The notes below the pieces were generated by a model. The model saw only the letters and a list, made by a program, of their open reading frames with translations, was not told where the DNA came from and did no database searches. The position numbers and the translations under genes are program-made. Source: Rhizobium sp. C1 (lineage in GTDB: Bacteria > Pseudomonadota > Alphaproteobacteria > Rhizobiales > Rhizobiaceae). Taken from it: DNA of 64,000 nucleotides. The stretch's first letter is position 1, and every line of letters starts with the position of its first letter. Below, piece by piece: positions 1 to 64,000 of this stretch. Where the stretch lies: contig NZ_JAJNCY010000004.1 of the NCBI RefSeq assembly GCF_021026335.1, positions 62,001 through 126,000 of the forward strand, in the 5' to 3' direction.

Positions 1-44
1 AAATCGATGACGATTTTCGCGCCGATGCGCTAGAAAGGGAACTC

Positions 45-482
45 ATGGCCAATATCGACAGGTCGGACGACTGGCGTGATCGCTACTCGCCCTCCATGGA
101 AGCAATGGAATCACTCGCGCAGGAGGCCTTCAGCCATCTGCCGGAGGAATTCCGCATGCTCACGGGCAACCTGATCATCGAACTGGCCGAGTTTCCCGAC
201 GACGACGTCTTCGAGGACATGGCGCTGGAAACGCCCTTCGATCTGCTGGGTCTCTTCGAGGGACGCGGCCTCACGGAGCGTTTCTCGGTCGAGAGCGGCG
301 ACATGCCGAACAGGATCCTGCTCTATCGCCGCCCGATCCTCGACTATTGGGCCGAGAACGAGGAGACGCTGGGCGACATCATCACCCATGTTCTGATCCA
401 CGAAATCGGCCACCATTTCGGCCTGTCGGATGACGACATGCAGGCGATCGAAGACCGCGCCGACGAGATGCGGACGAGCTGA
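45..482 (+). CDS. Metallopeptidase family protein (zincin-like)
   Basis: A 145-residue protein with the zinc-protease signature HEIGHHFG near residues 119-126, which fits the HExxH motif with a downstream acidic segment (LSDDDM). This matches the small zincin-like metallopeptidase family found across Actinobacteria and Alphaproteobacteria. There is no signal peptide or membrane segment, so it is predicted cytoplasmic. The substrate is unknown for the family. The ATG is preceded by GAAAGGGAACTC, a good ribosome binding site; the frame is open further upstream to the window edge, so a longer start cannot be fully excluded. It converges with the lytic transglycosylase gene that follows. Confidence 0.85.
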   Translation: MANIDRSDDWRDRYSPSMEAMESLAQEAFSHLPEEFRMLTGNLIIELAEFPDDDVFEDMALETPFDLLGLFEGRGLTERFSVESGDMPNRILLYRRPILDYWAENEETLGDIITHVLIHEIGHHFGLSDDDMQAIEDRADEMRTS

Positions 483-491
483 AATCCGTCG

Positions 492-1865
492 TTACTTCAG
501 CTTCGCCTTAAGCGCCACGTCCGGATAGCAGGTCTGCTTCAGCCCGTTCTTCGCCTCGAAATCGCCGATGGAGCGCCGCGTCTTGTAGCCGGGCAGGCCA
601 TCGACCTTGCCGACGTCGTAACCCTTTTTGACCAGCGCCTCCTGCATGGCCTGCACGTCGGAGCGCAGCATCTTGCCGACATCGCCCCATTTGCCGGCAA
701 AGGCGCCGGCGCGGGGATTGACGATGCGGTCGGCGAGATTGCCGACATAGAGCGCATAGAGGTCGGAATTGTTATATTCCTTCAGCACGTAGAAATTCGG
801 CGTGACGATGAAGGCCGGTCCGAAGCGCCCGGCCGGCATCATCATCAGGCCGTCTGCCTTGAGCTCGGCGGCTGAAAACGGCTTGCCATCGACGCGCTTG
901 ATGCCCTCGGCCACCCATTTCGCGATCGGCTTTGCCTTGTCCGGCCCTTCCTGGGCGCAGGACACGCTGTCGGGAACCGTGACCTCGACACCCCAGCCGC
1001 GTCCGCGCTGCCAGCCCTTCTGCGCCATGTAATTGGCGATCGAGGCAAGCGCGTCCGGGACCGAATTCCAGATATCGACCTTCTTGTCGCCATCGAAATC
1101 CACCGCATATTGCAGGAAGCTCGAGGGCATGAACTGTGGCTGGCCCATGGCGCCGGCCCAGGAGCTTTTCATCGTCTTAGGATCGATCTTGTCGACGGCC
1201 GAAATCTGCAGCGCGGCGACCAGCTCCTTGAGGAAAAGGTCCTTGCGGGTCGACATGAAGGCCTTGGTCGCCAGAACCTGCATGGCCGGATAGGGCGAGG
1301 CAGCCGCACCGTAGCCGGTCTCGCGACCCCAGAGCGCCAGAATGATGTCGCCCGGCACGCCATAGGTCTTTTCCAGACGCTTGAGCAGGCTCATATGCTG
1401 CGCCACCAGCTGCTGGCCCTTCAGCGCGAAGGCAGCCATCTTCTTGTCGTCAAAGTAAGGGGCAGGCGTCGAAAACTCCGCCTGGCTCTGCTTCTGCTCC
1501 GGCGGCGGCTTTTCGCCCGGCGGCACGAGATCGGGGAGCGACCAGTTGAGCGTCACGCCCTTGAAGGCGGCATCGAACGTCTCGCGCGGCACCTTGTTCT
1601 TCTCAGCCTCCGGCCAGACGGTTTTTTCAAGCCAGGCGCGGAATTGGGCTTCGACGGCGGGCTTGTCGAGGGCAAGCGCGGGTTGGGCGAAGAGGAGGGA
1701 GGAAAGGATTCCTAGAGTCGCGATTGTCCGAGCAAGGATTCCCCCTCTGGCTGCCGCCATCTCCCCCACAAGGGGGGAGACGGATGTGGCACGGCGGTCA
1801 CTCCCCCTCCCCCTTGTGGGGAGGGTTGGGGAGGGGTCTTTGCCACGCATGAAAACGCTCATCAT
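492..1865 (-). CDS. Lytic murein transglycosylase, MltB family, with C-terminal peptidoglycan-binding domain
   Basis: Exported enzyme that cleaves glycan strands of peptidoglycan to 1,6-anhydromuropeptides. The body has the SLT_2/MltB catalytic region with ALWGRETGYG (catalytic Glu) and GAMGQPQFMPSSF, and ends in a PG_binding_1 domain (VQAMQEALVKKGYDVGKVDG). A hydrophobic signal core, LARTIATLGILSSLLFAQPALA, lies unusually far from the start: about 37 residues precede it, and they are encoded by two palindromic repeats (1741-1784 and 1801-1843). I chose the ATG at 1865 because GAAAGGGAG-like sequence (GAAGGGAG) sits about 10 bases upstream; ATGs at 1874 and 1862 are alternatives. About 457 residues. 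The enzyme class is secure; whether the extended N-terminus still directs export is inference. Confidence 0.88.
   Translation of the reverse strand: MMSVFMRGKDPSPTLPTRGRGSDRRATSVSPLVGEMAAARGGILARTIATLGILSSLLFAQPALALDKPAVEAQFRAWLEKTVWPEAEKNKVPRETFDAAFKGVTLNWSLPDLVPPGEKPPPEQKQSQAEFSTPAPYFDDKKMAAFALKGQQLVAQHMSLLKRLEKTYGVPGDIILALWGRETGYGAAASPYPAMQVLATKAFMSTRKDLFLKELVAALQISAVDKIDPKTMKSSWAGAMGQPQFMPSSFLQYAVDFDGDKKVDIWNSVPDALASIANYMAQKGWQRGRGWGVEVTVPDSVSCAQEGPDKAKPIAKWVAEGIKRVDGKPFSAAELKADGLMMMPAGRFGPAFIVTPNFYVLKEYNNSDLYALYVGNLADRIVNPRAGAFAGKWGDVGKMLRSDVQAMQEALVKKGYDVGKVDGLPGYKTRRSIGDFEAKNGLKQTCYPDVALKAKLK
1741..1784. repeat. Palindromic repeat, type A (translated inside the transglycosylase N-terminus)
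   Basis: GC-rich element with a hairpin core CTCCCCCACAAGGGGGGAG. All 44 bases recur in inverted orientation at 2699-2742 on the far side of recR. In the transglycosylase frame it reads SVSPLVGEMAAARGG. Confidence 0.85.
1801..1843. repeat. Palindromic repeat, type B
   Basis: Core CCCCTTGTGGGG followed by GGGGAGGGGTCTTTGCC. An inverted, slightly diverged copy lies at 2576-2618. It is translated as KDPSPTLPTRGRG in the transglycosylase leader. Confidence 0.75.
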
Positions 1866-1890
1866 CAAGCCCATACTCCCTTCGGAAAAC

Positions 1891-2496
1891 TCAAATCGCC
1901 GTCCGCGCCCTGAGCGCTGCCGTCAGCGTGCCCTCATCAAGATAGTCCAGCTCGCCGCCCACCGGCACGCCATGAGCCAGCCGGCTGATCTTGACCTCGA
2001 GACCGGCCAGACGATCGGTAATGTAATGCGCCGTGGTCTGGCCCTCGACGGTGGCGTTGACGGCGATGATCACCTCGCGCACGCCGCCCTCGGCCACGCG
2101 ATCGACCAGCGCGCGGATGTTGAGATCGTCCGGCCCGACGCCATCGAGCGGCGAGAGCGTCCCGCCGAGCACGTGATAGGCCGCATTCATCGCACCCGCC
2201 CGCTCCAGCGCCCAGAGATCGGCGACATCTTCCACCACGATGATGACGGAATGGTCGCGCGTCGGGTCGGTGCACACGGTGCAGGGATCGGAGGTGTCGA
2301 CATTGCCGCAGCGCGAACAGACGCCGACCTTCACGACCGCCTCGCCCATCGCATGGGCCAGCGGTGCCATCAGCTGGTCCTTCTTCTTGACGAGATGAAG
2401 GGCAGCCCGCCGCGCCGAGCGCGGCCCCAGCCCCGGCACCTTCGCCAGCAACTGAATGAGTTTCTCGATTTCCGGTCCGGTCACACGCTTTGCCAT
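1891..2496 (-). CDS. recR: Recombination mediator RecR
   Basis: 201 residues, the normal length. RecR acts with RecO/RecF to load RecA on gapped DNA. The sequence shows the N-terminal helix-hairpin-helix ([16 protein letters not shown], about residues 20-35), a C4 zinc finger with Cys60, Cys63, Cys72 and Cys75, and a TOPRIM domain from about residue 83 ([10 protein letters not shown]). The ATG follows AAGGTGCC. In many bacteria recR sits next to dnaX and ybaB; neither is in this window. The gene is bracketed by inverted copies of repeats A and B (order A-B-recR-B-A), which is odd for a housekeeping gene. Confidence 0.97.
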
Positions 2497-2575
2497 GGCA
2501 CCTTATGTAGTGGATGGGGTGATTCTTGAAAACAGCGGGGCGGTGGTTTCCTCGGACAATTCAGCCCTGTGCCCT

Positions 2576-2618
2576 GCAAAAGACCCCTCCCCACCCTCCC
2601 CACAAGGGGAGGGAGACC
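2576..2618. repeat. Palindromic repeat, type B, inverted relative to 1801-1843
   Basis: Reads AAAGACCCCTCCCC then CCCCACAAGGGGAGGGAG, the reverse complement of the copy on the other side of recR apart from small indels. Confidence 0.75.
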
Positions 2619-2698
2619 CTGCCGCGCCCTCATCCGCCCCAATCATCCTGGCCTTCACGGCACCCATGTCGTTCAAGTGAAGCAGCGCAGTGCCTCTG

Positions 2699-2742
2699 TC
2701 CGTCTCCCCCCTTGTGGGGGAGATGGCGGCAGCCAGAGGGGG
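2699..2742. repeat. Palindromic repeat, type A, exact inverted copy of 1741-1784
   Basis: All 44 bases are the reverse complement of 1741-1784. The hairpin core is CTCCCCCCTTGTGGGGGAG. Confidence 0.88.
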
Positions 2743-3339
2743 TCTTCGCAGCGCGCACCAAAAGCCCGGCAGGCACTTCGCCTCCGGGTTACGCGTCATT
2801 CTCTGATTACTCTTCGCGAGTAACCGGCCGGGGCGTCTGCAACACCTCGTAAGTAAATAGATAATATGGCGTCCCAGACGCCCCGTTTCAGTCCTTGTCA
2901 CGTGACGAACTTGGATCTCAACGCCCGGTCCGTCCTCACGAGCCATCCCGGTCAAGTGAGGCTACTGGCAGTGGACCGTTGTGGTTTATGCTGGCCAGGC
3001 CAGCGCTTCGGGTGCGGCCTGCCTCCGCTTGCCCTCCGGGTCACCGTCTCTCGTCACGCGCCGGCAAGTGTCCGATCTGACAACCGAACCCTCCATCCAC
3101 CACCCTTGCGGGGGCGAATATCCGAGAGCTTGCGTCTGACCCTCGAACCCGGAACCGGCCCCACCTCGCCGCAGCGCCCTGCGGTGTATCCGTGATGGGA
3201 CGGGAGTATGATGAGGCAGGTTTGGGGAGCGGGGAAATTGGGGGATGAAGTTTCTATGAAAATACCATCATAAATAAACCATCGGATAGTCTACGCAATC
3301 CAAAAGTGCACCTTGCGGAATTAGCAACATAGACACAAA
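2743..3339. other. Structured intergenic region with no recognised gene
   Basis: About 600 bases without a credible coding region. Several hairpins are visible: CCCGGCAGGC with GCCTCCGGG near 2766-2788, ATTACTC with GAGTAAC near 2808-2825, GGGGCGTCTG (2830-2839) with CAGACGCCCC (2875-2884), and GCTGGCCAGGCCAGC near 2990-3004. I could not match it to RNase P RNA, SRP RNA or tmRNA. Base composition turns AT-rich from about 3240, which marks the left edge of the acquired nuclease segment. Confidence 0.5.
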
Positions 3340-3372
3340 ATGCTGCAAACTCGGACACAGAAGCAAGCACCA

Positions 3373-5166
3373 ATGAAAATCTCCACGCTCCAAATTACAG
3401 GATTTCAATCTTTCAGAGACTCCGGAGAAATCGAATTCTCGGACGGAATCAATCTAATTGTGGGTCAGAATAACTCCGGTAAAAGCTCGTTGCTTCGAGC
3501 GCTCCAACCAATCCTGAAAGACGACCGCAATCGTTCAGTTTATCAATGGGAAAACCATAATCTGCCACTTCCAAGCTCTACCCTGAAGTTAGAGATAAAG
3601 GGAATCGAATACAAGAAAATACTACTTCGGAATATAATTAACGTAATAACGGTTCCTTCACACGAAAATATAGATATATATCTTTCTAATACATTTTCAT
3701 CGGGAAAAATAATAGCCAAAATAATTAAAAATGCAAACGAAGGGCCGAGGATCTCGCTTCAAGACGAAAAAGGAAATTAATTTGTAAATTACATCTCCGT
3801 CAGGTCAAAAGAAGGATATATAGTACACGAATCAGCTGCAGGGGACAGTCCTTACGAGCCAAGATCTGTGGCCGTCTATGTAACACAACAGAACACTTTC
3901 TGTTTCAATGCAGAAAGAATGTCTATTGGGGAATCTGCGCACGCTCACGCCGAGAGACTCACAGAAAACGCAAACAATCTACCATCCGTCCTTTTAACGC
4001 TACAAGGCGAACGAGGCGACACATTCAACAAACTGGTACAACATATTCGCGAAGTTTTCCCCACAGTTGGAAACTTGAGCGTCGGCCCCGTCTTCAACAA
4101 CGGGAACATTGAGGTACGCATATGGCCAACCATCGCAATGCCTCGCAGAGAGCTAAGCTTCCCTCTAAACAACAGCGGCACTGGCGTGGCTCAAGTCATC
4201 GCGATACTTACTGCAATAATGACTATTGAAGATGCAGTTATTGTCATTGATGAAATCAACAGCTTCCTTCACCCAGCTGCAGTCAAAACCTTACTTCGGA
4301 TTTTGCAAACCGAATACAACCAACATCAATACATCATTTCAACACATTCTCCCGAGGTCATCAGCTTCAGTAACCCCAGCACGGTCCATCTCGTAAAACG
4401 ATCAGGATATGAGTCGACGGTCCATAAGCTGAACCTCAACCAAGTGGAAGATTTCCGCGAGGTGGCAGACCACCTAGGAATATCAATGGCCGACGTCTTC
4501 GCTGCCGATAACGTCATATGGGTGGAAGGGCCAACCGAAGAGCTTTGCTTTCCCCTCGTCTACTCCCGCTCGACAAACAAAACGCTTCCACCAGGAACAG
4601 CATTCATCTCTGTTGTTGCGACAGGCGACCTAAGCAGAAAAAAGAGAGATCGGCAGCTTGTGGGAGAGATTTACGAGCGTCTTAGCTCAACTGGTTCGCC
4701 TCTCGTCAAATCCGTCAAATTTGGCTTCGACAGCGAACAACTCTCCGAAGCCGAAAAGGAGGACATGCGAAAAGAGTCGAAGGGCAGAATGCACTTTCTG
4801 CCCCGCCGACACTTCGAATGCTATCTCCTCGATCCATCCGCCATTACTGCGTTTCTCAACGAGAAGGACGGGCAATCGAACGAGAGCCACACATCTGAGC
4901 TGGTTTCGAGCAAATTAACAGAACTTGCGGCGTCACCCAAGTTTTCTATTTCTGAATGGAACGGCGACCTGTCAAGTGAAGCATGGCTTGAGAAGGTGGA
5001 TGCGGCGAAACTGATCGGGGAAACCTGCAAAGCACTTTCGGAACAACGGGTAACCTTCAACAAGAAGGCCGATAGCCTCTTCCTGCTCAAGCATACTCTC
5101 GAAAATAACCCGAACTCGCTGAAATCTCTCACTGATTACGTTTGCGAACTGGTCGACGGAAAATAA
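3373..5166 (+). pseudogene. OLD-like ATPase/TOPRIM nuclease gene interrupted by an in-frame TAA
   Basis: Read continuously, the frame encodes about 597 residues, but codon 136 (3778-3780) is TAA. The same frame stays open on both sides with no frameshift. Before the stop: Walker A GQNNSGKSS (residues 31-39) in an SMC/RecF-like N-terminus. After it: the ABC signature region NNSGTGVAQV, Walker B AVIVIDEINSF, H-loop IISTHSPEV, then a TOPRIM start VIWVEGPTEE, an acidic FGFDSE and LPRRHFECYLLDP. This is the order of OLD-family nucleases, often anti-phage effectors. No UvrD-like helicase (GajB) or retron is adjacent. The gene is visibly AT-rich, so recent transfer is likely. Start ATG 3373 gives the classic MKI opening; ATG 3340 is an alternative. 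Without readthrough neither half would be active. Confidence 0.75.
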
Positions 5167-5196
5167 AACCGCCGGACGATCTCTCATCCGGCGGTT
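5167..5196 (-). terminator. Hairpin, probable terminator of acnA
   Basis: Perfect 10-bp stem AACCGCCGGA/TCCGGCGGTT with a 10-base loop. On the minus strand the stem runs into TTTTATTTT, so it fits acnA (ending at 5301) better than the plus-strand nuclease gene. Confidence 0.65.
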
Positions 5197-5217
5197 CGTA
5201 TTCGCGAGGTCGCAACA

Positions 5218-5293
5218 CCCCTCACCAAGCCTGCTTAGCCAATCGGCTTCGCCTCTTGGAGCAGGCTATCCTCTCCCACAAGGGGAGAGGACG
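5218..5293. repeat. Palindromic repeat, type C
   Basis: Contains AAGCCTGC and its complement GCAGGCT around CAATCGGCTTCGCCTCTTGG, followed by a CTCTCCC/GGGGAGAG hairpin. A near-identical copy lies at 41945-42018. Confidence 0.8.
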
Positions 5294-5300
5294 AGGCGCA

Positions 5301-7988
5301 TCACGCAGCCAACTGGCGCAGCACCGTCTGAAGGATGCCGCCGTTGTTCATGTAGGTGACTTCGTCGAGCGTATCGATGCGGCAGATTATCGGGATGTCC
5401 TTCACCGTGCCATCGCCATAGGTAACCTTGGCGATCTTCTTCTCGCGCGGCTTGACGTCGGCGAGACCTTCGATCGTGACGAGTTCGTCGCCCTTGAGGC
5501 CGAGCGTTTCCCAGGTCGTGCCGTCCTCGAAGACGAAGGGCACGATGCCCATGCCGACGAGGTTGGAGCGGTGGATGCGCTCGAAGGACTGGGCGATCAC
5601 GGCCTTTACGCCGAGCAGGTTGGTGCCCTTGGCAGCCCAGTCTCGCGACGAGCCGTTGCCATATTCGACGCCGGCGAAGATGACGAGCGGAACGCCCTCG
5701 GCCTTGTACTGCATGGCCGCATCGTAGATCGACATCTCTTCCTTGGACGGATAGTGAATGGTGTAGCCACCTTCCTTGCCGTTCGGGCCGAGCATGTGGT
5801 TGCGGATGCGGATATTGGCAAACGTGCCGCGCATCATGACCTCATGGTTGCCGCGGCGCGTGCCGTACTGGTTGAAGTCGGCAACCGCCACGCCATGACC
5901 CGTGAGGTAGGCACCGGCGGGCGAAGCCGCCTTGATGGAGCCGGCTGGCGAGATATGGTCGGTGGTGATCTTGTCGCCGAAGAGACCGAGCACGCGGGCG
6001 CCCTTGATGTCGGAAATGCCGGAAAGCTGCATGCCCATGCCGACGAAGTAGGGCGGGTTCTGCACATAGGTCGAATTGTCGTCCCAGGCATAGGTCTGGC
6101 CGGTCGGGGCCTGAACAGCCTGCCAGTTGGCGTCGCCCTTGAACACATCGGCATACTTCGCCGCGTAGATTTCGCGGGTCACGTATTTCATGATGTATTC
6201 CTGGATCTCCTGGCTGGAGGGCCAGATGTCCTTCAGGTAAACCGGGCCATCCTTGCCCTCGCCGATCGGCTCCTTGGTGAGGTCCTTCTGGACCGAACCG
6301 GCAAGCGCATAGGCGACGACGAGCGGCGGCGAGGCGAGGTAGTTTGCCTGAACGTCCGGCGACACGCGGCCTTCGAAGTTGCGGTTGCCGGAGAGAACGC
6401 CGGCGGCAATCAGGCCCTTGTCGTTGATCGTCTTGGAGATCGGAGCCGGCAGCGGACCCGAGTTGCCGATGCAGGTCGTGCAGCCGAAGCCGACGAGGTT
6501 GAAGCCGAGCGCATCGAGGTCCTTCTGGAGACCCGAATTGTTCAGGTATTCAGCGACCACCTGCGATCCGGGCGCCAGCGAAGTCTTCACCCACGGCTTC
6601 GTCTTCAGGCCCTTGGCGACCGCATTGCGGGCCAGAAGGCCGGCGGCGATCAGCACCGACGGGTTGGACGTGTTGGTGCAGGACGTGATGGCGGCAATCG
6701 CCACGTCGCCATGGCCGAGATCGTAGTCGGTGCCTTCAACCGCATAGCGGTTGGAGAGCTGGCCGGGCTTCTTGTAGTCGTTTTCGAGCGCGGCAGCGAA
6801 GTTCGGCGCGATCGTTTCGAGCGGCAGGCGGCCTTCCGGACGCTTCGGGCCGGCCATCGAGGGCACGACGTCGCCGAGGTCGAGTTCCAGTGTGTCGGTG
6901 AAGACGAGGTCGGAACCGTCGCCCTTGCGCCACATGTCCTGAGCCTTGGAGTAAGCTTCAACGAGCGCGATACGGTCGGTGTCGCGGCCGGACATGGTGA
7001 GGTAGTTGATGGTTTCGCCGTCAACGGGGAAGAAGCCGCAGGTCGCGCCATATTCCGGACCCATGTTGCCGATCGTCGCGCGGTCGGCGAGCGACATGGC
7101 GTCGAGGCCGGGGCCGAAGAATTCGACGAACTTTGAGACGACGCCCTTCTTGCGCAGCATCTGCACGACGGTGAGAACGAGGTCGGTGGCGGTCACGCCT
7201 TCCTTGAGCTTGCCGGTCAGCTTGAAGCCGATGACTTCCGGCAGCAGCATGGAAACCGGCTGGCCGAGCATGGCAGCTTCGGCTTCGATGCCACCCACGC
7301 CCCAGCCGAGAACGCCGAGACCATTGATCATGGTGGTGTGGCTGTCGGTGCCGACGCAGGTGTCGGGATAGGCGATGGTTTCGCCGTCTTCTTCCTTGGT
7401 CCAGACGGTCTGGCCGAGATATTCGAGGTTCACCTGGTGACAGATGCCGGTGCCGGGCGGAACGACGCGGAAGTTCTTGAACGCCTGCTGGCCCCACTTG
7501 AGGAACTTGTAGCGCTCTTCGTTGCGCTCGTATTCGAGCTCCACGTTGCGGGCGAAGGCGCGGGCCGAGCCGAATTCGTCGACGATGACCGAGTGGTCGA
7601 TGACCAGGTCGACGGGAACGAGCGGGTTGATCTTTTCCGGATCGCCACCGAGCGCCTTGATGCCGTCACGCATGGCGGCGAGGTCGACGACGGCGGGAAC
7701 GCCGGTGAAGTCCTGCATGAGAACGCGGGCCGGACGGTAGGCGATTTCAGCCTCTTCCTTGCCCTTGTTGACGAGCCAGGCGGCGCAGGCTTCGATATCG
7801 GCCTTGGTGACGGAGCGGCCGTCTTCGTTGCGCAGCAGGTTTTCCAGCACGACCTTCATGGAATAGGGCAGCTTGGAAATGCCGGCGAGACCGTTCTTCT
7901 CGGCGGTGGGGAGGCTGAAATAGACATAGTCCTTGCCGTTGACGGTAAGCGTCGAGCGGCATTTGAAACTGTCAAGAGATGTTGCCAC
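5301..7988 (-). CDS. acnA: Aconitate hydratase AcnA
   Basis: TCA-cycle enzyme that interconverts citrate and isocitrate using a 4Fe-4S cluster. The protein matches the long AcnA/IRP1 class over its whole length (about 895 residues). Cluster ligands are visible in the two conserved segments [11 protein letters not shown] and [13 protein letters not shown], and the C-terminal swivel domain ends with [17 protein letters not shown] start at GTG 7988 ([14 protein letters not shown]) because rhizobial homologues begin at this point; a TTG at 8018 would add ten residues. It is divergent from ccmA and probably has its own terminator at 5167-5196. Confidence 0.96.
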
Positions 7989-8265
7989 GGATAAAACCCC
8001 GTTTCGTCTGTTCGCCAAATTTGACGTGCGGACGCCCGAGCGCTTGAAGATCGCGCAAATGGGATGCGGGTACGGCCATTTCCGCTGTCCGCACGAGAAG
8101 TCTTCCTCAAGAATTCACGTTCGGCGCAAGGATAATGATCACGCCGGCCGCTGGCGTGTTGCGGGCGTTATAGATGTTTTCTAAAGAAGGTTCCAGACCC
8201 GCAAAGGTCGAAGCGTGTAATTTTTTTGCAGTGCGGTGAAGCACTTGCGGTTGAGGCGGTGGGAC

Positions 8266-8892
8266 ATGCGGTTCGAGGCGCAGGCGCTTTCGGCAAGGCG
8301 GGGCGAAGACCTCCTCTTCCGCGACATTTCCTTCGCGCTTTCGGACGGCGAGGCGCTGGTCGTGACCGGCCCGAACGGCTCGGGGAAGTCCACATTGCTG
8401 CGCGTTCTCGCCGGGCTTCTGCCGCAGGAGGAGGGCACCGTGCGATTCGTGGACGGCGCGGAAGACCGCCCTGCCCGCGAAGCCTGCCACTATCTCGGCC
8501 ACCGCAACGCCATGAAGCGCGAACTCACGGTCGAGGAGAACCTCACCTTCTGGGCCGACTTCATGGCCAAGGAAGGTGCTGCCCCCGGCATGGACATCGA
8601 CGAAGCCGCCGAAGCCGTCGGCCTCGCCGGCATCACCCACCTCCCCTTCGGCTACCTCTCCGCCGGCCAGCAGCGCCGCATGGCGATGGCCAAGCTGCTG
8701 GTGGCAAGGCGCCCGGTGTGGATCCTGGACGAGCCGACGGCGGCGCTGGATGTGAAGGCGGATGCGATGTTTGCAGGGCTGTGTCAGGCGCATCTCGCCG
8801 AGGGCGGCATGCTGGTGGCCGCGACGCATCAGCCGCTGGGGATTGAGAACGTCAAGACGCTGGTGATGAAGGGGTTCGAGTATGGGGAGTGA
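8266..8892 (+). CDS. ccmA: Haem exporter ATP-binding protein CcmA
   Basis: ATPase of the CcmABCD system, which releases haem-loaded CcmE for cytochrome c maturation in the periplasm. All ABC motifs are present: Walker A GPNGSGKST, signature LSAGQQRR and Walker B VWILDEPTAALD. Starting at ATG 8266 (MRFEAQAL) gives 208 residues, the usual length; an upstream start at 8236 adds an unlikely basic stretch. ccmB would be expected immediately downstream, but about 780 bases intervene that hold a DUF559 gene between inverted repeats. Confidence 0.93.
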   Translation: MRFEAQALSARRGEDLLFRDISFALSDGEALVVTGPNGSGKSTLLRVLAGLLPQEEGTVRFVDGAEDRPAREACHYLGHRNAMKRELTVEENLTFWADFMAKEGAAPGMDIDEAAEAVGLAGITHLPFGYLSAGQQRRMAMAKLLVARRPVWILDEPTAALDVKADAMFAGLCQAHLAEGGMLVAATHQPLGIENVKTLVMKGFEYGE

Positions 8893-8936
8893 ACTCCAAT
8901 CCTCGCCATTATTCTACAAGGCTCATGGGGCGCAGA

Positions 8937-8994
8937 CGGGTGCCACGAGTCGTCTCCCCCCTTGTGGGGGAGATGGCCGGCAGGCCAGAGGGGG
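8937..8994. repeat. Left 58-bp inverted repeat of the DUF559 unit (type A core)
   Basis: Reverse complement of 9447-9504 with a single mismatch over 58 bases. It contains the type A hairpin CTCCCCCCTTGTGGGGGAG followed by ATGGCCGGCAGGCCAGAGG. Similarity extends raggedly to about 8927. Confidence 0.9.
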
Positions 8995-9033
8995 CCTTCC
9001 CGCCAACCGTTACGGTAGCGGAGCCCACCGCTG

Positions 9034-9417
9034 ATGGCTCATTCCAACATCGACGAAACCACCCGAACCCGCGCCCGCGCGCTCCGCCGCGAACGCACCC
9101 ACGCCGAGCGCAAGATGTGGGACATCCTGCGAGACTTCCGTCCGCGCGGCGCAAGCTTCCGCCGCGAAACGCCGATCGGTCCCTATATTGCCGACTTTGC
9201 CTGGCTTTCGACCCGGATCATCGTGGAGGTGGATGGCGACAGCCACGAGACGGATCAGGGGCGAGCCCATGATAAAAAACTCGATGCATTTCTGGGAGCG
9301 CAGGGTTTTGCCGTGATCCGCTTTGACAATGATCAGGTGATCGACAATCCGGATTATGTATTCCTCGAAATCGAGAAACGGATTGTGCATGTTTTGAAGG
9401 ATGGTGGGGATGAGTGA
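9034..9417 (+). CDS. DUF559 (Vsr-like endonuclease fold) protein
   Basis: 127 residues that match the DUF559 family: an N-terminal arginine-rich helix with THAERKMWDILRD, then FRRETPIGPYIADFAW, IIVEVDGDSHE and a C-terminal VIRFDNDQV. The family is related to very-short-patch-repair endonucleases; the D in ADFAW and the EVDG segment fit a restriction-like active site. The biological role of DUF559 proteins is not established. The gene lies between ccmA and ccmB and is bounded by 58-bp inverted repeats at 8937-8994 and 9447-9504. Function and mobility are inference; the family call is firm. Confidence 0.88.
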   Translation: MAHSNIDETTRTRARALRRERTHAERKMWDILRDFRPRGASFRRETPIGPYIADFAWLSTRIIVEVDGDSHETDQGRAHDKKLDAFLGAQGFAVIRFDNDQVIDNPDYVFLEIEKRIVHVLKDGGDE

Positions 9418-9446
9418 GGCTTTGCTGGTCGCGACGCGGCAAAAGT

Positions 9447-9504
9447 CCCCCTCTGGCCTGCCGGCCATCTCCCCCACAAGGGGGGAGACGACCCGTGGCA
9501 CCCG
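9447..9504. repeat. Right 58-bp inverted repeat of the DUF559 unit (type A core)
   Basis: Matches 8937-8994 in inverted orientation with one mismatch. It starts 30 bases after the DUF559 stop codon. Confidence 0.9.
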
Positions 9505-9592
9505 CCTGCCCCAAGCAACGGTTCTTCTGCACCATACAACGGCTCTCCAGAACGCACCGGTGAAGCGGGCGGGACGGTGCCGCACGGTGAGC

Positions 9593-9646
9593 CCACCCCA
9601 CTGTGGGGAGGGCGGCGAGCAAAGCGAGCGGGAGGGGTCTTTGGCC
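9593..9646. repeat. Palindromic repeat, type B variant
   Basis: CCCCACTGTGGGGAGGG and GGAGGGGTCTTTGGCC flank GGCGAGCAAAGCGAGC. It resembles the type B copies around recR and ends just ahead of ccmB. Confidence 0.6.
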
Positions 9647-9669
9647 TCAAGACGAAGGAGACCCCACCC

Positions 9670-10329
9670 ATGACCGCCCTCCTCCTCCGCGATCTTCGTC
9701 TCTCCATCCGCGCCGGCGGCGGCGCGCTGATCGGCGTGCTCTTCTTCATGGCCGTCGTCGCCGTCATCCCCTTCGGCGTGGGTCCGGACCTGAACCTCTT
9801 GTCCCGCATCGGGCCGCCGATCCTCTGGATCGGGGCGCTGCTCGCGTCCCTTCTCGGCCTAGACCGCCTCTTCCAGGCCGACCGCGAGGACGGGTCGCTG
9901 GATCTGATGCTGATGCAGGAGACGCCGCTGGTGCTCACCGTCTTCGTCAAATGCCTGGCGCATTGGCTGTCCCACAGCCTGCCGCTGGTCATCGCCTCGC
10001 CGCTGCTTGCGCTGTTCATGAACATGGATGCGCTGTCGGTGGTCGCGACCGCGCTGACGCTGCTGGTCGGCACCCCGGCGATCACCTTCATTGGCGCTGC
10101 AGGCGCGGCGGTCGCCGTCTCGCTGCCGCGCGGCGGGCTTCTGGTGTCGATCCTCGTCCTGCCGCTGACCATCCCGGTGCTGATCTTCGGTGCCGGCGCG
10201 GCCTATGCGGCGACGCAGGATCCCTCGCCCTTCCTGCCGCCCTTTCTCTATCTCATTGCGCTCACCCTGATCTTCGCCGTCATCGGGCCGCTGGCCGCAG
10301 CACTGGCGCTTCGGGCCTCCTCGGACTGA
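9670..10329 (+). CDS. ccmB: Haem exporter permease CcmB
   Basis: Inner-membrane subunit of the CcmABCD complex. 219 residues with about six hydrophobic segments; the opening RDLRLSIRAGGG and the segment DRLFQADREDGSLDLMLMQ are typical of CcmB. I start at ATG 9670 (MTALLLRDL), because the upstream in-frame extension from 9577 translates a repeat element. Normally cotranscribed with ccmA; here it is separated from ccmA by the DUF559 unit and three repeat copies, so polar effects or a separate promoter are possible. Confidence 0.94.
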   Translation: MTALLLRDLRLSIRAGGGALIGVLFFMAVVAVIPFGVGPDLNLLSRIGPPILWIGALLASLLGLDRLFQADREDGSLDLMLMQETPLVLTVFVKCLAHWLSHSLPLVIASPLLALFMNMDALSVVATALTLLVGTPAITFIGAAGAAVAVSLPRGGLLVSILVLPLTIPVLIFGAGAAYAATQDPSPFLPPFLYLIALTLIFAVIGPLAAALALRASSD

Positions 10330-10393
10330 TCAAAACTTCTTGAGTTGACCAAGATCAATTGCAGCGTGACCGGCCAGACGGTAAAAGGGCGCC

Positions 10394-11161
10394 ATGACAG
10401 ACACGAGCCTCGCGATCAGAAGCTTTTCCGACCTCGCCAACCCGGCCAAGTTCATTGCGCTGGCGGGCAGGCTCATTCCCTGGATGGCAGGCGTGACCGC
10501 GCTCCTGTTCGCCATCGGCCTCTGGCTCTCCTTCACCACCGATGGCGATTACCAGCAGGGCGAAACCGTCCGGATCATGTATATCCATGTGCCGGCCGCC
10601 TGGCTCTCCATGATGTGCTACTCGATCATGGCGGCGTCTGCCGTCGGCACACTGGTCTGGCGGCATCCGCTGGCCGATGTCTCGGCGCGCGTCGCAGCTC
10701 CGCTCGGTGCGGCCTTCACCTTCGTGGCGCTCGTCACCGGCTCGCTCTGGGGCAAGCCCATGTGGGGAACATGGTGGGTCTGGGATGCGCGGCTGACCTC
10801 CGTCTTCATCCTCTTCCTCATGTATCTCGGCCTCATCGCCTTCAACCGGGCGATGGACGACCCGTCGCGCGCGGCGCGTGTCTCGGCGGTCATGATCCTC
10901 ATCGGCTTCGTCAACATCCCGATCATCAAGTTTTCGGTCGACTGGTTCAACACACTGCACCAGCCGGCCTCGGTCGTGCGCATGGGCGGACCGGCGGTCG
11001 ATAGCGAATTCCTGCGCCCGCTGCTGATCATGGCCGCCGCCTTCACCATGCTCTTCTTCACGCTGCACATGATGGCGATGCGCACCGAAATCTGGCGCCG
11101 CCGCGTCGCCGCCATGCGCCGCATCGCCGCTCGCTCGGCCGCCGCCGGTCAGGAGGGCTGA
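10394..11161 (+). CDS. ccmC: Haem transporter/chaperone subunit CcmC
   Basis: 255-residue membrane protein that binds haem and passes it to CcmE. The tryptophan-rich WWD motif is seen as WGTWWVWDARLT, in the CcmC/CcmF/CcsA family position between membrane segments. Six hydrophobic spans are apparent. It follows ccmB by 64 bases and precedes ccmD by four, which fits the usual ccmBCDG order. Confidence 0.96.
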   Translation: MTDTSLAIRSFSDLANPAKFIALAGRLIPWMAGVTALLFAIGLWLSFTTDGDYQQGETVRIMYIHVPAAWLSMMCYSIMAASAVGTLVWRHPLADVSARVAAPLGAAFTFVALVTGSLWGKPMWGTWWVWDARLTSVFILFLMYLGLIAFNRAMDDPSRAARVSAVMILIGFVNIPIIKFSVDWFNTLHQPASVVRMGGPAVDSEFLRPLLIMAAAFTMLFFTLHMMAMRTEIWRRRVAAMRRIAARSAAAGQEG

Positions 11162-11165
11162 GCGA

Positions 11166-11372
11166 ATGCAACTCGCCCATAACGAAGGCTATGTGCTCGC
11201 CTCCTATGCCATCACGCTCGTCGCGATGATCGTCATCATCGGCTGGGTGCTGCTCGACAGCCGCGGCCGTCAGCGCGAACTGAAGCGCCTGGAAGAGACC
11301 GGAATCCGCCGTCGCTCGGCGCGCACGGCAGCCCCCGGCGAGCCCGCAACAGAAAAGACAATCGACGCATGA
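11166..11372 (+). CDS. ccmD: Haem exporter protein CcmD
   Basis: 68-residue single-span protein: a short N-terminus, a hydrophobic helix (YVLASYAITLVAMIVIIGWV) and a basic cytoplasmic tail with RGRQRELKRLEE. CcmD stabilises CcmC-CcmE and helps release holo-CcmE. The tail is longer than in the shortest family members. The stop overlaps the ccmG start as ATGA, which suggests translational coupling. Confidence 0.88.
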   Translation: MQLAHNEGYVLASYAITLVAMIVIIGWVLLDSRGRQRELKRLEETGIRRRSARTAAPGEPATEKTIDA

Positions 11373-11980
11373 CCGAACAGCAAACGGAAGAGCCCGTCCG
11401 CCCGAAGCTCTCGCGGATCGGTGTCATCATCGCCTTCCTGCCCATCGTCACCTTTCTGGCGCTGGCCGGCATCTTCTGGAAGCAGCTGACCAGCGGCGGC
11501 AATCCCGCAACGCTCCCCTCGGCCCTCATCGGCCGGCAGGCTCCCTCGCTGAATCTCAATGCGTTGGAAGGCTCCACACGCCCGCCGCTGATCGACGCGA
11601 AGGTGAAGGGCAAGCTCACTCTCGTCAATGTCTGGGCCTCGTGGTGCATCCCCTGCCGCGACGAGGCGCCGGAAATCATGGAGATCTCCAAGGACCCGCG
11701 TATCAATGTCGTCGGCATCAACTACAAGGACAAGACCGACAACGCGCTCGCCTTCCTCGGCGATTTCGGCAATCCCTTTGCGGCAATAGGCGTCGACCCG
11801 AACGGTGCCGCCGCCATCGACTGGGGCGTCTACGGCATCCCGGAAAGCTATCTCGTCGATGCCACCGGCAAGATCGTCTACAAGAAGGTCGGCCCGTTTG
11901 ATCCGGCCAGCATCGAGAAAGAGCTGATGCCGGCGGTGGAGAAGGCGCTGGCGGGGAAGAGCCAGACGCCGCAGGGCTGA
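11369..11980 (+). CDS. ccmG: Thiol:disulfide interchange protein CcmG/DsbE
   Basis: 203-residue membrane-anchored thioredoxin that keeps apocytochrome c cysteines reduced in the periplasm. An N-terminal membrane anchor (about residues 17-38) is followed by a TlpA/DsbE thioredoxin fold with the active site WASWCIPC (Cys93 and Cys96) and the conserved GVYGIPESYLVD. It is the last gene of the ccm cluster and overlaps ccmD by four bases. Confidence 0.95.
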   Translation: MTEQQTEEPVRPKLSRIGVIIAFLPIVTFLALAGIFWKQLTSGGNPATLPSALIGRQAPSLNLNALEGSTRPPLIDAKVKGKLTLVNVWASWCIPCRDEAPEIMEISKDPRINVVGINYKDKTDNALAFLGDFGNPFAAIGVDPNGAAAIDWGVYGIPESYLVDATGKIVYKKVGPFDPASIEKELMPAVEKALAGKSQTPQG

Positions 11981-12077
11981 CACGCGACGAGTCATGAATG
12001 CCTTCCACCGGAGGCTTTTTTCGGAACCCCCACCCGGCATGCGCCATTACCTTCTGGCAACGCAGAAGGAGCACAGC

Positions 12078-12899
12078 ATGTCTGGAAACGAAGATTCGTC
12101 CGTTCGACTGAACATCAACGATTTGGGAGGCAGCGGCCGCCCGGTCGTCCTCATTCACGGCTGGCCGCTCTCCAGCGAGTCATGGGAAAAACAGGTTCCG
12201 GCCCTGACATCCAAGGGCTATCGAGTCATCGCCTATGACCGGCGGGGTTTCGGGCATTCCGACAAGCATGCCGCAGGTTTCGACTACGACACGCTGACGG
12301 CTGACCTGACGCGTGTTCTGGATGAACTGAACCTGCAGGATGTTACACTGGTCGGCTTTTCGATGGGCGGCGGTGAGGTGGCGCGCTATGTCGGCACCCA
12401 TGGCTCGAAACGCTTGCATTCCATCGTGTTTGCCGCCGCCGTCCCACCCTTCATGAAAAAGACGCCGGACAATCCGGACGGTCCCCTTACCCAGGAGGCA
12501 GCTGAAGAGATGGAAAAGGGCCTGCGCGGCGACCGCGACGCCTTTTTTGATCAGTTCACCAAGGACTTCTTCACCGCCAACGGCGAACTGAAAGTTTCGG
12601 AGGAAGACCGTCAGATGGCGATCGAACTCTGCAAGCAGAGCGACCCGATCGCGGCCCGCGGCTGCATGGAAGCCTTTGCAAATACGGATTTCCGCGAGGA
12701 TCTGAAAAAGATCGATCTTCCGACCCTCATCCTGCACGGTGACGCCGACGGAATCGTTCCCCTGGAAGGCTCAGGCTTGCTGACCCACAAGGCGGTTTCC
12801 GGCAGCGAACTGGTTGTTCTGAAGGACGCGCCGCATGGCTGCAACACCTCGCATCCGGATGAATTCAACGAGGCACTGATCCGTTTCCTCGACAAGTGA
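12078..12899 (+). CDS. Alpha/beta hydrolase (non-haem chloroperoxidase-like)
   Basis: 273 residues with a complete alpha/beta-hydrolase fold: oxyanion region LIHGWPLSS, nucleophile elbow GFSMGGGE (Ser95), an acid in HGDADGIVPL and a histidine in APHGCNTSH. The GxSMGG motif and overall sequence are closest to bacterial cofactor-free haloperoxidases/arylesterases. The physiological substrate is unknown. ATG 12078 is preceded by AAGGAGCACAGC, a strong ribosome binding site; the upstream extension to 11994 is unlikely. It stands alone downstream of ccmG. Confidence 0.88.
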   Translation: MSGNEDSSVRLNINDLGGSGRPVVLIHGWPLSSESWEKQVPALTSKGYRVIAYDRRGFGHSDKHAAGFDYDTLTADLTRVLDELNLQDVTLVGFSMGGGEVARYVGTHGSKRLHSIVFAAAVPPFMKKTPDNPDGPLTQEAAEEMEKGLRGDRDAFFDQFTKDFFTANGELKVSEEDRQMAIELCKQSDPIAARGCMEAFANTDFREDLKKIDLPTLILHGDADGIVPLEGSGLLTHKAVSGSELVVLKDAPHGCNTSHPDEFNEALIRFLDK

Positions 12900-12930
12900 G
12901 GCTCGGGAGAAGACGCAGGCGGCGCGATAC

Positions 12931-13587
12931 TCAGCCCTGCGTCTTCTCTTCCTCATCCTCCAGCGAATGCTTCATGATGAGCGGCATTTGCGACATGGTG
13001 AAGAGGATGGTGATGGGCATGGTGCCCCAGACCTTGAAGGTGATCCAGGCGTCGTCGGAGAAATTGCGCCAGACGACTTCGTTGAGCACGGCGAGAAACA
13101 GGAAGAACAGGCCCCAGCGGAAGGTAAGCTTGCGCCAGCCCTCGTCATCCAGCCGGAAGGCGGCGTTGAAGACATAGCCGAGCAGCGACTTGCCGAAGAA
13201 GAGACCGCCGAGTAGCACCACGCCGAACAGCGCATTGATGATCGTCGGCTTCATCTTGATGAAGAGCTCGTTCTGCAGATAGATGCCGAGCCCGCCGAAG
13301 ACGAGCACGATCGCGCCCGAGACGAAGGGCATCAGCGGCAGATGCTTGACGACGATCTTCGAGACGATCAGCGAGACGACCGTTGCCACCATGAAGAAGG
13401 CTGTCGCCACGAAGAGCGGGCCGCCCAGCTTTTCCAGGACCGGAAAATGCTTCACCAGCCATTCACCGCGCAGGTTGGCGAAGAAGAAGACGAGGATCGG
13501 CCCGAGTTCCAGCGCCAGTTTCAGCCCGGCATTCTCGCGCGGCTTGGGGAGAGCGGCAGGCTTCGGGTTCAGGCTTTCGTCAGTCAT
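12931..13587 (-). CDS. yciB: Inner-membrane protein YciB (septation protein A family)
   Basis: 218 residues, mostly hydrophobic, with the family opening [13 protein letters not shown] and closing segment [24 protein letters not shown]. YciB/IspA proteins affect envelope integrity and septation in enterobacteria; the exact role in rhizobia is not known. It lies 29 bases after ftsY on the same strand, the arrangement dapF-mtaB-ftsY-yciB that is common in this order. Confidence 0.9.
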
Positions 13588-13616
13588 TGACGGGCAATCC
13601 TTGGATTAAACAAAAC

Positions 13617-15224
13617 TCAGGCAATGCCTGCAATGGCGCTGGCGAAATCCTTCGCCGCGAAGGGTTCGAGATCGTCGATCCCCTCGCCCACGCCGATGAA
13701 ATAGACCGGCAGCTTGTGCTTGGCGGCAATGGCCACCAGAATGCCGCCGCGCGCCGTGCCGTCGAGCTTGGTCATGACGAGGCCGGACACGCCCGCGACA
13801 TTGCGGAAGATCTCCACCTGCTGCAGGGCGTTCTGACCGGTCGTCGCATCCAGCGTCTGCAGCACGGTATGCGGCGCATCCGGATCGAGCTTGCCGAGCA
13901 CACGGACGATCTTTTCCAGCTCCGCCATAAGCTCGGCCTTGTTCTGCAGGCGTCCGGCCGTGTCGATGATCAGCACGTCGGACTTCTTTTCTATGGCTTT
14001 TTTATAGGCGTCATAGGCAAGCCCGGCCGCATCGGCACCCAATTGCGTGCCGATGAATTCGGAGCCTGTTCGGCCCGCCCAGATCTTCAGCTGTTCGATG
14101 GCGGCCGCGCGGAACGTGTCGCCGGCCGCCAGCATGACCTTGAGCCCCGCGCCCGAGAGCTTGGCGGCCAGCTTACCGATCGTCGTCGTCTTGCCCGTGC
14201 CGTTGACGCCGACAACGAGAATGACATGCGGCTTGTGATTGAGATCGAGTTCGAGCGGCTTGGCGACGGGGGCCAGCACCTTCTCGATTTCGCCCGCCAT
14301 GATGCGGCTCACATCCTCGCCGGTCACGTCGCGGCCGTAGCGTTCGGCGGACAAGGCACCGGTCACGCGCATGGCCGTCTCGACACCGAGATCGGCGCGG
14401 ATCAAGAGTTCTTCGAGCTCTTCCAGCGTATCGTCATCCAGCTTTCGCTTGGTGAAGAGCGAGGAAATCTGCTGGGTGAGCTGCGAGGAGGTGCGGAAGA
14501 GACCGGCCTTGAGGCGCTGGAACCAGGATTGCTTGACGGCGGGAGTCAGAGCTTCGGGCTCCTTGCGATCGGCGGCGGAGGCGAAACCCTTGGGAAGGGC
14601 GGGCGTGGAACCTCCCTCTTCTCCCACCGGGGAGAAGGTGGCCCGAAGGGCCGGATGAGGGGGCGACGGTTCAGCGGGGGATGCGTCAGCGATGTCCGCC
14701 GGCTTTTCAGCAGCTGTCTCGCCCGGAGCACCCCCCTCTGTCGGCTGCGCCGACATCTCCCCCTCAAGGGGGGAGAGGGGCGTTAGCGTCTCGGGCTCAG
14801 GGTCCGGCAGATCGGCGTCCCAGTCGGCGCGCTCTTCCGCTTCTTCGTGGTCGATATCGGTTATGTGCGCCGGCTCTTCGGCTGGCTTGTGCTCGGCGGC
14901 GAATTCGTCCGCCGTTTCGTCAGACACGCCCGGCGCGGGTTCGGGATCGGGCAGGCCGGCGTCCCATTCGGTGCGCTCGATGGCCTCTTCCTTGGTGAGG
15001 TCGACATCGTGAACTTCGGCAAGGGCTTCGCCAAGAGCTTCGACACCAACGTCAGCGGGTGAGGCACCCCCCTCTGTCGGCTGCGCCGACATCTCCCCCT
15101 CAGGGGGGGAGATTGGCTGGGCGGCGGGCTCGGTGGCCGGCGCCTCAGCAACCTCGGACGGTTTGGCCGTCTCGTCGTCCTTTTTGCCGAAGGAGAAGAC
15201 TTTCTTGATGAAACCGAGCGCCAT
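13617..15224 (-). CDS. ftsY: SRP receptor GTPase FtsY, with repeat-derived N-terminal insertions
   Basis: 535 residues. The C-terminal NG domain is complete: G1 GVNGTGKTTT, DTAGR, TKLDG, and ends at FAAKDFASAI. FtsY receives ribosome-SRP complexes at the membrane; ffh is 3.7 kb away. The N-terminal about 200 residues are acidic and poorly conserved, as usual, but here they contain translated palindromic repeats: PISPPEGEMSAQPTEGG and TPLSPLEGEMSAQPTEGG (DNA 15064-15112 and 14728-14776) and SPPHPALRATFSPVGEEGG (14618-14664). Between them is a duplicated segment, ERTEWDAGLPDPEP/ERADWDADLPDPEP. Insertions keep the frame, so the gene looks functional. Confidence 0.95.
   Translation of the reverse strand: MALGFIKKVFSFGKKDDETAKPSEVAEAPATEPAAQPISPPEGEMSAQPTEGGASPADVGVEALGEALAEVHDVDLTKEEAIERTEWDAGLPDPEPAPGVSDETADEFAAEHKPAEEPAHITDIDHEEAEERADWDADLPDPEPETLTPLSPLEGEMSAQPTEGGAPGETAAEKPADIADASPAEPSPPHPALRATFSPVGEEGGSTPALPKGFASAADRKEPEALTPAVKQSWFQRLKAGLFRTSSQLTQQISSLFTKRKLDDDTLEELEELLIRADLGVETAMRVTGALSAERYGRDVTGEDVSRIMAGEIEKVLAPVAKPLELDLNHKPHVILVVGVNGTGKTTTIGKLAAKLSGAGLKVMLAAGDTFRAAAIEQLKIWAGRTGSEFIGTQLGADAAGLAYDAYKKAIEKKSDVLIIDTAGRLQNKAELMAELEKIVRVLGKLDPDAPHTVLQTLDATTGQNALQQVEIFRNVAGVSGLVMTKLDGTARGGILVAIAAKHKLPVYFIGVGEGIDDLEPFAAKDFASAIAGIA
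14618..14664. repeat. Palindromic repeat, type D, in frame inside ftsY
   Basis: CTTCTCCCACCGGGGAGAAG hairpin followed by GGCCCGAAGGGCC and GATGAGGGGGCGACGG. Related to the intergenic copy at 42044-42091. Confidence 0.75.
14728..14776. repeat. Palindromic repeat, type A variant, in frame inside ftsY
   Basis: 49 bases with two hairpins: TGTCGGCTGCGCCGACA and CTCCCCCTCAAGGGGGGAG. It differs from 15064-15112 at one base. Confidence 0.9.
15064..15112. repeat. Palindromic repeat, type A variant, second copy in frame inside ftsY
   Basis: 48 of 49 bases match 14728-14776, same orientation and same reading frame (xSPxEGEMSAQPTEGGA in the protein). Confidence 0.9.
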
Positions 15225-15240
15225 TTCTCGTCCGTCTGGT

Positions 15241-16512
15241 TCAGGCCGCGTGGGCGGCGTTTGCGTATATCAGATGCTTGCCGTCATGACCGGAAATCGT
15301 GACCTCGGCAAAGGTTCCGGGCGCCATGTCCGGCGTCCTGACGCTCGTGAAGTTTTCGGTATGCGCCAAGCCGCCGCGTTCGGCAAGCACGATCTGCCGC
15401 GTGCCGGTCATGGCGGAAAGATGCGCCTGGGCGAGCTGCTCGCCGCGTTCCCGCAGCCGGGCGGCACGCTCCTTCACCAGCCGGCGGTCGAGCTGCGGCA
15501 TGCGCGCGGCAGGCGTGCCCTCGCGCGGGCTGAAGGGGAAGACGTGAAGATGCGCAATACCGATCTCTTCGGCAAGCGCCAACGAATTGGCGAAAGCCTC
15601 CTCCGTCTCGGTCGGAAAGCCGGCAATGATATCGGCCCCGAAGGCGATATCCGGCCGCAGCCGGCGGACATCCGCGCAAAAGGCCAGCGCATCGGCGCGG
15701 GAATGCCGCCTCTTCATGCGCTTCAGGATCAGGTCGTCGCCATGCTGCAGCGACAGATGCAGATGCGGCATGAAGCGCGGCTCGTCGGCAATCAGGTCCA
15801 TGAGATGCCGGTCAGCCTCGATGGAATCGATGGAGGAGAGCCGCAGCCGGCGAATTTCCGGAACCTGTTTCAGAATTGTCTTGGCAAGGAGACCCAGCGT
15901 CGGCGTTCCAGGCAGGTCGCCGCCGTAGGAGGTCGCGTCCACCCCGGTGAGCACCACCTCTGCATAACCTGAAGCAGCAAGCTCGCGCACCTGATCCACC
16001 ACCGCACCCATCGGCACCGACCGCGAATTGCCGCGGCCGTAAGGGATGATGCAGAAAGTGCAGCGATGGTCGCAGCCGTTCTGAACCTGCACGAAGGCGC
16101 GCACATGGCCATCGATCAGCCGCACCATCTGCGGCGCGGTCTCGGTCACGCTCATGATGTCGTTGACGCGGGCCTTCTCCTCCGCAGACACGCCGAAATC
16201 CGGAAGCGTTCGATAAGCATCGGCTTTCAGTTTGTCGTCATTCCCGATCACCGCATCCACTTCCGGCATGGCGGCGAAATCATGGGCGGCGACCTGTGCG
16301 GCACAGCCGGTGACGACGATGCGGGTCGAAGGGTTTTCGCGCCGGGCCCGACGGATCGCCTGGCGCGCCTGGCGCACGGCCTCGCCGGTCACGGCGCAGG
16401 TGTTGACCAAAATGGCATCGGTCAGCCCGGCCTTGGCGGCCTCGGCCTTCATGACTTCGGATTCGTAGATATTGAGACGGCAGCCGAAGGTTATGACCTC
16501 GACGGCGCTCAA
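15241..16512 (-). CDS. mtaB: tRNA t6A37 methylthiotransferase MtaB
   Basis: Radical SAM enzyme that adds a 2-methylthio group to N6-threonylcarbamoyladenosine 37 of tRNA. The N-terminal MiaB-type cluster cysteines lie in TFGCRLN, NTCAVT and VTGCAAQ; the radical SAM motif is CDHRCTFC; a TRAM domain follows at the C-terminus. I chose TTG 16512 ([14 protein letters not shown]), because homologues begin just before VEVITFG and this codon overlaps the dapF stop as TTGA, which implies coupling. The upstream reading to 16620 lies inside dapF and is very basic. 423 residues. Confidence 0.93.
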
Positions 16513-17402
16513 ACCGCAACCGCCTCGTCGGCCTGCCATGCGCCGGTCACGGGATCGACCGCGCCGGACCATTCCCAGGTGGCGGGGCCGGTCATGACGA
16601 CGTGATTGTCGAGCCGCCATTCGAGTTCCAGCGAACCGGGCGGAATGGCGCTCGCGACATTGATCGTGACCTTGCGGCCCGTGCGGCCCGTGCGCGCGCC
16701 GCTGACGGCGGCCGAGCAGGCGGCCGATCCGCAGGCGAGCGTGAGGCCTGCGCCGCGCTCCCAGGTCCGCGTCGTCATAGACGTCGGCGAGGTCACCTGC
16801 GCGATGGTGATGTTGCAGCGCTCCGGAAAGATCGGGTGGTTTTCCAGAAGCGGCCCGAACTTTTCCAGATCGTAGGACCAGACGCCGTTCTCGACCCAGA
16901 AGACCGCATGCGGATTGCCCATCGACATGACGGAGGGCGAATGCAGCACCGGATTGTCGATCGGCCCGATCTGCAGCTCGATCCGGCTCGTGTCGTGGAA
17001 CTCTTCCGCCAGTGGAATACGGTCCCAGTCGAAAACCGGCTCGCCCATATCAACCGAGATCAGCCCGTCTTCATGCTCCTTGGCATTCAGGATACCGGCT
17101 ATGGTCTGGAAGGTGAAGGACTGCTTGCCGGTTTCGGCCGCGAGCGCCTGCACGACGCAGCGCGTACCGTTGCCGCAGGCCTGCGCGCGGGTGCCGTCGC
17201 AGTTCAAGATATCGATATAGGCATCCGTGCCGTCGAGCTTCGGATCGTGGATCGCCATGATCTGGTCGAACTTGGTGGCCGGGTCGCTGTCGAGCGCAAT
17301 CGCAGCGGCGGGCGTCACCCTGTCCTTGCGGCCGCGCATGTCGATGACGAGGATCTTGTTGCCAAGCCCGTTCATCTTCGCAAAGGGGACGCGTTCAGAC
17401 AT
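16509..17402 (-). CDS. dapF: Diaminopimelate epimerase DapF
   Basis: Converts LL- to meso-diaminopimelate for lysine and peptidoglycan. 297 residues with the two catalytic cysteines in the conserved ACGNGTRC and LACGSAAC segments and the opening [21 protein letters not shown] 17402 (MSERVPFAK) is preferred over the upstream start at 17441, which adds a non-conserved leader. First gene of an apparent dapF-mtaB-ftsY-yciB operon on the minus strand. Confidence 0.96.
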
Positions 17403-17492
17403 GAGTTCGCTTTCTTCTCGACCGTTCGGGCCACTGCCCACATTTTCCGCTTATATGGCGGAAAATGCGGGCGATTTCCAGTAGAGAAGGTA

Positions 17493-18488
17493 TCACACCT
17501 GCGGCACGTCGAAAACAGCGCCGGGCTGGAGTGCGGGAAAGCGCTCACGGGAGATGCCGCTAGCATGAAGCGCTGCATGCAGTTCCCGCTCCGGATGGTG
17601 GATATTCTCGTTGGTGAGCTGGAAGGTGAACCAGTGATGCCCCGCCGCATAGGCCGCGTTGCAGAGCTTCATGCCCTCCACCGCCTCTTCCGGGTTCTGG
17701 TGCTGCGCCTTCATGAACCAGCGCGGCTCGTAGGCACCGATGGGCAGGATGGCGAGGCGGAAGCGGCCGTATTTTTCGCGCGCCGCCCGATAGTTGATGC
17801 CCTCGTGAAAGCCCGTATCGCCAATATGGTAGATCAGCCCGCCGGGCGTCTCGACGACGAAGGCGGCCCAGAGCGCAAAGCGCCGATCGTTGACGCCCCG
17901 CGCCGACCAGTGATGCGCGGGCTCGCAATGGAAGACAAGGCCGTGCCCGAAATCGAAACGGTCACCCCAGTCCATGGTCTGAATGCGGGCATTGGCGATG
18001 GAACGGCGGATGATCGTATCATTGCCAAGCGGCGTGACGATCAATGGATTGTGGATGTGCACCAGCCGTTTCAGTGTTGCGACGTCAAGATGGTCGTAGT
18101 GATTGTGCGAGACGATCACGACATCGATCGGCGGCAGGTCCTCGAAGCGGATGCCCGGCGCGTTGGCGCGCTTCGGTCCCGCAAATGTGAAGGGGCTGAC
18201 GCGTTCCGACCACACCGGATCCGTGAGGATCGAAAAGCCCTGCGTCTGGATGAGCATGGACGCGTGGCCCACCATCGTCACCCGCAACCGGTTGCCTTCA
18301 ATCCGCGCATCCGGCTTGGCCTGCGCAAAGGCTGACGCCACGGCCGGCGGCCAGGGCTGCGGCTTCTCGCGAAAACGCCATTGCAGCACCTTGGAAAACC
18401 CGCCCGGCTCGACACCGCCGGGATTGAAGAAGCGTTTTCCGTCAAAGTGATCGGTGACGGGGCCTTTGTAATAGGGATTTCCACTCAT
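17493..18488 (-). CDS. Metallo-beta-lactamase-fold hydrolase (NAPE-PLD/UlaG-like)
   Basis: 331 residues. Metal-binding residues are seen in HNHYDHLD (HxHxDH), in EPAHHWS and in YHIGDTGF; TMVGHASMLIQTQGFSILTDPVWS is typical of NAPE-hydrolysing phospholipase D-like/UlaG-like proteins. The bacterial substrate is unknown. ATG 18488 (MSGNPYYKG) is chosen; ATG 18494 would add two residues. It converges on dapF from upstream with a 90-base gap, and may be expressed separately. Confidence 0.88.
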   Translation of the reverse strand: MSGNPYYKGPVTDHFDGKRFFNPGGVEPGGFSKVLQWRFREKPQPWPPAVASAFAQAKPDARIEGNRLRVTMVGHASMLIQTQGFSILTDPVWSERVSPFTFAGPKRANAPGIRFEDLPPIDVVIVSHNHYDHLDVATLKRLVHIHNPLIVTPLGNDTIIRRSIANARIQTMDWGDRFDFGHGLVFHCEPAHHWSARGVNDRRFALWAAFVVETPGGLIYHIGDTGFHEGINYRAAREKYGRFRLAILPIGAYEPRWFMKAQHQNPEEAVEGMKLCNAAYAAGHHWFTFQLTNENIHHPERELHAALHASGISRERFPALQPGAVFDVPQV

Positions 18489-18906
18489 TCTCACTGCCGC
18501 TGTACCGCTTGCCTATGGTTGTGCTCCGCAACATTAACGCAAGTAGATGATTGCGGGTTGCATTTAAACCCGTGACATTGAGTGAATTTGGCAAAAAAGC
18601 GAAAGTGCCGTCGTTCTAAGACTAATTGATGCCCGCCCGCACGAAATCCTCTCTCACGAATACCAGGCAGGGCGTATGCCCTTTTCGCGCAACTTGACTT
18701 TCCGCCGCTTTTCCTGTTTAAGCCCCACAAAATCCGTCTCAAGGCAAGCTTGAGCCACTGACCGGGGCTTCGATCCCGGAGGTCAACATCCGGCAGCGCG
18801 ATGCGCCCCCGGATGCCACACTGCTTTGTGCTGAAGTGAGTTGCGCTTGCATTCCTGACGGACAATACCGACGTTTCGGACAACCCGAAACGAAAAGGAC
18901 GACACG
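18489..18906. other. Intergenic region between the metallo-hydrolase gene and ffh
   Basis: About 418 bases without a gene. It must hold the divergent promoters of both genes; a candidate ffh promoter is at 18693-18721. I looked here for the 4.5S SRP RNA because ffh is adjacent and found no GGAAGGAAGCA-like tetraloop region. Confidence 0.5.
18693..18721 (+). promoter_or_regulatory. Candidate sigma-70 promoter of ffh
   Basis: CTTGAC at 18693-18698, a 17-base spacer and GTTTAA at 18716-18721. The leader to ffh would be about 180 bases. Confidence 0.4.
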
Positions 18907-20448
18907 ATGTTTGATAACCTCCAGGAACGTCTTGGCTCCATTCTCAATGGGCTGACCGGACGTGGCGCGCTTTCGGAAGCTGACGTTTCCGCGGCGCTGC
19001 GCGAGGTGCGCCGTGCGCTTCTGGAAGCCGACGTCGCGCTCGAAGTCGTTCGTGGCTTTACCGACCGCGTCCGCGAAAAGGCTGTCGGCGCGGAAATCCT
19101 GAAGTCGATAAAGCCCGGCCAGATGGTCGTCAAGATCGTCCATGACGAACTGATCGAGATGCTCGGCACGGATGGCGAAGGCATCAGCCTCAACGCCGCC
19201 GCTCCCGTCGTCATCATGATGGTTGGTCTCCAGGGCTCGGGCAAGACGACGACGTCGGCCAAGATCGCCAAGCGGCTGACGGCGCGCGAGCGCAAGAAGG
19301 TCCTGATGGCCTCGCTCGACACGCGCCGCCCGGCAGCGCAGGAGCAACTGCGGCAGCTGGGCGTGCAGACCGGCGTCGACACGCTGCCGATCGTCGAGGG
19401 CCAGTCGCCCGTCGACATAGCCGCCCGCGCCGTGCAGGCGGCCAAGCTCGGCGGCCATGACGTCGTCATCCTCGACACCGCCGGCCGTACCCACATCGAC
19501 GAACCGTTGATGGTGGAAATGGCCGACATCAAGAAGAAGTCGGCGCCCCACGAAATCCTGCTGGTCGCCGATGCTTTGACCGGTCAGGACGCCGTCAACC
19601 TCGCCCGCAATTTCGATGAACGCGTCGGCATTACCGGCCTCGTTCTGACCCGCATGGACGGCGACGGCCGCGGCGGTGCAGCGCTTTCGATGCGCGCCGT
19701 CACCGGCAAGCCGGTCAAGCTCATCGGCGTCGGCGAAAAGATGGATGAACTCGACGAGTTCCATCCCCGCCGCATCGCCGACCGCATTCTCGGCATGGGC
19801 GACATCGTTTCGCTGGTCGAACGCGCCGCCGAATCCATCGACGCCGAAAAGGCTGCCGCCATGGCCGCCCGCATGGCCAAGGGCAAGTTCGACCTCAACG
19901 ACATGGCCGACCAGATCCGCCAGATGGAAAAGCTCGGCGGCATGGGCGGCATCATGGGGATGATGCCCGGCATGGCCGGCATGAAGGACAAGATGGCCGC
20001 CGCCGGCCTCAATGACAATATCTTCAAGCGCCAGCTCGCCATCATCTCCTCGATGACCAAGGCCGAGCGCGCCAATCCCGATATCTTGAAGCATAGCCGC
20101 AAGAAGCGCATCGCCGCCGGCTCCGGCACGGATGCCGCCGACATCAACAAGCTTCTGAAAATGCACCGCCAGATGGCCGACATGATGAAAATGATGGGCG
20201 GCAAGAAGGGCGGCATGATGAAGCAGATGATGGGCGGCCTTGCCAATAAAATGGGCATGGGCGGGATGATGGGCGGCGGCATGCCGGATCTGTCGAGCAT
20301 GGACCCCAAGCAGCTCGAAGCACTCGCCAAGCAGGCGGAAGCCGCAGGCCTCACCAAGGGCATGGGCGGGCTTCCGGGCCTCGGTGGTGCGAAATTGCCG
20401 GGTCTTGGCGGCCTCCCGGGCCTGCCCGGCCTGCCGAAGAAGAAGTAA
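18907..20448 (+). CDS. ffh: Signal recognition particle protein Ffh
   Basis: 513 residues. The NG domain has G1 GLQGSGKTTT, DTAGRTH and TRMDGDGRGG; the M domain is methionine-rich and continues into a long Met/Gly tail (GGKKGGMMKQMMGG then GLGGLPGLPGLP) typical of rhizobial Ffh. Ffh binds signal sequences on ribosomes and docks with FtsY. The gene is followed after 12 bases by a chorismate mutase gene and then rpsP. Confidence 0.97.
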   Translation: MFDNLQERLGSILNGLTGRGALSEADVSAALREVRRALLEADVALEVVRGFTDRVREKAVGAEILKSIKPGQMVVKIVHDELIEMLGTDGEGISLNAAAPVVIMMVGLQGSGKTTTSAKIAKRLTARERKKVLMASLDTRRPAAQEQLRQLGVQTGVDTLPIVEGQSPVDIAARAVQAAKLGGHDVVILDTAGRTHIDEPLMVEMADIKKKSAPHEILLVADALTGQDAVNLARNFDERVGITGLVLTRMDGDGRGGAALSMRAVTGKPVKLIGVGEKMDELDEFHPRRIADRILGMGDIVSLVERAAESIDAEKAAAMAARMAKGKFDLNDMADQIRQMEKLGGMGGIMGMMPGMAGMKDKMAAAGLNDNIFKRQLAIISSMTKAERANPDILKHSRKKRIAAGSGTDAADINKLLKMHRQMADMMKMMGGKKGGMMKQMMGGLANKMGMGGMMGGGMPDLSSMDPKQLEALAKQAEAAGLTKGMGGLPGLGGAKLPGLGGLPGLPGLPKKK

Positions 20449-20460
20449 GGAGAGCACCGC

Positions 20461-20766
20461 GTGATCGATCCCGAAATCAAGGCAAAGCTTTCCGGCTATC
20501 GCCAGTCGATCGACAATATCGACGCCGCTCTCGTCCACATGCTCGCCGAGCGCTTCCGTTGCACCAAGGAAGTCGGCGTCTTGAAGGCCACGCATGAATT
20601 GCCGCCGTCTGACCCGGCGCGCGAGGAATACCAGATCGAACGTCTTCGCCGCCTGGCGAAGGAGGCCAATCTGGACCCGGATTTCGCCGAGAAGTTCCTG
20701 AACTTCATCATCAAGGAAGTCATCCGGCATCATGAAGCCATCGCCGCCGAACATAACGGCAAGTGA
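20461..20766 (+). CDS. Chorismate mutase (AroQ class)
   Basis: 101-residue all-helical AroQ-type enzyme that converts chorismate to prephenate. Recognisable features are YRQSIDNIDAALVHMLAERF, then K residues in TKEVGVLKA, and REEYQIERLRRLAKE. GTG start with AAGGAGAGCACC upstream, 12 bases after ffh, so translational linkage to ffh is likely. This ffh-chorismate mutase-rpsP order is common in rhizobia. Confidence 0.92.
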   Translation: MIDPEIKAKLSGYRQSIDNIDAALVHMLAERFRCTKEVGVLKATHELPPSDPAREEYQIERLRRLAKEANLDPDFAEKFLNFIIKEVIRHHEAIAAEHNGK

Positions 20767-20775
20767 TGGCTTGGT

Positions 20776-20821
20776 CGCATCGGACCGAAAAGTGGGAACC
20801 GGTTTTCGGACAAATCCGATG
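20776..20821. repeat. Intergenic palindrome, type E
   Basis: Nested arms GCATCGGA/TCCGATGC and CCGAAAA/TTTTCGG around GTGGGAACCGG. The CCGAAAAGTGGGAACCGG sequence is a familiar dispersed rhizobial palindrome. It lies in the rpsP leader region. Confidence 0.8.
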
Positions 20822-20914
20822 CACAGAAACAGAGAATACGCAGCATTCCGCTGCAACAGAACTTGAACCAAATCGCCGCGCACGCGGCACATCAATGCCT
20901 GAAGGAGAATAAGA

Positions 20915-21268
20915 ATGGCACTGAAGATTCGTCTCGCCCGCGGTGGCTCCAAGAAGCGCCCGTACTACCAGATCGTCATCGCTGACGCCCGTTCGCCGCG
21001 CGACGGTCGCTTCCTTGAGAAGGTTGGTTCCTGGAACCCGATGCTCGACAAGAACGCCGAAGGCCGCATCATTTTGAACAACGAGCGCATCCAGCATTGG
21101 CTCGACAACGGCGCACAGCCGACCGACCGCGTCCTGCGCTTCCTGAACGACGCCGGCCTTGCCAAGCGCGAAGCCCGCAACAACCCGGAAAAGGCAAAGC
21201 CGGGCAAGAAGGCTGTCGAGCGCGCCAAGGAAAAGGAAGCCAAGGCCGCTGAAGCCGCTGCTGAATAA
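20915..21268 (+). CDS. rpsP: 30S ribosomal protein S16
   Basis: 117 residues. The conserved core [20 protein letters not shown] and [13 protein letters not shown] is followed by an Ala/Lys/Glu-rich tail that is common in Alphaproteobacteria. ATG 20915 follows GAAGGAGAATAAGA. Normally the first gene of rpsP-rimM-trmD-rplS; here a terminator (21342-21375) and a foreign-looking gene separate it from rimM. Confidence 0.97.
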
Positions 21269-21341
21269 GGCGAGCAATCGACGGCCGTAGCGGAAGCGAG
21301 AGGCTGTCGGTTTTCCGATCTGCTCTTGGATGGGCCTTCTG

Positions 21342-21375
21342 TCCCCTGCGTCGCAAGGCGCGGGGGATTTATCAT
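21342..21375 (+). terminator. Rho-independent terminator after rpsP
   Basis: TCCCCTGCG pairs with CGCGGGGGA (one G-U pair), followed by TTTATCATTTT on the plus strand. Confidence 0.7.
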
Positions 21376-21397
21376 TTTGAGGACATACTTCCCGCGT

Positions 21398-21688
21398 TTA
21401 GCGGTCCCGCTTTTGCGCCGCCCTGTAGATAGCGAACACCCATCCAATTAGGAAAAAAGGGTAAAACAGAAACAAGAGTATGATAATAAATGCAGACCTT
21501 CGTTGATCTCCAACATTCAGAATGAAAAATGGAAATGCTACGTATGCAACAAAGAATAGCCAATCAGCGAATGAGGCATTCTTGATTATTATCTTTAAGA
21601 GATTTGCTATTTTCATTTTTTTGGCGACGCCATTAAAGGAAGAGCAGAGTTTTCTAAAGAGCGCTGGACCGTAGTGAATTTCATTCAC
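21398..21688 (-). CDS. Small AT-rich membrane protein, unknown
   Basis: 96 residues with two strongly hydrophobic segments, ADWLFFVAYVAFPFFIL and AFIIILLFLFYPFFLIGWVF, and a basic C-terminus (RAAQKRDR). I do not recognise a family. Codon use is AT-rich and unlike its neighbours, which suggests acquisition by transfer. It is on the strand opposite to rpsP and rimM and sits exactly between them. The GTG start at 21688 has no clear ribosome binding site; ATG 21616 (MKIANLLKI) is an alternative. Coding status is likely but unproven. Confidence 0.55.
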   Translation of the reverse strand: MNEIHYGPALFRKLCSSFNGVAKKMKIANLLKIIIKNASFADWLFFVAYVAFPFFILNVGDQRRSAFIIILLFLFYPFFLIGWVFAIYRAAQKRDR

Positions 21689-21876
21689 ATTGATCTACCC
21701 GTAAAATTTGAATATCGCTTCGCTCACTATGGCAACCTTCAATGCTTTTCGATAGGGCATTCCTGCCGTATTGGTAACACATTGGCTTGAAAGTTGCAGC
21801 GCTCGGCTCTCCCATAGAAAATCTGGGGTGCAACGCTTCACCTAGCTAATGACTCTCCGATTAAAATGGCCCTAGG

Positions 21877-22503
21877 ATGCCGAGAAATTTGCAGAACAAA
21901 CTGAAGAACCCCGTTCTCATGGCGACCATTGGTGCCGCGCAGGGCTTGCGCGGCGAAGTGCGCGCCAAGACCTACACGACCGAGCCGACCGCGCTTGGCG
22001 ACTACGGCAACCTGCATACGTCCGATGGCCGCGTGTTCGAGATTCTCGATATCCGCGAGATGAAGGACATGGCCGTCGTCCGCTTCAAGGGCGTCAACGA
22101 CCGCAATGCAGCCGAAGCGATCAAGGGTCTCGACCTCTTTATCGAGCGCGACAACCTGCCTGCCGAACTGCTGGAGGATGACGAATTCTTCTATGCCGAT
22201 CTCGAAGGACTGGAAGCCTTTGACGCGACGGGCAAGAGCTATGGAATCGTCAGCGGCATCTTCGATTTTGGCGCGGGCGATCTACTGGAGCTGAAGGCGC
22301 CGGCCAAGCGCCCGCTACTCATCCCCTTCTCCGAAGCCGCCGTGCTGGAAATCGATCTGGAAGAGGGCCGTATTCTGGTCGATCCGATCGCCGCGGGCCT
22401 GATCGATGACGGCGACAATGGCGAGGGCGAAAAGGGTCCAGGCAGCCGCAAGCGCAGCCCGTCCAAGGGTGGCAACAAGGGCAATGGAGACGCGGAAACG
22501 TGA
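21877..22503 (+). CDS. rimM: 16S rRNA processing protein RimM
   Basis: 208 residues. RimM binds S19 during 30S head maturation. The RimM N domain opens with [21 protein letters not shown] and the PRC-barrel part contains [15 protein letters not shown] and [15 protein letters not shown] non-conserved tail rich in Gly/Lys/Ser ([16 protein letters not shown]) follows, as in relatives. It overlaps trmD by four bases. Confidence 0.94.
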
Positions 22504-23186
22504 CCTTCCGCGCCACCATTCTCACGCTTTATCCGGAGATGTTTCCGGGCTTTCTCGGCCAATCGCTCTCCGGCAAGGCGCTGGAGCGCGGCGCGTGGGC
22601 GATCGAGCCGGTCCAGATCCGCGACTTCGCCACCGACAGGCATCGCTCGGTCGATGACACGCCCTCCGGCGGCGGGGCCGGCATGGTGCTGCGCGCCGAT
22701 ATCCTGGCGAAAGCGATTGACTCCGTTGGTGACGACCAGCGTCCGCGTCTTCTCATGAGCCCGCGTGGCAAGCCGCTCACCCAGAAGCGTGTCCGCGAAC
22801 TCGCCGATGGTCCCGGCGCGGTCATCGTCTGCGGCCGCTTCGAAGGCGTGGACCAGCGCGTGATCGACGCCCGCCACCTCGAGGAAGTCTCGATCGGTGA
22901 CTACATCCTCTCCGGCGGCGAACCGGCGGCGATGATCCTGCTGGATGCCATTGTCCGCGTCCTGCCGGGCGTCATGGGCAACGAGCAGTCGGGCGTCCAT
23001 GAAAGCTTCGAAAGCGGACTTCTCGAACACCCGCACTACACCCGACCGCCCGTCTTCGAGGGTCGCGAAATCCCTGAGGTCCTGACCTCCGGCAATCACG
23101 CGAAGATCGAGAAATGGCGGCAAGAGCAGGCACTCAAACTGACCGCCGAGCGCCGGCCGGATCTGCTCGACAAGAAGCGTCCTTGA
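22500..23186 (+). CDS. trmD: tRNA (guanine-N1-)-methyltransferase TrmD
   Basis: 228 residues. Methylates G37 in tRNAs to prevent +1 frameshifting. SPOUT features are clear: [17 protein letters not shown], the loop [21 protein letters not shown] and the knot segment [14 protein letters not shown] start overlapping the rimM stop. rplS, which often follows directly, is instead 2.7 kb downstream behind two transporter genes. Confidence 0.97.
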
Positions 23187-23208
23187 AAAGGGGGCTTCTT
23201 GTCTCCCT

Positions 23209-23250
23209 TTGCAAATATCTCAAGCATCACCGCATTTGAGATATTTGCAA
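23209..23250. terminator. Perfect 15-bp inverted repeat between convergent genes
   Basis: TTGCAAATATCTCAA and TTGAGATATTTGCAA with a 12-base loop, between trmD (+) and the TSUP gene (-). It is AT-rich and lacks a clear T-tract, so it may be a bidirectional terminator or a protein-binding palindrome. Confidence 0.4.
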
Positions 23251-23294
23251 TCTTCTGAAGGCGAGGATGCGGAAGCATCTTCGATGCCTTGAAT

Positions 23295-24041
23295 TTAAGC
23301 CTTGAAGAAGTAATAGCCCGCCAGAAACACCCCGACCGCGATCACCGCATAGCGCATCCATTTTTGTGGCACGCGCTTGGCGAGCCACACGCCATAATAG
23401 CCGCCAATCCCCGCACCCGGCAGCATGATGATGGCGTGCAGCCAGGAAATTGCCCCGCCAGCGGTAAAGACCACGATGGCGACGGCGGCGATGACGATGG
23501 AAAGGAAGTTCTTGATCGCGTTGAGCCGATGATAGTCGCCGCCCGTGGCAAGACCCAGCGAGGCGAGCATCATGATGCCCATGCCGGCGCCGAAGAAGCC
23601 GCCATAAACGGAAGTAACGAGCTGGGTGAGAATGCCGACCGGCGAACTCGGCGGGTGCTCCTTCTCCACCTTCGGCCGCAGCTTCGGCCCGGCGGCAAAG
23701 AGCGCGGTCGCGGCGAGCAATAGCCAGGGCACGAGCTTCTTGAAGGACGGATTGTCGAGCGACAGCAGCAGAAGCGCGCCGCCGAGCGACCCCACCAGCG
23801 AAATCGCCGACAGGATGAGGATCGGCTTCCACTCGCGAGCGATCTCCTTGCGATAGGCGAGCGCCGAGGTGATATAGCCTGGAAACTGGACGATGGACGA
23901 CGTGGCATTCGCCGCGATTGGCGGCACACCAAAAAGCGTCATCGCGCCGAAGGTCAGAAACGTGCCGCCGCCCGCGACGGCATTGATCGCGCCGGACAGA
24001 AGCCCGGCCACGAAAAGCAGAATTCCAGCCACAAGTGTCAT
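23295..24041 (-). CDS. TSUP (TauE/SafE) family membrane transporter
   Basis: 248 residues with about eight hydrophobic segments and the two TSUP glycine-rich repeats (GLLSGAINAVAGGGTFLTF and YGGFFGAGMGIMMLASLG). The family moves small anions such as sulfite, sulfoacetate or thiosulfate; the substrate here cannot be told. ATG 24041 (MTLVAGILLFVAG) fits the membrane topology. It shares the minus strand with the NCS1 permease 61 bases upstream. Confidence 0.9.
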   Translation of the reverse strand: MTLVAGILLFVAGLLSGAINAVAGGGTFLTFGAMTLFGVPPIAANATSSIVQFPGYITSALAYRKEIAREWKPILILSAISLVGSLGGALLLLSLDNPSFKKLVPWLLLAATALFAAGPKLRPKVEKEHPPSSPVGILTQLVTSVYGGFFGAGMGIMMLASLGLATGGDYHRLNAIKNFLSIVIAAVAIVVFTAGGAISWLHAIIMLPGAGIGGYYGVWLAKRVPQKWMRYAVIAVGVFLAGYYFFKA

Positions 24042-24102
24042 GCCGCTCCCCCGGCCCCATCACCGGGGGCTAGCATGCAATGCGGCCTCTTGCAAAGCCG
24101 CC

Positions 24103-25548
24103 TCACGCGGTGCGCGCCTGCGGCCGCACGGCAGCGAGCGCGATGTAGCTCAGGCCACCGACGGCAACGCCGAAGAACCAGCCATAGGTTCCCCACCAGG
24201 CCGGAAGCACGGTGGTGAAGGTCGGCAGGATCGAGGAAAAGATGGCGCCGGCAACGAAGGCGATCAGTGCGTTGACGTTCCAGCCGCCTTCGAAGCGGAA
24301 TTCGCCATCCTCATGGTAGAGCGCCTCGACATTCACGACACCCTTCCGGATGAGATAATAGTCCACCATCATGATGCCGAAGACCGGACCCATGGTCGAC
24401 CCGATGAAGTTGACGAAATGGGCCGCGCCCGTTTCCCAGGGGGCGAACGGATAGAGCACCAGCGCGATGAAGGCCGCGATATAGCCGCCGCGCTTGAAAT
24501 TGATCTGGCGCGGGAAAACGTTCGCAAAGTCGAAGGCCGGCGAAACGAAGTTGGCCACGACGTTGATGCCGAGCGTCGCCACCGCGAAGGTGAGCGCCGC
24601 AAGGGCTGCCAGGAACCAGCTGTCGAACTTGGCCGAGATCGCATCCGGATGCAGCAGCACTTCGCCATAGACGGTAAAGGCGGCCGTCGTGGTGATGCCG
24701 GCGACGAGGCAGAAGGCCAGCAGGTTGACCGGCAGGCCCCAGAGATTGCCCCGGCGCAGTGTCGCCTGATCGGGCGCAAAACGCGAGAAATCGCAGAAGT
24801 TCAGGTACAGCGCTGCGAAATAGGTGATCCAGGTGGCAGCCACGGCGGCGAGCGCCCCGACCGAACCCGGAGCCCCGGAAACACCTGCATCCTTGGTGGC
24901 GGCAAGCAGAACGTCCTGCGGAATATTCTCACCGAAGGAGAAGGTGCCCGCCTTGACGATGAGATAGATCGCCAGAAGCAGCATCATGATCCAGACGGCA
25001 GGGCCTGCCCAGTCCTGGAACTTGCGCACGGTCTCCATGCCGCGCTGGATGATGAGAAGCTGCAGCGCCCAGACGATGACATAGCAGATCACTTCCAGCG
25101 TCGAATGGCCAAGCAAGTGGCTCGACTGGTGGAAATGCAGCATGCTTTCATTGCGGATCAGAAGCGCGACAATGGCGCCCGAGGCGGCCGAGGTCTGCGC
25201 GCCATACCAGAAGCAGGCAACGACGGCGCGCACCAGCGCCGGCAGGTTCGCCCCGAACGTGCCGAAGGAGGCGCGCGCCAGAACCGGGAACGGCACGCCC
25301 GTCTTGACACCGGCATTGCCCACCAGGCTCATCAGCACGAAGATCACGAGCGAGCCGATGCCGATCGCGATCACGAAATTGATGAAGCTGCCGCAGAGCA
25401 GGAAAAGGCTGGCGGCAAGATAATAGCCCCAGAGGCTGTGAACATCCGATGTCCAGACGTTGAAAATGGAAAACGCGCCCCAGTTGCGCGTCTCCGCTGG
25501 TGCGAGATCCTCGTTGTAAAGCGAGGGCGAAGGATTTCTCACTGTCAT
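24103..25548 (-). CDS. NCS1-family nucleobase/hydantoin:cation symporter
   Basis: 481 residues with about twelve hydrophobic segments. The opening LYNEDLAPAETRNWGAFSIF and NVWTSDVHSLWGY, and VPFPVLARASFGTFGANLPAL, are characteristic of NCS1 permeases (Mhp1, PucI, allantoin/uracil carriers). Likely imports a purine or pyrimidine derivative; the exact substrate is unknown. I chose ATG 25548 (MTVRNPSPS), which has AGGGG upstream; the longer start at 25650 adds a non-conserved leader. Confidence 0.9.
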   Translation of the reverse strand: MTVRNPSPSLYNEDLAPAETRNWGAFSIFNVWTSDVHSLWGYYLAASLFLLCGSFINFVIAIGIGSLVIFVLMSLVGNAGVKTGVPFPVLARASFGTFGANLPALVRAVVACFWYGAQTSAASGAIVALLIRNESMLHFHQSSHLLGHSTLEVICYVIVWALQLLIIQRGMETVRKFQDWAGPAVWIMMLLLAIYLIVKAGTFSFGENIPQDVLLAATKDAGVSGAPGSVGALAAVAATWITYFAALYLNFCDFSRFAPDQATLRRGNLWGLPVNLLAFCLVAGITTTAAFTVYGEVLLHPDAISAKFDSWFLAALAALTFAVATLGINVVANFVSPAFDFANVFPRQINFKRGGYIAAFIALVLYPFAPWETGAAHFVNFIGSTMGPVFGIMMVDYYLIRKGVVNVEALYHEDGEFRFEGGWNVNALIAFVAGAIFSSILPTFTTVLPAWWGTYGWFFGVAVGGLSYIALAAVRPQARTA

Positions 25549-25672
25549 GTGCAACCCCTGTTTCTTGTTAAGCAGCCATCCCCGACGGCTAAATTTTAGG
25601 CAATTCGAATTGATTCCTGTTTGTGACAAAACGCAAGGCGAGCGTGCCAAGAAATCACAGACTTCAAAGGGG

Positions 25673-25701
25673 GTGACAAAGGGAGTGGCGTGGTGTATAC
25701 G
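25673..25701 (+). promoter_or_regulatory. Candidate promoter of rplS
   Basis: GTGACA (25673-25678), a 17-base spacer and TATACG (25696-25701). It gives rplS its own promoter, with a leader of about 150 bases. Confidence 0.5.
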
Positions 25702-25861
25702 CCCGCCCGGAACTGATGGGCTGAGTGTGTCTCCGCCCCAACCGTTACCAATAAAGAACTGGCGAACCCGCTACCGCTTCTTTCGAGGCGCATTCGAAGG
25801 CTTTGACCAACGAGTGATGTGAGCGCTCTGGCTGTTTCAGAAGAAGAGAAGGTTGAAGACA

Positions 25862-26392
25862 ATGAACATCATCGAACAGCTTGAGGCCGAACAGGCCGCC
25901 AAGATCGCAGCCAAGCGCACGCTTCCTGAATTCTCCCCGGGCGACACCGTCCGCGTCAACGTCCGCGTTGTCGAAGGCAACCGTACGCGCGTCCAGGCCT
26001 ATGAAGGCGTCTGCATCGCGCGCAAGGGTGCTGGCCTCAACGAGAGCTTCACGGTTCGCAAGATCTCCTACGGCGAAGGCGTCGAGCGCGTATTCCCGGT
26101 TTACTCGCCGCTCGTCGAAGGCGTTGAAGTCGTTCGCCGCGGCAAGGTCCGTCGCGCCAAGCTCTACTACCTGCGCGACCTGCGCGGCAAGGCTGCCCGT
26201 ATCGTTGAAAACACGGGCACGCGTTCGCGCAAGCTGAACGACGCCGAGCGTCAGGCTGTGGCTGACGAAAAGGCACGCATCGAGGCTGAGAAGGTCGCCG
26301 CTGCCCAGGCTCTCGCCGCCGAAAAGGCTGCAGCGGAAGCTGCCGAAAAGGCCGCCGCTGAAAAGGCCGCTGCAGAAGCTGCCGCTGAATAA
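25862..26392 (+). CDS. rplS: 50S ribosomal protein L19
   Basis: 176 residues. The L19 core runs from [11 protein letters not shown] through [20 protein letters not shown] and [20 protein letters not shown] to [13 protein letters not shown]. After about residue 125 it has a long Ala/Glu/Lys tail with repeated [12 protein letters not shown], longer than in most bacteria but usual in rhizobia. ATG 25862 is the conserved start; ATG 25853 adds three residues. A strong terminator follows. Confidence 0.96.
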
Positions 26393-26417
26393 GCCGCATC
26401 GCCTGTTGCATTTTATC

Positions 26418-26452
26418 GAAGGCCGCCGGTATGATCCGGCGGCCTTCTTTGT
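26418..26452 (+). terminator. Rho-independent terminator of rplS
   Basis: Perfect 12-bp stem GAAGGCCGCCGG/CCGGCGGCCTTC with a six-base loop, then TTTGTTG. Confidence 0.88.
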
Positions 26453-26488
26453 TGAGGAATCAGGGCAACATCGGAAAAATTTCCGGCC

Positions 26489-27613
26489 GTGCCGGAATGG
26501 CATGAGAGTGCATATCTCTTGAGTTTTGCGCAATTCCGGGTGAAGGACGGCAAGGCGCCGTTCTGGAATTGCTCTGGGGGACAGCTGCGGCTGATGCGTG
26601 AGATATCGGAAGAAGTTTTCGCTGCTTACAGGCGGCTGAGCTATTATGCGGCGGGCGTCGTGCGCGAACTCGTGCCGCGTTCGCTGTCGCGTGTCGATTA
26701 CGAAGCGACCTTCCGTGAGCTCGAGAACAGTGGCGCCCTGCCGGCCGTTCTGGAGCGCGTGAACTACTACAATGGCCTCGTTCCCGGAGAGAGCCCGCTT
26801 CCCTCGACCCGCGTCGTTTCCGTCGACCGCACCAGAAGCCGCTATTTCATCGATCTCTCCGAGCATCTCCGGTTCTTTCCGGCGCATATGAAAGTCGACA
26901 CGCTGTTCGGCGACATCACCCATGTCCCGCCTGTCCCGAGCCTTCTGAAGAGCAGGCCCATCGACGGCGATAACGCCAATTCGGTCCTGCTCAATCTCGA
27001 CAGGCTCCGGCATTTCCGGCTGTTTTATGATCACGTGCCCTTCGCCCGGAAAACGGCAAAGGCGGTCTGGCGCGGCAGCATGAACAATCCGCTGCGCGAA
27101 ACGCTGATTACCACCCACGGCTCCAGCCGCTTCTGCGATGTCGGCCATGTCAGCCGCGATTTCACGCGGATCCCGACAAAGAACGTGCTGACACCGGTCG
27201 AGCAGTTCGCCTATCGCTACATCATTTCCGTGGAAGGCTGCGATGTCGCCACGAACCTGAAATGGGTCATGGCCTCCAACAGCGTCTGCATCATGCCGCG
27301 CCCGCGTTATGAGACATGGTTCATGGAAGGCAGGCTAATACCCGACCACCACTATGTCGAGGTGCGCGACGACTTCTCCGATCTTGAAGAAAAGATCGAG
27401 GCGCTCGAAGCCGATCCGATGCGCGCGCGCGAAATCGTCGCCAATGCCAACCGGCATGTTGCGATGTTCTCGAACCGGCGCATGGAAAAGATCACCTCCA
27501 TCCTCGTCCTGCAGAAATATTTCCAGGCGACCGGGCAATTGCCGCCTTCGGCTTTCACCGAAGGCTTCTTCAGTACGCTGCAGACCGAGGCGCGCATCCT
27601 CATGACAGCCTGA
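26489..27613 (+). CDS. Glycosyltransferase family 90 (CAP10/LpsA-like)
   Basis: 374 residues from the GTG start. The C-terminal half is the CAP10-type domain: KAVWRGSMNNPLRE, NVLTPVEQFAYRYIISVEG, DVATNLKWVMASNSVC and MPRPRYETWFMEG. Rhizobial members (LpsA-like) are linked to lipopolysaccharide or capsule sugar transfer. No signal peptide is seen, so it is probably cytosolic or peripheral. The start is uncertain: ATG 26594 would remove 35 residues. It stands alone, with no other polysaccharide genes in the window. Confidence 0.82.
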   Translation: MPEWHESAYLLSFAQFRVKDGKAPFWNCSGGQLRLMREISEEVFAAYRRLSYYAAGVVRELVPRSLSRVDYEATFRELENSGALPAVLERVNYYNGLVPGESPLPSTRVVSVDRTRSRYFIDLSEHLRFFPAHMKVDTLFGDITHVPPVPSLLKSRPIDGDNANSVLLNLDRLRHFRLFYDHVPFARKTAKAVWRGSMNNPLRETLITTHGSSRFCDVGHVSRDFTRIPTKNVLTPVEQFAYRYIISVEGCDVATNLKWVMASNSVCIMPRPRYETWFMEGRLIPDHHYVEVRDDFSDLEEKIEALEADPMRAREIVANANRHVAMFSNRRMEKITSILVLQKYFQATGQLPPSAFTEGFFSTLQTEARILMTA

Positions 27614-27625
27614 GCTGCGGCTTCA

Positions 27626-28132
27626 TCAGTTCTTGATGGCGCCGTCCCAATGCTCGTCGGCCTTGCCGTCCACGATCCGCCAGGTGTCGTACCAGGTCGT
27701 CGTATAGGTCTTGGAGGGGTCTTTCGGATCTTTCTCCGTGCGAACCGTCGCCACCGTGACGAGATCGCCCTCGGCAGTCACGAAGGCAACTGGCGTCACC
27801 ATCTTCTCCGGCACAGGCTTGGGCTCGACCTTCAGTACCTTGGTGAAGAAGTCGACCACATGGGCACGGCCGGAAGGCACGTTCGGGTTATGCTGCAGAT
27901 AGCGCTCGCTCAGATATTTGTCCGCCTGCCCCCACTGGCCCGCCTCCAGCAGATCCTTCACGATGTGATAGGCGACCTGCTTGTTGGCGTTGAGCGCCGG
28001 GTCCCTGGAGGTAAAGAGCGCATCCTTGTCCTTCGCCTCGACGACAGCTTCCTGCGCATATGCGCCGGCAAACCCGCCGAATGTCGAGAGTAAGCCAATG
28101 GAAAGCGCGGCAGCACCAGTCTTCAGGTTCAT
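27626..28132 (-). CDS. Exported NTF2/SnoaL-like protein
   Basis: 168 residues. A cleavable signal peptide (MNLKTGAAALSIGLLSTFGG ending near AYAQ) is followed by a small NTF2-like fold: QVAYHIVKDLLEAGQ, YLSERYLQHNPNVPSG, VVDFFTKVL and a closing TTWYDTWRIVDGKADEHWD. Such SnoaL-like domains bind small ligands or act as small hydrolases; no specific role can be given. ATG 28132 has GGAAAGATC upstream, which is decisive over the ORF extension to 28309. Confidence 0.82.
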   Translation of the reverse strand: MNLKTGAAALSIGLLSTFGGFAGAYAQEAVVEAKDKDALFTSRDPALNANKQVAYHIVKDLLEAGQWGQADKYLSERYLQHNPNVPSGRAHVVDFFTKVLKVEPKPVPEKMVTPVAFVTAEGDLVTVATVRTEKDPKDPSKTYTTTWYDTWRIVDGKADEHWDGAIKN

Positions 28133-28268
28133 GATCTTTCCTTTCCGTGTTCGGGAATGGTTTGACGCCAGATTGAGGCGATTCGAGGCTGGCTGGCGCA
28201 GCGGCCCGGCGAGCGAAACCCGCGATGGACCAAGGGGGAGCCGTGCAGCTCCGCCCTCAATTTTGCGC

Positions 28269-29222
28269 TCAGTCCAGCGGATGGTAGCACGCGAACTTGT
28301 GTCCTTCATCTCCCGTCAGCGGCGGCATCTCCGCCTTGCAGATATCTGTCGCCTTCCAGCAGCGCGGATGGAAGGGACAGCCGGACGGCGGCTTCAGCGG
28401 TGACGGCAATTCGCCGGTGAGGCTGATGCGCGTCTTCTCGCGGCCGGGATCGGCGACCGGGGTCGCCGACAGGAGCGCTGCCGTATAGGGATGGCGCGGG
28501 CGGGCGAAGACCTTGTCCGCCGCCCCCTCTTCCACCGGCCGGCCGAGATACATCACCATGACCTCGTCCGAAATATGCTTCACCACCGAAAGCCCGTGCG
28601 AGATGAAGAGATAGGCGAGCCCCATCTCCTCCTGCAGGTCCATCAAGAGGTTCAGCACCTGCGCCTGGATCGAAAGGTCGAGCGCCGAGACCGGCTCGTC
28701 AAGCACGAGAACGTCCGGGTTCAGCATCAGGGCGCGGGCAATGGCAATGCGCTGGCGCTGGCCGCCGGAGAACATATGCGGGTAGCGCCCGTAATGTTCA
28801 GGCCGAAGACCCACGCGCTTCATCATGTCCTCGACCTTCGCCCGCCGCTCGGCCGCCGAAAGTTGCGTATTGATTTTCAAGGGCTCCTCAAGGATCGCAC
28901 CGACCTTCTGGCGCGGATTGAGCGAGCCATAGGGGTTCTGGAACACGATCTGCACGCGCGAGCGCAGAGACGCATCGCCCACCAGCGCCGGCTTGCCGCC
29001 AATGGTGAGTTCGCCGTCCGACGGCGTTTCGATCATCGTCGCGAGACGGGCGAGCGTCGATTTCCCGCAGCCCGATTCGCCGACGACGGCGAGCGTCTTG
29101 CCACGCTCCAGCTTGAAGCTCACGCCATTCAGCGCCTTCACGGTCGCCGCCGGCTTGAAGAGCTTGCGGCCCGCTTCGTAATACCGCTTGAGGTCGCGGC
29201 CTTCCATCACGACATCGCTCAT
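28269..29222 (-). CDS. dppF: Dipeptide/oligopeptide ABC transporter ATP-binding protein DppF-like
   Basis: 317 residues. ABC motifs: Walker A GESGCGKST, signature FSGGQRQRI, Walker B VLVLDEPVSALD. The C-terminal oligopeptide/dipeptide extension has the cysteine-bearing motif GCPFHPRCWKATDICKAEMP, typical of DppF/OppF. Last gene of the dppABCDF operon; overlaps dppD by four bases. Confidence 0.93.
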   Translation of the reverse strand: MSDVVMEGRDLKRYYEAGRKLFKPAATVKALNGVSFKLERGKTLAVVGESGCGKSTLARLATMIETPSDGELTIGGKPALVGDASLRSRVQIVFQNPYGSLNPRQKVGAILEEPLKINTQLSAAERRAKVEDMMKRVGLRPEHYGRYPHMFSGGQRQRIAIARALMLNPDVLVLDEPVSALDLSIQAQVLNLLMDLQEEMGLAYLFISHGLSVVKHISDEVMVMYLGRPVEEGAADKVFARPRHPYTAALLSATPVADPGREKTRISLTGELPSPLKPPSGCPFHPRCWKATDICKAEMPPLTGDEGHKFACYHPLD

Positions 29223-30223
29223 GCCGCACCTCCAAGACGTTGCGGCTCGCCATTCACCAGCGGATAGAAGCAGAGCGCATTGCCCAATGCCGGGCCCTGC
29301 CGAGGCGGTTTCGTGAGACAGGCCGCATCGGCAAAGCTGCAGCGCGGCGCGAAGAGACAGCCCGGAGGCCGGTCGAACTGGCCGGGCACGACACCCGGGA
29401 TCGACGGCAGCCGCTGCCCGTCAACGGCCCGCTCCGGCAGCGAGGCCAGCAGGCCCGCCGTATAGGGATGATGCGGATCGGCAAACAGCGCCTTCACCGG
29501 CTGTTCTTCCACCTTCTGCCCGGCATATTGCACCTGAACGCGCTCGGCGGTTTCCGCCACCACGCCCATGTCATGCGTGATCAGCACCAGCGCCATGCCG
29601 TTCTCGCGCTGCAGGCGCACCAGCAGTTCGAGGATCTGCGCCTGGATCGTGACGTCGAGCGCCGTGGTCGGCTCGTCGGCAATCAGGAGCTTCGGATTGC
29701 AGGCGAGCGCCATGGCGATCATGACGCGCTGGCTCATGCCGCCCGACATATGGTGCGGAAAGTTGGAGAGCCGGTCTTCAGGCGCGGGAATACCGACGAG
29801 CTTCAAAAGCTCGATCGAGCGCGCCCGCCGTTCGGCCCGGTTTAGGCCCATATGAAGCCTGAGCGTTTCGCCGAGTTGATAGCCCACCGTGAAGCACGGA
29901 TTGAGGCTCGACATCGGCTCCTGGAAGATCATGGCAATATCCTTGCCGATGATCTTGCGGCGCTCGCGGGCGCTCATTTTCGCCAGATCCTTGCCGTCAA
30001 AGGCCATCCGGTCGGCGGTGATCTTCGCCGTCCAGGGCAAGAGCCCCATGACGGCCAGCATCGCCACCGACTTGCCCGAGCCGCTCTCGCCGACAATGGC
30101 GAGGATCTCGCCCTTGTCGCAGGTCAGCGAAACGCCATCGACCGCGCGGAACACGCCGCTCGCCGTCTGGAATTCCACCGTGAGGTTTGAAATCTCGAGG
30201 AGCGCCTTATCACGACCTACCAT
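29219..30223 (-). CDS. dppD: Dipeptide ABC transporter ATP-binding protein DppD-like
   Basis: 334 residues with Walker [10 protein letters not shown], signature [10 protein letters not shown] and Walker [13 protein letters not shown], followed by the OppD/DppD C-terminal motif [17 protein letters not shown]. Pairs with DppF to drive peptide import. Separated from dppC by one base, overlaps dppF. Confidence 0.94.
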
Positions 30224-30224
30224 G

Positions 30225-31118
30225 TCACGACCTCTTCAGCTTGGGATCGAGCGCGTCGCGCAGGCCATCGCCCATCAGGTTGATCGCCAGCACGGTAATG
30301 AGGATCGCAAGACCGGGGAAGGTGACGACCCACCAGGCACGCTGAATGAACTCGCGGGCTTCCGCCAGCATCGTCCCCCATTCCGGCGTCGGCGGCTGCG
30401 CGCCCATGCCGAGAAAGCCGAGTGCTGCCGCATCGAGGATCGCGGAGGAAAAGGCGAGCGTCGCCTGCACGATCAGCGGCGCCAGACAGTTCGGCAGGAT
30501 AGTGATGAACATCAGACGCAGCCATCCCGCGCCGGCAACACGGGAGCCCACCACATAGTCCTTGTTCTTTTCCGTCATCACTGCTGCCCGTGTCAGACGG
30601 ACGAAATGCGGCAGATCGACAAGTGCGATGGCAATCATCGCATTCGTGAGACCGGGGCCGAGGATAGCCACCAGCACCAGCGCCAGAAGAAGCGAAGGAA
30701 AGGCCAGGATGACATCCATGACCCGCATGATCGCAGAGTCGACCCACCCACCCAGATAGCCGGCAATCAGCCCGACGAGCACGCCGGAGACGACGGCGAT
30801 TGAAACGACGACAATGCCGATGAAGAGTGAATAACGCGATCCGTAGATGAGGCGGGAAAGGATGTCTCGTCCGACCGCGTCAGTCCCCAGAAGGAAGGAA
30901 CTGTTTCCCCCATTCATCCAGGCCGGCGGCAGCAAGATCATCGACTGATTCTGCACGTTAGGAAGATGAGGGGAAATAAGCGGCGCTAAAATCGCCATCA
31001 AAACGACCAGCGCGAAAACAAGAAGCCCGATTACGGCCCCTTTCGAACGCGTGAAGTAATACCAGAACTCCGCCAGTCCGGACTGGCGCTTGGGAGTGAT
31101 GTCGGTTGCATCGGTCAT
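30225..31118 (-). CDS. dppC: Dipeptide ABC transporter permease DppC-like
   Basis: 297 residues with the OppC N-terminal domain (SKGAVIGLLVFALVVLMAIL), GTDAVGRDILSRLIYGSR, five further membrane segments and the EAA loop around SRVAGAGWLRLMFITILPN. Inner-membrane subunit of the peptide importer. Confidence 0.94.
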   Translation of the reverse strand: MTDATDITPKRQSGLAEFWYYFTRSKGAVIGLLVFALVVLMAILAPLISPHLPNVQNQSMILLPPAWMNGGNSSFLLGTDAVGRDILSRLIYGSRYSLFIGIVVVSIAVVSGVLVGLIAGYLGGWVDSAIMRVMDVILAFPSLLLALVLVAILGPGLTNAMIAIALVDLPHFVRLTRAAVMTEKNKDYVVGSRVAGAGWLRLMFITILPNCLAPLIVQATLAFSSAILDAAALGFLGMGAQPPTPEWGTMLAEAREFIQRAWWVVTFPGLAILITVLAINLMGDGLRDALDPKLKRS

Positions 31119-31127
31119 CCGCGCCTC

Positions 31128-32132
31128 CTACTTCCGCACGCGCGGATTGATGAACCCGTAGGCCACGTCGACCAGAAGGTTGACGATCATGATAATGCCC
31201 GCAATCAGCAGCAAGCCACCCTGCACAACAGGATAATCGCGCTTGAACACCGCATCGACCATCCATTTCCCGACACCGGGCCAGGAAAAGATCGTTTCGG
31301 TCAGAATGGCACCCGCCATCAGAACGCCGATCTGCAAGCCGATCGTCGTAACAACCGGGATCAAGGCATTGCGAAGCGCATGAATGCCGATGACCCTAAA
31401 GGGGGCGAGCCCCTTGGAACGCGCTGTGCGCACATAGTCCTCGCCGAGGACTTCGAGCATGGCCGAGCGGGTCTGGCGCGCAATCACAGCCAAAGGAATG
31501 GTTGCCAGCACGATGGATGGCAGAATCAGATGGCTGACGGCTGACGAAAACGCCCCTTGCTGGCCGGAAAGCAGACTGTCGATCAGCATGAAGCCCGTCA
31601 CCGGTGGGAAAAAATACATCAGGGAAATGCGCCCTGAAACCGGCGTCCAGCCGAGATAGCCGGAGAAAAAGATGATGAGCAGCAGCCCCCACCAGAAAAT
31701 CGGCATCGAATAGCCAACGAGTGCAGTTCCCATCAAGGTCTGGTCGATCCATGAGCCGCGTTTGACCGCCGCAACCACCCCGGCGGGAATACCCAGAGCG
31801 ACTGCGAGGATGATAGCACAGATCGACAATTCCAGCGTGGCTGGAAAGAGATTGCGAAACTCCGCGAGGACGGGCCGCTTGGTCGTGATCGATGTACCGA
31901 GATCGCCGTGAAGCACGCCGCGCAGATAATCGAAATATTGCAGCATCATCGGCTTGTCGAAACCGAATTGCTGGACAAGTTCCTGATACCGTTGCGGCGT
32001 GACGCCGCGCTCCCCGGCCATCGCAATGATCGGATCGCCCGGAAGGAGGCGGATGAAGAGAAAAGAGACTAAGGTGACGCCGATAAAAGTCGGAATCAAC
32101 AGTCCGAGCCGTCTTAGAAAAAAGCCGAACAT
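31128..32132 (-). CDS. dppB: Dipeptide ABC transporter permease DppB-like
   Basis: 334 residues opening with MFGFFLRRLGLLIPTFIGVT, the standard DppB start, with six membrane segments and the EAA loop YVRTARSKGLAPFRVIGIHA. Nine bases ahead of dppC. A strong stem-loop lies between dppA and this gene. Confidence 0.94.
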   Translation of the reverse strand: MFGFFLRRLGLLIPTFIGVTLVSFLFIRLLPGDPIIAMAGERGVTPQRYQELVQQFGFDKPMMLQYFDYLRGVLHGDLGTSITTKRPVLAEFRNLFPATLELSICAIILAVALGIPAGVVAAVKRGSWIDQTLMGTALVGYSMPIFWWGLLLIIFFSGYLGWTPVSGRISLMYFFPPVTGFMLIDSLLSGQQGAFSSAVSHLILPSIVLATIPLAVIARQTRSAMLEVLGEDYVRTARSKGLAPFRVIGIHALRNALIPVVTTIGLQIGVLMAGAILTETIFSWPGVGKWMVDAVFKRDYPVVQGGLLLIAGIIMIVNLLVDVAYGFINPRVRK

Positions 32133-32173
32133 GAGAAAACCCCGTCAAATGACCGCAAACAGCAACCGGCAGA

Positions 32174-32203
32174 AGCACCGCCACGAATGAACGTGGCGGT
32201 GCT
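32174..32203 (-). promoter_or_regulatory. Intercistronic stem-loop between dppA and dppB
   Basis: Perfect 12-bp stem AGCACCGCCACG/CGTGGCGGTGCT with a six-base loop. On the transcribed strand it is followed by TCTGCCGG, not a T-tract, so it more likely stabilises the dppA message or attenuates readthrough than ends transcription fully. Confidence 0.65.
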
Positions 32204-32227
32204 TTGCTCAGGGAACGGGTTTACAAC

Positions 32228-33823
32228 TCAGTTTTCGATATCGACACCGTCAAAACGATGCGAGCCGAGCGGATCCTGAAGGTAGCCCTTCACCTTGCTG
32301 GACATGGGCAGGACCACCAGCGAATGGGCGATCGTTGCCCACGGGGCTTGGGCCTTGAAAATCACCTGGGCCTGTTCGTAAAGCTTGGTGCGCTCCGCCT
32401 TGTCGGAAACGGCCGCAGCCTTCTTGACGACGTCGCTGAACTCCTTGTCGCACCAGGCAGCCTTGTTGCCCGAACCGACAGCATCGCAGCTCAGAAGCGG
32501 CGTCATGAAGTTGTCCGGATCACCATTGTCACCGGTCCAGCCAGCAAGAACGGCGCCGTCATGCTTGGGGTCGGCCGCCAGTTTCAGATATTGCGTCCAG
32601 TCATAAGACACGATCTCCACACCCACGCCAACCTTGGCAAAATCCGCCTGGATCAGTTCGGCCATACGGCGCGCATTCGGATTGTAGGGTCGGGCGACAG
32701 GCATGGCCCAGATCTTCATCTTCAGATCCTTGACGCCGGCCTTTTCCAGCATCGCCTTTGCGGCGGCGGGATCGTATTTATCGTCTTCGACCTTGTTGTC
32801 ATAGGACCACATGGTCGGCGGAATGGGGTTCTTGGCGATCTCGCCAATGCCCGGATAAACAGCTTCAAGAATGCCCTTCTTGTTGATAGCCATGTTGAGC
32901 GCCTTGCGCACCTCGGGCTTGTCGAAGGGCGGCTGCGTCGTATTATACGCAAGGTAACCGATATTGAGACCCGGCTGCTCCATGACCGTCAAGGATTTGT
33001 CTGCCTTCAGGCCCGGAATGTCGGCAGGCGAGGGGGCGTTTGCGACCTGGCATTCGCCAGCCTTCAGGCGCTGCATGCGAACTGCGGCATCTGGCGTAAT
33101 CGCAAAGATGAGATCATCGATCTTCTGCTTGCCGTCCCAGTAGTCGGGATTCGCCTTGTAGCGGATCACGGCATCCTGCTGGTAGGCGACGAAGGTGAAC
33201 GGGCCTGTACCAAGCGGCTTCTGGTTGAGCTGAAGAAGGTTTTTGTCGGAAATCAGCTTGTCCGCATATTCCTTCGACATGATCGAGGCGAAATCCATGG
33301 CCAGATCGGCCAGCATGGGCGAATTCGGCGTCGTCAAGGTCAGCTTGACCGTGTTGTCGTCAACTTTCTCCCAGGACTTGATCAGCTTGGGCAGGGACAT
33401 GTCCGCATAGTAGGTATAATCGCCGCCGTTGACGTAGGTGTGGAACGGATTGTCCTTGTTGCTCATGCGATCGAACGTGAAGATCACGTCATCAGCATTG
33501 AAGTCTCGGGTCGGCGTGAAATAATCAGTGGTCTGAAATTTGACGCCCTTGCGAAGCTTGAACGTATAAACGAGACCATCTGGCGAAACCGTCCAGCTTT
33601 CAGCAAGGCCGGGAACAACATCCGTCGTTCCACGCTTGAACTCGACAAGCCTGTTATAAACAGTCTTGGAAGAGGCGTCGAAGGTGGTTCCCGATTCAGA
33701 CAGACCCGGATCGAACCCCTCAGGCGATCCTTCGGAGCAGTAGACCAGCGTCTTGGACCATGCGGAGGTAGCAAAGGCGGAGGCCAGCGCCGAAGCGGCC
33801 AGCAGAAGAGCCAATTTTTTCAT
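32228..33823 (-). CDS. dppA: Dipeptide ABC transporter substrate-binding protein DppA-like
   Basis: 531 residues. Signal peptide MKKLALLLAASALASAFA cleaved near SAWS-K. SBP_bac_5 features: LVYCSEGSPEGFDPGLSESG, FKLRKGVKFQTT, and CDAVGSGNKAAWCDKEF near the C-terminus, the latter typical of DppA with its disulfide. Periplasmic receptor for dipeptides, possibly also haem or aminolaevulinate as in E. coli. First gene of the operon. Confidence 0.94.
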   Translation of the reverse strand: MKKLALLLAASALASAFATSAWSKTLVYCSEGSPEGFDPGLSESGTTFDASSKTVYNRLVEFKRGTTDVVPGLAESWTVSPDGLVYTFKLRKGVKFQTTDYFTPTRDFNADDVIFTFDRMSNKDNPFHTYVNGGDYTYYADMSLPKLIKSWEKVDDNTVKLTLTTPNSPMLADLAMDFASIMSKEYADKLISDKNLLQLNQKPLGTGPFTFVAYQQDAVIRYKANPDYWDGKQKIDDLIFAITPDAAVRMQRLKAGECQVANAPSPADIPGLKADKSLTVMEQPGLNIGYLAYNTTQPPFDKPEVRKALNMAINKKGILEAVYPGIGEIAKNPIPPTMWSYDNKVEDDKYDPAAAKAMLEKAGVKDLKMKIWAMPVARPYNPNARRMAELIQADFAKVGVGVEIVSYDWTQYLKLAADPKHDGAVLAGWTGDNGDPDNFMTPLLSCDAVGSGNKAAWCDKEFSDVVKKAAAVSDKAERTKLYEQAQVIFKAQAPWATIAHSLVVLPMSSKVKGYLQDPLGSHRFDGVDIEN

Positions 33824-34005
33824 GGCGATTTTTTCCCAGTTCTATTTTTGGTTTCGCCCGTTGCCTTGGGCTTGCCGCAAGGAAAGCGTATTTGCGCCAC
33901 GAAAGCAACTCGCCCTCTTCGAAAATTTTCCGGCTGGACAAAATTTGACAACAAGCAAGCACAAACCGGCCAGAGGCCGACGCTGTGCCTGACGATTGCC
34001 TTTGA

Positions 34006-35199
<1,194 letters not shown>

Positions 35200-35202
35200 G
35201 TC

Positions 35203-36342
35203 ATGCCCGTAAAGCGTAAGAAACCTTCAGGCTGCAAGCGCATCGTCATCAAGATCGGCTCGGCGCTTCTGGTTGATCGTAAGTCAGGACTTAAGAAAGC
35301 CTGGCTCGATGCGATCTGCGAGGATATCGCGGCACTGCGCAAGACGGGCGTCGAAGTCCTCGTTGTGTCTTCCGGCGCGATCGCCATGGGCCGCACCGTG
35401 CTCGATCTCCCCTCGGGCATCCTGAAGCTCGAGGAAAGTCAGGCGGCGGCGGCCGTGGGCCAGATCGCGCTAGCCCGCGCCTGGACCGAAAGCCTCTCCT
35501 TCCATTCCATCGTCGCGGGCCAGATTCTGCTGACGCTGGGCGATACGGAAGAGCGCCGCCGCTATCTCAATGGCCGCGAGACGATGAACCAGCTGCTCAA
35601 GCTCGGCGCCGTCCCGATCATCAACGAGAACGACACGGTTGCCACGACCGAAATCCGCTATGGCGACAACGATCGCCTCGCCGCCCGCGTCGCCACCATG
35701 GTTGGCGCGGACCTGCTGATCCTGCTCTCCGATATCGACGGGCTCTATACGGCCCCGCCGCATCTCGACCCGGACGCGAAGCTGATCGAGGAAATCCCGG
35801 CGATCACGCCCGAGATCGACGCCATGGCCGGCGGTCCAGCCTCGGAACTGTCGCGCGGCGGCATGCGCACCAAGATCGATGCCGGCAAGATCGCGACATC
35901 TGCAGGCTGCGCCATGATCATAGCCTCCGGCAAGCCCGACCATCCGCTCGCCCTCATCGAGGCCGGCGGACGCCATTCCTGGTTCACCGCCTCGGGCAAT
36001 CCCTCCACCGCACGCAAGACCTGGATTGCCGGCAAGCTGCAACCCGCCGGCAGGATTCGGGTGGACGAGGGGGCCGAAAAGGCGCTCTTCTCCGGCAAGA
36101 GCCTGCTTCCCGCCGGTGTCAGGGAACTCGAAGGCGATTTCAGCCGTGGCGACACGGTAGCGATCGTCACCATGGCCGGAACCGAGATCGCGCGTGGTCT
36201 CTCTGCCTATGACGCGGATGAGGCGCGCCAGATCCTTGGCAAGAAAAGCAGTGAAATCGCCGAGATTCTCGGCTATGCAGGCCGCTCTGCCATGGTCCAT
36301 CGCGATGATCTCGTGATGACCGCAGCGCGGGAAAAGGCTTGA
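35203..36342 (+). CDS. proB: Glutamate 5-kinase ProB
   Basis: 379 residues. First step of proline synthesis: phosphorylates glutamate. Amino-acid kinase motifs: [34 protein letters not shown] and [15 protein letters not shown]-terminal PUA domain follows ([20 protein letters not shown]). Three bases after obgE, so it is probably cotranscribed with obgE and proA. Confidence 0.97.
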
Positions 36343-36372
36343 GACGACATCTTCAAGCGAAAGGATGAGACG

Positions 36373-37659
36373 ATGTTGGACGGAACGAAGGACAAGGCCG
36401 CAGTCGAGACGCTGATGCTCGAAATCGGGCGCAACGCCCGTGCCGCCGCCCGACCGTTGAGCATCGCGTCTGCCGAGCGCAAACATGCGGCACTCGTCGC
36501 CATGGCCTCCTATATCGTCGCCGACATGGACAAGATCCTCGCCGCCAATGCGCTGGATCTGGAAAATGCGCGTGAAGCGCAAATGGCCGCCTCCATGGTC
36601 GACCGCCTGACGCTGAGCGAGACCCGCATTCGCGACATGGCGAACGGCATCCACGCCATTGCCGGCCTCAAGGACCCCGTCGGCGAAGTCATCGCAGAAT
36701 GGGACCGTCCGAATGGTCTGCATATCGAGCGCGTCCGCACGCCGCTCGGCGTTGTCGGGGTCATCTATGAAAGCCGCCCGAACGTGACGGCCGATGCCGG
36801 TGCGCTCTGCCTTGCCGCCGGCAATGCGGTGATTCTCCGCGGCGGCTCGGACTCCATCAATTCCTCGCAGGCCATCCATGCCTGCCTCGTACGCGGCCTG
36901 AAGGATGCGGGCCTTCCCGAGTCAGCGATCCAGATGGTGCCGACAACCGACCGCGCCGCCGTCGGCGCCATGCTCGCCGGTCTTGGCGGCAATCTCGACG
37001 TCATCGTGCCGCGCGGCGGCAAGAGCCTTGTGGCGCGCGTCCAGTCGGAAGCCCGCGTACCGGTCTTCGCGCATCTGGAAGGCATCTGCCACCTCTATAT
37101 CGACAAGTCGGCCAAGCTCGACATGGCGGTCGAGATCGCCGTCAACGCCAAGATGCGCCGCACCGGCATTTGCGGCGCCGCCGAAACGCTGCTTGTCGAC
37201 CGCGCCTGCGCCGCAACCCATCTGAAGCCGATTCTGGAGGCGCTCGCTGCGAAGGGCTGCGAAATCCGCGCGTCGGAAGAGGTCATGGCGCTTGTGCCGA
37301 ACCTGAAACCTGCGACGGAAGAGGACTGGTCGACGGAATATCTCGATGCGATCATCTCGGTGGCGCTGGTGGACGGCATCGGCGGCGCGATCGACCACAT
37401 CGCCCGCTATTCGTCGAACCACACGGAAGCCATCGTCGCGGAAGATGCAGGCGCGGTCGAGCGCTTCTTCAACGAGATCGACAGCGCCATTCTGCTTCAC
37501 AATGCCTCGACGCAGTTTGCCGATGGCGGCGAATTCGGCATGGGGGCGGAAATCGGCATTGCCACCGGCAAGATGCATGCCCGCGGCCCCGTCGGCGTCG
37601 AGCAGCTCACCTCGTTCAAATACCGGGTGCGCGGCAACGGCCAGGTAAGGCCCGGCTGA
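36373..37659 (+). CDS. proA: Gamma-glutamyl phosphate reductase ProA
   Basis: 428 residues of the aldehyde dehydrogenase superfamily: [32 protein letters not shown] and the catalytic cysteine in [11 protein letters not shown]. Second step of proline synthesis, channelled from ProB. Thirty bases after proB, with AAAGGATGAGACG before the ATG. Confidence 0.97.
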
Positions 37660-37662
37660 CGC

Positions 37663-38289
37663 GTGGAGACGGAGGGGGCTCTCAGCGAACGTTATCTCAC
37701 CATGCCGCACACCGAGCGCGGCATGGTGATCGGCCTGTTCGGCGGCTCGTTCAATCCGCCGCATGAGGGCCACAAGCTCGTCGCCGAAATCGCGCTGCAG
37801 CGCTTGGGCCTCAATCGCCTCTGGTGGATAGTCACGCCCGGCAACCCGCTGAAAAGCCATAGTGGCCTTGCCCCGCTTGCCGAGCGCATCGCGGCCTGCG
37901 AGGCTATGGCGACCGACCCGCGCATTCAGGTCACCGCCTTTGAAAAGCGGATGAACAACAGCTACACGGCCGAGACGCTGGCCGCCGTGAAGGCCCGCAA
38001 CCCGGACTGCCATTTCGTCTGGATCATGGGCGCGGATAATCTGAAAAGCTTCCACCGCTGGCAAAAGTGGCAGGACATCGCCGCCACCTACCCCATCGCC
38101 GTCATCGACCGCCCCGGCTCGACGCTCGCCTATCTCTCCTCCAAGATGGCCAAGACCTTCGACTACGCCCGCGTCGATGAGACGGAAGCCCGCGCCCTCC
38201 CCTTCCGCAAGGCGCCCGCCTGGACCTTTATCCACGGCCCCCGGTCGACATTGAGTTCGACATCGATCCGGGCCCGGAACGGAAAATGA
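37663..38289 (+). CDS. nadD: Nicotinate-nucleotide adenylyltransferase NadD
   Basis: 208 residues from GTG 37663; ATG 37702 (MPHTERGMVIG) is an equally plausible start. NAD synthesis enzyme with the nucleotidyltransferase motif GLFGGSFNPPHEGH, WWIVTPGNPLK and WIMGADNLKSFHRW. Often followed by rsfS in rhizobia; here a degenerate repeat and an ABC transporter operon follow instead. Confidence 0.95.
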   Translation: METEGALSERYLTMPHTERGMVIGLFGGSFNPPHEGHKLVAEIALQRLGLNRLWWIVTPGNPLKSHSGLAPLAERIAACEAMATDPRIQVTAFEKRMNNSYTAETLAAVKARNPDCHFVWIMGADNLKSFHRWQKWQDIAATYPIAVIDRPGSTLAYLSSKMAKTFDYARVDETEARALPFRKAPAWTFIHGPRSTLSSTSIRARNGK

Positions 38290-38296
38290 GTCCTCT

Positions 38297-38345
38297 CCTT
38301 GCCCCCTTGGAGAGAAGATATTCCCCACAGGACAGATGAGGGAGC
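38297..38345. repeat. Degenerate type D palindromic repeat
   Basis: CCTTGGAGAGAAGAT and CAGATGAGGGAGC match the layout of the type D copy at 42044-42091 with many changes. Confidence 0.4.
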
Positions 38346-38478
38346 GGCATAAAGCTCAAGAAAACTGCCAGGCTGTCCCTGAACCCGGCACCCGATGAAG
38401 GGATCGAGAGAGCCTTCTCCTTGCAATCCCTGAACATTCTGTGACAGTGTGGCCCGCCACAAAAGACAGGAGACTTCC

Positions 38479-39279
38479 ATGATTTCCAGACGCGCAGTGC
38501 TCGCGCTTGCCGCCTTTGCCGCAGCAGCGCCGCTCGCAGCTCACGCCGCTGACGCCCTGCCGGACCTGAAGGGTCGCAAGGTCGTCGTCGTAACGGAAAA
38601 TGCCTACCCGCCGCTGCAATTTGTCGATCCCAAGACCGGCAAGCAGATCGGCTGGGAATATGATGCGATGAACGAGATCGCCAAGCGCCTCAACTTCAAG
38701 GTCGAATACCAGAACACGAGCTGGGATGCGATGATCCAGGCCGTGTCCGACAAGCAATACGACATCGGCATGACCGGCATCACCATCAAGGACGAGCGCA
38801 AGGAAAAGGTCGATTTCTCGGACCCCTATATGCGCTCCGAACAGTTCATGCTGGTGCGCGGTGACGAGAAGCGCTTCACCGACGCCAAGAGCTTTGCTGC
38901 CAACAAGGATCTTCTGGTTGGCGCGCAGCCGGGCACGACGCCCTTTTACACTGCCGTCTACAGCGTGCTCGATGGCGACGAAAAGAACCCGCGCATCAAG
39001 CTTTTCGAGACCTTTGGCGCCACCGTTCAGGCCCTCAAGGCCGGTGACGTTGACACCGTTCTGACCGACGGGACGGCCGGCAAGGGCTATGTCGATGCCT
39101 CCAATGGCGGGCTGAAGCTCGTCGGCGGCCCGCTCGGCTCCGAGGATTTCGGCTTCATCTTCCCCAAGGGCTCCGATCTGGTAAAGCCGGTCAACGCGGC
39201 CATTGCCGCGCTGAAGGCGGATGGCACGTTCGACGCGCTGAACAAGAAGTGGTTCCTCGACTACAAGATGGGTCAGTAA
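38479..39279 (+). CDS. Polar amino-acid ABC transporter substrate-binding protein
   Basis: 266 residues. Signal peptide MISRRAVLALAAFAAAAPLA with AHA cleavage, then the SBP_bac_3 signature VVVTENAYPPLQFVDPKTGK, YDIGMTGITIKDERKEKVDF and DPYM. Periplasmic receptor for a polar amino acid, of the glutamine/arginine class. ATG 38479 follows ACAGGAGACTTCC, a strong site. The permease follows after 27 bases. Confidence 0.92.
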   Translation: MISRRAVLALAAFAAAAPLAAHAADALPDLKGRKVVVVTENAYPPLQFVDPKTGKQIGWEYDAMNEIAKRLNFKVEYQNTSWDAMIQAVSDKQYDIGMTGITIKDERKEKVDFSDPYMRSEQFMLVRGDEKRFTDAKSFAANKDLLVGAQPGTTPFYTAVYSVLDGDEKNPRIKLFETFGATVQALKAGDVDTVLTDGTAGKGYVDASNGGLKLVGGPLGSEDFGFIFPKGSDLVKPVNAAIAALKADGTFDALNKKWFLDYKMGQ

Positions 39280-39306
39280 AGCCTTGATCCTGACGTTCAC
39301 GCCACA

Positions 39307-40131
39307 ATGAACCTCCAGGCTCAAAACAGCTCGGATGGCGAGGCGCAAGGGTTTCCCTGGTGGCTCGCCGTTCTCGTTCTGATCGCTATTGCGATTGCGG
39401 TCGCCATTGCCGCCAACAATATCTATGCGCAGGTGTTCGAGACGGTCATTCAAGGCCTCTGGGTGACGATCGGCGTCACGCTCACGGCCTTCGTGCTCGC
39501 CTCCGCGCTCGGCCTCGGCATCGCGCTGATGGCACTATCGGGTTCAAAATGGGCGCAGCAGACGGCGCGCTTCTACACCGAGATCATCCGCGGCGTTCCA
39601 ATCCTCGTCCTGCTCTTCTACATTGCCTTTGTCGGCGCGCCGGCGCTGACCGAAGCGATCAACTTCCTCGCCACGCCGCTGATCAAGACCGGCGTCATGG
39701 AGCCACTTCTGGTGCGCGACATCTCGCTCATGTGGCGGGCTATCCTGGCGCTCACCATCGGCTATTCAGCCTTTATCAGCGAGGTCTTTCGCGCCGGCAT
39801 CATGTCGGTGGACAAGGGGCAGATCGAGGCGGCAAAATCACTCGGCCTCTCGCGCACCCAGCGTTTCCGCCTCGTCGTCATGCCCCAGGCGATCCGCGTC
39901 ATCCTGCCGCCGCTCGGCAACGACTTCGTTGCCATGGTCAAGGACTCCTCGCTTGTTTCGGTTCTCGGCGTGCAGGACATCACCCAGCTCGGCAAGGTCT
40001 ATGCCTCCGGCTCCTTCCGCTTCTTCGAGACCTATTCGATCGTAGCCTATGTCTATCTGATCCTCACGGTCGGCCTGTCGCTAGGACTGAGGCGGCTTGA
40101 AAAGCGGCTCAGGCGCAACCAGATGCGGTGA
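39307..40131 (+). CDS. Polar amino-acid ABC transporter permease
   Basis: 274 residues of the HisM/GlnP family with VFETVIQGLWVTIGVTLTAF, FYTEIIRGVPILVLLFYI and an EAA loop EAAKSLGLSRTQRFRLVVMP. Works with the binding protein just upstream. No ATPase gene follows: the next gene is leuC, so the ATP-binding subunit must be encoded elsewhere or be shared. Confidence 0.92.
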   Translation: MNLQAQNSSDGEAQGFPWWLAVLVLIAIAIAVAIAANNIYAQVFETVIQGLWVTIGVTLTAFVLASALGLGIALMALSGSKWAQQTARFYTEIIRGVPILVLLFYIAFVGAPALTEAINFLATPLIKTGVMEPLLVRDISLMWRAILALTIGYSAFISEVFRAGIMSVDKGQIEAAKSLGLSRTQRFRLVVMPQAIRVILPPLGNDFVAMVKDSSLVSVLGVQDITQLGKVYASGSFRFFETYSIVAYVYLILTVGLSLGLRRLEKRLRRNQMR

Positions 40132-40371
40132 CATCAAGAAGATTGCCGAGCCTTCCGAAAATTGATATGACGCGCCCATGACGATACCCACGGCAAAAAG
40201 CGGCATTTTCGAGCATGTCTTCGTGCTCCAGGACAGGAAGCGTCTTCCTGCCCGCTTTTTCGCGGCGATCTCCGGCGCGCTCAACACCCGCCTATCCTGA
40301 TCCGCCGCAGCTTCAAGCGAGCTGGCTTCTATTCGATCCAAAAATTCTCCAAGCTTTCGGGAAGAAACATC

Positions 40372-41781
40372 ATGAGCGCACCGCGTACCCTCTATGACAA
40401 GATCTGGGACGATCACCTGGTCAGCCAGGCCGATGACGGCACCTGTCTCCTCTATATCGACCGCCACCTCGTTCACGAAGTGACGAGCCCGCAGGCCTTC
40501 GAAGGCCTGCGCATGGCCGGCCGCAAGGTTCACGCCCCGGAAAAGACGCTCGCCGTCGTCGACCATAACGTGCCGACCTCGCCGGATCGCCATCTCGGTA
40601 TCAAGAACGAGGAAAGCCGCATCCAGGTCGAGGCGCTCGCCAAGAATGCCGCCGACTTCAACGTCGAGTATTACTCCGAGAACGACAAGCGCCAGGGCAT
40701 CGTGCATATCGTCGGTCCCGAACAGGGCTTCACCCTGCCGGGCATGACCATCGTCTGCGGCGACAGCCACACCTCCACGCATGGCGCTTTCGGCGCGCTG
40801 GCGCATGGCATCGGCACGTCTGAAGTGGAACACGTTCTGGCCACCCAGACGCTGATCCAGAAGAAGGCCAAGAACATGCTGGTGCGCGTTGACGGCAAGC
40901 TGCCGGAAAGCGTCACTGCCAAGGATATCGTGCTCGCCATCATCGGCGAAATCGGCACCGCCGGCGGCACCGGCCACGTCATCGAATTCGCCGGCGAAGC
41001 CATCCGTTCGCTCTCCATGGAAGGCCGCATGACGGTCTGCAACATGACGATCGAAGGCGGCGCCCGCGCAGGCCTCATCGCGCCAGACGAAAAGACCTTC
41101 GAATATATCAAGGACAAGCCGCGCGCGCCGAAGGGCGAAGCGCTGGAAAAGGCCATCGAATACTGGAAGACGCTGCACACGGACGAAGGCGCGCATTACG
41201 ACAAGGTCGTCGTGCTCGACGCCGCCGCCCTGCCGCCGATCGTTTCCTGGGGCTCCTCGCCGGAAGACGTCGTCTCCGTCGAAGGCATCGTGCCGAACCC
41301 GGACGACATCCATGACGAAAACAAGCGCACCTCCAAGTGGCGCGCGCTGGACTATATGGGCCTGAAGCCGGGCACGAAGATTACCGATATCGCGATCGAC
41401 CGCGTCTTCATCGGCTCCTGCACCAACGGCCGCATCGAAGACCTGCGCGCTGTCGCAAAGGTCGTCGAAGGCAAGAAGGTGGCAGGCTCGGTCAACGCCA
41501 TGATCGTTCCGGGCTCCGGCCTCGTGAAGGAACAGGCGGAAGCCGAAGGCCTCGACAAGATCTTCAAGGAAGCCGGCTTTGACTGGCGCGAGCCGGGCTG
41601 CTCCATGTGCCTCGCCATGAACGACGACCGCCTGAAGCCGGGCGAACGCTGCGCCTCGACCTCGAACCGCAACTTCGAAGGCCGCCAGGGCTTCAAGGGC
41701 CGCACCCACCTTGTTTCCCCCGCCATGGCCGCCGCCGCCGCCATCGCCGGCCACTTCGTCGACATCCGCGACTTCAAGTAA
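40372..41781 (+). CDS. leuC: 3-isopropylmalate dehydratase large subunit LeuC
   Basis: 469 residues. Leucine biosynthesis: isomerises 2- to 3-isopropylmalate using a 4Fe-4S cluster with ligands in [14 protein letters not shown] and [29 protein letters not shown] is also conserved. leuD is not adjacent, as is common in rhizobia. ATG 40372 has GGGAAGAAACATC upstream. Terminator directly after. Confidence 0.97.
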
Positions 41782-41807
41782 GTCGAGACTGACGGAAAAA
41801 TTGAAAG

Positions 41808-41834
41808 GCGTCCGCTCCGGCGGGCGCTTTTTTT
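41808..41834 (+). terminator. Rho-independent terminator of leuC
   Basis: GCGTCCGC/GCGGGCGC stem with a TCCG loop and a seven-T tract. Confidence 0.92.
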
Positions 41835-41944
41835 GTTGTGCTGTGTGAGCGTCCGGCGGCATCCTGGGTGGCCTTGTCGCGGCCTTTATGCCGCTCTCTT
41901 TTTGCAGGTAGACGCCCTTTTGCGCCATAAATCGACTGAAAGCG

Positions 41945-42018
41945 CCCTCACCAAGCCTGCCAAACCAATCGGCTTCGCCTCTTGGGGCAGGCTATCCTCT
42001 CCCCTTGGGGAGAGGAGG
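41945..42018. repeat. Palindromic repeat, type C
   Basis: Near-identical to 5218-5293: AAGCCTGC, CAATCGGCTTCGCCTCTTGG, GCAGGCTATCCTCTCCC and GGGGAGAGGA in the same order. Confidence 0.82.
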
Positions 42019-42043
42019 GAGACCACGGCGCGGCTCCAGCCTG

Positions 42044-42091
42044 CTTCTCCCCGGCGGGGAGAAGATGCCGGCAGGCAGATGAGGGGGAGCC
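42044..42091. repeat. Palindromic repeat, type D
   Basis: CTTCTCCCCGGCGGGGAGAAG hairpin followed by ATGCCGGCAGGCAGATGAGG. It sits between the type C repeat and the end of mvaB. Confidence 0.75.
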
Positions 42092-42113
42092 GAACCCACC
42101 GGAGTGGGAGTCT

Positions 42114-42983
42114 TCATGACCCCGCCGACAACCGCCCAATCCGCCCCACCATGAAAGCCTCGGCGACCGCCAGCTTCTCGCGGTCAATCCCCGTCTCGAA
42201 TCCCTTGACCGCCAACAGATCCACCAGCGCGCCCGTCGCCACATTCCCCTTTGCCCCCGGCGCATAGGGGCATCCGCCGAGCCCGCCAACCGCGCTGTCG
42301 AAGGTCCGCAGGCCGAGCGCCAGGCTCGCCTCGACATTGGCAAGCGCCCGGTTGCCGGTATCATGATAATGCCCGGCCAAGTGTTCGACTGGCACGGCCA
42401 TGAGCACCGCCTCCAGCATGGCCGCAATCGTTTCCGGCACCCCGCCCCCGATCGTATCGCCGAGCGATATCTCGAAGCAGCCGACAGCCATCAGCCGCTC
42501 CGCCACCGCCCGCACCGCTGCGGGCGCAATCGGCCCCTCATAGGGGCAGGCGACCACGCAGGAGACATAGCCACGAACCGGCAGGCCCGCCGCCCGCGCC
42601 GCCTCGAGCACCGGCGCGAACCGCGCGAAGCTCTCTTCGATCGAGCAATTGATATTCTTTTGGCTGAACGTCTCGGACGCCGAAGCGAAAATCGCGACCT
42701 CGTCAGCGCCAGCCGCAAGGGCCGCCTCGAAGCCCTTCATGTTCGGCGTCAGCACGCCATAGGTCACGCCCGGCCGCCGGCGGATGCCGGCCATCACTTC
42801 GGCCGCATCGGCCATCTGCGGCACCCATTTCGGCGACACGAAACTCGTCGCCTCGATCTTGCGGAATCCGGCGTCCGACAGCAGATCGATCAGCGCGATC
42901 TTGTCTGCGGTCGGCACGATCTCCTTCTCGTTCTGCAAGCCATCGCGCGGGCCGACTTCGTAAATCGTGGCGAACTCAGCCAT
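42114..42983 (-). CDS. mvaB: Hydroxymethylglutaryl-CoA lyase
   Basis: 289 residues. Last step of leucine breakdown: splits HMG-CoA to acetoacetate and acetyl-CoA. TIM-barrel HMGL-like motifs: EVGPRDGLQNE, ATSFVSPKWVPQMAD and the C-terminal GGLGGCPYAPGAKGN with the catalytic cysteine. Overlaps the mccA stop by eight bases; final gene of the liu operon. Confidence 0.94.
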   Translation of the reverse strand: MAEFATIYEVGPRDGLQNEKEIVPTADKIALIDLLSDAGFRKIEATSFVSPKWVPQMADAAEVMAGIRRRPGVTYGVLTPNMKGFEAALAAGADEVAIFASASETFSQKNINCSIEESFARFAPVLEAARAAGLPVRGYVSCVVACPYEGPIAPAAVRAVAERLMAVGCFEISLGDTIGGGVPETIAAMLEAVLMAVPVEHLAGHYHDTGNRALANVEASLALGLRTFDSAVGGLGGCPYAPGAKGNVATGALVDLLAVKGFETGIDREKLAVAEAFMVGRIGRLSAGS

Positions 42984-45105
42984 CGACGGCGTCCTTGAGC
43001 TTCACCAGCACCGCCCCGCCCTCCGCCTGCCCGCCCTCGGCGACCAGCACGGCCTCGACCACGCCGTCGCGCGGCGCCTTGAGCGTATGCTCCATCTTCA
43101 TCGCCTCCATGACCAGCAGGCGGTCACCCGCCTTGACCTCATCGCCCGGCTTGACCTCAACGAGACGCACGACGCCGGTCATTGGGGCGAGAATATCGCC
43201 CGAGGCGCCATGCGCGGCGTCAGCGCCGGAAAGTGGGCCGGGGTGGAGGAAGACGAAGGTCTCGCCATTGAGGAGAACGGAGACGGACTTGCCGGCGCGG
43301 TTTGGGGTGATGACGACGCGGGCGGAGAGGTTAGCGGAACCAACGGATGTCTCGGCGCGGGCGGTGATGGTGAGGGCAGAGCTTGTGACACCCCCCTCTG
43401 TCGCTTCGCGACATCTCCCCCTCAGGGGGGGAGAGTGGGAGTGCGACGCCGCCTCTCTGCCAATCTCCCCCCTTGAGGGGGAGATGCCCGGCAGGGCAGA
43501 GGGGGGTGCCCCGAAGTCGACGTGCAACGCAGAGAAACTTGCCTCCCCTGCGCCGCCTTCGAGCCGATACCCAGCCGTGTCAGCGATAAGCCGCCGTTCC
43601 AGCTTCTCACCTTCGTGGAAAAGCACAACCCGATGCGCGGCCTCACCCCAGAGCCGGAACCCGGCATGCGACGCAGCGGGATCGATCTCAAGCACCGCAA
43701 GCGCAGCCACTAAAACACTATCCTCAGAAAGCTCCGACTTACGGAGAAGCCCACCCAGATCCCGCTCGATCAGCCCCGTATCCATACGTCCGGCGCGGAA
43801 CGTCTCGTCCACCGACAGCGCCCGCAGAAAATCGCGGTTCGTCGCGAGCCCGGCAATATGCGTCTCGCCAAGCGCCGCACCCAGCCGGTCCAGCGCCACA
43901 TCGCGCGTCACCCCATGCGCGATCACCTTGGCAATCATCGGATCGTAGAAGGGCGAGACCGCATCGCCACCAACCACGCCACCGTCAATGCGAACGCCAT
44001 CGACCCTCCCGAAAGCCAGATGGTCGATGCGGCCCGCCTGCGGCAGGAACCCGCCCGCCGGGTCTTCCGCATAAAGACGCGCCTCCACGGCATGGCCATG
44101 AATCCGGATATCATCCTGCACGACCGACAAAGCCTCGCCGCTCGCCACCCGCAATTGCCATTCGACCAGATCGAAGCCGGTGATCGCCTCCGTGACCGGA
44201 TGTTCGACCTGAAGCCGCGTGTTCATTTCCATGAACCAGAATCCGTCGGGACGTAGCGCCCCGGAGCCATCGGCGATGAATTCGATCGTTCCGGCACCTT
44301 TGTAGTTCACGGCCTGAGCCGCCTTGACCGCAGCTCCCGTCATCGCGGCCCGCACGGCCTCGCTCATCCCCGGTGCCGGAGCCTCTTCGATCACCTTCTG
44401 ATGCCGGCGTTGCAGCGAGCAATCGCGCTCGAAGAGGTGGACGATGTGGCCGTGGCTGTCGCCGAAGACCTGCACCTCGATATGGCGCGGCGAGAGGATG
44501 TATTTCTCGATCAGCACCTTGTCGTCGCCAAAGGAGGATTTCGCCTCACGCCGGCAGCTTTCCAGCGCCGACGCGAAATCCTGAGGTTGATCGACCAGCC
44601 GCATCCCCTTTCCGCCGCCGCCAGCAGAGGCCTTGATCAGCACCGGATAGCCGATCCGATTCGCCTCACCCGCCAGAAACGCGGCATCCTGATTGTCGCC
44701 GTGATAACCCGGCACGACAGGAACGCCGGCCTTCTCCATCAGCCGCTTGGCCGCATCCTTCAGCCCCATGGCCCGGATGGACGAGGCCGACGGGCCGATG
44801 AAGACAAGACCAGCCTTCTCGGCGGCCTCGACGAAATCCGGATTTTCCGACAGGAAACCGTAGCCCGGATGGATCGCTTCAGCACCGGTCGCCAGCGCTG
44901 CGGAGATAATCCTTTCGCCAGATAAATAACTTTCCCGCGCCGGCGACGGGCCGATATGCACGGCCTCGTCTGCAAGCTTGCGATGTTGCGCCTCGGCGTC
45001 CGCATCGGAGTAAACAGCCACGGTACGGATACCGAGGCGCCTGGCCGTGCGGATGATGCGGCAGGCAATTTCGCCGCGATTGGCAATCAGGATCCTGGAA
45101 AACAT
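42976..45105 (-). CDS. mccA: Acyl-CoA carboxylase alpha subunit (methylcrotonyl-CoA carboxylase type) with repeat insertion
   Basis: 709 residues. Biotin carboxylase N-terminus (MFSRILIANRGEIACRII, ATP-grasp KASAGGGGKGMRL, FMEMNTRLQVEHPVTE) and a C-terminal biotinyl domain with EAMKMEH. Context with ivd, mccB and mvaB points to 3-methylcrotonyl-CoA as substrate. At about residues 532-572, in the BT-like region before the biotin domain, the protein reads PGISPSRGEIGRE and SPPLRGRCREATEGG, which are translated palindromic repeats (43389-43434 and 43463-43510, facing each other). The frame is kept, so the gene is probably functional. ATG 45105 follows AGGAGAGAGCCC. Confidence 0.93.
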   Translation of the reverse strand: MFSRILIANRGEIACRIIRTARRLGIRTVAVYSDADAEAQHRKLADEAVHIGPSPARESYLSGERIISAALATGAEAIHPGYGFLSENPDFVEAAEKAGLVFIGPSASSIRAMGLKDAAKRLMEKAGVPVVPGYHGDNQDAAFLAGEANRIGYPVLIKASAGGGGKGMRLVDQPQDFASALESCRREAKSSFGDDKVLIEKYILSPRHIEVQVFGDSHGHIVHLFERDCSLQRRHQKVIEEAPAPGMSEAVRAAMTGAAVKAAQAVNYKGAGTIEFIADGSGALRPDGFWFMEMNTRLQVEHPVTEAITGFDLVEWQLRVASGEALSVVQDDIRIHGHAVEARLYAEDPAGGFLPQAGRIDHLAFGRVDGVRIDGGVVGGDAVSPFYDPMIAKVIAHGVTRDVALDRLGAALGETHIAGLATNRDFLRALSVDETFRAGRMDTGLIERDLGGLLRKSELSEDSVLVAALAVLEIDPAASHAGFRLWGEAAHRVVLFHEGEKLERRLIADTAGYRLEGGAGEASFSALHVDFGAPPSALPGISPSRGEIGREAASHSHSPPLRGRCREATEGGVTSSALTITARAETSVGSANLSARVVITPNRAGKSVSVLLNGETFVFLHPGPLSGADAAHGASGDILAPMTGVVRLVEVKPGDEVKAGDRLLVMEAMKMEHTLKAPRDGVVEAVLVAEGGQAEGGAVLVKLKDAVDG
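43389..43434. repeat. Type A palindromic repeat, in frame inside mccA (left copy)
   Basis: CACCCCCCTCTGTCGC then CTCCCCCTCAGGGGGGGAG; same family as the two copies in ftsY. Confidence 0.85.
43463..43510. repeat. Type A palindromic repeat, in frame inside mccA (right copy, inverted)
   Basis: CTCCCCCCTTGAGGGGGAG then GGCAGAGGGGGGTGCC-like end; inverted relative to 43389-43434 so the pair forms a palindrome of about 120 bases. Confidence 0.85.
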
Positions 45106-45116
45106 GGGCTCTCTCC

Positions 45117-46715
45117 TCACATCCTGAACAGGCCGAATTTCGTGTCTTCAACGGGGGCGTTGAGTGCAGCGCGCAGCGACAGCGCCACCACCTCGCGGGT
45201 CTTTTCCGGATCGATGATCCCGTCGTCCCAGAGCCGCGCCGAGGCGTAGAGCGGGGCGGATTGCCGCTCGAACTGTTCGAGCGTCGGCCGCTTGAACTCG
45301 GCCTCATCCTCCGCAGACCAGCTGGCACCCTTAGCCTCGATGCCGGCGCGGCGGACACTGGCGAGAACCCCCGCCGCCTGTGGCCCGCCCATCACGGAAA
45401 TCCGCGCATTTGGCCACATCCAGAGGAAACGCGGTCCGTAAGCACGGCCGCACATACCGTAATTGCCCGCTCCATAGGAGCCGCCGATAATGACCGTCAC
45501 TTTCGGCACGCCGGCAGTGGAAACCGCCGTCACCAGCTTCGCCCCATCCTTGGCAATGCCGCCCGCCTCATATTTCGAGCCGACCATGAAGCCGGTGATA
45601 TTCTGCAGGAAGAGCAGCGGAATTTTCCGCTGGCAGCACAGTTCGATGAAATGCGCGCCCTTTTGCGAGCTCTCGGAAAAGAGCACGCCATTGTTGGCGA
45701 TGATGCCCACCGGCACGCCGTCGATATGCGCAAAGCCGGTGACAAGCGTCGCCCCGTAGCGCGGCTTGAACTCATCGAAATCCGAACTGTCGGTGATCCG
45801 GGCGATCACCTCTCGCACATCATAGGGCGTCTTCGCATCCGCCGGCACGAGGGCCATGATGTCGGAGGCCGGATGAAGCGGCGCGCGGGGGGATTGAAGC
45901 GCGATGTTTGGCTGCGGCGCAGGACCGAGATGTTTCACGATCTGGCGGGCGAGCGCCAGCGCATGGTCGTCATCATCTGCGAGATAGTCGGCAACGCCGG
46001 AAAGCCGCGTATGCGTATCGCCGCCGCCCAGCGTTTCCGCATCGATCACCTCGCCCGTCGCCTCCTTCACCAGCGGCGGGCCGGCGAGAAAGATCGTGCC
46101 CTGGTTCTTCACGATGATCGTCTGGTCGCACATGGCCGGAACGTAAGCGCCCCCTGCCGTGCAGGAGCCCATGACGACGGCGATCTGCGCGATGCCGGCG
46201 GCGCTCATGCGCGCCTGATTGTAGAAGATGCGCCCAAAATGCTCCTTGTCAGGAAACACCTCGTCCTGGTTCGGCAGATTCGCGCCGCCCGAGTCCACCA
46301 GATAGAGGCAGGGCAGCCGGTTTTCGGCGGCGATCTCCTGCGCCCGCAAATGCTTCTTCACGGTCAGCGGATAGTAAGTCCCGCCTTTCACAGTGGCGTC
46401 GTTGCAGACGATCATGCAATCGCGGCCCATGACCCGGCCGATCCCGGCAATGACCCCGGCAGAGGGAATATCGTCCTCGTAAACGCTGCTTGCAGCGAAC
46501 AGTCCGATTTCCAGAAAGGGCGAACCGGGATCGAGAAGCCCGGCCACGCGATCACGCGGCAGAAGCTTGCCGCGCTTCACATGCCGGTCCCGCGCCGCCT
46601 GCGGCCCACCCGCCATGATGCGCAGCGCCTCGGCTTCGATGGCTTCGCGCTGGGCCAGCATCGCGGCGCGATTGGTCTCGGCCTCCGGGGGAAGCGGCGT
46701 TCCGATGATCGTCAT
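45117..46715 (-). CDS. mccB: Methylcrotonyl-CoA carboxylase beta subunit (carboxyltransferase)
   Basis: 532 residues of the carboxyltransferase family: [38 protein letters not shown], and the biotin/acyl-CoA pockets [12 protein letters not shown] and [28 protein letters not shown] and GNYGMCGR are typical of MccB rather than PccB. ATG 46715 follows AAGGAGTGAAGCC. Eleven bases before mccA in operon order. Confidence 0.95.
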
Positions 46716-46731
46716 GGCTTCACTCCTTAGC

Positions 46732-47895
46732 TCAGCGCATTGCACTCATGAGTTCGCGGCCGATCAGCATGCGGCGGATTTCCGACGTGCCCGCCCCGAT
46801 CTCCATCAGCTTCGCATCGCGGAAGATGCGGCTCACGGCGCTGTCATTGAGGAAGCCCGCGCCGCCCATGGCTTGGACTGCCTGATGCGCCACCTCCATG
46901 CCCTTCTCGGAGGCATAGAGCACGCAGGCCGCCGCATCCTGCCGGGTGATCTGGCCGCGGTCGCAGGCGGCCGCTGCGGCATAGACATAGGCGCGAGAGG
47001 AGTTCATCGCCGTGTACATGTCGGCGATCTTGCCCTGCATGAGCTGGAAATCGCCGATGGACTGGCCGAACTGCTTGCGCTCGACCATATAGGGCATGAT
47101 CTCGTCCAGGCAGGCGGCCATGATGCCGAGACCGATGCCGGAGAGAACGACACGCTCGAAATCGAGCCCCGACATCAACACCCGCGCGCCCTTGCCCTCT
47201 TCGCCGAGCACGTTTTCGAACGGCACCTCGACATTCTCGAAGATCAGCTCGCCGGTATTGGAACCGCGCATGCCGAGCTTGTCAAAATGGTTGGAGGTCG
47301 AAAAGCCCTTCATCGTCTTCTCGATGATGAAGGCCGTCACGCCCTTGGAGCCGCCATCCGGATCGGTCTTGGCATAGACCACCAGCGTATCGGCATCCGG
47401 CCCATTGGTGATCCAGTATTTCGAACCGTTCAGCACGTAGCGGTCATTGCGCTTGTCGGCGCGCAGCTTCATCGAGATGACGTCGGAGCCGGCACTTGTC
47501 TCCGACATGGCAAGCGCACCGATATGCTCGCCGGAAACAAGCTTCGGCAGATATTTCCGCTTCTGCTCGGCATTTCCGTTGAGCTTGATCTGGTTGACGC
47601 AGAGATTGGAATGAGCGCCGTAGGACAGCGACACGGAGGCGGACGCGCGGGCGATCTCCTCGACCACGATCGTATGCGCCAGATAGCCCATGTCGACGCC
47701 GCCGAACTCCTCCGGCACGGTGACGCCGAGAAAGCCGAGCGCGCCCATTTCCGGCCAGAGCGCGTTCGGGAAGGCATTCGCGCGGTCGATCTCCGCCGCG
47801 CGCGGCTTCAGCTTCTCCTGTGCCCAGCGATGCGCCACCGCCTGCAGAGCCTCGATCTCTTCGCTCAGTCCGAACCGCATCGTATGATGGAACAT
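46732..47895 (-). CDS. ivd: Isovaleryl-CoA dehydrogenase
   Basis: 387 residues of the acyl-CoA dehydrogenase family: [39 protein letters not shown] and the closing [12 protein letters not shown]-like segment (here [19 protein letters not shown]). Oxidises isovaleryl-CoA to 3-methylcrotonyl-CoA with electron-transfer flavoprotein. Start ATG 47895. Sixteen bases before mccB, downstream of a TetR gene. Confidence 0.95.
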
Positions 47896-47966
47896 GTCTT
47901 CCTCCCGTTGCTCCGTGTCGCCTGGTGCTCCTCAAGCCGGCGATGACGACACGCGAAAATGCCGTT

Positions 47967-48554
47967 TCAGGTCACGCTTTTCAGCACCATCTCTTCGTAG
48001 ATATCCTCGATCTTTTCCCGGCTAAGCCGACCGCCAGTGCGATACCAGGTGTTGACACCGGTCAGCATGGCGAGAATGGCCATGGCGGCGACATGCGGCT
48101 CCTCCAGCCGGAATTCGCCCGCCTCGGCGCCCTTGGCGAGGATGGATTTCAATTCACCTTCGTAAGTCTTGCGCAACGCTTCGACGGCCGCGAAACCTTC
48201 CGGCTCCAGCGCGCGCAGCTCCATATAGGAAATGAAGACGGCATCCGCCCGGCTGATATGGTGGCGGATATGGAAACGGGCAAAGCGCGTCAGCGCGGTG
48301 CGTGGTGTCTCGTTTTCCTGCCGCTCCTCGGCATAAGCGGCCAGCAACTCCTCCATATGCTCCCTCATCAGGGTCACGAGGATCTGCTGCTTCGTGGGGA
48401 AATATTGGTAGAGAGCGCTTGCCTGCACACCGACGGCAGACGCAATCTGGCGCATCGAAACGGCATCATAGCCATGCCGAGCAAAGAGCTTCAGGCTCTC
48501 CTGCCGGATCGTCCGCGCCGTCGTCTCGCCATTCGCTCCCGCCTGCCGTGCCAT
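47967..48554 (-). CDS. TetR-family regulator, probable repressor of the leucine-degradation operon
   Basis: 195 residues. N-terminal helix-turn-helix (LFARHGYDAVSMRQIASAVG and VQASALYQYFPTKQQIL) and a C-terminal ligand domain. Same strand and 71 bases upstream of ivd, so it is likely part of the operon it controls. In other bacteria the liu operon is controlled by LiuR (MerR) or by TetR proteins; which ligand this one senses is inference. Confidence 0.88.
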   Translation of the reverse strand: MARQAGANGETTARTIRQESLKLFARHGYDAVSMRQIASAVGVQASALYQYFPTKQQILVTLMREHMEELLAAYAEERQENETPRTALTRFARFHIRHHISRADAVFISYMELRALEPEGFAAVEALRKTYEGELKSILAKGAEAGEFRLEEPHVAAMAILAMLTGVNTWYRTGGRLSREKIEDIYEEMVLKSVT

Positions 48555-48639
48555 CTCTCCTCCCGAAAGAAATGAACATTCGTTAAATTAATGGCGCGAG
48601 TTGCTGGTTGAGTCAAGTGCCGAAAACTCTGGTTCGCCC

Positions 48640-48674
48640 AAACGAAAAACCGCCGGGCTCAGCACCCGGCGGTT
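48640..48674 (-). terminator. Rho-independent terminator of dnaJ
   Basis: Perfect 10-bp stem AACCGCCGGG/CCCGGCGGTT, then TTTCGTTT on the minus strand, about 30 bases after the dnaJ stop. Confidence 0.85.
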
Positions 48675-48702
48675 ACGTCTGTTCAGCCGAAAAATCCGGC
48701 TC

Positions 48703-49842
48703 TTATTCGAAGAATTCCTTCATCTTGGCGAAGAAGCCGGAGGATTCCGGGTTGTTTTCCTTCGAGGAGATCTGCTCGAACTCCTGCAGAAGTTCGCGCT
48801 GGCGCTTGGTCAGCTTCTGCGGCGTTTCGATCATGATCTGGATGTAGAGATCCCCGGTCTGGTTGGACCGCATGATCGGCATGCCCTTGCCCTTGAGGCG
48901 GAACTGCTTGCCAGTCTGCGTGCCTTCCGGGATCGTCACCCGCGATTTCGTGCCATCGAGCGTGGTCACGTCGAACTTGCCGCCGAGCGCCGCCGTGGTC
49001 ATCGAGACGGGAACGGAGCAGTAAAGATCGGCCCCTTCCCGCTGGAAGAACTGGTGCGGCTTCACCGACATGAAGATATAGAGATCGCCCGCCGGTCCGC
49101 CACGAAGCCCGGCCTCGCCCTCGCCCGTCAGGCGAATACGTGTGCCGTCCTCGATGCCCGCCGGGATGTTGACCGACAGCGACCGCTCTTCCTGGATCCG
49201 GCCATGACCATGGCACTTGGTGCAGGGATCGGTGATCGTCTGGCCGCGGCCCTGGCAGGTCGGGCAGGTGCGCTCGATCGAGAAGAACCCTTGCGCCGCA
49301 CGCACACGCCCCGCACCCTGACAGGTCGGGCAGGTCGTCGGCTTCGTGCCGGGCTTCGCGCCCGAGCCGTTGCAGACGTCGCAGGAGATCGTGGTCGGAA
49401 CCCTGATCTGCGCCGTCTTGCCTGCATAGGCTTCCTCGAGCGAAATCTCCATGTTGTAGCGAAGGTCGGCGCCGCGTTCGCGACCGCCGGACGGACGGCG
49501 GCCACGGCCACCACCCATCATTTCGCCGAAGATATCTTCGAAGATGTCCGAGAATCCGCCCTGGCCGAAGCCCTGGCCACCGCCCCCGAAGGGACCGCCG
49601 CCGCCCATGCCGCCCTGTTCGAAGGCTGCATGGCCGAAACGATCATAGGCAGCCCGCTTCTGCGGGTCCTTGAGCGTCTCATAGGCCTCGTTGATTTCCT
49701 TGAACTTCTTCTCGGCTTCCTTGTCATCCGGATTCTTGTCCGGATGATATTTCATTGCCATCTTGCGAAAGGCGCTTTTCAGCTCCTTTTCGTCGGCCGT
49801 CTTGGAGACGCCGAGCAACTCATAAAAATCCGCCTTTGCCAT
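48703..49842 (-). CDS. dnaJ: Chaperone DnaJ
   Basis: 379 residues. J domain with the HPD motif ([11 protein letters not shown]), a Gly/Phe-rich linker ([18 protein letters not shown]), four zinc-binding CxxCxGxG repeats ([32 protein letters not shown]) and the C-terminal substrate domain. Stimulates DnaK ATPase. Seventy-five bases after dnaK. Confidence 0.97.
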
Positions 49843-49917
49843 CGTCAGTCAGCTCCGCTTCCCGAGTGTCGGCCTGGGATCGGTTTCCTTTTGGACCCGA
49901 TCCCGGCCGGTTTGGCA

Positions 49918-51825
49918 TCAGGCCGACTTTTTCTTGTCGTCGTCGACTTCTTCATATTCGGCATCGACGACCTTGTCGTCGGCCGAAGCGCCGTGAGCGC
50001 CGGCTTCAGCAGCCTGGCTCTGTTCATACATGGCCTGACCCAGCTTCATGGACACTTCCATGAGCGTCTGCGTGCGGGCCTGCAGTTCTGCCAGATCCGG
50101 CTCTGCCTTTTCGACGGCTTCCTTCAGGCTGGCGATGGCATCCGAAATCGCGGTGCGATCGGCTTCGGTTACCTTGTCACCATAATCCTTCAGCGACTTT
50201 TCCGAGGAGTGGATCAGGCTTTCGGCCTGGTTCTTGGCTTCCACGGTTTCGCGGCGCTTCTTGTCAGCGTCGGCATTGGCCTCGGCGTCCTTGACCATCT
50301 TCTCGATCTCGGCGTCGGAGAGACCCCCGGAAGCCTGGATGCGGATCTGGTGCTCCTTGCCGGTGCCCTTGTCCTTGGCCGAAACCTGCACGATGCCGTT
50401 GGCGTCGATGTCGAACGTGACTTCGATCTGCGGCACGCCGCGCGGTGCCGGCGGAATGCCGACGAGGTCGAACTGGCCGAGCAGCTTGTTGTCTGCCGCC
50501 ATTTCGCGCTCGCCCTGCGACACGCGGATGGTCACGGCGTTCTGGTTGTCTTCGGCCGTCGAGAAGGTCTGGCTCTTCTTCGTCGGGATCGTCGTGTTGC
50601 GATCAATCAGACGGGTGAAGACGCCACCGAGCGTTTCGATGCCGAGCGACAGCGGGGTCACGTCGAGAAGCAGAACGTCCTTGACGTCGCCCTGCAGAAC
50701 GCCGGCCTGGATGGCGGCGCCCATGGCGACCACTTCATCCGGGTTGACGCCCTTGTGCGGCTCCTTGCCGAACAGCTGCTTGACGACTTCCTGCACCTTC
50801 GGCATGCGGCTCATGCCGCCGACGAGAACGACTTCGTCGATCTCGGCAGCCGTAACGCCGGCATCCTTCAGGGCTGCCTTGCACGGTGCGACGGTGCGCT
50901 GGACGAGATCGTCGACCAGAGCTTCGAACTTGGCGCGCGTTAGCTTCAGCGTCAGGTGCTTCGGGCCGGAAGCATCCGCCGTGATGAACGGCAAGTTGAT
51001 TTCGGTCTGCTGCGAGGACGACAGTTCGATCTTGGCCTTTTCGGCAGCTTCCTTGAGGCGCTGCAGAGCCAGCTTGTCCTTCTTCAGATCGATGCCGTTG
51101 TCCTTCTTGAATTCGTCGGCAAGATATTCGACGAGACGCATGTCGAAGTCTTCACCGCCGAGGAAGGTGTCGCCGTTGGTCGACTTCACTTCGAAGACGC
51201 CGTCGCCGATTTCGAGAACCGAGATATCGAACGTACCGCCGCCAAGGTCGTAAACGGCAATGGTCTTGCCTTCGCGCTTGTCGAGGCCATAGGCCAGAGC
51301 AGCAGCGGTCGGCTCGTTGATGATGCGCAGAACTTCAAGACCGGCGATCTTGCCGGCATCCTTGGTAGCCTGACGCTGGGCGTCGTTGAAGTAGGCCGGA
51401 ACGGTGATGACGGCCTTCTCGACCTTTTCACCCAGGTAAGCTTCCGCCGTTTCCTTCATCTTCTGGAGAACCATGGCGGAGATCTGCGACGGAGAATAAT
51501 CCGTGCCGCCGGCCTTCACCCAGGCGTCGCCATTGCCGCCACGTACGATCTGATAGGGAACGAGGCCCTTATCCTTTTCAACTAGCTTGTCGTCGAAACG
51601 CCGGCCGATGAGGCGCTTGACGGCGAAAAGCGTGTTTTCCGGATTGGTGACGGCCTGGCGCTTTGCCGGCTGGCCGACAAGACGCTCGCCATCGTCGCTG
51701 AAGGCGACCATCGAAGGCGTCGTACGCGCACCTTCGGCATTCTCGATGACCCGGGCGTCCTTGCCATCCATGACGGAGACGCAGGAGTTGGTGGTTCCAA
51801 GGTCGATACCAATTACTTTAGCCAT
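49918..51825 (-). CDS. dnaK: Chaperone DnaK (Hsp70)
   Basis: 635 residues, the usual length. [50 protein letters not shown]-like segment and the acidic tail [13 protein letters not shown] are diagnostic. ATG 51825 follows AAGGAGAGAATGAAC; the longer reading to 52035 runs through the promoter. An RpoH-type promoter lies at 51934-51963, which fits heat-shock control. Confidence 0.98.
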
Positions 51826-51933
51826 GTTCATTCTCTCCTTGAAGCAAGCTGCCGGGACCCGGTCAGGCATTCCTTGGCAGCCCCTAACGGGATTACACTT
51901 GTCTATCGCAGCCGAAACTGCGGCGATGCGGGG

Positions 51934-51963
51934 TATATAAGGAGCGATTTTTCGCTCTGCAAG
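51934..51963 (-). promoter_or_regulatory. RpoH (sigma-32)-like promoter of dnaK
   Basis: On the minus strand: CTTGCA (51958-51963), a 16-base spacer and CTTATA within CCTTATATA (51934-51942). It resembles the rhizobial heat-shock consensus (CTTG ... CCTATAT). Confidence 0.65.
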
Positions 51964-52046
51964 GCGGATTTGCCCGGCAAACCAATAGATTTGCGGTGAT
52001 TTTGCATGCGAGCCTTGCGCAGAGATGATCCACACAAAGCCCTGTG

Positions 52047-54458
52047 TCAGTTGCCGTTGATGATGTCGAGCAGGGTCTTCTGACGGCCGCCCTGCGGACG
52101 GGTGTTCTGCGCCCCGACATCCCCGGGCGGAACGGGCCCTTCCAGCGTACCGCCGGGAATATCGCCAGGGGGAACGGGCCCTTCCAGAACAGAGCCATCA
52201 GGCCGCGTACGGCTATTCTGCTGCGGCCTGTCGATGGCGGCAGGCGGCACGGGTGCGAGTTGGCCCGCAGGCGGCGCGCTGGCAACCGGCGGCGGGGGCG
52301 CGGGCTGGGCTTGGGCCGGCGACGGCGCGCGACGCTCGGGCTGCGCCGGCTTGCCGTTCAGGAAGTCCGAGATGATATCGGTCAGCGTCCGGCTCTTCTC
52401 CGGCACGTCACGCGAGGCCGTCGGCACATTCGACTTTGGCGGCTGGGCGGGTGCGATGGGACCGCCGGTGGTGCCGAAGATCGGCCCCGGCGTCTTGCCC
52501 TTTTCCGCAGAGACCATGAACTGATGCCAGGTTTCGGCGGGAAGACCGCCACCCGTAACCCGCTTGGTCGGGGTGCCGTCGTCGTTGCCGAACCAGACGC
52601 CGGTCGTCAGATCCGAGGTGAACCCAACGAACAGCGCGTCGCGCGATGATTGCGTCGTGCCGGTCTTGCCGGCAACCGGCCAGCCGGAAAGCCGGGCTGC
52701 CTTGCCCGTGCCTTCATTGACGACGCGCATGAGCATGCCGTTCATCATGGCCACGATATTCGGCTCGAGAACCCGCGGCGGGTCGTCATAATTGTTTTCG
52801 TAAAGCACCTTGCCCTTGGCTGTGGTGATGCGGCGCACGACATGCGGCGTGGCCTTGTAACCACCATTCATGAAGGGCGCATACGACGCCGTCAGATCCA
52901 TCAGCGTGACTTCCGACGTGCCGAGCGCAATCGAGGCATTCGGCTGAAGATCGGCCTCAATGCCCATGCGGTGGGCGACCTTGATCACCTGCGGCGGCCC
53001 GGCCTCCATGACGAGCTGAGCCGCAATCGTGTTCAACGAATGCGCCAGCGCATAGGACAGCGTGACGGGGCCGTTATACTTCTTCTCGTAGTTTTCCGGC
53101 GTCCAGTCGCCGATGCGCACCGGGGCGTCGTTGCGGATCGAGTCCGGCGTATCGCCCAGTTCAAGTGCTGCAACATAGACAAACGGCTTGAAGGCGGAGC
53201 CGGGCTGGCGCAGGGCCTTGTAGGCACGGTCATACTGGCTCTCGGCATAGTCTTTTCCGCCCACCAGCGCCCGGATTGCGCCGGTTCCGTCGATGGAGAC
53301 GAGCGCCCCCTGGCTGACATTCAGGCGTTTGCCTTCCTTGTCGATGGCATTGCGAATGGCATCGCCAGCTTCGGTTTCCAGCTTGGGATCGATCGTCGTG
53401 TCGACGATCAGGTCTTCCTTCACGTCGCCGACCATGTCGTGCAGCTTGTCCATGACCATGTCGGCGACATACTGGCCGGCACTGGACATGTAGGGCCGCG
53501 CCGGATCAGGCGTCATCGCCAGCGCGCTCTGCACCTGCTTCTCGTTGATGTAGCCGGCATCCCGCATCGCGCCGAGAACGACCTCGGCACGCGCCTTGGC
53601 GGCCGCAGGATCCTTCACGGGCGAAAGCCGCGACGGCGCCTTGAGGAGCCCGGCAATGGTGGCGGCCTCCATCAGATTGAGGTCGCGCGCCGATTTGTTG
53701 TAGTAACGCCGTGCCGCCGCCTCCACGCCATAGGCATTCGCGCCGAAATAGACGCGATTGAGATACATGGCGAGGATTTCGTCCTTGGTGAACTTGTGCT
53801 CGAGCCAGATGGCGAGCAGCACTTCCTGCACCTTGCGCTCCATGGTGCGCTCAGGCGTCAGGAAAAGGTTCTTGGCCAGCTGCTGGGTCAGCGTCGAGCC
53901 GCCCTGTACGGTATGACCACTCACAAGGTTCGTGACAACGGCGCGGGCCAGACCGATCGGATCGAAGCCGAAATGGTAGTAGAAGCGCCGGTCCTCGATG
54001 GAAATCACGGCTTCCGGCAGGTAGGGCGACATACTGTCGAGGCTGAGCGCCTCGCCGCCGGTCGAGCCGCGATTGGCGATGATCGAGCCGTCGGCCGCCA
54101 CGATCTTGATATTCGGCGGCCGGTCCGGGATGGTCCAGGAGGTCGCATTCGGCATCTGCGCGCCGTAGTAGAGGAAAATCCCGCCAATGCCGATCGCACC
54201 CCAGATGGCGAGCACGATGCCCCAGTAGATCATACCGCGGATAAGGGCGAAAATGCCGCCGCCGGACCGCTTGCGCGAACGCCGAGAAGAGGCCTTCGCA
54301 TCACGATCCTCACGTCGGGAGCCGCCCCGCCGCGATCCGCCGCCGGAATTGTCACGCGAACCACGCGACGGGCCGCCAACGCGATCGCTTTGGCTCGCGT
54401 TCAATCCACCATCGAACGAGGGTTCGATGCGCCTGTCACTATCGTCGTGTCTTGCCAT
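52047..54458 (-). CDS. Class A penicillin-binding protein (PBP1A family)
   Basis: 803 residues. A basic, Ser/Arg-rich cytoplasmic N-terminus, one membrane span ([20 protein letters not shown]), a GT51 glycosyltransferase domain with [13 protein letters not shown] and [13 protein letters not shown], and a transpeptidase domain with SAFKP (SxxK), SLN and KTGTT. Polymerises and cross-links peptidoglycan. The Pro/Ala/Gln-rich C-terminal tail ends with a tandem LEGPVPPGD repeat. Minus strand, upstream of dnaK but separated by dnaK's promoter. Confidence 0.95.
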
Positions 54459-54642
54459 TCCGCCGGGTTAAGTCCTTGAAGGGCTGGAGGGCCTTCATTG
54501 CCCTGGAGTTTCGATGTCGCCGTGAACTTTAAATGTGGCGGTTTAAGGGGGCGTTAAACATTCTGACATGAAGCCACAATCCGCAAAGAAAAGGGCCGGC
54601 CAGCGGCCAGCCCCCTCCCCGATCGAAAAATCTGCAGCCGTC

Positions 54643-56031
54643 TCAAGCTGCCAGCGCGTCCATGATGCGGATCCAGGAGCGTATGCCCTTGCGGTAGGAT
54701 TCGAGATTGTACTTCTCGTTGGGCGAATGGATGCGGTCATCGGCAAGCGCAAAACCGGCCAGCAGCGACTGCATGCCAAGCATCGACTGGAAGTCGCCGA
54801 CGATCGGGATCGAGCCGCCCATGCCGATCATCAGCGCGGGTTTCGACCATTCCTGCGACAGCGCTTCACGCGCCCTGGTGAGCAGCGGCGAATCATAGGG
54901 CAGCTGGATGGCCGGCGAGCCACCATGTTCATGGAACTCGACCGAGCAATCGGCCGGAATGCGCGACTTGACATAGGCGCGGAAGCTCTCGCGGATCTTT
55001 GCCGGGTCCTGCTTGCCGACCAGACGGAACGAAACCTTGGCCGACGCCTGGGCGGCAATCACGGTCTTGAAGCCACCGCCGGTATAGCCGCCGATGATGC
55101 CGTTGACCTCGGCGGTCGGACGCGCCCAGGTCAGCTCGAGAATGGAACGGCCCTTTTCGCCCGACGGGATCGACAGGCCGATGGCGCCCAGAAAGTCCTC
55201 GCCGGTACGGCCAAGCTCTTCCCATTTCGCCTTGATGTCGGCCGGCGTTTCCTCCACGCCCTCATAGAAGCCCGGCAGCGTGACGGCACCGTTCTCGTCA
55301 TGAAGACCGGCGAGAATGTCGGAGAGAATGTGGATAGGGTTGGCGGCCGCCCCACCATAGTAGCCCGAGTGGAGGTCGCGGCTCGCCGCCTTGACCACGA
55401 TTTCCTCACCGACGAGGCCGCGAAGGCCTGCGGAGATCGCCGGCGTTTCGGCATCCCACATGGACGTATCGCAAACGAGCGCAAAGTCGGCCTTCAACTC
55501 GTCCTTGTTGGCCTCGAGGAAGGGCTTCAGCGACGGCGATCCCGATTCTTCCTCGCCCTCGAACAGAATGGTGACGCGAACGGGAAGCGTACCCTTGACG
55601 TCCTTGTAGGCCCGCACGGCCTCCACAAACGTCAGCAACTGCCCCTTGTCGTCGGAAGTGCCGCGCCCCGTAATGATCTTGCGGCCCGATGCGTCCTCCT
55701 TCACGGAAGGCTCGAACGGATCGGTCTCCCAAAGCTCGATCGGGTCGACCGGCTGGACGTCGTAGTGGCCGTAGAACAGCACATGCGGACTGTCGGCCTT
55801 CGCGCCTGCATGATGCGCCACGACCATGGGATGACCGGGCGTGTCGCGCACCGAGGCTTCGAAGCCGAGACCGATCAGGACGGAGACCAGATAGTCCGCC
55901 GCCTTGCGGCACTCCGCCTTGAAGGCCGGATCGGTAGAGATCGACTGGATGCGAACGAGTTCAAAAAGCCGGTCAAGGCTTGCAGGCAGGTTTTCGTCCG
56001 CGCGGGAGAGCACGTTGTCGATTTGGGGCAT
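54643..56031 (-). CDS. M20/M25/M40 family metallopeptidase (dipeptidase-like)
   Basis: 462 residues. Metal-site motifs LFYGHYDVQPVD (His and Asp), GRGTSDDKGQLLTFVEA, LFEGEEESGSPSL and MGMGGSIPI are all present; the length and layout fit M20 dipeptidases (DapE/carnosinase-like). Specific substrate unknown. ATG 56031 (MPQIDNVLSRADE) follows GGAAATCC; the ORF extension to 56085 is unlikely. Confidence 0.92.
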   Translation of the reverse strand: MPQIDNVLSRADENLPASLDRLFELVRIQSISTDPAFKAECRKAADYLVSVLIGLGFEASVRDTPGHPMVVAHHAGAKADSPHVLFYGHYDVQPVDPIELWETDPFEPSVKEDASGRKIITGRGTSDDKGQLLTFVEAVRAYKDVKGTLPVRVTILFEGEEESGSPSLKPFLEANKDELKADFALVCDTSMWDAETPAISAGLRGLVGEEIVVKAASRDLHSGYYGGAAANPIHILSDILAGLHDENGAVTLPGFYEGVEETPADIKAKWEELGRTGEDFLGAIGLSIPSGEKGRSILELTWARPTAEVNGIIGGYTGGGFKTVIAAQASAKVSFRLVGKQDPAKIRESFRAYVKSRIPADCSVEFHEHGGSPAIQLPYDSPLLTRAREALSQEWSKPALMIGMGGSIPIVGDFQSMLGMQSLLAGFALADDRIHSPNEKYNLESYRKGIRSWIRIMDALAA

Positions 56032-56091
56032 GGCAGGATTTCCAGCGTTGTTTAAGCAGGTGGGTTGGGCCGGACCATAGCCCACATTGGC

Positions 56092-56580
56092 TCAGACAGG
56101 AATCTGTTTTCTTTCCGAAATCGGGCCGGGGACGGATTGCGGATCTTCGTCCAGTTTGCGGGCATTCTCGACCAGCCAGCGCATGTATTCCAGCAACAGT
56201 TCGCGCTCGAAACGGCGAAACCCGCCGAACATGGCGTCCTCTGCGGCGCGGGCGGCGGCCTCGGCCTCGGGCTGCATTGCGCTGGCGCGCTCGGTCAGGA
56301 AGAGAAGCTGGGCGCGCTTGTCGCTCGGATGTGGCCGGCGCTCGATGAGCCCGTCCCGCTCCATGCGGGCGAGCGTATTCGCCATCGTCGCCTGCTCGAT
56401 ATCCAGCCGGTCGACGAGCTGACGCTGCGTGAGCCCGTCCTCAGCCCAGAGCGCGACAAGAACCGGAAACTGCCCCGGAAGGAAGCCGAGGCTCGCCGTC
56501 CGCTCCTGAAACGCCCGCGCAAATCCGCGAGCCAGAAGGCTCGAAAGATAGGTCGCGGAAGTGGTTAGGTCGAATGCCAT
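56092..56580 (-). CDS. MarR-family transcriptional regulator
   Basis: 162 residues with a winged helix: DGLTQRQLVDRLDIEQATMA and NTLARMERDGLIERRPHPSDKR, the last being the MarR wing signature. Sixty bases upstream of the M20 peptidase gene on the same strand. ATG 56580 (MAFDLTTSATYL) is the natural start; the longer reading to 56838 runs through a candidate small-RNA terminator. Target unknown. Confidence 0.9.
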   Translation of the reverse strand: MAFDLTTSATYLSSLLARGFARAFQERTASLGFLPGQFPVLVALWAEDGLTQRQLVDRLDIEQATMANTLARMERDGLIERRPHPSDKRAQLLFLTERASAMQPEAEAAARAAEDAMFGGFRRFERELLLEYMRWLVENARKLDEDPQSVPGPISERKQIPV

Positions 56581-56676
56581 ATTCGTCTTGATAGACGAGC
56601 CGGCGATTCGCAGCAATCCGGTTGACAGCAGGCTATGGAACTGAAGGTGGGCCGAACCGGCAGGGGCGGCGAAGCC

Positions 56677-56835
56677 TGAAAAAGCAAAAGCCGCCATGGC
56701 CTGGAGGGGGGGATGCCATGGCGGCTTGCGATTTGGGGACAAAGACCCGGAGAGGGGGGATGAGGTCTTTGTCCACGTCTGACAATGGCGGGGGACAGGC
56801 CGTTTGTCAGACAGCGGCGTGATCAATCGCCGACG
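56677..56835 (-). ncRNA. Candidate trans-acting small RNA with three C-rich hairpin loops
   Basis: Minus strand, read from high to low coordinates: hairpin 1 with 9-bp stem GTCTGACAA/TTGTCAGAC (56777-56812), hairpin 2 with 10-bp stem GACAAAGACC/GGTCTTTGTC (56738-56773), and a 13-bp terminator hairpin AAGCCGCCATGGC/GCCATGGCGGCTT (56688-56727) that runs into TTTTGCTTTTT. The loops contain GTCCCCCGCC, ATCCCCCCTCTCC and CCCCCCCTCC, able to pair with GGAGG sites. A promoter CTTGAA-17-TCATTT fits a start near 56835. The layout recalls rhizobial alpha-r14/NfeR1-type and Cuckoo anti-Shine-Dalgarno RNAs; family membership is not proven. Confidence 0.55.
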
Positions 56836-56841
56836 CACTCA

Positions 56842-56870
56842 AAATGACTGTCGGAATGTGGCTTTTCAAG
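56842..56870 (-). promoter_or_regulatory. Candidate promoter of the small RNA
   Basis: CTTGAA (56865-56870), a 17-base spacer and TCATTT (56842-56847) on the minus strand. The -10 match is weak. Confidence 0.35.
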
Positions 56871-56958
56871 GTCTCCAGAATTACAAATTGGTAATGCAAC
56901 GTGATCATCCGCCGGCGCGCAGCGAACGCTTGAAAATATTAGCAAACCATTGAATTAC

Positions 56959-57130
56959 CGAAGAGAAAAGGCCGCAACGGAAGGGGCAATTCCGCTGCGG
57001 CCGCGATGTAGCGCAGCGCCACGGGGCGATGGCAGCTGCAATCGGCGCGAACACTATTGGGGGGACGGTTTCGCGCCGGTCAGGCCGCAGGCGGCGGCCT
57101 ATGAAAAAGAGGTTGCCGCCCGAAAATGGC
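56959..57130 (-). ncRNA. Second candidate small RNA, same architecture, tandem upstream
   Basis: Minus strand: hairpin GGCGGC/GCCGCC (57093-57120) with loop AACCTCTTTTTCATAG, hairpin GGCGCGAA/TTCGCGCC (57044-57077) with CCGTCCCCCCAATAG in the loop, and a terminator hairpin pairing GGCCGCAGCGGAA with TTCCGTTGCGGCC (56970-57002), followed by TTTTCTCTT. The 5' end is not defined; a CTTGAA at 57165-57170 could be a -35. Alternatively the last hairpin is simply the terminator of the SLT lipoprotein gene at 57182. Confidence 0.4.
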
Positions 57131-57181
57131 GATTTGATGATCCGCCATGACGCCCGACCGACCTTTCAAGTCAGGCCGTTT

Positions 57182-57757
57182 TCAGTTTGGACAAGTGCGA
57201 AGCTGGGCGGCGTAGCGATAGGCCATCCTGGTGAAGCGCTGCGCACCGTTCAACGCCTCCGCGTTTCCAAGATAGCTGCGCCTTGCATAGCCCTGCTGCC
57301 CCGAGTGATAGGCCAGGTAGAGATTATAAGGATCGTTCAGGGCGATCCCGTTTACGGCAGCACTCTTGCGATGGAACCAGCCGGCGAAGTCGACCGCGTC
57401 GGCGAAGCTGGTACGGCGCGCCGTGTAGCGCCCGGTTTCGGCAACATAATGCGACCAGGTGCCGTCGAGCGCCTGCGAATAGCCATAGGCCGTCGAGGGA
57501 CGCGACCAGGGAATGAAGCCGAGAAGCTTCCTGCGCGGCGGCCTGGCGGCGGGCCGGAAGCCGGATTCCGTGTAGATCGTCGCCAGCAGGATCGGTGCCG
57601 GAACGCCCCACCGGGCCTCGGCCTTTCGCGTCGCGTCGCGCCAATTGTCGAAGAAGCTGTCCTTCTCGTCGAAAATGGCACAGGCATTCGTCGTATGCCG
57701 AGGAACAGTGGCGCAGCCCGCCAGCAACAGCAGGCATGCCAGAAACACCCAACGCAT
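57182..57757 (-). CDS. SLT-domain lipoprotein (putative lytic transglycosylase)
   Basis: 191 residues. Lipoprotein signal with lipobox LLLLAGC, then an SLT-like domain: PAPILLATIYTESGFRP (catalytic Glu in TESGF), YGYSQALDGTW and YNLYLAYHSGQQGYARRSY, the typical EAD/lysozyme-like ending. Probably anchored in the outer membrane and acting on peptidoglycan. ATG 57757 (MRWVFLACLLLLAGC) is chosen; 57763 and 57775 are other in-frame starts. Confidence 0.85.
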   Translation of the reverse strand: MRWVFLACLLLLAGCATVPRHTTNACAIFDEKDSFFDNWRDATRKAEARWGVPAPILLATIYTESGFRPAARPPRRKLLGFIPWSRPSTAYGYSQALDGTWSHYVAETGRYTARRTSFADAVDFAGWFHRKSAAVNGIALNDPYNLYLAYHSGQQGYARRSYLGNAEALNGAQRFTRMAYRYAAQLRTCPN

Positions 57758-58066
57758 CGTCATTACTCCATACAAACATGCCTGGAATGATGCGGACTGT
57801 TACGGTCCGCAACGGCATGGACTGAAAGCGTTTGGCCGCCGCTGGACAGGCCGTGAGACAGGTGCAGCGGCGAACGGAACTCAGACCGTTTATAAATCCT
57901 GAAGCTTAACGTTCGGTTTTTATCGAAATCGTACATCTCGCCGGGTGGTCAAGTTTCGCTTTGACACGCGGCGACAAGATCAGTAAGGGACCGGCTTGAT
58001 TTTATTTCGTCTCAACCACCAGTCCGGCCCGGCCGGGCTTCGAATGGCGACACACGAGGTTTCACC
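57758..58066. other. Intergenic region upstream of the TIGR02300 gene
   Basis: About 309 bases without a gene, holding the divergent regulatory regions of the SLT lipoprotein and TIGR02300 genes. A candidate promoter is listed separately. Confidence 0.5.
57961..57989 (+). promoter_or_regulatory. Candidate promoter of the TIGR02300 gene
   Basis: TTGACA (57961-57966), a 17-base spacer and TAAGGG (57984-57989). The -35 is perfect and the -10 is poor. Confidence 0.35.
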
Positions 58067-58459
58067 GTGGCGAAAGCAGAACTTGGCACGAAACGTGTCG
58101 ACCCGGATACGGGCCGCAAATTCTATGACCTGAACCGCGATCCGATCGTCTCGCCCTACACGGGCAAGTCCTATCCGCTGTCCTTCTTCGAAGAAACGAA
58201 GGTCAGCGCGCTGATGGAAAAGGAAGAAGAGGAAGACGTCGCAGAGGTCGATACCGAAAACCCGGAAATCGAACTCGTCTCTCTCGAAGACGCCGATGAC
58301 GATGCAGCAGGCGGCGCGGAAGACCTGCCGGATCTCGGCGACGACGACGTCGAACTGGACGACGATGACGACGATACGTTCCTCGAAGCCGACGAAGACG
58401 ATGAAGACGACGACATGTCGGGCATCATCAGCGTCAACAGCGACGAAGACGAAGTCTGA
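58067..58459 (+). CDS. TIGR02300 family protein
   Basis: 130 residues. The N-terminal LGTKRVDPDTGRKFYDLNRD and PIVSPYTGKSYP are the hallmark of this small alphaproteobacterial family of unknown function. The rest is extremely acidic, with runs such as VELDDDDDDTF and DEDDEDDDM. GTG start. It precedes tRNA-Ala, an arrangement that recurs in rhizobia. Confidence 0.9.
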   Translation: MAKAELGTKRVDPDTGRKFYDLNRDPIVSPYTGKSYPLSFFEETKVSALMEKEEEEDVAEVDTENPEIELVSLEDADDDAAGGAEDLPDLGDDDVELDDDDDDTFLEADEDDEDDDMSGIISVNSDEDEV

Positions 58460-58634
58460 TATCGACGCGATTTCGCCCCGCAGGCAAAGGAACCCGGCGG
58501 GGCGGCATCAAGGCCGGAATAAAAATTTCCGACTTTCGAATTTGGGGCTTGCCAACGCGATTAAGCAGCGTTATCAAGCCGCCACCTTCCGGGGACCCAA
58601 GCCCGGACAGTCGAGCGAAACGCTTGGCGAAAAT

Positions 58635-58710
<76 letters not shown>

Positions 58711-58766
58711 AATCTTCTCCCGATGATGACAACAAACTAGACTGTGAACATGTCAGGTCGATGAAA

Positions 58767-58786
58767 TGAGCGCGAAAGCGCGCTCA
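58767..58786. terminator. Stem-loop after tRNA-Ala
   Basis: Perfect 8-bp stem TGAGCGCG/CGCGCTCA with an AAAG loop; no clear T-tract on either side. Its right arm overlaps the stop of the 33-codon gene on the other strand. Confidence 0.45.
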
Positions 58787-58885
58787 CTCGACAGCCACGA
58801 CCGACAGCAGGTCGACAGCCACCATCGATGCCGCCACCAGCGCCAGAATGCCGTAGGTCGTCCATTTCACGAAAGTCTTGTTCAC
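58784..58885 (-). CDS. 33-residue single-span membrane peptide
   Basis: GTG start with GGAGAGACGGC directly upstream. The product MNKTFVKWTTYGILALVAAS continues MVAVDLLSVVAVE: a short basic N-terminus and one hydrophobic helix, then a TGA. Such tiny proteins are often missed by gene callers. I do not recognise a family; conservation in relatives would settle whether it is real. Confidence 0.5.
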   Translation of the reverse strand: MNKTFVKWTTYGILALVAASMVAVDLLSVVAVE

Positions 58886-58993
58886 GCCGTCTCTCCATTG
58901 CGGGTTTTTGATGGAGGATAAACTGGTGGCGTGATGGGCGAAATTCAAGGCGCGCCGATTGAAGGACGAATGGCCACCCTTCCCGCCTTCGCA

Positions 58994-60205
58994 TCAATTG
59001 GTCATGCGCGTCGTCTGATTCGCGACTTTGCCGCCGATATCGCTGAAGGCCTTCACCAGACTGTTCATGTCGGTCGCCTTGTAATAGTTCGAAATGTCGC
59101 CGGCGCAGGATTTCAGCAGGGCTTCTCCATTCGGCGGCGCCATATAGGCGACGGTAAAAATGGTGACGTCGGACGCACGGGCGGCAGTGCAGATTGCCAG
59201 GGTTTCGGCATCCAGCGGCGGCTTCCAGTCGGCACCGTCGCCGGTGTTCTGACCATCCGTCATCAGGACGATGAACTTCTTGAAGGTCGAATTTCCGCTT
59301 GCCGCCTGCGTTTTGGCTTCGCTGGGATCATTGACCAACTTGTTGGCCTGATCCATCGCATCGGTCATGTCCGTGCCGCCCATGGGCTTCCTCGGCAACC
59401 TGGAGACATATTTTCGCGACGCCTTGGTTCCCCAGCTCAGCGGCGAGGTTTTCTGCAGCTGGTGGTTAAAGGAATTGAAGCCCGTCCGGACCAGTGCATT
59501 CGTCGCATCTGCGGCCTCGATCTTGTCCATCTGATCGAACAGGGCTGCGGCCGCCGTCTTCAGCGAGGCGATCTTGCTGATGTAGCAGGGCGACATGTAG
59601 CGGGCGCTATCCCAATATTTCTCCGGATACTGATAGCACCCGTCGGGCTGCGACGTATCGACTGTACTGGTGGGCCATGCCATCGAGCCAGATTCGTCCA
59701 CCACCAGGAACAGGGAGATTGCCGTTGCCGTCTGCGCCTGACTGGTGGATGTGCTGCTTCCCGACACCTTGCGCGCGCCGGGCGTATGAAAGGCGGAAAA
59801 GGCAAGCAGTTGCGCGGTGAACTGCCCGCTGACCTTGACCGTGTAATCCTTTTTGGCGCCGACACCCTCACTCGTGACATCCGCCACGATCGTGGACTTC
59901 AACTCCCTGATCTGAGCCTCCGACAGCGAGGCCGCCATCTGGCCGGAAGCGATCCGAAGGGCGAAGTTCTGCGCTTGCGGGACCGTGATGTCGCCGTTGG
60001 TCAGCGCCGCAGCCGTGGCCAGCGACGCGGAATCAAGAGCCGCCGACAGCCTGCCCTTGTCGGAGAGAAGCTTAGAGATGTCCAGACTGACCGCGACGGT
60101 CGTCAGCATGATCGGGAGGATCACCGCCGCCATAACGGCAAAATTACCGCGCCTTTCCGAAAGAAGGCGACAAACCGTCGATCTGAAAATGCCCTCGCAA
60201 TACAT
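58994..60205 (-). CDS. TadG-like pilus-assembly protein with vWA domain
   Basis: 403 residues. The N-terminus has the TadE/TadG-type segment RRGNFAVMAAVILPIMLTTV followed by SLDISKLLSDKGRLSAALDS, a single membrane helix; the C-terminal von Willebrand A domain has MIDAS motif DESGS, GGTDMT and LMTDGQNTGDG. Such proteins belong to Flp/Tad pilus systems, but no other tad genes are near, so it may have an independent surface role. ATG 60205 (MYCEGIFRST) is preferred; ATG 60256 is an alternative. Confidence 0.8.
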   Translation of the reverse strand: MYCEGIFRSTVCRLLSERRGNFAVMAAVILPIMLTTVAVSLDISKLLSDKGRLSAALDSASLATAAALTNGDITVPQAQNFALRIASGQMAASLSEAQIRELKSTIVADVTSEGVGAKKDYTVKVSGQFTAQLLAFSAFHTPGARKVSGSSTSTSQAQTATAISLFLVVDESGSMAWPTSTVDTSQPDGCYQYPEKYWDSARYMSPCYISKIASLKTAAAALFDQMDKIEAADATNALVRTGFNSFNHQLQKTSPLSWGTKASRKYVSRLPRKPMGGTDMTDAMDQANKLVNDPSEAKTQAASGNSTFKKFIVLMTDGQNTGDGADWKPPLDAETLAICTAARASDVTIFTVAYMAPPNGEALLKSCAGDISNYYKATDMNSLVKAFSDIGGKVANQTTRMTN

Positions 60206-60454
60206 AACCGCGTGTTTTCCGTTGAAACAGGAAACGTACTTTAGGTTGGAAAGCATTAACGCGAACCTTCCCGGAAGCCTAAAAGTCGAGCGACAAGCAG
60301 AGTTGCCCAGGATGCTGCGATCCACTGTCCCGCTTCGGAACAAATCTCGCAACGTGGCACAGATACAGGATCGAAAGGGTGGGGTGAAAACACTCAAGCC
60401 TGACGGCAGGTCGGCCCGCTATATTGCCGCACAGCAAATCTGGGGGAACGACGA

Positions 60455-61102
60455 ATGAGTTTTGCCGACATTCTCAACTATGCCGGAATAGGCGTCTTCG
60501 CCGCCACGGGTGCGCTCTCGGCCTCGCGCAAGCAGATGGACGTCATCGGCTTCCTCTTCCTGGCCGTGGTCACGGCCGTCGGAGGCGGTACGTTCCGCGA
60601 CCTCATTCTCGGCGATCTGCCGGTTTTCTGGGTGCTGAACCCGATCTACATCATGGTTTGCGCTGGCGTTGCCGTCCTGCTGTTCTTCACGGCCCACCTT
60701 CTCGAATCGCGCTATGTCTGGCTGCTCTGGCTCGACGCGATCGGCCTGTCGGCCTATTGCGTCATCGGCGCGCAAAAGGGGCTGGAAGCCTCGACCTCAC
60801 CCACGGTCGCCGTTGTCACCGGCGTTCTGACAGCTGCATTCGGGGGCATTCTGCGCGATCTTCTGACGGGCGAGCCGTCGGTGCTGCTGCGTCCTGAAAT
60901 CTATGTGACTGCGGCTCTGGCCGGCGCAGGCACCTATACTGCTCTGGTGCAGCTCGACCTCTCCCATGCGGTGGCGGCAGCGATCGCGGCACTGGCGGCC
61001 TTCATCATTCGTGGCGGTGCGCTGAAGTTTGGCTGGCGGCTGACCGGATATCGTCAACGGCCCGGACGTCACCCGGATGACATCCCCTCAATCCGGCACT
61101 GA
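60455..61102 (+). CDS. TRIC-family (UPF0126/YicG-like) cation channel
   Basis: 215 residues with seven hydrophobic segments in two TRIC repeats: GVFAATGALSASRKQMDVIG with VGGGTFRDLILG, and AFGGILRDLLTGEPSVLLR. Related to trimeric intracellular cation channels; bacterial members conduct K+ or glycine-like solutes but the role is unsettled. ATG 60455 after GGGGGAACGACGA. Divergent from the TadG-like gene. Confidence 0.9.
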   Translation: MSFADILNYAGIGVFAATGALSASRKQMDVIGFLFLAVVTAVGGGTFRDLILGDLPVFWVLNPIYIMVCAGVAVLLFFTAHLLESRYVWLLWLDAIGLSAYCVIGAQKGLEASTSPTVAVVTGVLTAAFGGILRDLLTGEPSVLLRPEIYVTAALAGAGTYTALVQLDLSHAVAAAIAALAAFIIRGGALKFGWRLTGYRQRPGRHPDDIPSIRH

Positions 61103-61179
61103 GCGATCTCCCATCGCGCAAAGCAAGTGCTCAATGGAAGATAACGGAAAAACCCGCAAAGCTGGGACAGGACCGACGA

Positions 61180-61608
61180 TCAGCGCGTCTTGCGGCGAAG
61201 CCGGATCACCACGTCGACATGGGCAATTTCCAGGCCGTCCGGCGGTTCCGGCAGATTATTGATCTCGAGATTGCTGACCGGGATATCGACCACTTCGCTG
61301 TCGCCCTCGACATAGAAGTGGTGGTGGTCGGACACGTTCGTATCGAAATAGGTCTTGGCACTCTCGATGGCGAGCACACGAAGGAGACCGGCTTCGGTAA
61401 ACTGATGGAGCGTGTTGTAGACGGTCGCAAGCGACACCGGCACACCGGCAATCGTTGCTTCTTCATGCAGCTCTTCCGCCGTGAGATGGCGATCACCCTT
61501 GGCGAACAACAGGTCCGCAAGCGCAATCCGCTGCCGCGTCGGCCGCAAGCCGGAGTGGCGCAGTCTACTCTCGGTATCGGGAAGCATTCGTTGGTCCATG
61601 CGTCTCAT
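61180..61608 (-). CDS. irr: Iron response regulator Irr (Fur family)
   Basis: 142 residues. Fur-fold DNA-binding domain (LRPTRQRIALADLLFAKGDR, LATVYNTLHQFTEAGLL), followed by YFDTNVSDHHHFYVEGD with the three-histidine haem-binding patch of Irr. Irr represses or activates iron genes according to haem status in Rhizobiales. I chose ATG 61608, which follows GGAACGAGACGGC; the GTG at 61647 is 14 bases or fewer from the likely transcription start. The irr-fabA-fabB-fabI order is a rhizobial hallmark. Confidence 0.92.
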   Translation of the reverse strand: MRRMDQRMLPDTESRLRHSGLRPTRQRIALADLLFAKGDRHLTAEELHEEATIAGVPVSLATVYNTLHQFTEAGLLRVLAIESAKTYFDTNVSDHHHFYVEGDSEVVDIPVSNLEINNLPEPPDGLEIAHVDVVIRLRRKTR

Positions 61609-61647
61609 GCCGTCTCGTTCCGCCCGCGTAAAACTGGACGAATTCAC

Positions 61648-62022
61648 TACTGTTTATCATATATCGCGCCCAACAGCCTGTTGCAACCGCTTCATGACCG
61701 TAAAAGCCCGCAAAAACCTGTCGTTAAGCCCGGCAACGCAAAATCAGGACTGGCTGCAGGCTTGCAACTCGACTAAGAAACCGCACAATAAAGCTGGCAT
61801 TGGGCCGGCATGGGGCGAAAGCCTTTGGGGGAATTGCACAGGCCCGCGTCGAGCGCCATATGAGAGAAGGCGCCCCTCATCCGAGCCTTGGAGTTTCCCC
61901 CGCGTCGATTTTTTTGCTAGAGGCTTCGGAGCGACATTCTCCTGAGCCTTTTGCAAGGTAGGCAAATGTCGGAGCCGTACCATGAAGCTCGGTTCGCAGA
62001 CGGAATTAGGGACCTGCATTTG
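61648..62022. other. Divergent regulatory region between irr and fabA
   Basis: About 375 bases. It holds a good irr promoter at 61658-61686; the fabA promoter was not located with confidence. No gene or repeat copy was seen. Confidence 0.5.
61658..61686 (-). promoter_or_regulatory. Candidate sigma-70 promoter of irr
   Basis: TTGCAA (61681-61686), exactly 17 bases of spacer, and TATATG (61658-61663) on the minus strand. Confidence 0.6.
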
Positions 62023-62538
62023 ATGACCTCCAGAAAGTCCAGCTACACATATGAAGAGATTTTGACCTGCTCGCACGGGCAGATGTTCGGACCCGGCAAT
62101 GCGCAGTTGCCGCTGCCGCCGATGCTGATGCTGCACCGGATCACGGAAATTTCCGAGACCGGCGGCCCGAACGACAAGGGTTTTGCCCGCGCCGAATTCG
62201 ACATCACGCCAGACCTCTGGTTCTTCCCGTGTCACTTCGAAGGCGACCCTGTCATGCCGGGCTGCCTTGGCCTTGATGCACTCTGGCAGTTGACGGGCTT
62301 CTATCTCGGCTGGCTCGGCGAACCCGGCAAGGGCCGGGCGCTTTCCACCGGCGAAGTGAAGTTTACCGGGCAGATCACCCCGGAAACGAAGCTCGTCGAG
62401 TTCGGCATCGACTTCAAGCGTGTCATGCGCGGCCGCCTCGTGCTGGGTACCGCCGACGGTTGGGTCAAGGCAGACGGCGAAGAGGTCTTCAAGGCCACCG
62501 ATCTGCGTGTCGGCCTGTTCAAGGAAAAGACCGCCTGA
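62023..62538 (+). CDS. fabA: 3-hydroxydecanoyl-ACP dehydratase/isomerase FabA
   Basis: 171 residues, the usual length. Introduces the cis double bond in type II fatty-acid synthesis. Key segments: [37 protein letters not shown] (active-site His in CHFEGD, Asp in LGLDAL) and [15 protein letters not shown]-like stretch. ATG 62023 ([14 protein letters not shown]) is the conserved start; the longer reading from 61951 is not conserved. Confidence 0.97.
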
Positions 62539-62678
62539 CGCTTTGTCATGCACTGAATTCAGCCGCCCGGCGGCACGAACAATCCTGCGCGCGACCAACG
62601 TCGGCGCGGCAGACACAAGGACGGGGAAAGGCTTCTCATTTGGCCTTTCACCCATCTGGTTAGAAAAAGGTAGGTTAC

Positions 62679-63911
62679 ATGAGACGGGTCGTCATCACGG
62701 GTCTCGGAATTGTTTCGTCCATCGGCAACAACGCCGAAGAGGTCACGCAATCGCTCAAGGAAGCGCGTTCGGGCATCAGCGCCTCGCCGGACTTCGCCGA
62801 ACACGGCTTCCGCTGCCAGGTCTGGGGTCGCCCGACACTGGGCGCCGAACAGCTGGCCGAAATGGTCGATCGTCGCGCCATGCGCTTCCTCTCGCAGGGC
62901 GGCGCCTGGAACCATGTCGCCATGAAGCAGGCGCTCGCGGATGCCGGCCTTGCCGAGGGCGATTACGCCGAGAACGAGCGCGTCGGGATCATCATGGGTT
63001 CCGGCGGGCCCTCCACGCGCCAGGTCGTGGAAGCAGCCGACATCACCCGCGCCAACAAGAGCCCGAAGCGCATCGGCCCGTTCGCCGTGCCGAAGGCCAT
63101 GTCATCGACCGCATCTGCGACGCTTGCCACATGGTTCAAGATTCACGGCGTCAACTATTCGATCTCGTCCGCCTGCTCAACGTCGGCGCATTGCATCGGC
63201 AACGCCGCTGAAATGATCCAGTGGGGCAAGCAGGACATGATGTTTGCCGGCGGCCACGAAGACCTCGACTGGACCATGTCGAACCTCTTCGACGCCATGG
63301 GCGCCATGTCGTCGAAGTATAACGACACGCCGGCAACCGCATCCCGTGCCTATGACGCTTCGCGTGACGGCTTCGTCATCGCGGGCGGCGCCGGTGTTCT
63401 GGTCCTTGAAGAGCTGGAACATGCCAAGGCTCGCGGCGCGAAGATCTATGCTGAAATCACGGGCTACGGCGCGACCTCCGACGGCTACGACATGGTCGCT
63501 CCTTCGGGCGAAGGCGCGATCCGCTGCATGCGCCAGGCGCTGAAGACGGTTCAGGGCGAAGTTGACTACATCAACACGCACGGCACCTCGACGCCGGTGG
63601 GCGACAGCAAGGAAATCGGCGCGATCCGCGAAGTCTTCGGCGACAAGATCCCGCATATCCAGTCGACAAAGTCGCTGACGGGCCATTCGCTGGGTGCCGC
63701 AGGCGTACAGGAGTCCATCTACGGCCTCCTGATGATGCAGAACCGTTTCATCGGCGAAAGCGCCCACATCACCGAACTGGATCCGGAATTCGACGGCGTA
63801 CCGATCGTGCGCAAGCGCATCGACGACGCCAAGATCGACACCGTGCTTTCCAACTCCTTCGGTTTCGGCGGCACCAACGCCACGCTGGTCTTCCAGCGCT
63901 ATAACGGGTAA
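62679..63911 (+). CDS. fabB: 3-oxoacyl-ACP synthase I FabB
   Basis: 410 residues. Elongates the unsaturated acyl chain made by Fab[19 protein letters not shown], the active-site cysteine in [12 protein letters not shown], and the two histidines in [10 protein letters not shown] and [12 protein letters not shown]. 140 bases after fabA and seven before fabI, one operon. Confidence 0.98.
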
Positions 63912-63917
63912 TCGTCC

Positions 63918-64000
63918 ATGTCGGGTTTCATGCAGGGTAAACGCGGCCTCATCATGGGGGTCGCCAACAATCATTCAATAGCCTGGGGCATTGCCAAGAC
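63918..64000 (+). CDS. fabI: Enoyl-ACP reductase FabI (5' end only)
   Basis: Truncated by the window end after 27 codons: MSGFMQGKRGLIMGVANNHS then IAWGIAK, the N-terminal nucleotide-binding segment of FabI (GVANNxSIAWGIA). The start is seven bases after the fabB stop. Reads as intact as far as it goes. Confidence 0.93.
   Translation, partial: MSGFMQGKRGLIMGVANNHSIAWGIAK

Follow-up and report, generated by a model that had tools for sequence, protein, structure and literature searches.

Between a gene for an SLT lipoprotein and marR, the minus strand of Rhizobium sp. C1 carries two groups of hairpins, each ended by a terminator. The locus raises the question whether these groups are small RNAs, whether they belong to a family already described and how the two are related to each other. 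The sequence stems from contig NZ_JAJNCY010000004.1 (GCF_021026335.1); the window is the whole stretch of 64 kb that was analyzed and all positions refer to it. The downstream group (56685-56835) is designated here as ar7 unit and the upstream group (about 56959-57101) as second unit or unit 2, both on the minus strand. The downstream half and the two flanking genes comprise the following features:

56092-56580, minus strand: gene of a MarR-family regulator (PF01047, E 6.7e-15), downstream neighbour of ar7
56685-56835, minus strand: ar7 (alpha-r7, SmrC7/sra03/SmelC023 family), a trans-encoded small RNA (RF02342, 115.6 bits versus a gathering cut-off of 60, model positions 1-145; cmscan of the whole window)
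56688-56727, minus strand: ar7 hairpin 3, the terminator stem, loop with CCCCCCCUCC (fold; T-tract 56689-56679)
56737-56774, minus strand: ar7 hairpin 2, loop with CCCCCUCUCC (fold)
56776-56813, minus strand: ar7 hairpin 1, loop with GUCCCCCG (fold)
57182-57775, minus strand: gene of an SLT_4 transglycosylase lipoprotein (PF19489, E 1.7e-65), upstream neighbour of the second unit

A first, sequence-only reading had described six hairpins in a row. The hairpins are real but folding gives seven main stems across both units, the ar7 unit having an additional short 5' stem. Its division into two tandem units is confirmed, with the T-tracts TTTTGCTTTTT (56689-56679) closing the ar7 unit and TTTTCTCTT (56969-56961) the second unit, and the C runs it had noticed are present in the loops, CCCCCCCTCC among them. 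It was also right that such structures are unlikely to arise by chance: both units outfold all of 200 dinucleotide shuffles (z of -6.31 for the ar7 unit and -5.59 for the second unit). Chance is excluded by this folding together with the conservation among relatives and not by the result of a simple scanner, which found three terminator-like sites versus 1.8 expected.

The downstream unit is the known RNA ar7 and there is nothing new in this half of the locus. As a new family it is ruled out since Rfam names it ar7 (RF02342). The search with Rfam covariance models that had been proposed along with the idea of a distinct or divergent group thus gave a divided answer: the ar7 unit lies far above its cut-off but the second unit reaches none in Rfam, so that the idea fails for the described downstream family and holds in part for the upstream unit, which is lineage-restricted, though most likely derived from ar7. 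A covariance model built from 22 ar7 loci, all outside the genus (R2), assigns 109.4 bits to the ar7 unit. Within the bacterial family 134 of 199 genomes have RF02342 above cut-off, and within the genus all six do. Compensatory changes among relatives, to which the sequence-only reading had pointed as a mark of true stems, do occur: 17 of 34 stem pairs show changes on both sides among the 22 loci outside the genus, and in hairpin 2 this applies to 5 of 10 consensus pairs, where the changes are shared by the same eight sequences and may therefore represent few events. The hairpin 1 loop word GTCCCCCG shows no variation in 24 aligned ar7 sequences, and the columns of the loops GUCCCCCG and CCCCUCUCCGGG are invariant in 24 sequences, that of the window included.

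In Sinorhizobium meliloti the same RNA is named SmrC7, sra03 or SmelC023 (PMC7143759). According to the passages available from PMC2780559 and PMC2573895 it was detected by Northern blot with 148-150 nt and a processed form of 106 nt, is about 13-fold higher in nodules and sits between polA and SMc02851. For the whole family, excerpts of PMC3927594 describe two middle hairpins with conserved loops and stems with compensatory exchanges; polA adjoins all members but one and MarR adjoins the 14 members from Rhizobiaceae. The ar7 of the window has the MarR neighbour, and a homolog of it is present at 17 of 32 ar7 loci. In contrast with the family members of PMC3927594 the ar7 of the window lies about 35 kb away from polA.

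Two further elements precede ar7:

56842-56870, minus strand: ar7 promoter with CTTGAA, a 17 nt spacer containing GCCACATTC, and TCATTT (CTTGAN-N17 at ar7 loci)
56880-56895, strand not assigned: palindrome ATTACCAATTTGTAAT, a likely operator in front of the ar7 promoter (conserved RTTAC-N5-TGTAAY)

At 124 of 136 ar7 loci there is a CTTGAN with a -10 hexamer 17 nt further on, most often CCAAAT (40 loci), and 56842-56870 is the top match of the window to a promoter matrix made from the other ar7 loci. The consensus CTTGAA-N17-CCAnAT is the RpoH-type one of alpha-proteobacteria. In the part of a review at hand SmelC023 is tabulated under RpoD as well as RpoH1/2 (PMC7143759). From its own promoter of the CTTGAA-N17-CCAAAT type ar7 would give rise to a transcript ended by the third hairpin. 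The motif RTTAC-N5-TGTAAY occurs within the last 110 nt before ar7 at 109 of 136 loci versus none of 1088 control windows; the palindrome ATTACCAATTTGTAAT is likely an operator, and the neighbouring MarR protein would be a candidate for the factor recognizing it. A UlaR site was predicted in the smrC7 promoter region, as mentioned in an excerpt of PMC2780559. With a score of 19.2, CCCTTAAACCGCCACATTTAAA at 54528-54549 (minus) ranks second in the window for the ar7 promoter matrix; it precedes the gene of a transglycosylase/transpeptidase penicillin-binding protein (52047-54458, minus; PF00912, PF00905).

The actual problem of this locus is the upstream half:

56959-57101, minus strand: second unit with a leading GGCCGC hairpin followed by three C-loop hairpins of which the last is the terminator, likely a diverged ar7 sibling (R2, 36.9 bits, E 3.7e-8 in 64 kb)
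56970-57002, minus strand: hairpin 3, the terminator stem (fold and simple scanner; T-tract 56969-56961)
57013-57039, minus strand: hairpin 2, loop CGCCCC (fold)
57043-57078, minus strand: hairpin 1, loop ACCGUCCCCC (fold)
57101-57081, minus strand: leading hairpin (fold)
57119-57140, minus strand: block TCATCAAATCGCCATTTTCGGG, a candidate for a decayed promoter of ar7 type belonging to the second unit (ar7 promoter matrix), shortly behind the SLT stop codon

The second unit is conserved in five of the six genomes of the genus. Its mean pairwise identity amounts to 80%; ar7 has 98%, and the 70 nt that follow the second unit have 48%. None of the five sequences deviates in the loop words ACCGTCCCC and CGCCCC; in loop 1 the 5' half is 100% identical and the 3' half 39%, and the linkers reach 47% and 55%. 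All 12 consensus pairs of the terminator stem are kept. Changes on both sides are present in 2 of 31 pairs, both in the stem of hairpin 2, five sequences giving this count little power. Short matches of 27-33 nt are found in four other genera (L006-L009). A relative on plasmids is dismissed since the region 56950-57180 has no match among 72,556 plasmid records. Between the SLT stop codon and the promoter block the window contains about 33 nt (57143-57176, minus) that are absent from the four related species with unit 2.

The relation to ar7 was followed with R2, run on 136 ar7 loci, and with a model from the five unit-2 sequences that includes no ar7 (R1), run on 394 genomes. R2 finds a second same-strand match upstream of ar7 at 7 of the 136 loci, namely at all six of the genus and at L039 in G061, the one genome that represents another genus. 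These matches reach 52.4 bits (L041), 41.4 (L039), 36.9 (L037), 35.9 (L040), 31.9 (L023), 30.7 (L031) and 28.5 (L026); at the other 129 loci the best same-strand upstream match has only 7.9 bits, all remaining R2 matches at ar7 loci, with scores up to 26.6 bits, falling either downstream or on the opposite strand. A simpler scan of the 136 loci, which looked for second units by their hairpins, recovered the six of the genus but not L039, which R2 detects. Scanned directly with RF02342, the second unit of the window gives 25.2 bits, the element of the sixth species of the genus (G200) 32.2 and that of G061 34.8 (gathering cut-off 60); in the other four genomes of the genus the second unit is absent from the list at E up to 2, and unit 2 and the G200 element are not among the matches listed in the whole-genome scan of the genus. 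R1 detects five matches in the genus (118-132 bits). Outside of it the top eight (36.7-42.5 bits) all overlap ar7 loci above cut-off and the next one (36.0) does not. At the loci with a second unit R1 further matches the neighbouring ar7 itself in L037 (36.6 bits) and L031 (31.8), and in L039 the second element (27.4), but gives no match to the G200 element.

These scores are evidence of the same design and not of descent. Because eight distinct loci of ar14, another rhizobial small RNA family, score 24.7-30.8 bits with R2, values of 28.5-36.9 bits may mean shared design only, and the register varies since most of the displayed R1 matches put hairpin 1 of unit 2 on hairpin 2 of ar7. The second element of L039 (1230-1372) is ar7-like, lies upstream of ar7 and has the terminator loop CCCGTCCCCCG. 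A further R2 match in the window with 20.3 bits (26361-26488) looks by its sequence like an ordinary terminator located inside open frames and was taken as chance.

Overall, we incline, with restrained confidence, to the reading that the second unit is a tandem small RNA derived from ar7, with the SLT gene placed upstream of it by a rearrangement. The strongest competitor holds that it is no more than a stable structure at the end of the SLT transcript, made up of 3'UTR and terminator; it would lack a promoter of its own and might be released by cleavage as a 3'UTR-derived RNA. The position is in its favour, as in five species the distance from the SLT stop codon is about 5-40 nt to the start of the conserved block and about 50-80 nt to the first hairpin, and so is the promoter region, where the simple scanner found no sigma-70-like promoter at the locus and the candidate block is weak in four of five copies. 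However, G200 and G061 have a second C-loop unit in the same place, between divergent polA and ar7, with no SLT gene at the locus (though the alignment of unit 2 with the G200 element is not significant). SLT genes are present in 126 of 199 genomes. Outside the genus, where 122 genomes have the gene, 26 of these were searched at their SLT locus, and R1 does not exceed 17.1 bits in any; a general 3'UTR of SLT genes is thereby rejected. The second unit thus tracks ar7 and not SLT. Moreover, a plain terminator needs no invariant loop words. We consider an origin as mere SLT 3'UTR unlikely. In the other five genomes of the genus polA is found about 35 kb (genome of the window), 34 kb (G187) and 33 kb (G014) away or on other contigs (G199 and G117). 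The DNA upstream of polA is different there (by eye, another gene), and none of it matches R2 with more than 8.7 bits.

A matrix built on the -35 and spacer region of ar7 at 118 loci, with the seven second-unit loci left out, was applied to 124,848 same-strand upstream positions. Its top matches are L026 (G187) with 16.3, L039 with 15.4, L040 and L037 with 7.7 and L031 with 6.7, followed by L023 with 4.3; all six lie at -301 to -309 from ar7, the reverse-strand maximum being 7.2. The match of L041 (4.6) is inside the element and was left out of this count. Block TCATCAAATCGCCATTTTCGGG of the window (score 7.6-7.7, rank 5 on both strands of the window) is hardly above the reverse-strand maximum. 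By these scores an ar7-type promoter signal is clear in two loci (L026 and L039) and weak in four; within the genus CTTGAA with GCCACATTC is clear in G187 and weak in the other four unit-2 copies. Alignments were judged against 400 shuffles each. The G200 element plus 60 nt against its own ar7 with promoter was equalled by 1 of 400 shuffles, with borders chosen after viewing the sequence, its promoter part by 0 of 400 and the RNA part alone by 18 of 400. When unit 2 is aligned with the ar7 of its own locus, G187 alone gives a significant result (equalled by 5 of 400 shuffles, versus 66 to 181 in the other four). With the G200 element none of the five unit-2 copies aligns significantly (30 to 172 of 400).

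Another reading is an unrelated C-loop small RNA that follows the design of ar7 and ar14, has a separate origin and came to lie upstream of ar7 by chance. The similar R2 scores of ar14, the varying register and the non-significant alignment of unit 2 with the G200 element speak for it. ar14/NfeR1 (RF02344) resembles the second unit in three hairpins with C-rich loops and a terminator; in contrast with unit 2 its loops carry CCTCCTCCC. But a chance neighbour would hardly occupy the identical place in 7 of 136 loci or bring ar7-type promoter signals at L026, L039 and G200, and the region 56500-57300 has no ar14 match (cut-off 58.8) at E up to 10 while ar7 is matched with 25.2 bits. A separate origin is in our opinion distinctly improbable. 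The sequence-only reading had correctly stated that the loops differ from the ar14/Cuckoo motif, as CCUCCUCCC is not present in those of unit 2. The genome of the window contains three loci of the ar14 (NfeR1) family above cut-off (contigs C1, C17 and C18) and a fourth one just below (55.5 bits). Finally, a functionless ar7 duplicate in decay, suggested by the weak promoter block in four of five copies and the mean identity of 80% versus 98% in ar7, is very unlikely given two loop words and nearly the whole terminator stem kept in five species, as well as two pairs with both-side changes, next to a spacer of only 48% identity.

We therefore return to the second unit as tandem relative of ar7; its descent from ar7 is likely, though short of proof. 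A tandem duplication of ar7 together with its promoter would have produced it, followed by divergence that altered stems and loop words and left the succession of three C-loop hairpins plus terminator in place. In five species of the genus a rearrangement would then have separated the ar7-marR block from polA and brought the SLT gene in front, which would be why the second unit now starts shortly behind the SLT stop codon. The RNA might stem from its own weak promoter or from SLT read-through and processing. A more far-reaching scenario appears to us possible but rather doubtful: the duplicate took over a new role in one genus and persisted in a second lineage, its loops moved from an anti-Shine-Dalgarno code to the words CCGUCCCC and CGCCCC, and in one clade the rearrangement made a formerly independent sRNA gene part of a cell-wall transglycosylase transcript, as its 3' end.

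Regarding the mode of action, ar7 presumably acts in trans, with G-rich ribosome-binding regions of mRNAs as partners of its C-rich loops. The complements of loop words were counted before the starts of 316 predicted genes in 464 kb and compared with coding windows, with small counts and uncurated starts. Before starts the controls GGAGG and GGAG exceed their frequency in coding windows by factors of 4.8 and 3.6. Complements of ar7 loops 2 and 3 are enriched 2.5-10 times (1-6 of 316 genes each), those of loop 1 1.5 and 2.4 times with the full heptamer in no gene, and those of the unit-2 loops 0-1.3 times with the exception of GGGGCA (2.7 times, on two genes). Anti-Shine-Dalgarno pairing, which the sequence-only reading had considered possible, is plausible for ar7 loops 2 and 3 but unsupported for the second unit, whose loop complements are on the whole not enriched before genes. 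The second unit is predicted to be an ar7-type RNA with altered targets that would act by altered C-loop pairing.

Among known systems, the Cuckoo RNAs (CcsR) of Rhodobacter likewise occur in tandem and have C-loops and a promoter of the RpoH type. Their loops carry CCUCCUCCC, and they are co-transcribed with a small ORF that precedes them; neither of these two traits was seen at the locus of the window. With ar7 (RF02342) the second unit shares the hairpin order, the loop word GUCCCC, C-run loops, the terminator and a mostly weak promoter remnant; it differs in reaching 25.2 of 60 bits, in the missing CCUCC within loops and in another leading hairpin. A tandem pair of similar sRNAs in a rhizobium is also represented by AbcR1/AbcR2 (SmrC16/SmrC15; excerpts of PMC2780559 and PMC3712013). 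They belong to another family, however, and are 84% identical (PMC2780559), whereas the pair of ar7 and unit 2 has diverged beyond clear sequence alignment. PmaR, restricted to Agrobacterium and one Rhizobium strain, is rejected as equivalent of the second unit by its description as a long stem with one loop in the passages at hand (PMC6234868). No mention of a tandem second ar7 unit was found in the literature searched, as far as the passages and few sections covered extend.

Judged from sequence comparison, the second unit is probably a new, lineage-restricted tandem RNA derived from ar7. Given the wide conservation of ar7 and its entry as a single-copy RNA in S. meliloti (PMC7143759), natural tandem copies with changed loops and kept architecture would reveal which loops bear the function and how copies drift after duplication. 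The second unit may illustrate how such regulators drift and gain new targets. As the upstream neighbour of an sRNA gene changes here between close relatives from polA to a protein gene on the same strand, the locus also offers a natural test for the origin of 3'UTR-linked RNAs. Elsewhere in the window Rfam matches RF01793 ("ffh sRNA") with 61.5 bits at 18772-18823 on the plus strand.
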